From assembly GCA_025526915.1 (NCBI GenBank), contig JAHLKH010000015.1:156989-220988 (forward strand): a stretch of DNA of 64,000 nucleotides, given 5' to 3'. The first letter of the stretch is position 1, and the number at the start of each line of letters is the position of its first letter. Below are positions 1 to 64,000 of the stretch, in pieces. This DNA is from Entophlyctis helioformis (lineage: Eukaryota; Chytridiomycota; Chytridiomycetes; Chytridiales; Chytriomycetaceae). The position numbers and the translations under genes are program-made. Below the pieces are notes generated by a model that saw only the letters and a list, made by a program, of their open reading frames with translations, did no database searches and was not told the origin of the DNA.

Positions 1-1643
1 GACCAGCGCGACAACGCGGACGATGCTCCTGCTGAGGATGCACAGCCTGCTGCTGACACGCAGACCCTCGAAGAGGCTGGAGAGAAGGATGCGGCTGTTC
101 GCGCTGTCGAGCAGCTCAGCTGGATCCGTGCAGCCAAGGCGGCGCATGGCGGTCTGCTGTTCCCCGTGCGCGACGTGCTGCCCTCGCCGCTTCTGGAAGG
201 ATACCGCAACAAGTGCGAGTTTACGTTTGGCCGCGATCCCGACGGCGAAGTATCGGTTGGATTCCTCCTTGGTGGGTTCCGCGACGGTCTGGTGTCGGTC
301 ATGGACCCGTCGAACTGCCTTCACGTGAGCACCGCAAGCAAGCAGATTGCGTCGATGCTGCAGCATCTGGCGGAGACGTCGCCCTTTCCCGTGTACGACC
401 GCGTTGCCAAGGCCGGCTTCTGGCGTCTGTCACTTGTCCGCACCCATACGACGGGCGAGAGTGAGTTATCGCGTGGCGATCGATGGTTGGTTGATGTGCT
501 GCGGTGCTAACCCTTGGCTTGCATGGCCAGTCATGATCATGGTGCAGGTTGATGCGAACGGCATCGACAAGGACGCTCTGGCGGCCGAGAAGCTGCGCAT
601 TGTAGAGGTTCTCAACAGCAAAGGCGCAGAGCACAACCTGTCCATCACGACGATTGTGTACCAGGAGTCGGATGCGATGCACCACGGCATCCGCGCCGAA
701 GACCCGATCGAGATGCTCAAGGGCGACGGCGTTGTGCATGAAAAGCTCTTTGATCTCACGTTCCGCGTGTCGCCAGGATCGTTCTTCCAGGTCAACACGC
801 CTGCAACAGAGGTGTTGTACGGCAAGGTCAAGGATCTGTGTCTCGCTGGACCACCTGCGCTTCCTGGTGCTGCTGCGGCTGCGGCTCCCGATGCTGCTGC
901 TGCTGATGCTGCTATTGATACCAGCGACGACAAGCCGGCTGCCGAGCCGGCTGCTGAGAAGCCTGCCGAAACGCCTGCCACGGCACCCGTCGACACCAAG
1001 AATGTGATCCTTTTGGACCTGTGCTGTGGCACTGGCACGATTGGCATCACCCTTGCCAAGCACTTTAAGAAGGTTATTGGTGTGGAGATGGTCCAGGAGG
1101 CCATCAACGACGCAGTGTTGAACGCGACTGCAAATGGTAAGACAGCGCTTGGTTGGACGCCTGCATTCGGAACGGACTCTGACACTTGTGATGATCCAAA
1201 CGCAGGCGTCGAGAATGTCGAGTACCTGCATGGCAAGGCCGAGGAGCGCATCCAAGAAGTGTTTAGAAAGCACGTGGCTCCAGGCGACAAGGTGGTAGCT
1301 GTGCTCGACCCGCCTCGTGCGGGCGTGCATGGATCCGTCATTCAGGCCATCCGCGCATGTAAGGACCTCAAGCACGTTGTGTTTGTTGCGTGCAACGCCA
1401 AGCAGGCCAGCGTCAACTTTGTCGAGTAAGTCTGCAACGAGTCGGCCAGGAATCTTCCCCACGCTTGGAATGGCCCGACCACTGACACGCTGTCCATGCC
1501 GCGTTGCTTTCTGCTGCAGCCTTTGCCGCCCGACGTCCAACCGGTTGTCTGGCCAACCGTTCAGACCCGTCGAGGGCATCCCAATTGACCTGTTCCCGCA
1601 CACTGCGCCGTGCGAGCTCATTGTCACGTTTGTGAGAGAATGA
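1..1643 (+). CDS. TRM2: tRNA (uracil-5-)-methyltransferase, TRMT2A/TrmA-like, 5' partial
   Basis: SAM-dependent enzyme that makes 5-methyluridine in tRNA. The frame is open from base 1, so the N terminus lies outside the window. Exons are 1-460, 531-1425 and 1520-1643; both introns start with GTGAGT or GTAAGT and end in AG, and phases agree. Visible motifs are SFFQVNT (substrate side), LDLCCGTGTIGI (SAM binding), LDPPRAGVH, and FVACNAKQASVNFV, whose Cys matches the catalytic nucleophile of the RumA/TrmA family. The C terminus PFRPVEGIPIDLFPHT is typical of the eukaryotic TRMT2 group. An Ala/Pro-rich insertion (about 50 residues, near 840-1000) separates FQVNT from the SAM motif. It sits upstream of the velvet genes on the same strand with no evident functional link. 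Confidence 0.9.
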
Positions 1644-2715
1644 GCTGCTGTGCGTCTGCTGTCTGCGGCGATGCTTGCCCACTGAATGAACCAAGCTGCC
1701 TGTGCTGAGCATTTATTCATCCATTCACCTCGACACCTAACCTGGTGCATCGGCATACCCACACCGTACCGGGAACACCAACGACTTCACCCCCGGTTGG
1801 GGAAGGGTCCAGGCCTGCACATCTCTTGTAAGCCAAGCCCGGTAGACACCATGCGACATTGCCGAGTCTCCGCTTTTTCAATCAAGCGGGAAAGCGGGGA
1901 AGGGGGGCCCAGGCGTCGCGAGTGCCAAGCATTCTGCAAAGCGGTAGACGGGCTTGTGCCCGCCGGTGGAGCGTTGGTGGAGCAACGGTGGAGCTGCACA
2001 TGCTGATGCGGCGAAACGAGTGGGCCGGTCTGCAACTTCGCTCCAAGAACGCCAGGGGCCTGTCAAGTGTTGGACCGCCGGCTACCAAGACCGAGAAGCG
2101 ACACACAGGACAGCAGGACAGCTAGGGAACGCTCGGCGAGCCAGCCAAAAACACTAAACGTCTTACACCCCGTCCACACAATCACTGCGGTGGGTTTGCG
2201 CTCCGAGTCAAATATATATACCCACGCCGGTGAAGACGACTGCACTTGAGCAGTTGAATGGCCAGGCATGCTGCATCGTCTCGGCTGGTGTTGCACATGC
2301 TTACGCACCGCCCGCTTGGACGCACAGGCCGGCGCGACGGCGACCCTGCAACGCACTAGCAGCCACACGACCCCTTTTCACTGCCGAGCAGCAGCCCGTC
2401 TACCAGTCGGCACCCAGCCGTTAGCCCACCACCGCAGCATCTCGCCACCTTTGCTCGTCGACGCCTCCAGACAACGGCATCGCTCTTGGAGACTCCAGCA
2501 TCCAGCATCCAGCGCAGCACGACCACACAGCAACGGCCACCCTCAAGGGTACGTTGCTCACCCGTATGGTCGCAATGGACGGGCGAACAGCACTCGGCAC
2601 CGCACCCCACTGACGCTGCTGTTCCTGTCAGGCTGATCACAGACCGTCTACCAACCAGCGAGCCAACCCAGCCAACCCAGCCAGCCAACAAGTCAACGAA
2701 TCGCAAAATCTCTCC
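1644..2715. other. Intergenic region and velvet-1 5' flank
   Basis: No convincing gene is seen. The region holds a TATA-like box (2211-2220) about 500 bases before the velvet-1 start codon. A possible 5'UTR intron runs from a GTACGT near 2548 to the CAG that ends at about 2631. Confidence 0.5.
2211..2220 (+). promoter_or_regulatory. TATA-like box
   Basis: The run AATATATATA stands out in GC-rich intergenic DNA upstream of the velvet-1 gene. It may be the core promoter of that gene. This is inferred from composition and position only. Confidence 0.35.
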
Positions 2716-3760
2716 ATGATGCTGCATGTCCGTCAACAGCCTGTCCAAGCACGCATGTGCGGAACGGGCGACAAAGACCGGCGTGTTATCGATCCGGTGA
2801 GAGTGTGGTCACATCCGCACATACCGTTGGGCGGCCAGAGCCGGGCCATCCAGCCGTCACTCTTGCAGAATATCCTGCCGTCGGCTGGATTTTAGTGCCT
2901 GCCCCCTCCTCCTCCCAACCACCAACCACCCCCCTGGCGATGGCTGACTCATGTCTCGCGGACATAGCCACCGATCCTCGAGCTTGTGTGCGCAGACGAG
3001 CAACAACGGCAGCTGCTGCTCCAAGACATGTCGCTGGTTGTGCATGCGAGTCTATGGACAGCAGATGGCAGCCACATGCTTGTCACGTCCAGCAAAATGC
3101 CTGACGGCATGGCACTGCTCACCGGCACGCTCGTGTCTGGCGCGCACGTCCTCGTCGACCACCACAATTCCTGCGGCGTCTTCTTCATCTTTCCCGACCT
3201 GTCGGTGCGCATCGAGGGGCAGTTTAGACTCAAGTTTATGCTGTTGCGAGTGAACACGTAAGCCATGCGTCATGTGCCATGGGCGGGTCATGGGCGGGTC
3301 TTGGTGGCTTTGTCTGTGCTGACACGCTTGTTGCGAATCGGCCAGTGACTTGCCGTTCCTCGACAGCGGCACGACTCTTGCACCAGCCACGTCATTGCCG
3401 AGTCTACACAGCCCGAGTCGCAACAGCCATTCCAGCCAGAGCATTGCGTATACAGACGGCTCCAGGTCGACCAACAGTGTGGATGATCTAACGGGCTATT
3501 ACGCCGCCGGCTATCCGGTGCGCAGCAGCAGCGGCGGCATCGCACCCGGCACCGCAGAGCAGCAAGCAGGATACTTGGTCACGAGCGTCCTCACCGAGCC
3601 GTTTTCAGTGTTCTCGCCGCGCAACTTTCCAGGCATGCTTGACTCGTCGGACATATCCAAAGCGTTTGCAGCGCAGGGCGTCAAGCTGATGATCCGACAC
3701 AGCAAGGACAAGAGCAGGGACCGCGCGAGCAGCAGCAGCGTCGGGAGCAGGTCGGGTTGA
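2716..3760 (+). CDS. Velvet-domain transcriptional regulator 1
   Basis: Fungus-specific velvet proteins are NF-kB-like DNA-binding factors that couple development with secondary metabolism. Exons are 2716-2796, 2968-3257 and 3346-3760, giving about 261 residues. Family blocks are all present and in order: RQQPVQARMCGTGDKDRR, PPILEL, LVVHASLW, GVFFIFPDLSVRIEGQFRLK, LTEPFSVFSPRNFPGM and the QGVKLMIR end. The Ser-rich segment after the second intron separates the two halves of the domain. The protein is almost all velvet domain, so it is nearer in size to VelB/VosA than to VeA; a finer assignment cannot be made by eye. It lies just upstream of a second velvet gene on the same strand and shares two intron positions with it. 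An AATAAA follows the stop codon. Confidence 0.92.
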
Positions 3761-3770
3761 ATATGCACAT

Positions 3771-3776
3771 AATAAA
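3771..3776 (+). terminator. Polyadenylation signal AATAAA
   Basis: The canonical AATAAA lies 11 bases after the velvet-1 stop codon and is the likely 3'-end signal of that gene. Confidence 0.55.
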
Positions 3777-3931
3777 GATAATCTAGGCATGCAAACGTGG
3801 ACGCTATTCGCCAAACGGCGATCGAGCCTGTGCAGTTTGAGCAGCCTGCAGCAGGCAGAGCGTTGGGTTTTCAATGCCAGCCATGCAGCTACTGGCCGTT
3901 GCACTTTGTCAAGCTGCTGGAGCGGGCCAGG

Positions 3932-4050
3932 TGTCGTGTGAGCCATCCCATGAGCCGTTGTGTGAGCCGTCGTGAAAGCCATCGTGAAAGCCATCTCACG
4001 AGCCATCTCATGAGCCATCGTGTGAATGCCATCGTGTGAATGCCCGCTTC
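3932..4050 (+). repeat. Degenerate minisatellite (GTGAGCCATC-like units)
   Basis: Units resembling GTGAGCCATC or GTGAAAGCCATC repeat about ten times with substitutions. The unit length is about 8-13 bases. Confidence 0.6.
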
Positions 4051-5213
4051 TGTGTTTCGAAACACAAACGGCCACTTGTGTCGCCTCCGCTGCTTCTGCT
4101 GCCTTGGCAGACGGTCAGTTGAGCCCGCTCAGCTTTCGCCGGATGGAGCCGCTGTGTCTGCTGGGCAGGCCAAGACAAGCTCCTGGCGCGACCTTGTTGG
4201 AGACTTGCTCCCACGTGTGATGAAGATGGACGCGTCAATACTTTTGCCGAAATCGCATCGCCTTTGGACGCTCAAATTTGTGCATCAGTCACAAAGAGTC
4301 ACATGCCGTGGCATTCCGCAAACGGTGTCTTGCACAAGGTGGAGACAGCAGCGTCGGCGTTGTCTGCAACAGGATGTTGCCTTGACTCGCGCTGAAGGCA
4401 CACCTTGAGGGCTGCGACCGATGCTGCTCCAAACCAGCGCACGCCTCGCCTTTCTCCGCTGCTGGGTTCGGTAGATGGTTACGGCGGGAAACCACAGTGG
4501 GAATCTGCAAAAAAGCGCTGCTCAAACGAACGGCTGCACCGTTTGTTTTCGATGCTTGGGTGTTGGATTATCGCAGGTCGTTTTCGGAAGAGGGTTTTTG
4601 GGTTTGGTTCAACGACTCTGCTCGGCAAGGGCGAGTTGGAGTCTTTGCCCGCACACCGTTTGGTCTAGACTCTGTGGTCTTGAAGTTGCCGACCAAGTGG
4701 TCCGTTCGCACCAACAGCCCGCCAGCAGTGCCGCACGTCTGTGCTGCACATCTACATCACCATCGCTGCTCCGAAATCGCCATTGAGCGCCTCAGCGAGA
4801 AAAACCGCTTACCCAACCAGACGAGCTTCCGGCTCTGGCTGCTCTGGCTCTGACTCTGTGTTTGGGTCTGGCTCCGCAAGCACGCCCGCTGAACCAGCGT
4901 CCCCCTTCAGCCTCACGTAAGGCCGCGCCGGCTGCTCAAGGACCGTTGATTGCCGGCTTGCCCACTAACTCGAGTGTCTGTGCTCGCTCGTTGGTGCAGG
5001 CTCCTCAGGCAGGCAGGCAGACCGTCAAGCGACCGTCCGTCCAAGCGCACCTGAATCTCACAGCACTCCACCAACCAGCGGGCCAGCGGCCGCACACAGC
5101 ATCCTGTTCCCCTGCGGCTCAGTAGCCCACCTCCTTTCGCACCCATTGAAACAGCATCACCCACGGCGCTTGGCCACCGGTCCAGACTCGCTGTCGCTGC
5201 ACCCCGCAACATA

Positions 5214-5252
5214 GGCACACACACACACACGCACACACACGCACACGCACAC
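5214..5252 (+). repeat. (AC)n microsatellite with GC interruptions
   Basis: An AC dinucleotide run interrupted by GC steps, just upstream of the velvet-2 first exon. Confidence 0.8.
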
Positions 5253-5295
5253 CACAGCCCACCTGGCCAGGCTGCACGCAACCGTGAATCGGGGC

Positions 5296-7969
5296 ATGGC
5301 CACTTCATTTGCCGCTGGCGAGCCAGCATCCCCAAGCCCGACGACCGCGCACTCGCCAAGTTTCGCCGAGCCCATGCCAGCGCCATCGACCGCCGCATCG
5401 GGACCCACACAGCATTTGATGGCAGCGTCTGGACCGCCTGGGCCATTGACGGCCGCATTCAGCGACCCAAGGTGCGTGCAGCGGTGCAGCCGCCGCAATA
5501 TTCCACCAGCCACACGATTTACTATGCAGCCTGCCGGCTCTGTGTCGGCAAGGCACTCACTGACCACGCTTGCTTGCTTGCCTGCGTCTGTCCTGCTCGT
5601 CTGTGCCTGCTCGTCCGCGCTCGGTCGCCCTGCCCCATTGTTCTCGCCGCTGTGGGCCGCGACACGCTGTCGTGATCCATATTGGCTGCCCACCTCGGGC
5701 CGGCCGACCGTTCCTCCCGCCCCGCCTGCTCGCCATGGCCGTGTGCGATTCCGTGCATTCGCATGCCGCCGCTCCGTCTGCCCGTCCGTCTGCCCTTCCC
5801 TCTGCCCCTCCGTCTGCCCCTCCGTCTGCCGGTTCCTCGTCTTGGACTGCTTTCACCACACGATTAATGTCTTGGTTTGTTGGCTCTGTGTGTCTGTGTG
5901 TCTGTGTCTGTGTGTCGGTATGCCGGTCTGTCGGTCTGGCTCGCTCATCTGTCTGGCTGCCTGGCTGTCTGCCTGTCTGGCTGGCTTGTCTGGCTCGTCT
6001 GTCTGGATTCGCTGCGCTCGCACCGGCACACCTGCACACTGCCATGATCCAACACGGGCCTTGTGTGTCGCCTGCGGCTCTGCGTCTTCCGTCGCCTTGG
6101 TTGCCAACCGCATCCCCTCCACTCGACTCCACGCCTCTGGCCTGCTCCTTCTGGCCTGTCGTCCCGCTGCCCCCGCCGCCCCCGCTGCCCACGCCGTCCT
6201 GGCCTGCTGTTCCGCCATGACTCATCATGACCCGACATGACCCAACCCCCGTTCTCTCGATCCATTCCCGATGCGCCTGCCCCGGCCTGCGCCGGCCATC
6301 GAACTGTGCCTGGCGCACATCGCTCCTGCCCATCGCTCCTGCCCATCGCTCCTGCCCATCATTTTGGCTGTCGGCCCGGCCAGCTCGCTGACGTTGCGCG
6401 TGAGACAGCACCCCGTGCGTGCTCGGGCTTGTGGCAGTGGTAACAAGGATCGCCGCACCGTCGACCCAGTGAGTCCATCACCAGTGGCGTGTGTCTGGCT
6501 GCATGCTCGCCCCCTTGCCGCGCCACGGAACTTGTTGCTGGCTACATGGTGATGCGGTGATGCAGCAAATCTGCCACACAGCCTTGAGCGGCCGATGATG
6601 ATGGGCTCCTCCATCGCCAGCAGCATTCCAGCACTTGCTGCCCACGCTCACAATCCACGAGCTTGGCCAGCAGCTTGCCAAGCCGAAAGCGGCTGCGCCT
6701 TGGCCGTGGCTCGATCTCCATGCTCCTGGCCGCCTTGCCGGATCTCGCCTGTGATGGCTTGTCACCATGACTCACCCGTCGTCATCTCGCTATTATTCCG
6801 TGTTTGTCCGCACAATCGCGTTCCCTGTCGGGCCTGGCCGGGCCTGGCTGTGTCGCTTCGCCGTCTGTGGCTTTCTCCATCCGCTGCTGCCGCCGCCAAA
6901 GCCTCCGGTCATTGAAGTCATTGACCCATCCGCGGCCGGAGCACACGAAGGGTAAGCTCGCTTCCTGTTGCCCTTTTTTGCAGCATACGGTTTCGGCTTT
7001 TCTCGCTTGGTTTGCACGACCCCACAACAAGACCTGAACTTGCTCCTGCTGATCCATCGTATTCCCCCGGATCCCACAGAGGCGTTGCCATCAATCCCTT
7101 TCTCATCATGCACGCGAGCCTGTGGACAAGCGACATGGAGAGGTCCGTGCTGCTGTTTGAGGGCGAGCAGGTGCTTGTCGGCAGCCTCACGTCCGTCATG
7201 TCCGTCCTGCGCGACGAGTTTGGCAAGCAAGGCGTGTTCTTTATCTTTCCCGACCTCTCGGTGCGCTGCGACGGCATTTTTCGATTACGCTTCAGTCTCA
7301 TGAACCTGCAAGGGTACGATCGGGTGTCTCTGCTCAGGCTTACCGGCCCACTGACTGGCCCAGCGACTAGCTGACCCGCTGACTGACTGGCTGACCCACT
7401 GACCGTCCGACTGACTGTCCTCGTTGTCTGTGCACAGATCCGCACCAAACCAGCTCGCACAGGCTGGTGGCCCCGTCATTGCAACCATTTTCACAGAGCC
7501 GTTCGAGGTGTTCAAGCCCAAACTGTTTCCTGGTGTCGCCGAACCCACGATGCTCATCAAGTCATTTACGTTGCAGGGCCATCCGCTACCGATCCGCAAG
7601 TTCAGACGCAAGCGGTCCTCGATCGCAGGCGGCGTCGAAACCATCATCACCGTACCAAACACATCAACAGCCTCTGCACGGCTTCCCACGTCCGCGCCAA
7701 CCTCTGCGTCTATATCTGTCTCGGGAACCAACACGCCGTCCATGGCATTCGCCCAACTGCCCATGAACCCCGCATCGTCCTCATTCACGCCTGACGGAGG
7801 AGGAGGAGACGGAAGTGGTGGTGGAGGGAGCAGAGGGACAGCGCGGACAAGAGGAGACGGCAGCGCATCGGGGCCGGGATCGCACGCTGTGGCCTATTCT
7901 GACTCTGACACATCATTCGTGCTCGGATCGTCTGCCCTGCACGAAGGGGAGTACGAGGACTACGACTAG
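5296..7969 (+). CDS. Velvet-domain transcriptional regulator 2
   Basis: Second velvet-family regulator, tandem to the first. The best model has exons 5296-5471, 6384-6468, 6902-6951, 7080-7313 and 7438-7969, about 358 residues. Velvet blocks are LTLRVRQHPVRARACGSGNKDRR, PPVIEVIDP, LIMHASLW, GVFFIFPDLSVRCDGIFRLR, FTEPFEVFKPKLFPGV and LQGHPLPIRK. A Ser/Gly/Thr-rich tail of about 100 residues follows the domain. The intron after the DRRTVDP block and the one after the FRLR block sit where velvet-1 has introns, which points to tandem duplication. Weak points are the first exon, reached over a 912-base pyrimidine-rich intron, and the 6952-7079 intron, where an acceptor at 6983 would also keep the frame but leave a 32-base intron. 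Confidence 0.88.
6318..6360 (+). repeat. Short tandem repeat CGCTCCTGCCCAT
   Basis: Three to four copies of a 13-base unit within the predicted long first intron of the velvet-2 gene. Confidence 0.7.
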
Positions 7970-8273
7970 ACGGAGGAGATGCAGCTGATAGACGGATGCA
8001 ACGGATGCACTGGATGTTGATGCTGATCGGCGATACACTTGTGTAAGATAGTTTATTGAACGTGCTGGTAATAATAGCTCCCCATTGGCTGCATTGTGTC
8101 TTTCAGGTGCGGCAGGCGTGGCAGGTCTGTCGCAGACAGGGTTCAGATGCGGTGCAGTTGGCGCAGTCGGGGGCAGGCGGGGGCTGACAGCAGCAAGCTT
8201 CACATTTCGGCCAGATCGCATCGCGGGTTTGCTCCACTTCCAGAAAGCGACCACGCGACCACGACCGCAGGAC
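7970..8273. other. Intergenic, velvet-2 3' flank and TPS 5' flank
   Basis: No gene, RNA or clear regulatory motif is seen in these 304 bases. Confidence 0.5.
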
Positions 8274-11200
8274 ATGACAACGTCGGAAGCAGCCGCCGTG
8301 GCAGCCGCGCTGGCGGCAGCACCGTCCACGACGCACCGCCTCATTGTGGTGTCGAACCGCCTGCCCGTCACCATCTCGCGCTCGGCCGACACGGGCGACT
8401 GGTCGTACGTCATGTCGTCGGGCGGCCTCGTCTCGGCGCTCGAGGGCCTCAAGCAGAAGATGTCGTTCACCTGGATTGGCTGGCCTGGTGCGTCAGCTCG
8501 CTCGTTCGCTCACTCTGGGGCTGCTGCTTGCGTATGCTGCCTGTGGGTGCACGCCTCCGCCGCCGCCGACGACTGACTCTCGACTGTGCGGTGCGTCTGC
8601 GGCTGTGTCTGCGTCTGCGCAGGCATGGAGCTGCCGCCCAGCGACCAGGTCGTGGTGGGCCAGCAGCTGCTTGAACAGCACTCGTGCGTGCCCGTGTTCA
8701 TCAAGGACGACATTGCCGACATGCACTACAACGGCTTCTCCAACAGGTGCGTACCTGCGTGCGTGCGTGCGTATGCTTCCTGGCCCGCCCGCCTTGCTGT
8801 CTGCCATCTCGCCATCCTGCCCGCCATGCTGCCCGCCATCGCGATCCCATCAGCGAGCTTGCCGGTCGCTGCCGGTCGCTGTTGGTCGCTGCCGGTCGGC
8901 GTCGGTGCAGACGCCCGCCCCATGCAATGAGCCTGGACAGGGTCCCGCATATTCCCACGGCCAGCCGCCCAGCCAGCCAGATCTGGGCCGCATCGAGGTT
9001 GCACACATGAGCAGATCTGGCTGACGCATTCATCGCCACACACCCCATCGTCATCCATCGCCAGCATCCTCTGGCCGCTGTTCCACTACCACCCTGGCGA
9101 GATCAACTTCAACGAAGACCACTGGGAGGCCTACCAGGAGGCCAACAGCGCCTTTGCAGACGCCATCGCTGCCGTCGTCGAGGACGGCGATCTCGTGTGG
9201 GTGCATGACTACCACCTCATGCTCCTGCCGTCCATGCTCCGTCAGCGTCTCGAGGACACGAACAAGGACGTCAAGATTGGCTTCTTTTTACACACGCCCT
9301 TTCCGTCCAGCGAGATCTACAGGTTCGTCTTGCCACCGCCCCGCCGACCTGCCTGTGTCCTTTGTCCTCCTCGATGCCGCATGGATCGGATCCGATGCGA
9401 TGGCGCGTGCCCATCGCTCATCCATCTGCTCTCATCCGCCAGTCGCGGCGGACATGCGCTCCGCCCTGCCGACTCACGCGACACATGGCATGGACTGACG
9501 GGCCGACGGATGACTGCGACAGAATCCTGCCGGTGCGCAAGCAGGTGCTCCTGGGCGTGCTCAGCAGCGATCTCATCGGATTCCATACCTACGACTATGC
9601 ACGACACTTTTTGAGCTCGTGCACGCGCATCCTCGGTGTCCACACCATGCCCAACGGCGCCGAGTTCGAGGGCCGCATCGTCCACGTCGGCACGTTCCCC
9701 ATCGGCATCGACCCTGAAAAGTTTACAAACGGCCTGCAGAAGCAGTCGATCATGGACCGGATCGCCCGTCTGCGCCAAAAGTTTGCTGGCGTCAAGGTCC
9801 TCGTCGGCGTGGATCGCCTCGACTACATCAAGGGCGTGCCGCAGAAGCTGCACGCCTTTGAGCTGTTCCTGTCCAACCATCGCGAATGGCAGGACAAGGT
9901 CGTGCTCGTGCAGGTGGCCGTGCCGTCGCGCCAGGACGTTGAAGAGTACCAGCACCTGCAGCAGGTCGTCAACGAGCTCGTGGGCCGCATCAACGGCCGC
10001 TTCGGCACCGTCGAGTTCACGCCCATCCATTTCATGCACAAGTCGGTCAACTTTGAGGAGCTCGTTGCGCTGTACGCCATTGCCGACGCCTGCATTGTCT
10101 CGTCCACCCGCGACGGCATGAACCTCGTCTCGTACGAGTACATTGTGTCGCAGCAGAACAACCACGGCGTGCTCATTCTCAGCGAGTTTGCTGGCGCGGC
10201 CCAGTCGCTCAACGGATCCATCATTGTCAACCCGTGGAACAGCGAGGAGCTCGCCAACAGCATCTACGACGCCGTCACCATGTCCGAGGACGTGCGTCGC
10301 AGCAACCACCAGAAGCTGTACCGCTACGTCACCAAGTACACGGCGGCCTTTTGGGGCGTCTCGTTTGTCAAGGAGCTCCAGCGTGTGACGGAAGAGTACG
10401 ACTCGCGCCGCCTTCCCCGACTGTCGACGGAGCATGCGCTCAAGGCATTCAAGGCGTCGACCAAGAAAAAGGTGTTTTTGCTCGACTACGACGGCACGCT
10501 GACCGAGCTGCACAAGTTACCAGAGTTTGCGCGTCCGTCGGCGTCGCTCCTGTCGACCCTCACGCGTCTTGCTGCGCTGCCCAACGTCTATGTGTACATT
10601 CTCTCTGGCCGGTCCCGCGAGCATCTCGAGCGCTGGTTTGGCGGGACGGGGGTCGGTCTGTCTGCCGAGCACGGCTGCTTCTACCGCCACCCACCCAACC
10701 TGGTCATCCGCTCGCCGTCGGACCTTGACCTGACGGCCACCGAGGACTCGCTGGATGCGTTTGATGGCGACAACAGGTCGTCACACGCGTCGGCCATATC
10801 CGGCGGCAGCCCCATCCACTCGGCCGCGCCTGGCATGACGCCGTGGGCAGCAACGCTCCGGCCCCGCCTCTCCCGCCATCCTCTGCGGCCGCCGCATCGC
10901 ACGTCAGCCCGGCGGCCACGTCGACGCTCCTGCCCACGCCGCTCATGGCCACGACGGCCAGCAGCAGCACGAGCACGGCGGGCGGCCTGTCCCTCCACCG
11001 CCACATGAGCAACAATGGCTGGTACGCCATGGTCGACCAGGTCGACTCGTCGTGGCGCTCGACGATCCGCCCGCTGTTCCAGCACTACACGGAGCGCACG
11101 CCCGGCAGCTTCATCGAGGAGAAGGAGATCAACCTCACGTGGCACTACCGCAACGCTGACCCCGAGTTTGGCACCTGGCAGGCGACCGAGCTGCAAGTCA

Positions 11201-11695
11201 ATCTCGAAAAGATTCTGAGCCACATGGCCGTGTCTGTACGTCTACCACTGTTGACGTTGACGTTGACGGTTGTTGTGCAGAGTGTGTGGGGCTTGGCGTG
11301 CACTGACACTGGACACTGGACACTCCCATCCATCCATGCAGATCATCCTGGGCAACAAGACGCTCGAGCTGCGGCCGTCCATGGTGGACAAGGGCACGTC
11401 AGCGCGGGCGATCCTCAAGGAGCTCGACGCGGCGACGGACGTGGATTTCCTGCTGTGCCTGGGCGACGGCAAGACGGACGAAGTCGTGTTTGGCCTGCTC
11501 AATGCCGAGATGCGCGACTCGCTCACGGTCACGGTCGGCAAGAAGCAGACGGACGCCAAGTACTATGTCGACTCGGTGCGCGACGTTGAGCAGCTCATTC
11601 TGAATATCGTCGAGGACAATGAGGCGGCGGTTGCTGCTGCCGGCGTCACTGTCACTGTCAGTGCCAGTGCCGGTGCCGGTGCCGGTGCTGTGTAG
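8274..11695 (+). CDS. Trehalose-6-phosphate synthase/phosphatase fusion
   Basis: Makes trehalose-6-phosphate from UDP-glucose and glucose-6-phosphate and probably removes the phosphate. Exons are 8274-8487, 8623-8746, 9065-9322, 9523-10776, 10851-11235 and 11342-11695, about 862 residues. The GT20 synthase half is complete: VVSNRLPV, SSGGLVSAL, WVHDYHLMLLP, FFLHTPFPSSEIYR, GVDRLDYIKG, SSTRDGMNLVSYEY and LSEFAGAAQSL. The HAD-type phosphatase half has LDYDGTLT, ILSGRSREHLERWF and LCLGDGKTDEVVF. A Ser/Ala-rich insertion (about 10780-11000) splits the phosphatase half. The 10777-10850 intron has an unusual GTCGTC donor but restores the frame. The second Asp of the usual GDD in the last phosphatase motif is Gly. 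Stress protection and spore carbohydrate storage are the known roles of the family. Confidence 0.93.
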
Positions 11696-11899
11696 ACGAC
11701 CAGTTTTGGACTCGCTTGCTTGTTGTTGACTCTTGCAGTGCGTTGGGTTGGCCGCCAACACCTGGGTGCACAAGACTGAAGAATATAGGCCGATTGTGTA
11801 TGACAAGATGACAGCAGCCGAGTTTGTGCATGATGAGACGGGGGTTCATTTGGATGGTAGATGGATGGATGCGATGCCGCGTGCACTTCTTGTGACCGT

Positions 11900-13133
11900 T
11901 TACGCGTCCTTGGTCTCTGCAGCGGCAGGCTTGGCATCCTTCTTGGGATCCGCCGAGGCCGATGTCAGCGACGCCAGCGACGGCATCGAAGGCAGCTCAG
12001 ACATGGACGGCAGGCTGGGCAGACTGGGCAGCGACGACAGCGACGGCAACGACGCCTGCAGGCGTTCCAAGGACGGCAGGGCAGGGATGGACACGCCGAG
12101 CGTTGCAGCGACCTTGTCGAGCGCGTCGTTGAGCATCTTGGACGGCGAAAAGTCGCCGGGCTGCACGGGCGGGTACGACGCGGCCGGCCGCTGCGTCACA
12201 ATGTTGCGCGACGTGGCGGGGAAAAAGTACGTAAAGGCGGCTGCAGATCCGGCTGTTGGCGCGATCAACCGCAGCAGAATGTTGCCTACAGAGAGTGAGA
12301 GAGTGGGGGTCAGTCTCGTCTTTCTAGCACGGATGGATGCATGTGAGCATGGCATGGCATTGCACGGCATGGCTCACTGTTCTTGGTGACGATGGAGCCG
12401 GCAAAGCCCGCAATGGTGACGTAGAGCAGACCCGGCAGCAGATCCTCGGACGGCTCGCGGTATCGCTTGATGACGGCTGGCAGGGACACGAGTGTGAGAT
12501 ACTGGTAAAGCAGCAGCAACAGCAGCAGAGGCGACGGACACGGGAGGCGACTCACTCTCGGCCTGCTTCTCGACGGCGATCCACTGGTCGACGGCCTCTT
12601 GGATTTGTTGCTGTGATCGGGCAGCATGGTCAGTCCAAGGGGTCCGCTGTGCAGGCAGACGGTCAAAGGGTGCAAGGCTGCTCACTCTGGTGGATGCAAA
12701 TGCCTTTGTGGTTTCGTGGCGAGCCTTTAAGGGGGCGGGTGTTGGTCAGCCTGCGGGTGTGGGTTGCAGCAACGCATGACATGGCGTGGTTGGACTCACG
12801 TCACGGATAAAGAGCTCGAGCTCGGTGGGCTTCTCGGGCGCCGGGGCAGCGGGCGGCAGCTCGTCGTCGTAGATGCTCAGCTTCTGCAGGCAGGCGTCAG
12901 TGTGCTGGTGTCTTGGCGACAGTGTGTGTCTGTGTGGCAGGCAAGTGGACAGGCAGCGACAGACGCACCTTGGGCACCACACGGAACGTTGCCACGGGCT
13001 GGGCGGGCTGGGCAGGCTGGGCAGGCTCAGCACGCACGACGGCGGCGCAGGCGGCGAGCGAGGCGGCGACGCCCAGGCCGAGGCCGAGCGCCTTTGACGG
13101 GGCAGCAGCAGCAGCAGCAGCAGCAGCGAGCAT
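11900..13133 (-). CDS. MICOS complex subunit, Mic26/Mic27 (APOO) family
   Basis: Inner mitochondrial membrane protein that helps shape crista junctions. Exons on the minus strand are 12969-13133, 12800-12883, 12686-12724, 12556-12610, 12378-12476 and 11900-12285, about 275 residues, with all phases in register. The N terminus is Ala-rich and could be a targeting segment. The family core reads YREPSEDLLPGLLYVTIAG, then GSIVTKN, then LLRLIAPTAGSAAAF and TYFFPATSRN, giving two membrane-spanning stretches with Gly-rich faces. The C terminus carries a run of SLPSLPS-like triplets and a Lys/Ala tail. Assignment rests on the two-helix core; Mic26 and Mic27 cannot be told apart here. It converges with the trehalose gene, leaving about 200 bases between stops. 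Confidence 0.82.
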
Positions 13134-13328
13134 GGCGGGATCTGAGGGTTCGTCTTCGACGGCAGCCCACGCCAATCGCCCTCCAGCCAATCGCCCTCCA
13201 GCCAATCGCCAGCAGCCAGCGACCGTCACGTGACCCGGCAGCCACCATTAAACTTTCCGCCACAAACACAACTGACCGACGAACACAACCTCGACCAACC
13301 ACAACCACAACCACACCACACCCACGCC

Positions 13329-14816
13329 ATGTTCTCTGCGCCCGTCTGTCCTGCCGCTGCCGGCCCGTCTGCTGCGCCTGCTGCTGCCCCCGTCGCCCCG
13401 TTGCACCTGCCGCCCCCGTCGCGCCTCCCACGCCGTCGCCTGCTGCTGCTGCGGCACAGCCCGGCCTGCTGGCTGCCGCCCGCCCGCCAACCCCCGTCAC
13501 GGCCGCTGCCGGAACCGCCGCTGCTGCCACCGCCGGCGCCTCGGTGACAACCACGCCGTCTGCGTCTGCGTCTGCGCCAGCCACGATGCAGCTGTCGGTG
13601 CGCTCGCCCAGCTTTGCCGAGTCGCCAAGCGGCGGCTTTGCCGTGTGCGTGCCCGCCGCCTCGACCGTTGCGCAGCTCAAGGACACGCTTGCGGCGTCGC
13701 TGCCGGGCCGCCCTGCGCCCGCCGACCAGCGGCTCATCTACGCCGGCCGCCTGCTGCTGGACCACCAGCTGCTGCGCGACGCCGTGCGCAAGGTGCGCTG
13801 CCCGCTCGGTGCTATCGTTGTCTGCCCGTCGCTTGTCTGTTTGCCCCCGCTCACGCCTTATGCTCCAGGATGATGCTGCGCCAGTGCTCCATCTCGTGCT
13901 GCCGCCACAAGCACGCCAGCAGCAGCCGCAACAGCAGCAACAGCAGCAGCAGCCCGTCTTGGCGGTGCCAGAGCCGCTGGGCCTGCGTCACAGACACGCC
14001 GCTGCCCCTGCCGCCCCTGCTGCCGCCCCAGTGCCCGCCCCGATCGCAGCGCAGGCCGCTGCCCCACCTGCTGCCGGCTCGACGCACATTGTTGCCATCA
14101 AGTACGTTGGCCGCCATGGCGCAATCGCATCTGCCGCTCGGTGCTGCCGACTGACTGACTGACTGACCACGGCGCTGCACAGTGGCATGCTCTATGCAGT
14201 TCATGTGCCGCACTTGCCTCCCTTCCAACAGCAACCTCTTCCTATCGAACAGCCGCCCATCGAACAACCCGCAGAACAGCCCGCAGAACAACAGCCGCCA
14301 GTCGAGGCCCAACCTGCGCAGCCTGCACAGCCCGCTGCACAAGCTGATCGTGGCTTCCTTGGCGGGCTCATGGACGACGAGTTTGCCGATGCTCCCAACC
14401 AGCCGCAAAACCCGCTCTGGCTGCTTGCCAAGCTCGGCCTCGCCCTCTTCATGTTCAGCCAAAACGCCAGCACCGCCCGCATCGTGATGCTCGTCATTGC
14501 TGCCATTGTCATCTTTGTGACGCAGCTCGGATACGTCCGTCTGCCCAACCTTGGCGATCGGCTTCGCGTCGCCATCGCACCTGCACCTGCACCGGCTGTT
14601 CCCGCACCTGCACCGGCACCTGAACACGGCCAGCAACCCGACGCACCCAGTCCTGCTGGTGGCGAGTCCGACGCCGCCGTGGCTGCAGTCGATCCGCTGC
14701 CGGCCGCGCTTCACCAGCCGCAGTCGCTGCTCCAGCAAATGGCGCACATTGCGTACACGTTTGCCGCGTCGCTCGTTCCCGACGTCGTTGACGCCGTCGA
14801 GGCCGTCGCCGTCTGA
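13329..14816 (+). CDS. HERP/HERPUD-like ubiquitin-like ER membrane protein
   Basis: Related to HERPUD1 of animals and Usa1 of yeast, scaffolds of ER-associated degradation. Exons are 13329-13792, 13869-14101 and 14183-14816. A ubiquitin-like domain (about 13590-13900) contains FAVCVPAASTVAQLKDTL, DQRLIYAGRLLLDHQLLRD and VLHLVL. It is followed by Gln/Pro-rich linkers, the block PLWLLAKLGLALFMFSQ, and a hydrophobic hairpin (about 14420-14550, VMLVIAAIVIFVTQLG), as in HERP. The ATG at 13329 opens an Ala/Pro-rich segment that reaches the domain frame only if one C is added to the CCCC at 13396-13399; without that the first in-frame ATG is 13586. With the correction the protein has 443 residues. 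The family call is good; the N terminus is less sure. Confidence 0.78.
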
Positions 14817-15056
14817 TTCCCTGCTCTCCACGCTGCCGTTCGCTCTCCACGCCCCCCGCCGCACATACACCCGCGTTTATCACCACCACTCTCTTCTTGT
14901 ACCACGCCTGCTAGCCAGCTAGCCACTTACTACCCGCCAGTCGCGTTGCCGCCTGCCCGGCACGCATGTTCATAGGCTCCCGTTTCCCAAGCGTGTCTCG
15001 CTTCCTCCCAGCCAAGCCCCACATACTAAATATTCAAATTGTTCAATGCATAAATG

Positions 15057-18000
15057 TCATCGTGCGAGACGCCCCTGTTCCAGATGTGTGTTGATCTGCA
15101 GAGCGCCACAGTCGGTCGACGCGCAGATGGTCAGATGGTCAGATGGTCAGATATATCAGACAGACAGACAGACGGGCAGACAGACAAGCAGACAGACAAG
15201 CAGACAGACAAGCAGACAGACAGTCGCACCTTGCGCAGGCGAGCAAGCAGTGCTCCGTGCACCTGATCCGTCTTCCTGAGGCTCTCGTCGTCAATGATGG
15301 GCGACCGTGGCGACGCGAGGGCCGACCCCGCAGAGTGCGGGTGCCCGCCACCCGGTTCCACGTGTCCCTGCATCGCAGCCGTCTCGTCGACCGGCGAGGC
15401 TGTCGCTGTGCCGCCCATCACGGTTGTGATGACCAGCGGCATCCCGCGCCGTCTTGCTGATACCGGTCCTGCTCCTGCTCCTGGAGTGATCGCTGCAGCT
15501 ACTGGCACTGCCATGGGCACGAGCGCTGACACGCCTTCTTCCCCTGTATCGTGTTGTATGGATGGACTGGCTGTGTCTGCCGCCTGCTGGTGGTGCTGCT
15601 GCTGGTGGTGTGGCATGGGCGACGTTGGCGACGCGACAGCCAGCGTGCGCGTGCCTTCATCCATGCCCGTAGTGCCCAACTGTGACGGTGGTGGCGGTGA
15701 TGGCGGCATGTTCACCGACGCTGCCGCCTCGGCCAGCTTGTCGAGTGTCACGGCCGCGCGGCGGTCGGGGAACTTGCGTCTCGCCGGTGCCGACGCGAGC
15801 GCAAGACGGTGGTGGTGCACCGGTATGTGCGTGTCGGGTGCCGATTCAGGCATGGTGCCAGTCTGTTGCGGCTTCGCATCGGCAGGGAACCGCAGGTTCT
15901 CGTGGCCGCCGACTGCTGATGCCGTGGTAGGCGTCTCGTCGCCTTGGTCGCTCTCGACAGCCGAGCGTGGCGATACGAGTGTGGTCACGCCAGATGTTTC
16001 CTCCTTGGCCTCGCCGCCACTGCCGCCACCGCCACTACCGCCACCTCCAATTGCTGCCGAGACAAGCACCGACGGCGGCACGGCGGAAAGGGTCGACGGC
16101 CCATTGGACCCACTGCCGCCCTCGTCCTCCTTGAGCGCCGCAATCAGCTTGCGAACCGTGTCCCTGTACTCGCTTCGCCGCGATCGCGGCATGCCGCCCG
16201 GCTGCTGCTGCTCGCGTGCCATCTGCGCCTTGATCGTCTCGAGCGCGTCCAGGTATTCCTGCACCTTGCCTGAAGAGGTCAGGCCGCCAGCGCTCGGCGC
16301 CTCGGCTTGCTGTTGGGAACTGTTGTTGCTACCCCCACCCTCACCCTCGCCTTCACGACCAGCGTTGGACGGAATGGACGGCGCGTCGGCTCGCGTTTCG
16401 GCAGCGGCGTTGCGTGTCGAGGATGGGCCGCCATCGTATCGCATGGACACGGCCTGGCCACGTCGCAGATCAGCAATCGATTGGTTCACCATAGCGATGG
16501 GCGAGAACGCCGAGTCGTTGGAGTCGTCAGGCACGTGTGCCAGGCAGGCTGCAGTCGGCGCGTCACGCATCTCGTCTTGTTGCAGATGGAACGGGCTGTT
16601 GGGCGATCCATCGGAAGCGGCTGGCTGCGCCATCATCTCGTACTGCAAGTGGCTGCGGCTGGCTGGTAAGTACGACGGCTGGCGTCTGTACGACGTGCGG
16701 TAGGTGCTCATCTGCGAGGGCTGGTCAGTCCAGATGGACAGATCCAGGGCGGGCGATATCGGACTCATGTTGCCCAGGATGTCGTCCTGGCCCTGTCGCG
16801 ACAGTTGCGGCTGCGAAGGCGACTGCGATGACGACTCGGACTGGGTCGGAAACTGCGACTGCATCATGGACTGGGTCGGAATAATCAGACGCGACAGGGG
16901 CACGATGGGAAGCGGCTTGGAGTCGCGCGATGATGTGGATGAGGCGTCTTGTCGGCTGCGTGGCACGGTTGGCTGAAGATCAGAGGATGCAAGCACGACC
17001 TGGCCGTTTGTGGCGTCACCATCCATGTCGCTCGTCTCCTTGGTCTGTTGCACCACCTCGGCGATACGCTCAAAGTAGACCTTGATACGCCGAACAGCCA
17101 GATTGGCCACAACAAGCGCCTGCGTCGCGTACCGATGCAGCTGATCAAACTGATCATCGCCTCCACTCCCATCCGTCGCGCTGTTGGGTGCAACCATGGC
17201 TCCGCGATCCATGGCATCCATGTTCTGCGAAATCCGCACAAGCGCAGCAGCATCCATCGACGACAGCAACTGCTTCACAGCATGAACAAGCCCGCCCTGC
17301 TCCTGGTCCTGGCCCGCTGTGCCATCACGGTCGGATCCAGAATCGTCCCAGTTGCCCAGTCGGCGGTACCCAGTGCCTGCATCGCGCCGTTTCTGGCCAC
17401 CGCCCGACCCGCCAACGAGCACAGAAACCAGCTCGCGGATCGCTTGAATCTCCTGCACGCGATCGCGCGCTACAGCCTCGAGCTTGGTCTCCAGCCCGAC
17501 CATCTCCTGCTCGAATCGCTGGAACTTGCCAGCCAGGTCCGTCAGCTCGCGTTTGGCGTTGCGCAGATGCCGCGTCGTCTCCTGCAGCTTGATCTGTGTC
17601 TCGTCCAGTCGCGAGAGCGTCGACGTCTCCGTGTCGCGTTGCCGTTGGAGCGTCCGTGCGTGGATGTTCATGCGGTGCTGGGACGTGCTGAGCAGCCAGC
17701 ACAGGATCGGCACGTCGAGCCTGATCTGTCGCTGGCGTGACGACTGGGCCTGATCGTCGCTGCTGCTGTTGCGTTTTCCCGTGTTGCCTGTGCTGCTAAT
17801 GTGGCTTTGTGGTCGCGTCGGCTGGGGTCCTGGCAGCAATATGACTGCCCGGACGGTATTGTTCGGATTGGAGTCGCTTGACGCGCTGGGATTGCTGCTG
17901 TTGGTGGTGGTGGCGTCTTGGTGAAGCCGGACGGCTTGGATGAGATCATGGAATGTCTGGAACCGCATACTGCGGCCAGCACTGCGCTGCATCTGTTGCT

Positions 18001-21000
18001 GTTGTTGTTGTTGCTGCTGCTGAGCGTTGTTCTTGCCACCAATCGAGTACCTGCCGCGGTAGCCATACCCAACCATGCCACTGACGCTGCCCGTGCTGGC
18101 GCCACTGCCAGCCTGACTGACAGACCCCATGCTGATACTGCTGATGTTGCCAATGCTCGTGTGACTGCACCGTTGCTCAGCAGGCTACTGCTCATGCGGC
18201 CACTGGCATTGGACCCGACGCCGCCCGACATATTGCAGCTTGCGCGTCTTCGAGAGCCTCGCGCAACTCGGCCCATTCGCGCAGCGTCGTTTCAAACACT
18301 CGCGCACCGTATCACGCTCCTGGCCACACCGCTCAATGTGCGCCAAGAGCTGCTGCTCCTGTTCGTCAAGCTGGTCCAGCATGTCTCGTCGCTCTCCTGG
18401 GGAAGCCGGTCGAGGCTGCCGGCACTTGCCACCAGATCCGCGCGGCGGGCACGAACGCCTGCAAGCGACTCCTCGCATCCGCGATATCCTCGCAGATGGT
18501 CTCCAGATTGAACCGCGTAATGTCGTGCTTGAGGTCCAGCAACGCCATCGCGTCGGCCAGGCTGGCAGTGTTGGCATGGCTTGGCAATGCATCGCTACCG
18601 CTACTGGCGTGGCTGCTGCTCTTGGCTGCACCTTGTCCAATACTGCCGACGCTCTTGATGGTGGTCACGCTCGCAGCATCATCAGCGCCTCCGCTCTTGG
18701 TCGCAGCGTTAACAGAGTCTGACCGGCTGCTCTCGCTCGCAACAGCCGATGCCCGTTCGCTCTTGATGGCCGCCAGCTCGCGCTGCATGACCGCGATCCG
18801 CTCGTCGCGCTCGTCAATCACATTCACAAGCGTCTCGCTGTCGTCGAGCGCCTTCTTGTACGCAACCATGAGCGACACGAGACTCGTTTCCGCCGCCTCG
18901 GCTTTCTCGACCGCCTCTTTGCAGTCACGGTCGAGTTTCTGGCACTCCTTGGCCACCTTTTCGTACCGCGCTTCGGCGAGGAGCGCCTCTTGCTCCAGCT
19001 TGCGGATCTGCTCCTGGAAGCGCGTGTCGCGGTCCAGCTGCGTGGCCGTCAGGCTCTCGATGTGGGCCTCGAGAGCCTGGCAGCGGGACTCGGACTCGGA
19101 CAGCATGTCTTTGAAGGCCTTGAGCACGGTGGACGGCGGGAGGTCTTGCATGGGGTCAGAGGCAGCTGCGAGTGACTGCTGGATGGCTTCAACGAGGCTG
19201 CGGTCGGATGCTGCGGTCACGTCGTCGGCCTGCATGCTGGCATGGCCGTCGTGCATGTCGGAGCCAAAGAATCGCGAGACGGGCCGCGACAGCACTGCGG
19301 GTGCACCTGCCTCTGTGCCAGATACGGGTGTCGGCGGCACTTGCGGCATCGACTCGTACGACTGTGATGCGGACGGCAGGGTGCTGGATGCCGGCTGGAT
19401 GGCAGATGCGGGCAGCAGAGCAGCCATGATGCTCTTGACCATGGCCGACATGGTGGACGGTGCAGGCTCGTCTGCTGTGGCTGTGGCAGCGGCTGCGGCT
19501 CTGGCAGCAGGAGATGCCGCTCGGTCCTGGCCCAGCTGTTGAAGGGATGCGCGGATCATGGACTGCGCCACAGACTGCGGCGCGCTTGGCGGTTCAGCCG
19601 ACGGTGCGTACATGGCGACCGACGCGCTGACACCGCCTGCTGCCGACGATCGCACAGACGCCATGGGCTGAGCAGCCAGAAGTGGATCGCCAGGGCCAGC
19701 ATCTCCTTCGCTGGCCACAATATGGTTGTCCATGTCCAGCAGCTGTCCCCTTTCGATGATCGCCTTGAGATCCGCGGACTGGCATTCGTCCAGCGCAGTC
19801 TTGCCACGCCGATTGGTCGCGTACATGTCAGCGCCATGCTTGAGAAGCAGCCGCACCAGATCCGCATCGCCAGACCGGCACGCGTAGTGCAGCGGCGTAT
19901 TGCCACTCGCGTCGCCCGTGTGCACGTCGGCTCCTCCCTCGAGAAACACCTGCACAAGGTCAAGCACCATGGCCCGGGCAGCAGCAGTATCTGCAGCGTC
20001 ATCGGCACCACTATTGCTGCCTCCATTGCCACTTTGCTGCGGTTGTGCCGTCACGGGCAACGGATCTCGAGTGATGTAGTGCAGCGGCGTCTTGCCCGTT
20101 TTGGTGTTGCGCGCATTGACAAGCGCGCCATGCTCAATGAGCATCTTGATCATGATGCCCGAGTCTGGCACGTGGAGCGGCCGGTGGCGGACAGCGTATT
20201 GCAGCGCAGTGAGGCCGCTCAATGGGTCAGAGAAGAGCGTTGCGTCGGGTCCAACTGGGCTGCTGAGCAGACTGCGCAGCATGTCCGGATCGCCGTCCTT
20301 GATCGAGGAAAACAGCAGGTACTGGTCGTCGTGGCTGAGCACGACAGGCCCCGCTTGTGTCTTGGATCCCTGGGGTTTCGATGATGGGTTCCGTTGCGCT
20401 TCAATGGCCGAGACGAGCGTCTCCGAAGTAGGCAGTATGCCTGCGCGCTTCTTTGCTGCCTGATCCGACGACGCCGCGTTCGACACATTGGCATTGGCAA
20501 GCAACTTGACAATGTCGGGATAGTCTGTTGCGTACTGTGCGGCTGTCCATGCATAGTTATCGCGTGCAGTCGCGGACGCGTGGTAAAACAGCAGCACCTC
20601 GACCGTCTTGGCGTGGCCGTCTCTTGCTGCATACATGAGCGGCGTTGATCCTGTTCAGTTGAATACAGTCAGTCAGTCAGTCCATCAGTCCGTCCGTCCG
20701 TTGGCCCAACGAGACTGGCCATGGGATTGCACGGATATGGACCGCGCTGCACGGTGACGTACCGTTCAGGTCTGGTGCGTCAACGCGCGCACCGTTCTGG
20801 ATGAGTGTGCGCACCATCTCAGCTTTGCCCAGATACGCGGCAAGACAGAGCGGCGTGATACCACGAAGCAGCGGTCCTTGCTGCGGCCCATTGACGCACT
20901 CTTCAAACACGTCAGCCACAGGTGCCGTGCTGAGCGTCGCGTCGGCTGCAGACCCCAATGCCGACGCCGACGCCGACGCCGACGCAGCCGTTGCTTGTTG

Positions 21001-21669
21001 GGCACTCGACGCCTCTGTCTGTTTGCGCAGCGTCCGCAGAATCAGCCGTGCAATGGCAAGATGTGCCGCCGTCACTTTGGTCACTGCGTAGTAGTTGTCC
21101 GAGGTGACTGCGAGCGTGTCGCACGAGCCATAGATGCACCTGACGAGAGCCGATCTGGAGCAGCCGGTGCATCCTGCCGTCAGTGCTGGCCGACACCTGC
21201 AGCGACACGAGAGAGGGCGAGAGAGAGAGCGAGAGTGAGTGAGTGAGGCTTACCGGCCACGAGAATCCCGCCTCTGAAGAGAAGCGCCGGCATCGAGCAG
21301 CAGCTGCACGACGTCGTAGTGGCCCTGGATAACGGCGAGGTGCAGCGGCGGCGTCGTGTACACGTCCGAATCCGAGCCGTTTTCTTGCAGTGGGAGCGCG
21401 GCGGCGGCGGCGGAGCTGGACGAGTGCGCATCCACAGCAGCGCCGGCTTGGGCAGTGGGTGCTGTGGCGAGCCCTGTCGACGCTGTTGTTGATGCAGATG
21501 CGGGTGTTGGTGTTGGTGCGGGTGCGGATGCAGCATTGGCAGCGTCGATGCAGCGGCCGAGCCTTGCACTCCACGCGCATGCTGCGTTGACGTTCAGACG
21601 AGACACTTGGACAAGCGCTTCGACGAGATGGACGTCGCCGTTGTACGCGGCCGTGCACAGGTCCGCCAT
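15057..21669 (-). CDS. Giant ankyrin-repeat/coiled-coil protein
   Basis: No known orthologue is recognised. Minus-strand exons are 21254-21669, 20763-21196, 18220-20650, 15230-18164 and 15057-15095, about 2084 residues. The N-terminal third carries several ankyrin repeats, for example TPPLHLAVIQGHYDVVQLLL, GSTPLMYAARDGHAKTVEVLL and GNTPLHYACRSGDADLVRLLL, with Ala/Ser-rich inserts. A long coiled coil follows (about 19150-18250 and again 17700-17400). The last third is Ser/Pro/Gln-rich and probably disordered. The coiled coil is continuous only if one C is removed from a CCCC run near 18404 and one base is added near 18325; the two changes cancel. The last intron carries a tetranucleotide repeat. 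Ankyrins plus coiled coil suggest a scaffold, perhaps at membrane or cytoskeleton, but that is inference. Confidence 0.72.
15156..15226 (+). repeat. (GACA)n / GACAGACAAGCA microsatellite
   Basis: Tetranucleotide and 12-base repeats lie inside the predicted last intron of the ankyrin/coiled-coil gene. Read through, they would give a false LSVC-repeat C terminus. Confidence 0.85.
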
Positions 21670-22482
21670 GTGGGTGTGGGCGTTGGTGTGGGTGTGGGCG
21701 TGGGCGTGGGCGAGTGTGCTGCTGCTTCCTGCCTCGAGGTCTGCCTGTCAGTCCATCACGGCATTGTCAGTCGGTGGCTGCGAATGGACACGGGTGGTTC
21801 CGGATACCAGCGGTGGCTTGGGCGTGGTCTTGGACGGCAAGCGGGTGCGACTGTGACGGGCGGCAAAGGGCTGCCTGCTGCTGCCGCCGCTTCTGATGCT
21901 GCTCGTGTCGTTGGATGCGTCTGCCTGGCGATGCGCTCGAGTGGACGTCGGAGCGTGTCTTGTGGTGCTGCTCGGTGCCGGGTCGGGTCGGGTCGGGTCG
22001 GGCCAGAACAGGACAGAAAAGGGCAAAGGGGCCGACGGACAGATGGATTGGCGAGCGGGTGAAGGGCCGCGAATGCGTGCGGGTGGATGCGGTCCGCCAG
22101 ATCCGCTTGCCGCTTTTCCGCTTTCGACCTGTTCACGCTTCACACCGAGCGACATGTGCAAGCGCAGCGCCAGTGCTGGAATGCCTGCGAGTGTGCAGCG
22201 CAGCCGACCGGCGCAGCGTGTCGGAGTTCCGTGTCTGCCGCTGTGTCTGCCGCTGTGTCTGCCGCTGTGTCTGCCGCTGTGTCTGCACAGATGGGTTGTG
22301 GCTGGGCTGGTGGCGTCGCGACGCGTTGTCGTCCGAACGCGACGAGCCGGGCGGAGGCGGAGCATGCGTCAACGGGCTGTCGAGCTGATGTCAAGCTGAC
22401 GAGCTGGCGGCCGGGCGGGCGGACAAGCTGGGAAAAGCATCAACGCATGCGCATGCGCATGTGCATGTGCATGGCCGTCGCT

Positions 22483-22534
<52 letters not shown>

Positions 22535-22838
22535 CTGGCACGGCCAGCACCGCCTAGTCTCTGAAGGAGCCAACGGCTTGCTTTGTGCCAGAGACTCTGG
22601 GCAGTCTCACTGGTGGTGGGCCTCAGCCAGCACAGGCGAGAGAAGAGCGTGTATCATGATCAACAACTGTGAAGGGTTTACTGAGGCCTGCGAGCCAACA
22701 CACTTCAAATATGCGGGTTGGCTAGCAAGTGACTGGCGGCTGGCGGCTGGTGTCTGGCGGCTGGCAGTGATCGCGTGGCGGGGAGTGAGGGGAAACCTGG
22801 TGGTCGACAACGGGCAGGCTGGGCATTAAGCCGCCGGC
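21670..22838. other. Intergenic, simple repeats only
   Basis: Upstream flank of the ankyrin/coiled-coil gene and downstream flank of MMS2. It holds a GTGTGG-rich stretch near 21670-21715, a 12-base TGTCTGCCGCTG repeat near 22230-22290 and a CTG run at 22488-22532. Open frames here are repeat artefacts. Confidence 0.6.
22488..22532 (+). repeat. (CTG)n trinucleotide repeat
   Basis: An uninterrupted run of about 15 CTG units in intergenic DNA. Confidence 0.9.
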
Positions 22839-23909
22839 TTATTGAGGAAAGGTGGTTCCCTCGGCAGGCTGCGACAGCTTCTTGTTGGCAGGCGCCGCCA
22901 TCTCCCTATCCACGCAGCGTGCACGGCATGTCAGATGGTGTGCGGCAAGATGCGGCACCGTCCCGCAGCGATCGCAGCAAGGCCAGACTCACTTGCGCAG
23001 CTCGGACAATATGGTCTCGAGCGAGTAGTTTCTTTTCCAGGCATCCAGGCACGGAAGCTTCTCGACCTATCCATCCATCCATCCATTCGCCCATTGATCC
23101 ATCGATCCGTCGATCCCATGGTGGCATGGCATGCAGCATCAGCACGAGACGATCCGTTCAAGGCAAGGTAGCGGATGCAGGCCAAGCCTCACCTTGCCGT
23201 TCTGCTGGTTGACGCAGGGCAGGTTGATCTTGGAGATGAACGAGATGGCCGGCGGCTTGTCGGGGTACTCGTCGCCACACACGATCCGCAGCGAGTAGAT
23301 GCGGTTCTCGTGGGCAGTCTGTTCAACAGCGTGAAGGCAGATACAGGCAGATACAGACAAGCAGGCAGACAGACAAGCAAGCATGGAGAGTGCAAGGCAC
23401 GGCATCAGCAAGACGTGCAGACAGGCAGACAGACAGACAGGCAGGCAGGCAGACAAGCAGGCAGGCAAGCGAGAGAGAGCGAGGCCACGCACATGGCCAG
23501 GGCCGATGATGGTGCCGTTCCATCTGGACATGAGCATGTCGTCGCCGTCCGCAAGGCCGTAGCTGATGGTGCCGTCGCCGATGCCCTTCTCGCCCTTCTC
23601 GAGCTCCTCGAGCAGTCTGAAGTTGCGGGGAACTGCTCGTCCGCCGCATCCGGCAGCGCACGCCGTCCGTCCGTCCGTCCGCCCGTCCAAGGCAGGGTTC
23701 GCTGCGTCAGTCGCTTGCACACGGCACAACAGCACACCCCGAGCAGCACACCACAGCGTGGCTAGATGGGCAACGGTGCAAGGGCAGGCTGCGAGACACT
23801 GCCGCCTGTGCATGCTGCCGCCCGGCCCGTCCTGCCCGCACCACCAGCCGCACGCTGGAGCACGCGGCCAGCCAGCCGGCCAGTCTGCACGTCACGCACC
23901 TTTGGCCAT
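22839..23909 (-). CDS. MMS2: Ubiquitin E2 variant Mms2/UBE2V
   Basis: Catalytically inactive E2 variant that pairs with Ubc13 to build K63-linked ubiquitin chains in DNA damage tolerance. Exons on the minus strand are 23900-23909, 23493-23632, 23193-23318, 22993-23066 and 22839-22905, 138 residues, matching the usual size of about 137. The first exon is only ten bases (ATG GCC AAA G). Conserved stretches are VPRNFRLLEELEKGEKGIGD, MSRWNGTIIGPGH, ENRIYSLRIVCGDEYPD, SKINLPCVN, the weakly conserved WKRNYSLETILSELR, and a C terminus ending LSQPAEGTTFPQ. The catalytic Cys region of E2 enzymes is absent, as expected. Introns hold short GACA/GGCA repeats. It is adjacent to and co-oriented with CCT5. 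Confidence 0.95.
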
Positions 23910-24061
23910 GCTGTTGTGATCTGGGCGATGGATGCTTGCGGGGAGAAAGTCGCTGACCAGGTGCCACATGGACGTTCCGTTCATTCCCTTCATCATCCAT
24001 CACCTCCACACCCCCAATGCCATGGATCTGCATGCCATCATCACAGGCTGGATCGGCGGGC

Positions 24062-26760
24062 TTACTCGGCCTGGCCTGGCTGAATGACATCGTCAATCTT
24101 GAGCACCATCTTGACCAGCTGCGTTGCAAGGTAGAACTGCGAGCGCTTCGAGATGAGCGGGTCAAACACGTGCTGGCTGCGCATGTCGTTGGAGCCGCGC
24201 AGGTTGCAGTCAATGCCGAGTCTCGAGTTGTTCTCGGTTGCCTGGCGAGACTTGATCTCGGCGAGCGTCTCGATCGGGGGGAGTCCAGAGTTCTCGGCAA
24301 GGGCGAGGGGGATGGCGTCGAGGGCAGACGCAAACGCGCGCATGGCGTACTGCTCAATCGACGAGATCTGGTCGGCTGCCTTGGAGACAGCGAGCGAGCA
24401 AGTGATCTCGGCAGCACCGCCACCGTAGACGATGCGGCCGTCACGCACAAGGTTGCGCACCACACAGATGGCGTCGTGGAGACTGCGCTTGGCCTCGTCA
24501 ATGATCTGCACAATAAAGTGGCAATGCAACACGGACACAGTCAGTTGTCAGCCAGGCGATCGACTGGCGGAGATGAGCAGCCATTAACTCGACAGCAAGC
24601 AACATACCATCTTGTTGCCACCGCGCACAAAGAGCGTGACAGCGCGCGTGTTGGCGCACTCTTCAATGACAAGCATGCGGTCCTTGGTCGTGCCAAACGA
24701 GATCTCGCGGACAACACCGGCCTTGCCGAGCTTCTCGGCAGAGAGCTCTGCAAAGCGGGGAACAATGCGGCCGTTGGTCGCAATAGCAATAAGCTGCGAG
24801 TGAACAATCATATCCAGCCATGGCCATGGTTAGCATCGAGGCTTGCGCGTTCAAGGGCCAAACAACAAAGCAAAGCAGCAGCAACAATAACACACCTCGA
24901 TCTCAGGACCGCCAACCCAGCGGACGGCAGGAAGCTGGTTCTGGAGAAGCAGGTGGTTGGCCTCGTCGTCAAAGCCCCACTGGCAGATGACCAGGTTCGC
25001 GCCACAGTCCTTGACCTGCTTGACCATCTCGTCAAACTTGTCCTTTTCGTACTGCTGCAGCTTCTTGTATTCTTCCACGGACGTGATGTCGAGCTGGTGC
25101 TTGGTCTTGGGCTTGGGGGGCTCAAAGGGGCAGGTGAGAATGGCGAGCTTGGCGTCGCGGATCTCCTTGGGCATCTGCGGGTGCGAAAAGTCCTTGTCGA
25201 CAACAACACCGTACACGATCTTGGAGTCCTCGAGCGAGCCGCCGACCTTGCCGTCGACCTTGATGAGCTCAAAGTCCACGTCCTTGCGCTCAAGGTCGGC
25301 AACGGCCAGAACGGCATCCACAGCCATCTGGGCAAACTTGTCGTGGCACTTGGAGACACTGTTCAAGGGGATGCCAGGCCGCGTCCGCGTCAGTCACAGT
25401 CGCCACGCGTCGACGTGCAGACAATGACTGCACGACGCTCTTACATCTTGGAGCCAAGACAGGTCTTGGCTGTGCGGTGGAGGATGTCCAGGTTGTCCTT
25501 GTCAAACGTGATCACATCGGCGACGGTGTCGAGATGCGCCACGGCAACATTACAGGCACGCTCGAAACCATCGGCAATGCGGATGGGGTGGATGCCCTTG
25601 TCCAACAGAGACTCGGCCTGCTCAAGGAGAGCACCAGCAAGAACTGCAGATCCAGGCCATTGGCGGTCATGCATCCGAGTTAGAAACGTGGGGCCAATCC
25701 AGAGTATCCAGTGTGCAGCAGATCAGACGGCCCGGCCAAAGACGCACCAACAACACCCGTGGTGCCATCGCCAATCTCATCGTCCTGGCTCTTGGACAGC
25801 TGCACAAGGAGCTTGGCGATCTCGTGCTCCACCTCCATGCGCTCCATGATGGTTGCGCCGTCGTTGGTGATGGTGATGTCGCCGTCGGGCGAGATGAGGA
25901 TCTTGTCGAGACCTGCAGACATCCGGCATGGGAGCGTCAGCCAAAAGACAGCAAGGCAGCCCAGGTCCAGGTCCAGTCCGTCCAGTCCAGCCAGGTCCAG
26001 TCAGCGGTATGAGCCTTGGTTGCGACCGCTGGGCTGAACTGGACAGAAACGGGCGGCGGACAGGACTCGACTCACCACGAGGGCCGAGGGACGACTTGAG
26101 GATGTTGGCAACGGCCTTGGCAGCCAGGATGTGCGACTGGGGCGAGAGACGCAGGCAGCATTGCAGACGGGCAGATGTGGCAGCAGACACCGAGCGCACC
26201 GAGGCAGGCAGGCGGGCGGGCGGGCAGGCAAGACAGGCAGGCAAGACAGGCAGGCAAGACAGGCAGGCGGGTTGGGTCAGTTTGGCACACCACAAACGCC
26301 AGATCACGGCAGGCAGACAGGCGGAGCAGAGGCTGCCGGCGAAGCGGGCATGGCCGCAGTGTGTGCAGGTGCATCCGGCCCACTCTAGTGCTGGCTGGCT
26401 GTCTGGCTGGCTGGCTTGGTGTGCCGCACGGGCCTGCATGGCACCAAGCCAGTGCGGCCAGTACAGCCAGTGCAGCCCGCAAGCCAGTCCGACGACCAGG
26501 GGTGCGGCAGTCTCTGTCCGTCTGCCGGTGCATTGGACCACGGCGGGCTGGCTGGGCAGACGAGGCTGACGGGGCTGGCTGGGCTGACGGGGCTGACGGG
26601 GCTGACGAGGCAGGACGCAGGCGAGGGCAGAAGGGCAAGGGCCGCACACCTTTTGGGCCTCGATGCCCTTGATGCGGGTCTTGGACTGCTCGCGCAGGAT
26701 GATGAGCGGACGGCCGTACTCGTCCTGGGCGTACATTGCGTCTCCGACATTGATCGACAT
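24062..26760 (-). CDS. CCT5: T-complex protein 1 subunit epsilon (CCT5)
   Basis: One of eight subunits of the cytosolic group II chaperonin that folds actin, tubulin and WD proteins. Seven exons on the minus strand (26650-26760, 26076-26136, 25748-25912, 25445-25643, 24896-25358, 24608-24793, 24062-24505) give 542 residues, as in animals. Hallmarks are [10 protein letters not shown] and [11 protein letters not shown] (nucleotide binding), [11 protein letters not shown] (catalytic Asp), FSHPQMPK and [12 protein letters not shown] (epsilon-specific apical segment), [25 protein letters not shown] and VYGGGAAEI. All phases agree and no frame problem is seen. Introns 1 and 2 are long and contain GGCA-type repeats. 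Confidence 0.97.
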
Positions 26761-27253
26761 GTTGGCGGCTGCGGGGAGGCTGCGGGGGGCTGCGGGGATC
26801 TGCTGGGGCAGCGCACCGTCGACGGCCAGAGCGGGTTCGCACAGGCACGGCAGCGCTGATGGTCAGTCCCTGTGTGGCGTGGGCAGAGCGTCGTCGGTGG
26901 GTGTGTGTGCAGCTCGGCACAGCATAGCACGGCACGACGCGGCTGTTGCGCAAGACTCACAAAAGCAGTTGTCGGTCAAAGTGCGCCGAATTCACTGCGC
27001 GCTGAGGGGTGGGCAATAGGGCGAGGGAATGCCGGCAGTTGCCGGCAAAATGCCCGACATCCAAACAATTACCAAGAATCATTGAATTAAATTGGACCCG
27101 AGAGGCGTCGAATGTAAGGCAAGCACATCACACGATTGAAGGTTCGAGTCAGCAACGAGCATGCGACGACAAGCGGGCGATGTACATCCACATGCATGAG
27201 GGTCTTACCTTCGTAAGAAGTGACCCTATTGGTCGATCGGGAGGTGCCCCGAT
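26761..27253. other. CCT5 5' flank and 3' flank of the PIN-Fanzor gene
   Basis: No protein gene. The stretch shifts from GC-rich flank to an AT-rich patch (27055-27100). It contains two adjacent palindromes TGCCGGCA at 27030-27037 and 27040-27047 and a nested hairpin at 27199-27227. These lie where the end of a mobile element or a guide RNA of the downstream nuclease gene would be expected. Confidence 0.5.
27199..27227 (-). other. Nested hairpin downstream of the PIN-Fanzor stop codon
   Basis: AGGGTC and GACCCT pair as an outer stem and CTTC/GAAG as an inner stem around a TTAC loop. It starts about 27 bases after the stop codon on the gene's strand. Guide (omega-type) RNAs of TnpB and Fanzor systems usually come from this side of the nuclease gene, so this is a candidate structural element; it could also be a termination structure or chance. 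Confidence 0.35.
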
Positions 27254-30200
27254 TCATATTGTGCTGGAAGTCACAGCACGTGGAGTTGCATGTGCCTTGC
27301 TGGCTCGTGACCCGCGGACAGACCGTGTCCGTGGTGGAGGCGGCAGGACGATGGGCGGATCGGGTGGTCTTGGAGGCCGCTGGTTGACAGGCAGCTCAGG
27401 TACTGGAAGCTGCTGGACGACAGGCTGACTGGCCTTTGTGTGCGTCAAGTAGAGCGGCCGCTCTCCATCGAGCAAATGCCCCAGTGCGACCATTCCGATG
27501 TTGGTGGCTCCAAGCACGTCTCGGTGGTAGACGGCCTTGCATGCTGTGCACTCGTAGCGTCGCAGGTTGGTGCGGTTCTTGTATGGGATCCGCTGCTTGC
27601 ACTGCGGGCACATCTGGCTGGTCAGGTTCTCGTTGCAGCGGTAGATCTGTGTGTGTGTGTGCAGGATCGTGTGGTCAGTTGGTGCACAGATGGATGGATG
27701 GATGGATGGCATGGCATCAGACGCACATAGGCATATCCAGACGACCGCAGATGCCTGATGAGAAACTTCTCAAACACAGCGTGCCGGACCACCTTGCCTG
27801 TAAAGTCGATGCCAAATGCCCACACAACGGGAATGTCCTTCTCTGTCGACTTTTTTGGATCGAAGGGCAGGCCTTGAGACGCAGGAGATGCGCGCTTGCC
27901 AGTGGTCGATCCTGCCAGCTTCATGATGCCTTCAAGAGCATGTCCGCGAAAAGACATGCTGTTGCTGCGCATGGAAAAACGCTCGGCCTTGACCTTCTGT
28001 GGAATGCCATGCCATGCCACTCAATGCAATCAGCAGGCGATCAAGCAGCATGGCGATCATGCCGATATGCATTCAGAAGCAGAGAAAACATACCTTTGCA
28101 TTCAGGAATGTCGAGCAGTACGCCAAGCAGCGAAGATCCCAAAAGGCTCTCTCGCCTGCTGAGACGCCTGGATCGGCATGCTTTGCCATCTTGAAGGCAA
28201 TCGCCTCATGGATGTCGGCTGCCTTGGCATATCGATTGTTGAACCTGGCACAAGAGACAGGCACTGTGAGTTGATCTGGTCAAGAGTGCACAGAGTCATT
28301 GCATACATACCATCGCAGAAGTTCGCGCTCAGCTTGAAATAAGCCAGAGGAGAGCACATAGTTGGACTCGTGCGTGTATGTCTCGGTTCGACATTGACCA
28401 GCATGCTGGACGCGCCAAACAGGTACCGCTGGCCCCAGTCTAGACTGACAACGCGAACAGTCTCATAGCCCTTGTCGGCGAGCAGCTTGTTGGCATCAGC
28501 AACATCAGGTAGTCGCTGGGATGCATTGAAGTTGCGCTTGGCCTGTCATGCCATGGCATGAGTGAGGGATGTGCAATGCATGTGCACCAATGCGCGAGGT
28601 TAGCATGCAAGTGACATACAAGGTTTGGCACTTTTGGCTTGGCAGCTGTGGATGGCATGTCAGTTGGTGTGGACAGCAAGTACGCGTCTGGATTGGCACA
28701 GCAACTCACATTCGCCGTTGAGGTAATCAGGCACACAATCAGCCTCATTGGCAAGACTGGGAAGCTCGCATGAAGACGCCGTGTCGGGACCTGCGAAGCA
28801 AGGCGGCGGTTAGAATTGATGTGTGCACCAAAGCATCCAAGCACGGCACATACTGCAAGGCGACTCTGGACGGTCTGTGCGATAATCGCGAACCAACTGG
28901 CCGACGCTGTATCCGTTCGAGATGACGCTACTCATCCGTGTCCGTTTGGTTGGTCTCGCTGGGGGTAGAGCATCAACCGCAGCCTGGATGAAGTTCTTGC
29001 GCTCCTTGCCACGCAGACGCTGCTTCTTGGCCTCTTGCGTCGCCTTGGCTCTAGCCGCTTTCTTGGCCTTGGTGTTGGCTGCGTCCATTTCCGCTTCGGC
29101 TTCTGCCGGCGTTTGATACCGGCCTTTCTTGGGGCGGAGGCCGGGAAGCAGGACGTCCATGACGCAATTCTCGCGACTCGAGCTGAATGCCTTCTTGATC
29201 TCGCTGTCGGTTGACTTGAGTGTCAACTTTTTCGAGCCAGGCTCTTTGAGAAAGGTGGATTGTTAGTATCAAATCATAAAAAGATGGCACAAACAGGCAG
29301 TGCAACTTACTGATCGCAGCAAGTAGCTCCTTTCGCAGTGCTTGCAAAGCAGGATCCTGCCCCTTGCTGTCGCGCTCCTTCTTTGTCCCCATCACAGACC
29401 AAAAGAGTGTCCTCTCTGTGATGAGAACGAAAGGGTCGCAGCTTGCCGGCTGCGGGCAAAGCTTGATGCTCTGTCTCCCAGCGAGATCGCGCAGCGCATG
29501 GAACTTGCCGGGATGCGACAGCGACTCACTGAGCACAATCGCAGCGAGCTCGTCTAGCTCTGGAGGTAGCACGACAACGGCCTTGCCCTCTGTGGCTGAG
29601 GAAGAGCTGGATGCTGCGGCCTTCTTGCTGCGTGGCTTCTTTGGTGCGTCCTTGCCCTCCGTGGCTGGCGATGGGCTCGGCGCCGCGCTCTCGGTGGTGG
29701 CAGCCTTCCCGACACATGGCTTCTTGGCATCCTTGGCAGCGGCGGCCTTAGCAACGCGTGGCTTCTTGGCGGCTTTGGCAGCAGCACCGTTGGCAGCCGT
29801 GGCGTCCTTGGCAGTGGTGTCCTTGCCGACGCGTACCTTCTTGGCTACGCCGCCCTTGTCGGTGATTGAAGTGCTGGACGCGGTCCGCTTGTGGGTTGGC
29901 GCGGGGTCCTTGCCGACGCGTACCTTCTTGGCTACGCCGCCCTTGTCGGTGATTGAAGTGCTGGACGCGGTCCGCTTGTGGGTTGGCACGGCGTCCTCAG
30001 TGGCAGCCTTCCCAACGCGTGGCTTCTTGGTGGCTATGGCAGCAGCAAGCCTGGCGTCCCTGGTGGCTTTGGCAGCTGCATCCCTGACGGCTTTGGCAGC
30101 TGCACGCTCGGCGTCCCTGGCGGCTTTGGCAGCTGCACGCTCGGCGTCCCTGGCGGCTTTGGCAGCTGCACGCTCGGCGTCCTTGGCAGCTTTGGCAGCT

Positions 30201-33200
30201 GCGCGCTTGGCGTCCCTGACGGCTTTGGCAGCTGCGCGCTTGGCGTCCCTGGCGGCGTTGGCAGCTACACGCTTGGGATCCTTGGCGTCTGCGGCGTCCT
30301 TGGCAGCTTTGGCAGCAGCGCGCTTGGCGGCGTTGGCAGCAGCACGCTTGGCGGTCTCAGCGTCCCTGGCTTTCTTGATCAGGTACGTAGTCCACGCCGT
30401 CGCTTGCTTGGGAGTTGAACCGCGCACAAGCTTGAGGCACGCTGCAAACACCAGGTCGGACTGGCTTCCAATGTAGTGCTGCGCCAGCATGGCACACACA
30501 CTCTTGGCGAGGTTGCTGAAGATATCATTCGCAGCTTCCGCGCAGAGGCTGCCGTCAAGCCTGTCTGGTAGAGCCGGCTCCTGCGCGACGGCTGGCGGCA
30601 TTTTGGGCTGTGGTATGCCTTTCTTGATCGCATTGGCGTGCACCATGCCTCGCGTCCATGACCGGTGCATCATCAGCTGCATGGCCGTGACGAGCCACGC
30701 GTTGATCGTGCTCATATTGAGACCCGGCTGGGCCATCTGCTTGCCACTGAAAATGTACGACAGGTGGCGCAGCATACAGGCCATGGACGTCTCGCCGCCA
30801 GAAGCGCTGCTGATGATCTCCGTGAGCAGTTGGTTCGCTGTTGGCACCGCCGGTGCTGCTCCTGGCTGCTCAGACTCGTCGGCGTCCTCGGCGTCCTCAG
30901 ACTCGTCGGCGTCCTCAGACTCGTCGGCGTCCTCAGACTCGTCGGCGTCCTCGATGTCCTCAATGTCCTCATACTCGTCGGCGTCCTCGCTGTCCTTTGA
31001 CTTCTTGACCCTCTCGTGCAGACATATCTCGAGTCTCGTGCCCGTGGCGAGTGGCACCGGATCGCCAAAGCGAGGATCGCTGCTCTCTGGGTTGTACAAA
31101 CTTGAGCCATACATGATCCGCGCGTCGATGCCCTTTCTGAGCGTAAATCGGCCGGACAGGAAATCCTCCCTTGACACGCCACCGGGGCGGTTGGTGCCGT
31201 CTGAGTTGCTGGGATCGTCGAGGGCTCTGATATCATCGTTGCTCAAGAAGCAGAACCCGGTCTGCTTTTCTTGGAACCACTGGTAAACGTGGTATTTTGG
31301 CGGGAGGGGCGCGTCTTGAACGATCTCGAGGAGCTCTTCAAGGACGGCACCAATGACGATAAGGCCGGCCTGCCGAGTACCGACGGTGAACGAGTACACA
31401 CGGGTAAACTTGTCCTCGACGATCAGATCCCGCGTCCATGTCTCTGGCGTCTTCCTGCCATGAAGGCCATGGAATCTGACGCGCAATGGATCACTCGAGG
31501 TAAGGTCCTGCAAACCACGCCAAGCTGCCAGTCAGTACATGCAACGCCATGCATGCAGGCAGAATGGCGATCCTAAATCGTACCTCGTATAGCACTCTCA
31601 TGCCACAACGATCAGCCGCGTCCACAGCGGGTCGATCGGTCGCGTCCACAGCGGGTAGATTGGTTGCGCCTCCTTTTGATTGCCGCACCTTGTCGCCGAT
31701 GGCCGCAAGGAGTGTTATGAATCGCGCGGTAACGATCTGGCTCATCTTTCTGAGCTTCAGCTGTAGTGCCCGTCGTGAGCGAATGACGACTCTACCAAAA
31801 CACGCATGTCAGCAAGTGCTCTCACGGCACATCGCACAGCATACATCACTTACACTCGCGTTGTGCCAGAAGGAAACCTGCGGTGCTGCAGGCCTGACCT
31901 TTGCCTGTTGGTCTTCGCGGCCTTCTTTGCCTCAGTATCTACAGCTTCCGTTTCGCTCTTCTTTTTGAGCTTGGCGAGCATGGCTGGCGTGAGAGGGCGT
32001 GGTGCCTGCAGAGGTTGGATGGCAACATGAGCAATGCATTCCGAGTGCACAAAATACATATGCAAGCATCAATGGTACATCAGAACTAACCGTCGTCTGG
32101 GTGTCTGCAGCTCGATTGAGAGAAAAGACAACCCGCTGTGCTTGTCCAGGCCAACAGTTGGTAGATGACCATTTACGCTTGGGCGGCGTTGGCGGTTGAA
32201 GCCCCTGTCAATTGGAAAAATGAGCGACTGCACCAAGTCATCACATGCACACACGGCCAGTGTAGACAGAGACGCACCGATGCCTGCTCGATGATCGACT
32301 TTAGCAGAGCAATAGCCTCGGCTTGCTGCTCGACAAGTGTCACTGGTTGGCCCTTCGTTTGAGCTTTCAGGTCTTTCAGCTGTTTTATGGCCCTGTCGCG
32401 GATTTCGGCAAAGGTCTTTGAGGAAACGCGGCGGGTGTTGATCTTGCCTTGATACTTGGGTTTCTGCTTGTTTTTCTGCGTTTCTGGTACTAAAGTAGCA
32501 CATTCGACAAAGGCAGCACTGTGAGTGGATGGTGTCAAGTCATTCTGATGCAAGCAGCACGTACTTGGAGTTGATGAATGCTCAAAGGGTACGCATGGAG
32601 GATACACGATCTTGTTCAGCTGGTTCTGCATCACCAAAGCGACAGTCTGTTCGATGGACAGTGGATTGGGTTAGACACTTCAAGGCAAGAAATGCACATG
32701 AGTCCAAGTCATGCAGAAACTTACGGTTGCATGCTGAATGGCCCAAGCTGGTTTGTTGAGCAACGTGCGCGCTTCCCGTACAGGAGGCTTCTTGCAGGCA
32801 AGCGCTACAAGTCGCGCGCTTGCCGCCCGGCTGATCCTCGCCAGAATGTCGCGGCCCGCGACTCCGCCATGATTGCCAGAGAGACGGCCCGCCGCGTGCT
32901 TGACGATGCAGTCAAATGCGATCGGGCAGCCGTTGACCTGCTCAAACGCGGTGTCCATTTGCTCGCTGCTGACAATGGTCTCGAGGTGCCGGTTGATGTC
33001 GCTCTGCGTCAGATGCACGACGTTGGAGTCTGGGTGTCGTTCTTGCCAGTTGGAGTGGGTCAGGAGGCAGCCGTCATGTCGCTGGCAACTGCATCACGAT
33101 CCAAAAGTTGCATCAAGGACAGGAGAACAGAGTCAGCAATGCGAGAACCTGCAGAGATCGCATGCATGAGTACCTTGGTTGAGCTGCGGCGGTCTTGACG

Positions 33201-34682
33201 GCAGCCTTGCCGCTGTCATTCCATGTGGTGATAGATGGTCAGTACAGTGCTCTGCATGCAAATGCATCAACAGTGCCGCGTGCTTGACCGATCGCGCAAT
33301 GACTTGCCTCTGCCCTTGCGCATCGCGAGATTGACCGCTGCTTCTGCTTGGGGCTTTGAACGCCGCAGCGGAAGCTCCTGACTCGTCGAGGTAAACGAAA
33401 ACGTCAAAGGCGTTGAGAAATGCCTTGGCGAGGTCCTCGCCTCCGATTGGCAACAAGTCCTTGACGTACGCGTCCCTGAGGCCCGTCAGGAAGTCGTCGG
33501 AAAACTTGCGGTTGCGGAGGCGATCACGGAAGCCGGCCAGATCCGTGTTTTCCTTGCTTATCACGCCATCAACGTACTCGTTAATGAACTTGGCACCAAA
33601 ACCAATGCCTGCAAGATGATGTGAGTGGCAACGCATGTTAGTCGGCATCGCAGCATGGATGACAATACAGAGCATGAAGCCAGGAATCGCACGCACCACG
33701 CCCGTAGCAATCGAAAAAGTCATTCTTGGCGAATGCAGCTAGAGTTTGGCAAGAGCCATCGAACTCGTACACTCCCATGGCTGACGCAGTGGACGGGATA
33801 CCTGCATGGTTATAAGACCGGATCTCGCTGTCACGTCCCTTGCGCATGCTCATCGTGATGACAGGGCAGCGGCCGTCGCAGTGCATCACCAAGTCCGAGT
33901 CGTTGGCGATAACCACCATTGGTGTGTCGCTGTTGCAAGATGAAGACTGTTAGCCGTCAATCAAAACATACAGTTGCGATGGCGGTCAATACCTTGGATT
34001 TCTTGCATACTCGGCTGCGCACCGGGCGATGCAAACGTCCGCCTCGTGGTCACACCAATGAGCCGTATGCTGTGGCTTGGTCTCGAGGATCTCCGCGATC
34101 GCCTCGTAAATACGCTGCTTGTCGTCGTGCGTGAGCGTGAACGAACGTCGCAGCGCCTGTCTGTCTTTCCTGGATCATTGATGGTTAGTTAGAATCGCCT
34201 CGATGTGGCATGAAGAAGTGGACGCACCTGGTCAAGTGTTTCGATCTCTTGCACTTGCCGCGTTTGCGAATGCACCGCAGAACAGTGGCCACCCCATTCA
34301 GGACCTTAACGGCACGGTGCCTGTGCTCGATCTTAAGCCCAGAGTCGCCGTGCTGACCGTCAACATGAAAGACGTATGTGTGCTTGTCGCCGAACTTGCC
34401 AATGAACGACTCGAGTACTGGCTCGAGGACTGACTTTCGTTCGGCCATGGATGGTTGTAGATCAGGCCTTCCTTGCCCGATAAAGTACGCAAAGAAGACG
34501 CTCATCACATCGACGTGGACGATGCCGCAAGTGCTGGGTGTGGCCGTGTTGGTGTCGCTCGGATCTCGTGGCGGTTGTGCATTGTCCAACACAAATGTCA
34601 ACGCCGAGGACCAAGGCACGTCCTTGTGTACGACGACGGCCTTTGCCTTCCTGGAATGTGCAGACTGGCCGATGATGCCCAT
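27254..34682 (-). CDS. XPG/FEN1-like PIN nuclease fused to Fanzor (TnpB-like) nuclease
   Basis: Nineteen exons join in phase, with one single-base correction, into a predicted 2025-residue protein. Exon ends: 34682-34228, 34169-33993, 33929-33697, 33608-33308, 33212-33174, 33088-32725, 32646-32565, 32489-32278, 32204-32091, 32005-31854, 31791-31584, 31507-29311, 29243-28854, 28790-28710, 28645-28620, 28542-28311, 28244-28094, 27996-27727, 27646-27254. Residues 1-300 resemble XPG/FEN1: start MGIIG, GIVHVDVM, VFHVDG, CDHEADVCIA, VIANDSDLVM, FAKNDFF, then GIGFG, so the family's acidic metal ligands are kept. The middle is acidic, then Lys/Ala-rich. The C terminus fits the published Fanzor signature: VVSLDWGQRY (RuvC-I Asp about 1712), about 190 residues, then NENLTSQMCPQC, YECTACKAVYHRD. 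A base seems missing near 28390. It could be two genes; the domain calls are firmer than the fusion. Confidence 0.68.
29820..29987 (-). repeat. Intragenic tandem duplication (87-base period)
   Basis: Two nearly identical units of about 81 bases, at 29820-29900 and 29907-29987, encode HKRTASSTSITDKGGVAKK twice. They lie in the Lys-rich middle of the PIN-Fanzor protein and indicate recent slippage or unequal exchange. Confidence 0.85.
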
Positions 34683-34702
34683 GTTGTGCGTGTGTGCGTG
34701 TG

Positions 34703-34761
34703 CGGTTGCTGATCGTGCGTGCGTGCGTGTGTGCGCAGTTGCTGATCGTGCGTGTGCGTGT

Positions 34762-34820
<59 letters not shown>

Positions 34821-34898
34821 AGTTGCTGATCGTGCGTGCGCGGCTGCTGATTGTGCGCGTGTGTGTGCGAGTGCGTGTGCGGTTGCTGATCGTGCGTC
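34703..34898 (+). repeat. (GT)n run flanked by repeated GTTGCTGATCGTGCGTG units
   Basis: A GT tract of more than 50 bases (about 34763-34817) is flanked by four copies and one variant of a 17-base unit starting at about 34705, 34738, 34822, 34844 (variant) and 34882. It lies immediately upstream of the PIN-Fanzor start codon. Confidence 0.85.
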
Positions 34899-34989
34899 CT
34901 GGCCTGAAAGCTCAATCAGACAGTTGCAGAGTGTCGCGGAAAGCTCGAAATCGCTTCTCCATTCCTTGAGGCGAGCAGCCCGATGGAAC

Positions 34990-36769
34990 AATGGACAAAG
35001 GGCTCCACGCCTCGTCCTCCATGAGCATGGCCGTGGATGGCAAGCTGGGCTCGGCACAAGGCATTTGTTCCCTTTGGCCGAGCACAATGATTGGACGCCA
35101 CTGGTCGCCAAATTTAATATCATTTTCATTGTTCTTGGCCAGTCACTCTGAGCAGCGAACAGATGGCATTGATGCGGATCGTCTCTGCTTTGAGGCTGGC
35201 TTACAGCCCATCTTGAAGGGTATGGCTTGATGGCCACTGGGCAGCATACCAAGGGCCATCCTGCTTGTGGCAGTCTCGACTGGTGACAGCCGGCATTCTT
35301 CTGCAGAGACAACCGCGTCACAGCAGACCTTGACGTCTTGGTTGATGCTGGAGTGCGATGGCGCGCACAATGGCGCACGCGTCGGTAGAAGCGCCACCCC
35401 TCTTGAAACAGGCAGTGATCTAAGGGTTGGTGGCACCCAGAGCGCCACGCCCATTGTCAAGTTGAAGTGGCTTCTGAGATCATCAACCCAGATCGCCTCG
35501 ATTCCACGATGCTCATAGGTTGAATCTGCAACCAAAGGCTTGCTTGATGCTCAACGGCGGTTGGATGCTGGCATGGCAGCCACAGCACTGGTTGCCCATC
35601 CAGCCTTGTTCATAGGGTCCATGCCGCAGTTGGAATCACCAAGTGCGCATGGAATTGCTAGATCTCATCCGTGTGAATACCTCCAACCTGATGCCCAGCC
35701 CTCCTTTGTGCTCTGAGCAGTACTGAGATGCGCCATATCGCTATCTGGCTCTTGGAACAGAGATTGCCAACCAACACCATGACAATCCTCCAATCTTTGA
35801 CCGAGTAGTCATCCCAGATCTCACAAATGTGTCGCACTTTCTTGTGATGATGGTGCAAGGCGAGTTTCTCCTTGGGCCAGTGTCTTCATTGCCGACTTTG
35901 GATGCTGTTGACTTCAGTCGCCAGCAGGTCTGGGACGACTTGTTCTTTGCAGCCTGCAGTCGATCAGCCCTTTGTTGTTGACCGAGACTGTGCATGCTGC
36001 TCGTCATTGCATTCGCGGGCATGCTGACAAGCCAGGTGGGCGTGGCTGTTGGCTGTGGATGACGGGGTGCGACGGCATCGTGCCTTGAATGCAAGACTTG
36101 CTGATTATCTGCGCTGCTGGCTGTTGCAAAGACACTTGTCGCTGCGACCTTGCTGTCTACACAAAGGCAGCCAGGACAGAGGTTGACATGAGTGAGCAGA
36201 ATTGCTGCAGGCATTCTGTGTGTATCGCCTCGACAGTTCTCAAAGTCAGACCAAGCCAAGCGCGATGCCTTACAGCAGCTCAGATACCGCAGCTCAACGA
36301 TACGCCGAGTGATCCATCCATGACCTCGTTGGTGAGCTCGTCTGCCTCTTGTGCGATGGCTGTCAACAGTTGCGACTCTGTTGACACTGTGTGCCTTGAC
36401 AATCTCGACGACGGCAAGGACCTTGCGGACGAGCATGGACAGCCAACCGTTGCTGTAGCTGCCACGCCAACAGCCAGCCGCCAAAGAGCGTCAAGCAAGC
36501 GGAAGAGAGCAGCAGCAGATGCCAGTGCGTCTGTGTCGGCTGTGACGTCGGTCGTTCGGACATTGCAGCAGGTAGCCCCAGCAGCACACACAAGTGCGCC
36601 GACTGGACGCAGAAGGCCAACAGCCGCAACAGGCAGTCGCAGGACAGTTCTTCGTGACACTACCAACACGCAACCAACTGCTGCCCCTTGGACAGGCTCA
36701 GCAGTCCACAAGCAAGCATCAAAGCGGGCACGACTTGAGAAGACATCGGCTGCAGACCGCTCAGAGTGA
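34990..36769 (+). pseudogene. Broken + strand gene, unrecognised
   Basis: Several stretches read as ordinary protein on the + strand, but in different frames. The clearest is about 35750-35965, with IFDRVVIPDLTNVSHFLVMM and LDAVDFSRQQVWDDLFFAA. Others are 35310-35385 (DNRVTADLDVLVDAGVRW), 35440-35515 (CQVEVASEIINPDRLDSTML), 35521-35715 (VESATKGLLDAQRRLDAGMA) and 36089-36769, which ends in a basic Ser/Thr/Ala-rich tail. Joining them needs at least two frame changes and passes a TGA near 35722. It may be a decayed gene, an intron-rich gene with consensus errors, or both. No family was recognised. It is divergent from the PIN-Fanzor gene, within the same candidate element. Confidence 0.45.
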
Positions 36770-37449
36770 CTGGGAATTCGGACAAGAATATGAAATTGGA
36801 TTCAAAAAGTCTGAAAATTGGATGCCAAATTGAACAAAATTCGAGGCAAACCAGCCGGCCAATCAGGTGCCGGCGCAAGGTTTTCTATGGGAACGAAATC
36901 AATTACCCCCCCCCCTCCGTCGCGCTCAGATCCAACGGACAGCCGACAACAGGCACTGAAAGGCGGTGGTTGGGAGAAGCAGCTTTTGTTATTGTGATTG
37001 TGGATCGCAGAGTGGAAAATGGAGCAGAGTGACCGTTGGCCAAGCGGCCAGCCGATCGCTTGGGCCTTCTTGCCTGCTCAATGCCAGTGAACACGGCGGC
37101 GATCACAGAAACGGAACAAGGCGGCAGTATGTGGAGAGGGCTTGGGCGTGGTCGGGTCGGAGAGAAATAGTTGAAGGGTGTGGAGATAGATAGGGCGGGT
37201 AGCGTAAGATAAAGGGAGGAGCTGGAGACGTTGGGGATTGGGCCGTGCGGGAGTTGATCTTGGTGTCTGGCGGTTGCCGTGATACAGAAACGCGGGAATC
37301 GTGGTGGAACGGATGTTGGGTGTTGACATGGCTGTTGCTGCTGCTTCGGCTGCTGCAAGTCGTGACTGTGTCTGCCTTGATCGACAGAATCACTGGCACG
37401 ATAGAAAACACGGCAGACATTCACAGAGCACGGTCCTTGCAGATCGGTA
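36770..37449. other. Intergenic, AT-rich patch and C homopolymer
   Basis: No supported gene. The stretch 36770-36850 is AT-rich, and a run of about 11 C lies at 36906-36917. It includes the proposed right edge of the candidate mobile element. Confidence 0.5.
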
Positions 37450-39941
37450 TCACGCCACCCAGCAGGACTCAGAACGAAAACTCGCCCTCGAGACAGTCGG
37501 GTATGAACAATTCGTAGTCGGAATGCCGGCAGCGGAACGAGAACCGCGGAATGTTCTGTCTGACAAACTTGAGGCTCGGCGAGTCTGGACCGTGCCGAGC
37601 AATCGCCGGTGTTGGTTAAGTGGTTGGTCGACGCAGCAAGTCAGTTGGTGCACACTAGCCGGCATACAGAGTGACGATGCTGCTTACATTGTCCGGGTCC
37701 GGGCGTAGGTCCTTCCTTGCGGTAGCCATCTTCGGAGTGCCCTCCTAAGGATCAAGTCAAGCAAAACCACAGACGGTGAGCAAAGTGAGTGCCGAGTATG
37801 GCAATCGTGCAGACCCCAGATAGTGACAGGCGAGTGTCAAGTGGCGGCCAGGCTTACCTTGGGTGGCTCCGTCTTCATGCTCGCTCACGGCGGGCAGCAT
37901 TCCGGGCTCGGGCTTTACAAGACGCGCTCCAAGTGAGTAGGCAGGGGCCGCATGCTTCATCTTGGAGTTGATCACGGGCGAGTATGCTGCTGGGCCAGGA
38001 GAAATGTGCTCGACTGCAGCACAGGCAGAGCGTGCGCGTGCGCGTCAGATGGACGTTCAGCAAACAGTCTCACTTGGCAGCGACGGCTTACTCTTTTGCG
38101 GTCGCTGCGATCGGATCGAGTATGCTGCGGCTGTGCGCACTGTGACAATCGGACGCATGCCCAATGTCGAGTTGATCTCGTCTGCAGGTTCCATTCACGC
38201 TTGGGTCAGCGGCTGAATCATCCAGGCACAGATTGCTGTTTGCAAAACTTACACTGCGCGGGTCCAGGGTTCTCGTTGGCTGTAGTTGGTGCGCGTGCAT
38301 TGCAACGAATGCCGTCATGCGTCAGCTGCAGTGTCGAGCGTGCGGCACAGCCAATGCACCGACTTACGCTTCTCGTACTGTCGTCGCGGCTGGATGCTGT
38401 AGGCGGGTGCTTTGGGCTCCTTGCTTGGAATGTATGTCGGGTTGTACTTGCCCGGGCCTGCACAGACCGGACAAACGCGTGCGTTGCACAATCAAGGATT
38501 TCGTGCGTGAGATGGTGGTCCATGTCCAGAGAAACAATCATCATCAATGCAGGATGTTGTTGACTCGAGCTCTTACCCGGCGTGTCTTTGCCAAGCGTGT
38601 CCCAGTCCGAGGCAACCGCATCCGCGTCTTCTCACAGCCAACGAATGGCATCGTGTAAGCTGCATGCCAAATATGTGTGGCTCGTATCAAGCAGTCGCAC
38701 CTTTCTTCTTGAAGCCGCCCTGCAGGGAGAATGCAGGGCCCTTGGAAATGCCCGTCCGTGTGGTTTGTGGGAAGAACTTGTTAGGACCAGGCGTTTGCTC
38801 TGGTGGTCCAACGTTTGCACGTCATTGCGAGGTGGGGTCGCAACCAAGAATCGTGTGACATGTACATTATATCAGCGAGATCCGTGACAGAGGACAACAA
38901 CAGAGCCCAGATGATTGCAACAGCAAGCATGCCAGCGATCTGGTGATAGACAGCATTGCCGCGTTGCCGCGTTGTCATGGCGCACGTCCCCTCGGATGGG
39001 CTCGGCTGGTAACATGGCATTGGCACGACATCCGGATGGCAGACAGCGCCAGACAGCCAGCCAGCCAGCCAGAAAAACTCGCAGCTCACCATCCATGTTT
39101 GTCTTGATCTTGATACCAAAAGAGTATGCTGGCGCACGAGGACCCTTGGTCTTTGCGTCTGGGCCAATGGTCCTGTGGTTGTTTGGTTGGCGATTTGCGC
39201 ATGTGCATGTGCGTGTGTGTGCATGTGTGCGAGAGAGCGAGCGAGCGAGCGAGAGAGCACCATTGTGTCGGGTGAGATCAGACGACAATCGTCAACGGGT
39301 CGGAGGAGTTGGGGACATCAAGCGACGCAAACGTGCAGATGCGAGCGGCATGCAGCGTGCAGGGAACAGGGATGGATCAGAGAGTGGCGCAAGGGTGAGC
39401 GATCGTGTGCATGCGATGCTTACGGTGGCAGTGTGTAGGCGGCAGGACCAGGACCTGCCGAGCGTGATTGCGCCGTGTATGGTCAGGTTGGGCCAGCGGC
39501 AAATGGTATGCACGGATCCACGATGTTCAGAGACAGTGTCCGAGCATCCAGCGAGGGACATTGCGCAGGCCGAAACCGAGCACAAGGCACAAGCGATTGA
39601 ATAGTGTGGCATCAGGGAACAGGCGTGCAGACCAGTCAGTACACAGCATGCGCGAAATGGCAGGAATGCCATGCCGCTTCGGCAGGTCCTTCTTGGGCCA
39701 TCTCCAGCATCGCCGCAGATTGCACGCTGTGGTGTTTGTGCCTGCTGTTGACGACCTGCTGTGGTCTGCGCCGCGTGGACCTGCCGCCTGAAATGGATGC
39801 GTTACCTTTGGCTCTGGCGGCGATTGGGATTTCTTTGGCAGTCAGCGATGTCTTGCCCTCTTTGAGCACGGGCAGCTCTCCGTCATCGCCCTTGTGGTAA
39901 CCTCCCGGCAGTGAAGGCGGTGCGGCTACAGCGGAAGCCAT
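37450..39941 (-). CDS. SHIPPO/ODF3-like repeat protein (flagellar)
   Basis: SHIPPO-repeat (ODF3/STPGR) proteins are found on ciliary and flagellar microtubules. Eleven exons on the minus strand run from 39806-39941, over 39424-39454, 39090-39172, 38701-38799, 38577-38630, 38368-38457, 38253-38279, 38092-38181, 37858-38013 and 37688-37744, to 37450-37559, about 310 residues. Repeats have the usual PGPxxY and APAYS pattern: KGPGPAAYTLPP, APAYSFGIKIK, TPGPNKFF, TPGPGKYNPTYIP, APAYSIQPRR, NPGPAQYEI, SPGPAAYSP, APAYSLGARL and TPGPGQY. Nearly every intron is phase 1 and falls between repeats, as if units were copied with their introns. One added A in the last exon (near 37556) would give a more natural end (RFSFRCRHSDYELFIPDCL, stop at 37469). 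The gene argues for a flagellated zoospore. Confidence 0.85.
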
Positions 39942-40490
39942 GTGGTGTGCTGGAGATTCGGTTGCGTGCGAAAGCGATGCTGATGGTCGGCTCGATGCTG
40001 AGTGCGATCAGGGCAGAGCACGGGTCGAGTGGAGGCGTCAGTCGAGTTGGCGACAAACTTTGCAATTGTGCTGCTGTCCAGATCGTCCGGTTTGTTTTGA
40101 TCCGTGGCGAGACGTGGCGACCTTTCAAAATGGCTGGTGGACGTCGAGAGCCTGCTTCGCGGCTGCCAGTGCTGACCTTTGGGCTGGACAGCAAGATGGA
40201 TGGATAGATGGAATGTGGCCAGTGTGTCAGTCTGCCTGCCTGCGCGTTGATTGCGGCCAAGCTGCTGAATGGCCGTGCTCTGGTCGCCTCGATCACACAG
40301 ACTGGTGCGATCTCTGTCGGTTTGGCAGCCAAGCCTAGAGGCCATTCCAAGGCGGCATGTGCCGATACACTGATGTGCTGATGATGGCACTCGTTCAGAC
40401 GCGCTTCCGTTCACTTTTCTTCGAGGACGCCAATTGACGACTGCAACTGCCCGTAGGTCCGCAGTCAGGCCAGCAACAGCAGCCACAGCC
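39942..40490. other. Divergent intergenic region, SHIPPO gene / TRM5
   Basis: No gene is seen. It should contain both promoters, but no clear TATA box or repeated motif stands out. Confidence 0.5.
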
Positions 40491-42702
40491 ATGTCCTTTG
40501 CAGCCAAGAGCCAGCTGGCTCCGCCCGCACACAAGGGCCTGAAGCAGCTCAACCGCAGCCTCTTTGACTCGCACCACTCGCTGGTTGCGCTGCGCATTCC
40601 CGCCAAGGCATCTGCCAAGGCTATGGAGACGCTTCGAGGCAGGCACGTTGACCGTCTCCTGCTGTTGATCCACTCAGCCGCCTCTGCCGGCTACACCGTC
40701 CGTTGGGGCAGGCCAATGCCATGCCTGTGTGCCCTGCTTGTGCTGCTCGTTGCTGACGCTCATGCTCCGACAGCGGCATCCTGTCGTTTCCACGAACCAA
40801 GGCCATTGTCGACGATCCAACCGAGACGGGCACGCCAAAGACCAGACGTCTGCTGCTGCTCGGCCCAGAGATCCAGGCTTCCAGTGCGTGCATGCTCCGC
40901 ACAGCGATCCTGTTCACATGCATGCTGCAGTGAGCTTACACTCTACGGTCTTGCTTGCGACTGCAGGTGTGGATGCACTGCCCGAGAAGATCAGGCTGTT
41001 CGCCAACGAATTCAACGCCGAGCTGACAAGCCACCAGCTGAAGCTGGGCTACGATCACTGGACGAGCGGTGCGTTGCCGGCATAAGCCTGGATGCCATTC
41101 ACGCCAGGCGTTCGCAGACTCACATGCGTTCATGGTGGCATCCACAGACCAGATTCTTCGGTCGATCCTGCCAGACGAGATGGAGGTGCCTGGTGCATTC
41201 GAAACGATCGGCCACATTGGTAGGCTGCTCGTGTGGAATGGACTTGGCATTCGCCCAAGGCGCAAGACTGACACGGCCCACAGCGCACTTGAATCTGCGC
41301 GACCAGCACGAGCCGTACAAGCAAGTCATTGGCCAAGTCATTCTCGATGTGAGTGTAGCTGAACCATGGCTTTCGCACAAAGCCATGACTGATCCACTGA
41401 CACTACCGTCGTGGTTGCAGAAATGCAGAAACATCAAGACTGTTGTCAACAAGACAGACAAGATCGATCACACGTTCCGCTTCTTCCAGATGGAAGTGCT
41501 TGCCGGCGAAGACAACATGGTTGCTGAAGTGGTAAGCTTGATCTGACGCGGCAGTGCTTGCAAGAAATGCACTCTCATGCATAACATGTGTGCCGCGAAC
41601 AGAACGAGAGCAACTGCACGTTCCGCTTCGACTTTTCAAAGGTGTACTGGAACTCGCGTCTCCAGGGCGAGCATGAGCGCATCGTCAAGCAGTTCCAGCC
41701 GGGCGATCTCATCTGCGACGTGTTTGCCGGCGTCGGTCCGTTTGCGCTCCCCGCAGCCAAGAACCGAAAGTGCATTGTGTTTGCCAACGATCTCAACCCG
41801 CAGTCATACAAGTACTTGGTCGAGAACACCAAGCTCAACAAGGTGCGTGCTCTCTGCTGCGCGGCTGTTTATGCGAACCCACTGCTTACCCATGTCATGG
41901 ATGCGTGTCGATGCTGGCAGCTCGAGAACCGGATCCGTCCGTACAACCTCGATGGACGCCAGTTTATTCGCCAAGCCTCCATCGATCTCAATGACGCAGA
42001 CATCTGGAACAGCCTCGTGTCTGCGCGCAAGACCAGCGGCTCTGGCAAGAGAAAGTCGAGCATTTCAAAGGAAGGCAAGGAGGGCAAGGAAACAAAGGAC
42101 GCTGCTAAAGATGCCAAGACCGGCGATGCAGCAAAGCAGTCGTCCAAGCCGCAGCAAGGCAAGTCTGATCCGCCAAAGCACGAGCAACAGCCGCAACAAT
42201 TCCAGACTACCGTGGGCGGCATCCGCGTGTTCCGCCACTTTGTCATGAACCTGCCCGCAACGGCCATTGAGTTCTTGGGTAAGCGTGTCTGCACCTTGGC
42301 AATCGACCTTGTGGACGACTCATCCAGACCCCGTGTCTGCTGGCAGATGCATTCCACGGTCTGTACAGCGGCCAGCGCGACATCATCCCCGACGACCAGC
42401 TGCCCATGATCCACTGCCACTGCTTCTCCAGGAGCGACGACCAGCAAGCCGATGTCATGCAACGTGTCGAGCGCGTTCTTGGCGCGTCCATCAAGGGCTG
42501 CGATGTCCAGATCTTCAACGTGCGCAACGTGGCACCCAAAAAGGACATGATGTGCATCTCGTTCCGTCTGCCTGCGTCGGTGGCGTTCTCGGAGACACTG
42601 CCCAGCGTGCTTGGAAAGCGCAAGAGCTTTGATGCCGACCACGAACAGCAATCGGGCAGCAGTGCCGAGAAGAAGGCTTCACCGCAGCAGGAATCCAGAT
42701 AG
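40491..42702 (+). CDS. TRM5: tRNA (guanine(37)-N1)-methyltransferase
   Basis: Methylates G37 next to the anticodon and so protects against frameshifting. Exons are 40491-40663 (end uncertain), 40774-40883, 40967-41068, 41148-41219, 41284-41348, 41421-41531, 41603-41842, 41921-42278 and 42347-42702, about 528 residues. Trm5 hallmarks are [82 protein letters not shown] (SAM loop), [13 protein letters not shown] and [14 protein letters not shown] with the family's MNLP motif. A Lys/Ser/Gln-rich insertion (about 42035-42205) precedes MNLP. The donor of intron 1 is not firmly placed. The gene is divergent from the SHIPPO gene. Confidence 0.94.
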
Positions 42703-42787
42703 CTCTCTCCGGCACTCTCACTGGTTGATGGCTTTCCTTGTTCAGTTCAACAATGAACTGAAGGTTGATATTGCACTATTGTCCAGT

Positions 42788-43619
42788 TTATTGCGTCTGC
42801 AGATCTTGCGCTTCTGTTGGTAACAAGCTTTGAGAGTCGGCAGCAGTTTGTTGTCCGTCTGGAGGTACATCAAGATCCATGTCGGATAGTCCCGATGCAG
42901 ATGGCTTTGTTGCAGCTGTTGCTGATGCTGCTGATGCTACTGCTGCGGAGAGATTGTTGACGTCGTTTTTGTCGTTGAACAGCACATGGGCAGGATCGAC
43001 GGGTAGCGACCGCATGCGACTACAGCATGTGCATGTCATTTCAACCCTCGGCACTGGCTTGTCTGCAACATGGCAACCGATCAATCAGCTACCATAGTAC
43101 ACTGTGCCACAGATGCACTTGCAGTCGTACCAGATGTCCGCACCGTCATGGTCACTCCCGGCACAAGCACTGTGAAGCATCGTTTGCATATCGTTCGCTT
43201 GACATGCGGGTCTCTGTTGTTGGCGACGGCACTGTCAGGCAACGCCCGAGCATGCAAGCCATCGTGTGGATGCAGACTCACAGGCGAACGACCAGCCGCT
43301 TGGCCACCTGCTTCATGCTGTGCGCAAACAGGCGGCCGGCACCTGCCACACTGCCGGCCACTGCCTGCTGTGTCTTGCCCGTTGCTGAGCCGCTGCTGTT
43401 GCTCTTGTCGGTCCGCTGGTTGCTGCTTCTGCTCTTGCTGCTGCTCTTGCCGCTTCGGACCACTCCAGCAGAGTACAGGTGTGCAGCCTGGTAAAGAAAG
43501 TTGAGGCGCTGGAAGCAGTCGGCATGCTCTGCTCTTGGCGGCTGTGGAGTCTGCTGTGCTGCCTTGTTGCCCGGTGCTCCGCTGTGCTGCCCTTGCTGCT
43601 GGTTCTTGGCCTTGCCCAT
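42788..43619 (-). CDS. RPP21: RNase P/MRP subunit Rpp21/Rpr2/Snm1 family
   Basis: Zinc-ribbon protein of ribonuclease P, which trims pre-tRNA 5' leaders. Exons on the minus strand are 43282-43619, 43131-43213 and 42788-43062, 231 residues. Family features are RLNFLYQAAHLYS near the N terminus, HSMKQVAKRLVVRLDPHVKR, the first zinc knuckle TICKRCFTVLVPG, and after intron 2 the second pair VEMTCTCCSRMRSLP. Ser/Lys-rich and Ala/Ser-rich inserts lengthen it relative to human RPP21 (about 154 residues). Its stop converges with that of TRM5, 85 bases apart. Confidence 0.88.
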
Positions 43620-43916
43620 GGACGGATCTGCCGATCTTGCGCGGCAAAAGTCCCACAAACGCGACAGATTCGTTGTCGTCGACGCTTGGAGGGCGATGCC
43701 CGGAAGCTCGCGTGTCTGCCCTGTCGCGCGGCCAATCAGAGCAGGCGATGATGTCACTCGGGTCTGGTGCGAGATGCCTGCAGCATCACATGTGAGCTCT
43801 CTGAGACGCAAAAAGCCAATCAGGCGTCACTGGCAATCAGCATAAAAGCACGGCAGTCTGCCCCTTCCATCTTCTGCAGACTTTGTGTCATCAAGAGTCA
43901 AGACGAGCAAGCAGCA

Positions 43917-45937
43917 ATGGGTGCCAGATGCTCATGCCTCGAATCGGTCGACGGACCCGTCGCAAAGGCCGCCCAGTCTATGAGCCGCTGGCGCGACATT
44001 GCCAGCAAGTTTGGTCGTCGCAAGACCGCTGCCCCTGCCGCCACCATGCCGTCCGCCTCGACCAATGCTGCCGCGCCATCTGCGAAGTCGACCGTTCGTG
44101 TCGCTTTCAAGGACGACACCACCGAAACTGGCGGCCACGACCTGCCAGCTCGTGCTGCCAAGATCGAGTGCCAAGGGCAGCCGACCGCCAGTCCTTATGC
44201 AGCTCAGACTGCAACGCGCGCCGTCGTTCTTTACACGCCCCCCGTTTGGCCGTCTCTGTCGATGGACGCCGACGCACCGTCCGATGCCAAGCAAGAAGCC
44301 TTCACGTGTGCGGTGGATGCCATCTCGCGGTCCGTCATCTCACCCAGGACTCGTCTCGCACGCTTGACGGCGATATTGCGGCACAGTCATCACAGAGCCA
44401 ATCGCGACAAATGACGGCTCGGACGCGTCACGCGAAACGGCCGACATTCCCAGCGCGTGCCAGGCCCAATGGCATCGTTGTCGTTTTCAAGCCGCCGCTC
44501 TGGCCGACCCCGCCAACGGCAGTTGCTCCTGCCCATGCCCTGCCCTGCCCTGCCCCGCCACCACCGCCATCCCAACCACGGCACATGCAACGGTCGCGGT
44601 CGCGGTCGCACTCTGCTGTGGACGCACCCACACCCACACTCGCCGCAAAGGCTGCCGTCCTTGGTCGCAACGTCGTCGCAGGTTTCCACACGCTTCCCGA
44701 CAATCTGCGCATCCGTATTTTCGAGCATGCAGGCGGCCTGACTCGCTTCCTGAACCGCCACCTAACCAACCCGACCGCATCGGATATCGCGGCGCTCTGG
44801 CAAGAGGCGATCAAGACCGACTGGCAAGGAGACCTCGCTCGCATCCCGGATGTCCAGTTTGTGCTCGGCGGCTGGCCGCATGCCAACCGCCGCGATTCGA
44901 GACGTCTGGATCTCGCGCTCGTCCAGTCTCGCAGCATGCACAAGCGACTGTGCCGTCGATTCACGCAAGGCATGATGTTCCATGCCAAGACTGTGGGCGG
45001 TCCAGCCAGCAGCACCGGCATGCCGTCGAAACTCGAGGCCGATTGCAAGGAACTCGAGACGGCCCTCAACGACTACGAGCCGACGCAAGCGGTCCACTTG
45101 ATTGGCCACCAAGGAGCGCGGCTGCACCACATTGCCATGCGCAACTGCTGGTTCGATCTGCTCGACTTTTCGTGCCCGATCGGTCTTGGGTGGATGGCGA
45201 TCGAGTCTGGCTGCGCTGGCCTCCTCAAGCACCTGGTCGACAACCACGGCATCAGCCTGCTGCAGTACGGCGGGGAAAGCATCAAGGCTATCGATCTCGC
45301 AGCGCGATCGGGCTCGGTGGCGGTCGTCGAGATGCTGCACGCCGCAGGCAATGAGGGATGCTCAGTGGTGGCATTGGAGCGCGCGGCGGCTCGCGGCGAC
45401 CTCGACATGGTCGTCTGGCTCGTCACCCACCGCGACGGAATCTGCACACGACGTGCATTGGATGCAGCACGGCGCAATGGCCATGCGCGTGTTGCTCAGT
45501 TCCTCCGCCAGCGCCTGAGCCGTGGAGCTCTGCCAGACTCGCTGGACGATGCTGCCATGCGATCGAACCTCAAGATGCTCCGGCTGCTGCATGCAAACGG
45601 AGCCAAGTGCTCCTCCCGCGCCATGGACTGGGCAGCATACAACTGCAACCTGTCCATCATCAAGTTCCTGCACTCCGAGCGGCACGAGGGATGCACTGTG
45701 CGCGCGATCGACGGGGCAGCTGCCCAAGGCCATTACCACATCGTCAAGTGGCTGCTTGCCAACCGCCACGAGGGCTTCACGATGGCTGCGATCACCAACG
45801 CAAGCACGCCTTACATCAAGGAGCTCCTAGTCCGCTCGCTCGTCCCTGGTCGCCACGACGACATGATTCGCCAGGTGGCGGATCAGTGCACGCATGCCGT
45901 TGAGGCTGCTGGCAGTGTTGGGGCCGGTCGCGCTTGA
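43917..45937 (+). CDS. Ankyrin-like repeat protein with N-terminal lipidation signal
   Basis: The start MGARCSC fits an N-myristoylation site with adjacent Cys for palmitoylation, so membrane attachment is likely. A Pro/Ala-rich region follows, with two related motifs, VVLYTPPVWP and VVVFKPPLWP. From about 44660 come FHTLPDNLRIRIFEHAGG (F-box-like in look) and then about eight ankyrin-like repeats, for example AARSGSVAVVEMLHAAG and AAAQGHYHIVKWLLANRHEG, of the divergent type often expanded in chytrids and large DNA viruses. The two halves lie in different frames and join if one base is missing near 44328-44333, giving about 673 residues. Otherwise there would be two ORFs, 43917-44414 and 44411-45937, overlapping at ATGA. 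No specific function is recognised. Confidence 0.68.
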
Positions 45938-46174
45938 TGGGGATTGTTGTCCAGGGAGAATGCTCAACCGCGTGTTCAATGCAAGTGATGTCCCCATATA
46001 CTGAATGAAAACGTCTCTTCATTGGCTGCTCATGTGATGGCAATCAAACAGCCGCTCCCATTCAACCATAGCAGCAAGAGCACAAGAGTTCCAGGAATGT
46101 TGTTCAGTAGCAGTCATTCATTCATCAAGCATCTTGATAGTGCAAACCATAGAGACGCCAAAAGCATGCACGGC

Positions 46175-49100
46175 TCAGAACCCGCCGACTTGGCGAGTCA
46201 CACGGACAGGCTTCAGCTTGGTCAGACCTGCATTGCCAGTCGCAGTCAGCCAGCCAGCGAAATGGCAACAACGAAACGCTTCGTGTCGTACTTACGCGTC
46301 TGCAGCATCTCAATGCCGCCAGCCGTGGCTCTGGTGCCGTCAACCACGAGATTCGTGAGCCCACCAAAACTCTGCAGTCCCTGCACAAGGCCGCTATCTG
46401 TGACTGCCGTGCGGCTCAGGTTGAGGTTGACAAGACTCCGCGTAAACCCAGCACGTGCGAGGTGTTCCAGCGTCAGATCCGTGATGGTTGTGGATGCAAG
46501 CGACAGCGTCTCAAGGTGCAGCAGTTGTGAAAAGGTGCCAGCGGCTGTGCATCCTTCGTCGGATACGGCCGTGTGGTCCAGATACAACTCGCGCAGGTTG
46601 ACCAGACCAGCCACAGCCGACATGCCAGCATCCGTCAGGCCAGTCGATGCCACCGAGAGCACACGCAGCGTGGGTGCAAGGCGAGGAAGATGCATGAGTC
46701 CTTCGTCCGTCACGCTGGTGCATCCAGACAAGTCTAGTGCCACCAGCGGCAGTGCTAACGACACCAAGCAAGCTTAGGGTTAGCCGCCTCGTCAATGTTC
46801 GGCCAGCAGTCCGATGAGCAATCCGGCAGCAACAGCAGCCATACGAACCGCAAAGATCAGCCATGATCGTGTTGTACTCCAGATCTTTGTGCGGGAATCT
46901 GATGTTGCTGATATCACGCAGCTGACGGACAATCAACCCCACGCCTTCGAGACTGACACCGCTGCATCCCGTGAGATCAATGTCCGCGAGTCGAGTAAAG
47001 TGCTGCACAACATTGTCCATGTCCTGGTCGGTGATGCTCGTGTTGGACACATCGAGATTGCGCAAGTGTGCAAACGTGTTGGCGTCTGGCTTGGTAAGCG
47101 GACTCTTGAATGGCGTGCCAGAGACTGCGAGGCTCTCCAGATTCTCGAGACCTAGCCCCGATGCATGGTGAGTACACACATACTTGCACGAGAGGAACTC
47201 AAACTAACCTTGGAGGAGGGGGAACAGTGCCGTGATCTTGAGGTTCTCGCATTTGGAAATGTTGAGGGATGTGAGCGACGGCCCCAGTGAGCGCACCACA
47301 TTGAGCAGACCGATCGGCGTGATTTTTGTGCCTGCAAGACTGAGGAACTGCAGGTTGGTGACGGTTGCAAACAGACGCGTGGTCTTGTCGGTGAGTCTGC
47401 ACGACGACAGATCGAGCTTGACGAGCTGGTGTGCATCTGCGTGGCAGATCAGCCATGTGATGAGTGTCCGAATGGCGGGCATGCATCTGGCATAAGCACC
47501 CACAGCTACATACTCGAAAGATGCATGATGCCCGCGTCTGTCAGGTAGGTGCAGTTGCGCAGAGACAGCGAAGTCAACGAGGCGGAAAAGTAGCGGCCAA
47601 GAATATCCAGAAGCGAGTCGGTGGCAAGACCGTAGCTATCAAGGCTCAGCTTGGAGATGTCACTGCCAAGCGCATAGCAGCACAATGTTAGGGCACGGAA
47701 TCCTTGCGCAGATCAGCACCACAGCACTTCACCATTGACGAAGCCGCTGAAGAGTGAGCCGATCGAGTTTCTTGTTGGCAGCCAGCTCGCGAACAAGAGC
47801 ATCAAGCACCTCGTCGCCAATGATGCCAATGTTTGCAAAACACGCCTGCGGTACAGCGGGGTTGGACAGCATGGCTGCAAGTGCCTTGACAGCAATACTG
47901 ACAAGCGGTCTGGCTGATCGGACCAGCGCCTTTGGTTTGGCTGGCTGGGCAGCCACTGCAGCTGGCTGGTGTTCGGACAGGGGCGATGTCGCCGCACGGC
48001 CCAAGACACGCATGGCAAGCTGCGATCGGTCTGCGGATGGAAAGAATGGACATTGTGGTCAGCAAAGCGACAATGGGAGAGCCTGGCAAGGATGATGCCC
48101 ACCTGGTGTTCGCGAGCTGGAAGCAGCTGTGGGAACCTGCATAGGGCCGCTTCTGGCTTGCGGCCTTGAGCCGCCAAGAGTGTATCCGGTTGAACGCCAT
48201 GGCCGGTGACGTGCAGGCATCACATCATCATCGTCATCCTCGTTCTCATCGTCGTGTTCCTCCTCCTCACTGTGGTGTTCTTCATCGGTTTCATGCTCAT
48301 CCACATCACTATCATGCCCGTGTCCATCCGAGCTCTCGTCCATAGGCACGCTGTCCGGAGGAGGCGATGCAACATCCTCGCTCATCGGGTCGGCATCAAA
48401 TCCAGTCGATCCGGCCGGTGCTTCGCGTCGTCCAAACACGCTAGATCCAGACACGTCAACAGGCCGAATGGGCACATTTACAGGCCGCGCAACCGGAGCA
48501 GGCCGCTGCTCAACAACGGGTTCGGCAGAGTCGGCGGGAGTGGGCGACGCAGGCCCACTGTCGGCCGGTGTGGCATCACCAACGCGAACGACATTTAGCG
48601 CCGACCGCGGGGCAAGGCCTGCGCTTGCAAAGGTAAGCGAGTGCGATTCGCTTGGAGCGAACATGCGGTGCGGGTGCGGCTGCAGGATGGCAAACCTGCC
48701 ATGCGCTGCTGCATCCGCATTGACGACCAGCGCGTCCTTGGCGTCGTCCTTTGCGGCCGCCACAGCAAACTCGAACAGCATGGACAGAGTTGACTGCGAT
48801 GCAAACGACTGCTTGACCATGCGTCCAGACGGCAATCGCAGCTGTATGAGGCATTCGGGATGCACCTGCGACGCAGCGCTTGAGGATGCCGACAAAGGCT
48901 GCGACGCGACGGGCTTGGCGGACATGGCCACCCTGGACTCGTCGTGTTGGATGTTGGTGCTTGGACCCACACGCTGCTGCTTGCGTCTGAGCCGGTCTGC
49001 CTCGATCTCCTGCAGCACCAGCCGCCGTTCCTGTGCCGCCCACCGCCACACAAACGGTCAGCATGTGGCCAGACACTGGCTGCAAACCAGCGAACCGAGC

Positions 49101-49635
49101 CCGTCTGCAACGCACATCCTTTTCGGCCATGCGGCGTTGCACGGCACGGTCTGCCTCTTTGCGGGCAGCCATCTGCACAAAGTCGGCGCGATTCTCCTTG
49201 TACCGTGATGTGACGTGGTTTTGAGTTTGTGGCGACTGCACTGCCTCGTCCATCTTGGCTGCTTGCTGCTGCTGCTGTTGCTGCTGTTGCTGTTGCTGCT
49301 GAAGCAGTCGCTCTTGTTGCTCTTGCTGCTCTTGCTGCTCTTGCTGCTGGATGCGCTGCCGCTCTTGGGCCGACACAGCGCTGTACCGCAGATGCAGCCG
49401 ACCCTGGCTGTCGCCGCTGTTCCCACTTGCACTGCGTGTTTCCATCATCTGCAATGCTCTGCAGCATGTGCGTGTCAGTGGGCGGTGGATGCTCCATGCG
49501 CACACACGGGCAGAGGCCGGCGTACAGGTCGGACGCTTGCTGCAGCGTCGATGGCTGCATGGCCGCCACCTGCTGGCACAGGTCGAACGGCAGCCCCAGG
49601 CCCAGGAGGCAAGCCAAGATAGAATCGCCGTCCAT
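46175..49635 (-). CDS. UBX-domain and leucine-rich-repeat protein
   Basis: Nine in-phase exons (49504-49635, 49116-49448, 48103-49030, 47733-48030, 47514-47662, 47209-47436, 46849-47151, 46296-46754, 46175-46227) encode about 960 residues. The N terminus MDGDSILACLLGLGLPFDLC looks UBA-like. A Gln/Glu-rich coiled coil with a CAG-type repeat (about 49262-49345) leads to a UBX domain: CLIQLRLPSGRMVKQSF, LSMLFEFAVA, GRFAILQPHPHRMF, LGLAPRSALNVV-like end. An acidic stretch (DDENEDDDDD) follows. The C-terminal half is LRR, for example LVKLDLSSCRLTDKTTRLF and LVALDLSGCTSVTDEGLMHL, of the cysteine-containing AMN1/F-box type. UBX domains bind Cdc48/p97; LRRs could choose a target. The model is well supported, the role is inferred. 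Confidence 0.85.
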
Positions 49636-49704
49636 TGCTTGTTTGCCAATCAAACCACAAACACAATCGACCGAAAAAAAGTAGCAGTTTGCTATCTGGC
49701 TTTC

Positions 49705-49752
49705 TGACCGACCGACTGACTGACCGACTGACTGACTGACTGACCGACTGGC
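49705..49752 (+). repeat. GACTGACC-type short tandem repeat
   Basis: Units of GACTGACC or GACTGACT repeat about ten times in the 134-base divergent region between the UBX/LRR gene and the small + strand gene. Confidence 0.75.
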
Positions 49753-49769
49753 TGGACCCACGCTGGCAG

Positions 49770-50254
49770 ATGGGCCGTTCAGCCAAGGTCGCACGATTCG
49801 GACAGAGCAAGGCAAGCAGCCTCGCCATTCACGGCACTCCAATGCCATCCAGTCACTCGCTGATTCGCTTGCTGACCACCACCACCACCACGACCACCAA
49901 CAGTCGCAAAGAGACCAACTCAAGATTGTCAAAAACTCTCGTGTCGAAAAGTCGGTCGCTCCCGACACGACGGCCGGCAGCACGACCAAGGCAGCATCGG
50001 CCAAGCTGACGCAGGTGCTCAAGACGCCGGCAGTGGCCGCTGCAGCAACACTGGCGCTGGGTAAGAAGAAGACGGGCGGTCAGAATGGTGCGGTGCCGCC
50101 TGGCCGCGTCGAGAGCGATCGGGATGGCGATGTGGCCATGGGTGCAGGCGGTGCAGGCGGCGCCGTCAAGAAGACCAAGCCAAAGTACGTGACGGACACC
50201 GACTATGTCAAGATGATGGAGGGCGGCAAGAAGCGCGGTCTGAGAAAGAAGTAG
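49770..50254 (+). CDS. Small basic protein, unrecognised
   Basis: The 3' part (about 49905-50254) reads LKIVKNSRVEKSVAPDTTAG, then a Lys-rich Ala/Gly segment, and ends KYVTDTDYVKMMEGGKKRGLR plus a Lys tail. The ATG at 49770 begins MGRSAKVARFGQSK in another frame. The frames join if one base is missing near 49800-49830, giving about 161 residues with a His-rich stretch (HHHHHDHQQ). A basic, short protein with this layout could bind RNA or act in ribosome biogenesis, but no family is recognised. It converges with the ABC transporter gene. Confidence 0.5.
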
Positions 50255-50368
50255 TTGCATCAGGCAGCCCGTTGTAGCAGCAGTAAAACGTAGATCAATG
50301 CTTGCATGTATTGGATAGTTGGATAGCTGGAGAGTGACGGACAGAAAGACGGTCGAGAGTACAACACT

Positions 50369-53300
50369 TCAAGACGACGGGTGGAGCATCTGCTGGTTGA
50401 CAAGATCAAAGTAGAGGCCGTGCTTGTCGACAAGTTCAAAGTGCGTGCCAGACTCGACAACCTTGCCCGCGTCAATGACGAGGATCTTGTCGGCCGACTG
50501 GATGGTCGACAGGCGGTGGGCAATGACAATGGTCGTGCGGCCCTTGGCAGCAGCATCGAGCGCGGCCTGGACAACCTTTTCGGACTCGGAATCAAGCGCC
50601 GAGGTGGCTTCATCGAGAAGGAGCAGACGCGGGTTGCGGATGAGAGCACGCGCAATGGCAATGCGCTGCTTCTGGCCGCCCGAGAGCTGGCCGCCCTTTT
50701 CGCCAACGGGCGTGTCGTAACCCTTGGGCAGAGTGCTGACAAACTCGTGGATGTTGGCCAGCTTGGCGGCCTCGATGATCTGCGCGTCCGTGAACTCGCC
50801 GTTGAGAGCGCCGTATGCAATGTTCTCCTTGATGCTCATGTTGAACAGAATGGGCTCCTGGCCAACAAGCGCCATGTGCGAGCGCAGGCTGGTGAGGTTC
50901 CACTTGCGGACGTCGAGATCCTCAAACTGGGCAGAGCCGTCCTTGACGTCGTACCAGCGTTCCAAAAGTCCCAGCACAGTCGACTTGCCGCAGCCAGAGC
51001 GGCCGACAAGCGCAACGGTCGTGCCAGGGAGAGCCTCCATGGTCAGACCCGTGAGGATCTGGTTGTCGGGACGCGACGGGTAGGCAAACGTGGCGTCCTT
51101 GGTGAGAGCATGGCCGTCGGCCTTTTCGCGCTTCTCGCCGTCGTCCTTGGTGACGTCGATGGCAGAGACGCGGTCGAGGAGATCAAAGATGGACAGCGCG
51201 GCAAGCTTGGCCTTGGCGGCATCGGGCGTGTGCTGGTTGATCTGGCCGGCAGCCATGGCGGTGAAAATGATGGCAAACATGACCTTGAGGATGGCCTGAG
51301 AGTCGTAGAGACCCCAGACGATGAGGCGCGAGCCGTAGAAGAAGGCGACGGCCCAGGCCCAGAAGAGAACCGCCTGCGAGAGCGCAAAGCCAAACGACGA
51401 GATGAGCGATCCACGCACCGACATGTCGTGGGGAGTCTTGATCTGCTCGAGGAAACGCTTGTAAAAGGTCTTTTCCTGAGTGAGGGTGAGCACGGTGCGG
51501 ATGGAGCCGATGGCCTCGTTGGCGGTCTGGCCAGCACCCTCGTAGGCAGCACGCGACTTTTGGCCATAGCCAACCAGCGCCTGCATCTGGAAGTAGCCGG
51601 CGAAACCAATGACAGGCATGAGACCAATAATGACGAGAGCAAGCTGCCATGAGCCAGAGAAAGCGATGGTGAGACCGGCGATCAGGCCAGCGGCGGCTTG
51701 GATGATGGCGCCAAACGTCATGCCCGTGACGCCCTGCACAAGACTGGCGTCCTCGGCGAGCTTGGACGTGAGTGCACCGGTCGAGTTCTCCTCGAGATCG
51801 AAAAAGGCAATCTCCTGGCGGAGAAGAGCGCGGAACGTGAGGGAGCGCAGGCGGCGCGTGAGCTTCTCGCCTGCGTAACGGAAGAGACCAATCTGCAAAA
51901 AGTTGGAGAGCGTGGCAGCGGCCGAGAGGGCGACAAACATGAGCGCCCAGAAGTTGGCGCGGTCGGTACCGAGCGCGGTGAGGATGGACGAGAACAGGAT
52001 CGAGAACAGAGGCATGACAACACCGTTGGCAGCAGCACCGATTCCGCCCAGGATAAAGCAGATCCACTCGGGCGGTTGAGCATCATGATGCGGCCAACGT
52101 CGACCTTGCGGTCGTTGGCGAGCTTCTTCTTCTCCTCTTCCGCGGCTGCGGCATCGGCTGCCTTCTTGGCCTTGGCCTTGCTGTCTCTGGCGAGCGAGTT
52201 GGCAGACTTGGTCACCTCGACCACGACAAAGTCGCGCTCCTGCGACTTGCCTGCACTGCTGGCGGCCTTGGCAGCGTCAACAGCAGCAACGGACTCGGCG
52301 TCTTCGGGCTCGGAGGGAAGGGTCTCGGAGTTGCTCTCGTCGCCGCCGTCTCTCGACTTGAGTCGTTGGGCCTCGACCAGCTCATAGTAGTAGCCGCGAT
52401 CGGCAATGAGCGACTCGTGGGTTCCAGTCTCAACAACGACACCCTGCGACATGACGACGATCTGGTCGGCGTTCTTGACCGTGGACAGACGATGGGCAAT
52501 AACAATGGTGGTGCGGTTTTGCGAGGCGCGCTCAAGGGCAGCCTGCACAATGCGCTCCGACTCGGTGTCAAGAGCAGACGTGGCCTCATCGAGCAAGAGG
52601 ATGCGAGGGTCCTTGATGATGGCACGGGCAATGGCGATGCGCTGCTTCTGGCCACCAGAGAGCATGGAGCCAGCCTCACCGACGTTTGTGTCGACACCGT
52701 TGGGCAGCTTGCTGATAAATTCCCAGGCGTTGGCCATCACGCACGCGTTCTTGACCATCTCGTCCAGCTTGGCCTTGTCGAGACCTTCGCCGTCGTCTCT
52801 GAGGCCGTAGAGGATGTTCTGGCGGATGGACGTGTCAAAGAGCGTGGGCTCCTGCGAGACGATGCCGATTTGCTGGCGAAGCCAGGCGACGTTGAGGTCC
52901 TTGACATTCTGACCGTCGAGCGTGACAATGCCGTTGACAGGGTCATAGAAGCGCTCGACAAGCTTGACAATGGTCGACTTGCCCGAGCCGGATGCGCCAA
53001 CAAGGGCAACGGTCTGGCCGGAAGAAACGGTCAGGTTGAAGTTTTTGAGAATGGGCACGTCGGTGCGCGAGGGGTAGTGGAAGTCGATGTTCTTGAACTC
53101 GATGTTTCCGTCGACCTTTTGGGGCTTGGCACCATTGGCAGAGAGCGGGTCGATGGGCGAGACGCGGTCGATGGTCTCGAAGATCTTGAAGGCAGCACCC
53201 TGGGCAGTGCCGATGGCGGACAGGTGAGGCGTGGCATTGCCAAGCGAGAATGCACCAATGATGATGGCGAAGAAGACGTTGAGGACCTGGCCGCCGTTCA

Positions 53301-54934
53301 TGTCGTTCGGAATGAGGGTGTTGCCGTAGTAGAAGGCGAGGGCGTAGACGAGGAAGATGACGCCTTGGATGAAGCCGACACCCATGCCGTTGAAGAGAGC
53401 CTTGCGGATACCAAAGCGCTCAGCCTCATCCAGATGCTTGTTGTAGCGATCCGACTCGCGAGCCTCGCCACCAAAAGCAACGACGGTGCGCATGGACGAG
53501 AGGACCTGCTGGGCGACACCGCCGGCGCTGGCGTAGGCAGCCTGCTCCTCGGTGGAGCCGCCGGCAAGGATCTTGGAGAGCACGACAGCAGCGCCGGCGA
53601 GGACGGGGAAGACGCAGCAGAGGACAAGGGCGAGCTTCCAGCCCTTGACAAAGCCAATGACAAAGCCCGAAACAAAGGCAGCCGAAAACTGCAGGATGAG
53701 GCCGACCTTGTCCGAGAGACCCTCTTGGATGAGGGCGGTGTCACTGGGTTGGATGGCCTGCGCGTCAGAGGGCAGCAGCACACGGGCATGATACAAAGCG
53801 GATCCAGACTCACGCGTTCATGCGGGTGGTGAGTTCACCAGTCGACGTGGCGTCGTACCAGGCAACGTCCTGGCGGAGGACAGCCTGGAAGTAGAGCTCG
53901 CGGATGCGCTGCGGCCGAGCGTGCGTGCAGACGAGCGTGCAGGTTGGTGCATGGACAGGAGGCGATGAGTCAGTGGGCTGTGGCAGACTGGTGACGACGA
54001 GTGGAGATTCTCGGAGATCCGGAAAACGCGGAAAAAGAGCGACTGTTTCCGCGAGCACGGATCCACACACACGTTCAAGGAGCACGTGGAAATGTGCGGC
54101 AGCGTGTGGGCTGTGAAACAAGGGGGGAGGGCGGTGAGGGCGGGATGAATGCGCGGGCAGGGCAGCATACCTTGGCCTGGTTCTCGCCCGACAGCATCCA
54201 GCACACCATCTGGCCGTAGGACATGGTGAAGGTCACCACGCCGATCACGCACATCCAGATGACGCCGTCGCGGACACCGTTATCCAGAGCGGTGCGCTTG
54301 GCAGGCGTGCCGTCGTAGACGATAAAGTTTTGCATGATGTCGCCTGAGACGCAGCCAGAGAGCGAGCGAGTGTGCAAGTGCGTGCGATACGGCCCGAGGT
54401 GAGTCGCACACGTCACGAGCCGAGCGGCCGAGCGGCCGACGACGAGCAATTTTGCATTCCACGGCATTCAACGAAGGAGCGGGCGGATGGGAAGGCGGCC
54501 GATGTTGTTGTTGTTGTTGTTGTTGCATGCATGGAGGGGGGCGGGCATGCAGGCGGGCGGGCAGAGGGGCGCAAGGATCCAGCGTCAGCAGGCTGTCCGT
54601 GCGGCAAGAGCGCAAGCACGGCAACAAGCACGGCTGCCATGCAAGGCTATAAACAAGCACGAACGCAGCACGAGCGCAGCGACGCACCAAACACAATCGT
54701 CATGACGGGCAGCGTCGCTCCGTTGATAAGGGCACAGACGGTGCCGACGGCAATCAGCAGCAGGTCCGACGCAGAGGCGTGGCGGTACAGCTGCATGTAC
54801 GACAGCTTGGGAGCGTCGGCGGCGGCGTCCTTGGCGTCCTTGGCATCCTTGGCATCCTTGGCGTCCGCGGTGTTGCCGGCATCAACGGGCACGGCGGCGT
54901 CGACTGCCTTGAGCTCGATCTCTGGCGAGGCCAT
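50369..54934 (-). CDS. ABCB-type full ABC transporter (P-glycoprotein/MDR-like)
   Basis: ATP-driven exporter with two TMD-NBD halves in one chain, about 1296 residues, typical of ABCB1/Ste6 relatives. Exons on the minus strand are 54688-54934, 54171-54343, 53814-53908 and 50369-53743. NBD1 has LVGASGSGKST, VSQEPTLFDTSI and LSGGQKQRIAIARAI with LLLDEATSALD; NBD2 has LVGRSGCGKST, VGQEPILFNMSI and a second LSGGQKQRIAIARAL. ADTALIQEGLSDKVGL and its counterpart EDASLVQGVTG mark the coupling segments. The cytosolic N terminus repeats DAKDAKDAKDAKD. The frame breaks at 52070-52072: one added C restores the linker MLNRPEWICFILGG, so a consensus error is likely. Substrate cannot be inferred. Confidence 0.93.
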
Positions 54935-55333
54935 TCGGTGCGATGCGGACCTTTTGGGATTCGGGTTTTGGGGGAATTTATGAGCGAAACACGCCGATCT
55001 CCCTTGAGTTCGTGTATCCACTTCAGCAGGTCAAGCAAGTCGAGCATGTTGAGCACGTCGAGCACGTTGAGCTCGCCGCCGCGCAGTGCCAGGCACGCAT
55101 GCTGCCCCCCGCGTGCAGGCGTCGCTGGTCACGGCGGCATCTGCCCCTGGCCGGCCGGGCAGGCCGCATCCTTGCTCGGTGGTGGCACGCACGCTCGGTC
55201 GTGGATGTGCGATGGCCGGCCGCTGTCCTGAGGATGGGCGGAGCGTGGGCGGAGCGTGGGCGGCTTGGCGGGCAACGCCGCACTTACTTGAACTAGCACA
55301 CGCACACGCACACACACGCACTTGAACGCACGA
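54935..55333. promoter_or_regulatory. Bidirectional intergenic region, ABCB / ABCF3
   Basis: The two ABC genes are divergently transcribed from these 399 bases. A 9-base step GTTGAGCAC/GTCGAGCA repeats near 55030-55070. No clear core promoter element is visible. Confidence 0.4.
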
Positions 55334-58011
55334 ATGGCTGCCGTGGACAAGCGCTCGCTGCTGCTCGAGGTGGCGCCGTCGCTGGACGCCGACCTGCTCA
55401 GCTACGTGCGTCGCTGCCTGCCTGCCTGCCTGCCTGACTGCCTGACTGCTTGTCTCTGCCTGCCTCGGCTGCTGCACAACCGCTGACGCCGCCACTCACA
55501 CGCTGATCCCCCGCGCAGTCGCTCTCGTACTTTGTCGACCCGTCCAACGACCTGACTGCCGACGGCCTGTACGACTTCCTCGGCCCGCTGCTGGAAGAGA
55601 CTGGCGCTGAGCCGGACTCGGTCAAGAGCCTGTGCGACCGGCTCTCGGCGCTGGCCCTTGGTGCCAAGAAGAAGACTGCCAACCACCACCACAACAACCA
55701 CGACAACGGCAACGACGACGACGACAACGACTATGAGGACGGCGACGAGGACGGCGAGCACGGCACCAGATCTGCCGACGGCGTGCGTGTGCTCGCCAAC
55801 TCGGTCAACATGCGCAACATGGCCGGCGATGCCCTGCGCACCGATCAGTCCAACAAGGCGGTCGGCGATATCCGCCACACCATGTCCAACAGAGGCCCTG
55901 CATCGTCCACCGTCGACCAGCGCAAGCTGCGCAACGCCGAGAAGAAGCTGGCCGAGAAGCGTGCGGCCCGTGGCGGCATCTACGCCGGCGAAGAGATCCC
56001 TGTCTGGAACCCCAACGTCAAGCCCGCCATCATCGTCAACCAGATGCGCCAGCAGGCCGTGTCGGACTCGCGCTCAAAGGACATCAAGCTCGAGAACTTT
56101 GACATCCAGTACGCTGGCAAGAAGATCCTCACCAACGCCAACCTCACCCTCGTCTTTGGCAGACGCTACGGTCTGGTCGGAAAGAACGGTATCGGAAAGT
56201 CGACGCTGCTTCGCGCCATCGCAAACAAGGAGCTGACTGTCCCTCAGCACATGCGCGTGCTGCATGTCGAGCAAGAGGTGTGCTGGTGGTTGGTCCGTGC
56301 TGGATCCGTTTTGGCCGTGTTGCTGACGCCGGGCCTTCCAACTAGATTGCCGGAGACGATACCCCTGCACTCAGATCTGTGCTCGAGGCCGATACCGAGC
56401 GCGAGTCGCTCGTTGCCGAAGAAAAGGCGCTCAACGCCAAGCTCAACAAGTCGTCGTCGACTGCTGCAGAGATCTCCGAAGCCAACGACCGTCTCAAGGT
56501 GGTGTACCAGAGAATGGAGGACATTGAGGCGGACAAAGCAGAGTCTAGGTGTGTGGATGCGAATGGTTTGCTCTCTTGGCTGCCAGTCTGCTGACTCTGC
56601 GACTTCTCGGCGTGCGCTCAAACAGAGCATCCGGCATCCTCAACGGTCTTGGATTCTCGCCTGCACAGCAGCAAGCTGCCACCAAAACATTCTCTGGTGG
56701 TTGGCGCATGCGTCTCGCTCTGGCACGCGCGCTCTTCTGCCGTCCCGATCTCCTGCTTGCCGACGAAGTCACCAACTACCTCGACTTCCCCGCCGTCGTG
56801 TGGCTTGAGCGGTACTTTCAAAACTGGCCATCGACCCTTCTGGTCGTCTCGCACGATCGCTCCTTCCTGGACTCGGTCTCCACAGACATTCTGCACCTGC
56901 ATTCCAACGTGCTCGACCACTACCGTGGCGCGTTCACCAACTTTGTTGTCACGCGTGCCGAGCGTCGCCGCAACCAGATCCGCGAGTACGAATCACAGCT
57001 GCAGTACCGCCAGCATCTGCAAGACTTTATCGACCGTTGGCGCTACAATGCCAAGCGTGCTGGTCAGTGCTTCCGACGTCTAGTCGTTGTATCCATGCTG
57101 TTTGTGTTGATTGATGCTGACGCTCTGTTGAAAACAGCCCAAGCGCAGAGCAAGATCAAGATTCTCGAGAAGCTGCCGCCGCTTGAAGCACCGCCGTCTG
57201 ACGACATGGAGGGTCTTGGCGAGGGACAGGAGACAACATACTTCCGCTTCCCTGAGCCTGAGAAGCTGTCGCCGCCCATCCTGCAGATGACTGATGTCTC
57301 GTTTGGATACACGTCCGAGCGCATCATTCTCAAGGACATCAGCTTTGATCTCCGCATGGACTCGAAGATTGCCATTGTCGGTCCTAACGGCGCTGGTGAG
57401 TTGTGATGCCCAGATCGGGACGGCGAATGCGCGACTTGCTCTGCTGACAGTCGCATCCATCGACAGGTAAATCGACGCTGGTGCATCTGCTGACACAGCA
57501 CAACGAGCCCAACAAAGGCATCTGTCAACGCCACGGCCGTCTGCGTCTGGCGCTGTTCTCGCAGCACCACGTGGACCAGCTGGAGCTCGGCGGCTCGTCA
57601 GTCTACTTTTTGTCAACCAAGTTCCCGAACCTGCCAGAGGAAGAGTACCGCCGAGTCCTGGGCCGGTTCGGTCTCACGGGCATGACTGCGCTGCAGCCCA
57701 TCGGCACGCTCTCTGGAGGCCAAAAGTCGCGTGTGGTGTTTGCGTGGATGGCCATGTCCAACCCGCACGTGCTCATTCTCGATGAACCGACCAACCACTT
57801 GGACATGGACTCGATCGACGCGCTTGCGGCTGCTCTCCGCGAATTCAAGGGCGGACTCGCGATTGTGTCTCACGACGAGCAGTTCCTGGATGCCGTGTGC
57901 ACCGAAGTGTGGGTCTGCGAGGGCGGTGGCCTGCAAAAGTTTGAGGGCCGCGAGGGTATCCACGACGGTGTTGTGCGACAGTACAAGAAGTCGCTCCTCG
58001 TTGACTATTAA
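55334..58011 (+). CDS. GCN20: ABCF3/Gcn20-type ABC ATPase
   Basis: Soluble twin-ATPase of the ABCF group; yeast Gcn20 works with Gcn1 to activate Gcn2 on stalled ribosomes. Exons are 55334-55405, 55519-56277, 56346-56548, 56626-57062, 57138-57395 and 57467-58011, 757 residues against 752 in yeast. The N-terminal region ends in an Asn/Asp-rich stretch, then MRNMAGD. ABC1 has GKNGIGKSTLLRAI and FSGGWRMRLALARAL; the linker has RREQIREYE-like residues; ABC2 has GPNGAGKSTL, LSGGQKSRVVFA, LILDEPTNHLDMDS and VSHDEQFL. In ABC1 the usual LLLLDEPTNHLDL reads LLLADEVTNYLDF, keeping the catalytic DE but changing neighbours. Frame is clean throughout. Confidence 0.95.
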
Positions 58012-58150
58012 AGCTCACCTGTTCCAACAGCAGACTGTTCCTTTCGGCCTGGCTTGTGTAGCACTAGTGGATTGCTGTATTTGATAAATAGGACATGGCT
58101 TTTACAGGGAGACAGGGAGGCCGGATTGCACAATGGGAATACACGCGCGC

Positions 58151-58232
<82 letters not shown>

Positions 58233-58318
58233 GGGAAGGAAAGGAAAAGCGAACAATAAGGAGACGAGCCAGCCGCGCGCATGCAACAGCGGCATGGCAC
58301 CAGACTCGCACAAGGCAT
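58012..58318. other. Convergent 3' flanks with GA microsatellite
   Basis: No gene. The region is dominated by the GA repeat at 58153-58230. Confidence 0.6.
58153..58230 (+). repeat. (GA)n microsatellite
   Basis: A near-perfect GA run of about 78 bases with a single GAGG interruption near its middle. Confidence 0.95.
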
Positions 58319-60519
58319 CTATGACACAACAGTCCAGCCAGACGATTCACCCGTGCATCGCTTGCTTGGATGGCTGCACTCTGGCCCATAATCGGCACCA
58401 TCGCCGCCGACATCACAGCTCTTGCGCTTGTGTCCCGCTCCGACGCTGCCGCTGGTACTGCCACAGAGCCCGGCACCCATGGGCATCAGACACGATGCGA
58501 CGCTCGTGACGCCCGGCATGTCATTGTCGAAGTCATAGTCGAGCGCACACCGTTCGAGGAACGCGAGCGGCACGGCGCGCACGGGCGTCGGACAGCACAA
58601 TGGCGCGTTGCGCCACAGCACGCGGTTCTTGGCATCCTGGCTCGGGGTGACGAGACGCGGACGAGCAGCAGCGGCAGTCTGGACGAGAGCCGAGGATGCC
58701 GAGGCAGGGGTGGGGTCAGCTGCGATCGCTGCCTGCATGGCGATGTCGCCCATGTACGATGCCGGAAGCGCGTGATGCGGCATGATGAGGTAGCCGCCAG
58801 CCGATACTGCGGCTGCGAGGCTTGCGGCGGCTGCGGCGGCGGCTGCTGACGCGTCATCGCAGAGCTTGGACGGCGATGGGATGGCGTGGTAGTGCTGGTG
58901 TGGTGCGTTGGCTGGCGTCGGTGGGACTGGCGGCAGCGGCGGGAAATACAGGGACGGCAGTTGCACAGAGTGCTCGGTGTTGGCCACGCCCGATTGGTCC
59001 GCTGGCGCTACCACCGCTTGCAGATTGTGAGTGTAGAGCGATATCGGGGTTGGCGTCTGGCTGAGTGCGGGGATATAGATGGATGTGTGGTGCTGTTGCT
59101 GTTGCTGCTGCTCTTGGTATTGATGAGGGAGAGCGTGGCATTGATGCATCACGGGTTGCGACTGTGTGGCGAGCGTGGTGTTCTGAAAGCCTGGGAACGC
59201 GATCCCGCACACCGTCTCGCCTTGGTGCATGTTTACGGACGCGTCTGGCTGCATCTGACACTGCATGTCAAAGTGCGTCTGATACTGGTGCTGTTGCGGC
59301 TGCTGGACGTGGTGAAGCGTGCCGGTGGATGGCAGAAACGAGGATGTGCTTGGCAAAGACGGCATGGGCATGAACAAAGACGAAGACGAAGACGACGAGG
59401 AGACTGTTGGCGTTGACAGTATTGCAGGCGGCATCGAGGCCATGGGGAATAGCACTGAAGCAATAGACGCGTCGCAGTCATTATAGTAGAGTTGGTTGCC
59501 GAGCGCGTTGAAAGAAGACGCCATGCCAAGGCCAGTCAGACCTTGCACGCCGTCAAACGCCGTTGATAGCTGCTGTTGCTGCACATACTGCTGGCCGGCC
59601 TGCTGGTGCTGGAACAGGTCGAGCTGTTGTTGTTGGTTAAGCTGGCCGTTGTACTGGTGTGACTGTACTGATTGCAGATCAACGGGTGCGACGGCTGTAG
59701 TTGCTGGGCCTCGAGATCAAACGACATCATAGCCGGCCCATTCCCGTACTGCATCTGCATTTGCATTGGCTGTTGCATCGACTGTTGCTGGTTGTGGCAT
59801 CTGCTGTTGCATCTGCTGTTGCTGCTGCTGTTGCGGCGGCGGTGGTGGCGGCTGCGCCAGATAGCCATTGTGCTCATACTCGCTCATGGTGTTCTGTGGA
59901 TGATACTGGTAGTTGTAGTACATGTCCGTGTACGGCTGTGCCGTCTGCAACTGCATCAGCTGTTGCTGCTCCTGTTTCCTGTTGTACAAGGACGGTATGC
60001 ACGGGTGGTAGATGCCCGCCGTGATGTCGCCAGCAGGAGGCGCGTATCGGATGCCCAGCGCGCTTGTTGTTGTGGACGGCAGCGGTCCTGACGACGGCGG
60101 CATGGACAGGTGGAACAACGGTCCGGCCGCAGGCGAGTTGCACAACAACGGCGACTGGGATGCAGGCCACATGTCTGACGTTGGCATTGGCAGCGGCGGC
60201 AATCTGTGCTGCAGCTGGGAGTGTGACGAGAGCGTCGGCGGCTGTGGCTGCAGAGGCTGCAGAACTGGCAGATTGGAGCTATTGCTGCTTTGGTTGTAGA
60301 GGACGGCGAGCTGGAAAGGGTCGGCGACTGAGAGATCTGGGCCTTCGGCAGCACCGGCAGCAGCATGGATGACGATTGGGAGTGTTGATGGCATATTGAG
60401 CAGTGTTGGCGTATTGTTTGGGATGTTTGAGACTGCCATTGTTGGCGTGTTGGCGGATACAGACGAGGCAGGCATGTCGAGCGGCGCAGCTGGCAACAAG
60501 GAGCGAAGCTGGTAGGTGC

Positions 60520-60557
<38 letters not shown>

Positions 60558-60676
60558 GTTTGCACGTTTTGGCCGCTGTGAGAGCACGGCTCTTGCTGCT
60601 CAAACTGCTGCAGTTCCTGCTGAAGCAGCTGGAGCAGCACTGCGTGTTTGTCGTCGTGCTGAGAGACCGCGTCCAT
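58319..60676 (-). CDS. Gln/Ser/Pro-rich low-complexity protein
   Basis: Two open segments in one frame, 59750-60676 and 58319-59662, are separated by a TGA that an 87-base in-frame intron (GTACGG donor, GTACAG acceptor) would remove, giving about 756 residues. The protein starts MDAVSQHDDKHAVLLQLLQQ and is rich in Gln, Ser, Pro, Ala and His, with polyQ runs from CAG-type repeats (for example near 60520-60555). The only non-repetitive block is near the C terminus (about 58480-58640): KNRVLWRNAPLCCPTPVRAV and LDYDFDNDMPG. Composition resembles transcription coactivators or prion-like regulators, but no DNA-binding domain is seen and no family is recognised. Confidence 0.6.
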
Positions 60677-61027
60677 TGTGTGACGCGCGGATCTGGAATC
60701 GCCAGCTGGCCGTGATGTCGAGAAGGCTGGATGACAGCGAGACAAGTGCGAACGCGCGCATTGAAATAGTCGGCACGCGTCGCGTGTCACAACGCGCCGT
60801 CCACAATGGGCTGACCCAATGACGTCAACAATCCAATGCGCGTCTGTACGATTTCGTAGCAACGGAATGACCCAACGGCCCAATGGCAACGTCATTCACA
60901 CAGAGGCTTTCTTTCAGTGCGTATCGGCACTCTGCAAACCAGCAACTGGCATTGTGCAGTGTGCGGATGGAAATGAATGTGGAATGGACGCGTCGATGAA
61001 TACCGGTGGTCAAGACATGTGGGGAGT
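60677..61027. other. Intergenic, no feature seen
   Basis: Between the Gln-rich gene start and the RPL14 stop. No gene, RNA or motif was recognised. Confidence 0.5.
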
Positions 61028-62100
61028 TTACTTGGCAAAGTTCTTTGCGGTAGCAATCGACTTCTGCTTGCGGGCAATCATGAGCTTGAAGCGGTCAAAG
61101 TCGGTGAGGTTGGCGCGGGCAGCACGCTTGGCAATCTTCTTGGCCCAGGCGGTCTTGGACCAGAGACCCTCGAGATCCTGCTTCTCAACGGCAGCCTTGA
61201 GAGCGGGGGTGCCAACACCGCGGGGGATCTTGGCAAGGGTGATGTCGGTGAGGTTCAGGCGCTTGAAGGGAATGGCCTGGCGGGCAACACCGGTGGTGGG
61301 GCCGTCAACAAGAGCCTGTCAACATGCAACATGGTCGTCGTTAGCTTCACAGTCAACCAAAACGCAAGCACTGTCACTATAAACGTACGCGGCCGTGGTC
61401 GATGATCTCGACAATGACGGCGAGCTTGCCAGCATCGGGGCCGTAGGTAATGTTGACAACACGGCCAACCTCGACGTATCTTGAGAAGGTCTGTGTAAAG
61501 GAGCACCGGCATTAGTCCACTATGCCCTTCAAACCAGCCAAGTGAGGCAGAAGACCGGCCGGCAGCAGCGCCAGGCTGCTAGTGGGTGCTATTCCATCCA
61601 TCACCGCCGCCGCCAGACAGCAGACGTAGACATGACGGCTCCAGTTGTGCAAAGTTGAACCGGCGGCTGGTGCATGGCTGCCGAGCGTCGATTGCTGCTG
61701 GTTTCGGCTGTCGTTCGAGACTGGCGAGTGCAGCCAGACAGGGGTTCGGCACTGAACAGCGGCTAGCTTCTGTCGTTAACGTCCAGACCCGAAGCAGCTG
61801 TGCAGGCCATGCCGCATGGTTGCTTCGACCGTCTCTGCCGAGTTGGAATCGAGTGCTGCTGCTCCATCTGCTGAATCGAGTTGTTGTCCAAGTGGCCACC
61901 GCAAGGACAAGAGTGGACTGGACGGATGGCAGCTGGCTGGCCGCTGCCCTATAGCCATCCACGTCCATCTGCCTTGTCTGCTGTCTGGTTCTGCATGCCG
62001 TGTGCTGCTGGGCGGGATGGGATGGGATGGGATGGGATGGATAGCACACCCACTGCGCTGCTGCTGCCGGCTGCTGTAGCTGACGGGTCGCACTTGCCAT
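61028..62100 (-). CDS. RPL14: 60S ribosomal protein eL14
   Basis: Structural protein of the large ribosomal subunit. Firm exons on the minus strand are 61389-61490 ([33 protein letters not shown]) and 61028-61315 ([49 protein letters not shown]). The protein before the first firm exon needs only a start codon by comparison with other eL14 proteins. The proposed first exon is the lone ATG at 62098-62100, followed by GCAAGT, a GC-AG type donor, and a 607-base intron. That gives 131 residues. The RPL5 gene starts 225 bases away on the other strand, with the same single-codon first exon. Confidence 0.85.
62020..62041 (+). repeat. (GGGAT)n short repeat
   Basis: Four to five copies of GGGAT lie in the proposed first intron of RPL14; similar copies recur near 62455-62490 in the RPL5 first intron. 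Confidence 0.7.
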
Positions 62101-62325
62101 TTGCTGCGAGAAAATGTGTGGAGAGAGAACTTTGGCGATGCGGAATTCAAACAACACCAAGCACGAGACTGGCAGCGCACGCTCGCTTGCTGGGTGCAAG
62201 TCCACGCCCTGAAAGTCCTCAGGAATTTCCAACACGAATTCTGAACTGGGTCACGTGAGCAAGGGTGACTGTGAAGACGAGCCGGCTTGGCCGTTCACTG
62301 TTGTCCGCCCGCTCAACTAACCAAC
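62101..62325. promoter_or_regulatory. Bidirectional promoter region of RPL14 and RPL5
   Basis: Only 225 bases separate the two proposed start codons. Shared control of two large-subunit proteins is a reasonable inference; no specific binding site was identified. Confidence 0.45.
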
Positions 62326-63777
62326 ATGGTGCGTGCCGTGCGTCGCTGTGCAGCCCATGCGCATGCCATCCATCCATCCTTCCTTCCATGCCGTCTATGC
62401 ATCTTCCCGTGCTCGCTGTCCAGCGTCAGCAGCAAGCTCTCCTTGCGCTGTTTTGGATGGGATGGGATGGATGGATGGAGCGGATGGGATGGCTTTGATG
62501 CCACTTGCGCTGCTCCCGTTGCACTGTCTCGATTCCGTCTCGATTCTGTTGTCCAGCGCACTGACTCGTGCCGCCTTGTGACTGCAGCCTTTCGTCAAGC
62601 TTGTCAAGAACAAGGCTTACTTCAAGCGCTTCCAGACCAAGTACCGTCGTCGCCGTGGTACGTACATTGCTCTTGTCTCGTCTTGCTGCATGGCAGCCAC
62701 CCGCATCGAGACGCCAAGAGAGCAGAGACCGCAGCAGGAGGAGCAGCGTGCCGCATATGATGATCTTATAGTTCAACCGAAGCTCCATGTTGACAAACAA
62801 TCACATCTTTCGCTCCTATCTGATGCTTTGATGCTCCTCTTGCGGGCTCTCTTGGCACATCTCTCACTTGCTGCGGCGGCTGTCTTGCTGCAATCTGCGC
62901 ATGCTGGCGACCACTGCGACTGACTGGCTTTGTGTTGCCGATTGATAGAGTGCAAGACCGACTACTACGCGCGCAAGCGTCTTGTGACCCAGGCCAAGAA
63001 CAAGTACAACTCGCCCAAGTACCGCTTTGTTGTCCGCTTCTCGAACAAGAACATCACCTGCCAGATCATCTACGCCAAGATCCAGGGCGATGTTGTTCTT
63101 GCCGCTGCCTACTCGCACGAGCTGCCCAACTACGGCATCAAGTTCGGTCTGACCAAACTGGTCGGCTGCCTACGCCACTGGTCTCCTCCTCGCCCGCCGT
63201 GTGCTCCAGAAGCTCGGCCTCGACGAGAAGTACGAGGGCTGTGTCGAGCCCGATGGAGAGTACTTTGAGGTCGAGCCCGTGGAGGATGGCCCCCGCCCCT
63301 TCCGCGCCTTCCTCGACGTTGGTCTCCGTCGCACCACCACCGGCTCCCGCATCTTCGGTGCCCTCAAGGGTGCCGTTGACGGTGGTCTTGCCATCCCCCT
63401 ACTCGGAGAAGCGTTTCCCCGCCTACTCTGCCAGCGAGAAGAAGGCCGACGCTGAGCTCCTTGCTTCGTACATCTACGGTGGCCACGTCACCGAGTACAT
63501 GGAGTACCTCATTGAGGAAGACGAGGAGGCCTACAAGCGCCAGTTCGCCCGCTACATCGAGGACGGCATCGAGCCCGGCGATGTTGAGGACATTTTCAAG
63601 GAGGCCCACGCCAAGATCCGCGAGAACCCCGTCTTCACCAAGAAGGAGCGCGCTCCCCTCTCTGCTGCCGAGAAGGCCAAGCTCAAGGCTTACCGCGACC
63701 TGCCCAAGAACTACAAGCAGCGCAAGAACCGTGTTGCCCAGAAGAAGGCCGCCTTCGAGCGCAAGCTCAACGCCTAA
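62326..63777 (+). CDS. RPL5: 60S ribosomal protein uL18 (RPL5)
   Basis: Binds 5S rRNA and delivers it to the large subunit. Exons are 62326-62328 (ATG only), 62588-62657 and 62949-63777. The sequence is highly conserved: [113 protein letters not shown] and [15 protein letters not shown]. Two extra bases break the frame: one A in the AAA at 63155-63157 and one C in the CCCCC at 63395-63399. Removing them gives 299 residues (human 297). Because the gene is essential and otherwise near-perfect, these are most likely consensus errors rather than a pseudogene. Confidence 0.93.
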
Positions 63778-63954
63778 GCGTTGCCGCCTGTATCTCCACC
63801 CGCCCAATGAAACGATCCCTGTTTTTTTGTGCAACAACCGTTTTATAGTCGTGTCTGACGCTTACATGTGTGCTGATTAGCGATCACCATCTGCCAGCCA
63901 GTGATGGTGTGCGTAATGTATATGTAATTCACCGACTTTCGAAATCTCGTGGAG

Positions 63955-64000
63955 GACAACGTGGCCGAGTGGTCTAAGGCGACAGACTTGAAATCTGTTG
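63955..64000 (+). tRNA. tRNA-Ser(TGA), 3' truncated by the window
   Basis: The start GACAACG-TG-GCCGAGTGG is a class II tRNA 5' half (B-box side lies outside). The anticodon loop CTTGAAA between ACAGA and TCTGT gives anticodon TGA, which reads UCN serine codons. The variable arm, T arm and acceptor 3' strand are beyond base 64000. Confidence 0.93.

Follow-up and report, generated by a model that had tools for sequence, protein, structure and literature searches.

We describe a high-copy repeat element of Entophlyctis helioformis whose sole recognised gene appears, on the evidence of its sequence, to join an N-terminal FEN/XPG-like 5' nuclease to a C-terminal Fanzor-type nuclease, the fused part presumably processing the break in favour of copying the element; we give this reading a probability of roughly two in three. 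The predicted protein is a single chain of ~1,900-2,000 residues. The copy described here lies in the window, i.e. the whole 64,000-nucleotide stretch of contig JAHLKH010000015.1 that was analysed, and its features are collected in Table 1. It is a disrupted member of an abundant family, in which at least one copy has the gene open throughout, three points that the earlier note had missed.

Table 1. Coordinates of the element, its gene and its non-coding regions in the window.
Feature	Position	Strand	Remarks
Whole repeat element	27004..36917	minus sense	9.9 kb; 5' end near 36917, 3' end 27004
5' end, GAGGGG..TAAT	36902..36917	minus	half of imperfect ~14 bp terminal inverted repeat (by eye)
3' end, ATTGCCCACCCCTC	27004..27017	minus	other half of terminal inverted repeat
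5' flank	36918..36926		possible partial target-site duplication (by eye); 7/9 match to 3' side
3' flank	26995..27003		possible partial target-site duplication (by eye)
Conserved 5' region	36151..36913	minus	91-92% identity with C125 and C38; seemingly non-coding
Gene	27254..34682	minus	19 exons, ATG 34682 to TGA 27254, ~2025 residues
Exons 1-7	34682-34228, 34169-33993, 33929-33697, 33608-33308, 33212-33174, 33088-32725, 32646-32565	minus	
Exons 8-13	32489-32278, 32204-32091, 32005-31854, 31791-31584, 31507-29311, 29243-28854	minus	
Exons 14-19	28790-28710, 28645-28620, 28542-28311, 28244-28094, 27996-27727, 27646-27254	minus	
FEN/XPG-like (PIN-like) N-terminal domain	33308..34532	minus	exons 1-4; seven invariant acidic residues
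Intron 4	33213..33307	minus	GC-AG type; GC donor in 6/6 aligned copies
Linker, exons 5-11	31508..33212	minus	
Middle conserved part, exon 12	30410..31507	minus	beta-rich stretch, then helices
Exon 16	28311..28542	minus	RuvC-I aspartate (DWG); frame broken in window copy
Rest of Fanzor/TnpB-like RuvC and zinc-finger region	27400..28244	minus	E-x6-CxxC...CxxC-x6-D
3' untranslated end	27004..27253	minus	candidate guide-RNA scaffold
Hairpin GCCGGC-AACT-GCCGGC	27046-27031	minus	within 3' untranslated end

More than 100 loci in the genome hold parts of the element, and the two nuclease parts keep their order among them. The 150 genome matches to the middle part merged into 132 distinct loci. Of these 132 listed loci, 41 have an N-terminal part upstream as well as a Fanzor part downstream, all three on one strand, and no pair within 5 kb stands in any other order. 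Similarly, an N-terminal part was found 4.5-7.5 kb upstream in 47 of 122 listed C-terminal loci, and no other arrangement was seen at that distance. An earlier, looser count gave a C-terminal partner 3-15 kb downstream for 38 of 84 listed N-terminal loci, as well as two pairs in another arrangement, of which the stricter later counts contain none. All of these counts refer to matches listed, which were entered by hand with neighbouring ones merged, those left out being mostly secondary exon pieces. Outside the genome, no relative of ~1,100-3,500 residues was found in the protein database at E 1e-3; searches covering proteins of 0.55-1.75 times the query length returned seven matches to the C-terminal part and one to the N-terminal part, all short models. 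No FEN1 relatives appeared in a set of genome contigs, no relatives of either part in viral contigs and none of the N-terminal part in phages, while PHROGs gave eight weak families (seven unnamed, one tail fibre).

The boundaries of the element are marked by similarity to copies C98, C144, C121, C38 and C125, which stops within about 25 bp of them; the G tract in the 5' end varies in length among copies. Among 12 insertions whose two ends were inspected by eye, four had exact target duplications of 9-10 bp (C121, C144, C38 and C177), four had partial ones, two had none and two had longer duplications (11 and 13 bp) with filler. The 7/9 flank match of the window copy could be chance. The N-terminal and middle gene parts of C125 and C38 show about 67% identity, below that of their 5' region, in which indels of 1-2 bases occur and a coding pattern is absent (by eye). 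We looked for a hidden transposase here and dropped the idea; the only match of a plus-strand open reading frame (36089-36769) was TFIIF_alpha at E 0.76. A further idea, that in C139 this 5' end leads into another gene, was also rejected: the copy consists of a 5' fragment alone, and what follows looks, on inspection by eye, like host genes. The 3' end of the element is conserved and contains a hairpin. It has no Rfam match, and there is little covariation (both sides changed in 2 of 69 predicted pairs, with 13 of the 69 lost or gapped in one or more of six sequences).

One may also consider that the Fanzor-XPG protein is a passenger that only retains or regulates copies, the element owing its movement to an unrelated DDE transposase that acts in trans and would be MuDR-like because of the 9-bp duplication. 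We rate this somewhat short of an even chance. It has a precedent in fungal Fanzor1 elements, which according to the available text of PMC3627910 lack a transposase and have MuDr-like ends and 9-bp duplications. The exact 9-10 bp duplications at four of the 12 insertions fit it as well, MuDR/MULE transposons being expected to duplicate 9-11 bp, and so does the protein itself, since no match to a transposase family came from the parts of it that were scanned. Against it, the MULE transposase domain PF10551 had no match in the assembly at E 0.001, and the four KDZ matches lie on contigs (C334, C271 and C396) that are absent among the 40 matches listed for each element end. In addition, usual MULE inverted repeats are far longer than the ~14 bp found here.

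The C-terminal end is supported as Fanzor/TnpB-type by its sequence. The earlier note had read the Fanzor pattern D-x(125-275)-[TS][TS]-xx-C4 finger-x(5-50)-RD in this region, and it is indeed present, both in C38 and in the window model, where it comprises D1712 (DWG), E1903, TS at 1906, the four-cysteine finger and an HRD ending at 1940. In both copies the RuvC-II glutamate stands six residues before the finger (ENLTSQMC), the shifted position (Ealt) that the available part of PMC10711439 describes for Fanzors. The RuvC-I DPG motif, near-exclusive to Fanzors according to the same part of that source, is absent; both copies have DWG, as do database proteins P0003 and P0007. Profile searches placed this end above the Pfam cut-off of 26.3 bits for Cas12f1-like_TNB (E 6.6e-11 in the window copy and 3.5e-11 in C38), with matches over the finger below cut-off to guided_TnpB (E 5.5e-7) and to a zinc-ribbon family that takes its name from IS1595 transposases (E 0.018-0.17). 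A sequence search of solved structures gave no significant match for either end (the best, unrelated, at E 0.12); for the C-terminal end, whose query alignment included damaged gene models, it did not find Fanzor chains. Both AlphaFold models were of low confidence, that of the N-terminal part with a mean pLDDT of 40 and that of the middle part confident over short stretches only; the middle part might correspond to the Fanzor WED/REC region.

For the N-terminal part, a FEN/XPG-like catalytic layout is supported by the acidic set that had first been noticed in the window copy (D58, D108, E194, D196, D221, D223 and D281). Across seven element copies and the database protein P0008, exactly seven acidic columns are invariant in all eight sequences, and their number and order are those of FEN1, with a spacing (50, 86, 2, 25, 2, 58) near that of the human enzyme (52, 72, 2, 19, 2, 52). 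None of 2,000,000 random placements came as near, with tolerances derived from the observed spacing. The earlier note had named failure of profile searches to place either end as counting against the fusion, and at this end that is partly the case, since nothing reached any Pfam cut-off in the eight sequences and none matched XPG_N or XPG_I. Six families appeared at E < 1, the top three being XPG_I_2 (best E 0.0025, in 5/8 sequences; 0.091-0.12 for the window copy), 5_3_exonuc_N (best E 0.0044, in 3/8) and NYN_YacP, all of which we take to be PIN-superfamily families and the first, presumably, an Asteroid-like one. The majority sequence of the eight matched no Pfam family, and a genome search with PF12813 (three candidates scored) picked up loci of the host, on C1 and C38 (89474-90367), and no element copy.

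Direct comparisons with known enzymes were not significant. In an HMM built on host XPG, host EXO1 and human XPG, the best N-terminal domain scored 7.1 bits (E 5.9) and was outscored by 11 of 20,000 shuffles, the other seven being absent from the 27 best entries; its rank does not look random, though it is not significant. With hhalign, the alignment to host and human FEN1 and XPG and host EXO1 scored 17.3 in the wrong register, equalled or beaten by 52 of 300 column shuffles. In an earlier test, with two host sequences, the register was the expected one, at E 0.096.

These results bear on a second alternative, in which the domain is PIN-like and not a DNA flap nuclease: RNA-directed or regulatory, as the PIN-like domains of Asteroid and Mkt1 are. 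It might then process the guide RNA or bind partners. The commonest weak match is to XPG_I_2 rather than XPG_N or XPG_I, and matches to FEN1, XPG and EXO1 profiles are not significant, yet none of the seven FEN catalytic acids varies, their spacing is FEN-like and three of the eight sequences match a 5'-3' exonuclease family, and we regard this alternative as unlikely. That the part is no nuclease, its acids being kept for another reason, is very improbable: its matches are all sub-threshold, its majority sequence has no family and its fold is of low confidence, but the count, order and spacing of the acids are FEN-like, and the best three of the six weak families belong to what we take as the PIN superfamily.

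At the DNA level the predicted fusion is one gene, because in C38, a diverged copy, the 19 projected exons form one uninterrupted frame of 1880 codons, ending nine codons short of the position aligned to the window copy's stop. This agrees with the earlier proposal of one ~2025-residue chain with nuclease signatures at both ends. The start codon and nearly all splice sites align in two diverged copies, which together with the open frame of C38 indicates more than a chance structure. The 19 exons proposed earlier stand, including the otherwise awkward junction after 33308, explained by the GC-AG intron, whereas the single base correction turned out to be a frame break of the window copy 3' of the first RuvC aspartate; internal stops occur in five of six aligned copies once their exons are joined.

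Between the window copy, C125 and C38, dN/dS is 0.29-0.46 in exons 1-4, 0.57-0.74 in exons 5-8, 0.34-0.47 and 0.30-0.37 in the first part and end of exon 12, 0.46-0.53 in exon 13, 0.17-0.22 in the 5' part of exon 16 and 0.37-0.48 in exons 17-18, and both catalytic regions are under purifying selection. Such selection is absent in exons 9-11 (0.81-1.20) and exon 19 (0.79-1.03). While the values of exons 9-11, which lie between the two parts, could suggest adjacent XPG-like and Fanzor genes on one element rather than a fused protein, the uninterrupted frame of C38, the aligned splice sites around these exons, length changes there in multiples of three in all six copies and open frames there in the window copy and four copies translated separately make this alternative very improbable.

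Under the fusion reading, the 3' end of the element would supply the guide RNA, the Fanzor part would cut element-free sites and the FEN-like part would act on the resulting break, removing 5' ends or flaps so that repair tends to copy the element into the site, i.e. homing by resection and homologous repair; the 9-10 bp duplications may be made by a transposase acting in trans or by another activity. It is doubtful whether one may go further and see a self-sufficient, transposase-free class of element, whose one polypeptide would both cut RNA-guided and process 5' ends, spreading by resection-driven copying or end joining; such a class would be marked by variable-length duplications, filler bases and no recognised transposase. 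The earlier note knew of no such layout, and in the literature searched we too found no FEN/XPG-like domain joined to a Fanzor-type cutter. Engineers combine RNA-guided cutters and 5' end-processing nucleases artificially, steering repair outcomes; if we are right, evolution has built this combination in a single chain, and what Fanzors contribute to the spread of transposons becomes testable, as each active site can be mutated on its own.

Several known systems can be compared with this element. In TnpB 'peel, paste and copy' or homing elements, guided cuts of element-free sites keep or copy the element, as proposed here, with the difference that the 5' processing nuclease would sit in the same chain. 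The seven catalytic acids of FEN1/XPG/EXO1 and T5-type 5' nucleases recur in like spacing in the N-terminal part, and in the window copy, unlike in C38, the last aspartate is followed by GIGFG, as in FEN1/XPG-type nucleases; the element protein differs from these in its fused Fanzor-type part and in the lack of a significant profile match. Asteroid-like PIN proteins are its commonest Pfam match at that end, yet below cut-off. With Fanzor1 proteins of fungal DNA transposons (SPu-1/SpuFz1, ROr-4, PBl-3 and MCi-4) it shares, as far as the available parts of PMC3627910 and PMC10711439 describe them, the TS-x2-C4 finger-RD arrangement, the glutamate six residues before the finger and residence on a DNA element with no recognised transposase; the 9-bp duplications of the MuDr-like elements resemble those seen here (PMC3627910, available text). 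In contrast, most Fz1 proteins have 600-700 residues (available part of PMC11423790) as against 1880-2025, SPu-1-1p is a single open reading frame (PMC3627910, available text) as against 19 exons, and the element protein has DWG for DPG and carries linkers and an additional FEN/XPG-like N-terminal domain.

The 19-exon gene that the earlier note had read on the minus strand was borne out when the window copy was rebuilt exon by exon. Intron 4 is of the GC-AG type, and so one apparent problem in the gene model is gone; one true frame break is left, in exon 16, and the window copy is therefore disrupted. This gene belongs to a mobile element. In the 29.57-Mb assembly containing the window, the N part of the gene (the FEN/XPG-like end, exons 1-4) has 222 matches, the middle part (the exon 12 region) 150 and the C part (a Fanzor/TnpB-type RuvC and zinc finger) 345. 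To one database protein of Entophlyctis helioformis, the closest matches in this assembly have 95-97% identity.

The three parts travel together. Among the matches listed, which comprise 115 N, 132 middle and 122 C loci, an N part lies upstream of the middle part at 77 of the 132 middle loci, a C part downstream at 75 and both at 41, with no pair within 5 kb in any other order or strand. Likewise, 47 of the 122 C loci among the matches listed have an N part on the same strand 4.5-7.5 kb upstream and no C-N pair is otherwise arranged at that distance; a looser earlier count, again among the matches listed, gave two N-C pairs in another arrangement. Of the 75 C loci without an N partner, at least 13, counting contig starts only, are too near the start of a contig to accommodate an N part.

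As the sequences of the copies indicate, a single gene spans the N, middle and C parts. When six copies are aligned, the start codon and almost every splice site fall at matching positions in the diverged copies on contigs C125 and C38, an exception being intron 1 of C125, with GC in place of GT. Donors in C38 are GC at intron 4 and GT at the other 17 introns, and 15 of its 18 acceptors are AG; the projected acceptors that read AA (introns 2, 4 and 12 in C38, intron 12 in C125) have by eye an in-frame AG 3-9 bases away. Joining the 19 projected exons of C38 gives a single open frame, 1880 codons long, which ends nine codons short of the position that aligns with the stop of the window copy. 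The remaining five copies in the alignment, that of the window included, show internal stops when joined in the same way, and C144 has lost exons 14-17 and the greater part of exon 13. The dN/dS values computed between the window copy, C125 and C38 are given in the table. The exon 12 stretch is fully open in three of four further diverged copies and, in the fourth (L084), open for 508 codons, with a last part unlike that of the other copies. Linkers within exon 12, rich in acidic or Lys/Ala repeats, differ greatly in length among copies (L069, L082-L085 and the window).

Coordinates of features and dN/dS by gene region (window, C125 and C38)
Feature	Location	dN/dS
19-exon gene, minus strand	window 34682 to 27254	
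Element ends	window near 36917 and at 27004	
5' end with G tract	window 36902-36917	
Ends and 3' third of gene	window 36151-36913, 27004-28914	
Element 3' end to ATG of adjacent gene	window 26760-27004	
Another Fanzor-type zinc-finger end (L003), minus strand	G000:C2:289838-292999	
KDZ matches (domain search of assembly)	G000:C334:6404-7253, C271:9823-10062, C396:222-449	
Exons 1-4		0.29-0.46
Exons 5-8		0.57-0.74
Exons 9-11		0.81-1.20
Exon 12, first part		0.34-0.47
Exon 12, end		0.30-0.37
Exon 13		0.46-0.53
Exon 16, 5' part		0.17-0.22
Exons 17-18		0.37-0.48
Exon 19		0.79-1.03

The earlier note had placed a Fanzor at the C end, and this stands in part. The Pfam profile Cas12f1-like_TNB matches the C part above its cut-off, and a glutamate lies exactly six residues ahead of the first CxxC, which is the rearranged position of Fanzors according to the accessible portion of PMC10711439. 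On the other side, the C part reads DWG in place of DPG, a motif that the same paper gives as near-exclusive to Fanzors, and a sequence search of solved structures recovered no Fanzor. Because of the DWG, the C part is classed, by this motif, either as an atypical Fanzor or as a TnpB relative resembling Fanzors. Matches to NCBIfam TnpB models are confined to the zinc finger and fall short of the models' cut-offs. Another Fanzor-type zinc-finger end (L003) adjoins the host FEN1 gene.

The N part is likely, though not proven, to be FEN-like, as the note had proposed. An alignment of eight diverged sequences (seven element copies plus the database protein P0008) has exactly seven invariant acidic columns, whose spacing in the window copy (50, 86, 2, 25, 2, 58) is similar to the one read from a PDB chain of human FEN1 (52, 72, 2, 19, 2, 52); none of 2,000,000 random seven-position placements was as close to FEN1 at every gap, a result that serves as a guide and not as a p-value, the tolerances having been derived from the observed spacing. 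The Pfam matches are all below cut-off: XPG_I_2 in five of the eight sequences (best E 0.0025), 5_3_exonuc_N in three (best E 0.0044) and NYN_YacP in one (E 0.027). All three families belong to the PIN superfamily. Several results speak against a FEN-like identity: the majority sequence of the eight had no match at E 5, comparisons of the N part with small FEN/XPG profiles were not significant, a search of the genome with the PF12813 profile did not recover the element copies, and the AlphaFold model of the N part has a mean pLDDT of only 40.

For the model of exon 12 (C38 sequence) the mean pLDDT is 42, with averages by tens of about 59-80 at residues 71-130 and 151-160, strands included, and of 65-79 in helices at about 361-390 and 491-510; these predicted strands and helices could fit a Fanzor's WED and REC domains.

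The element ends are common to the window and C98, C144, C121, C38 and C125, and by eye they constitute an inverted repeat that is short and imperfect (GAGGGG... with its complement). Both flanks of 12 insertions were inspected by eye (two further 3' stretches, of C2 and C103, stop before the element end), and exact target duplications were found at four, of 9 bp in C121, C144 and C177 and of 10 bp in C38. Longer duplications with filler occur in C82 (13 bp, two filler bases) and C112 (11 bp, 10 filler bases); partial matches, possibly due to chance, were seen in the window, C121b and C13 (7/9) and in C125 (6/9), and no duplication in C98 and C1. The G tract at the 5' end varies from 5 to more than 20 G depending on the copy (L090, L086, L094 and the window). 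Subfamilies share about 82-92% similarity at the element ends and in the 3' third of the gene and only about 67% in the N and middle parts, which could reflect recombination between ends and core or a difference in constraint.

About 244 bp separate the 3' end of the window element from the downstream ATG of a same-strand gene, presumably CCT5/TCP-1-epsilon-like, a short piece of which had no Pfam match. Among 10 sufficiently long flanks, those of the window, C125, C144, C98, C121, C192 and C173 have a same-strand candidate start within about 36-243 bp, the C125 gene being COX4-like (E 5e-5, just below cut-off) and that of C144 by eye TRM4/NSUN2-like, and the longest ORF of C38, C80 and C217 runs on the opposite strand, that of C217 with a SET domain. 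A preference for insertion in front of genes is possible but unproven.

A FEN/XPG-Fanzor fusion was not recognised among the papers listed, judged by title and abstract opening in a literature set with few subscription papers, nor found by term searches within the available text of four Fanzor papers. Fanzor is an RNA-guided endonuclease, as stated in the accessible part of PMC10432273; in the mechanism we propose, the 5' nuclease of the same chain would resect or trim the break, and because of this, repair might then copy the element into the homologous site that was cut. A KDZ transposase domain has four matches on three contigs of the assembly, three of them with an internal stop, and no visible link to the element, and a MULE domain none in the assembly at E 0.001. 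Among known systems, transposase-less Fanzor1 elements with MuDr-like ends and 9-bp duplications are described, in the part of PMC3627910 available, from Rhizopus, Phycomyces and Mucor.
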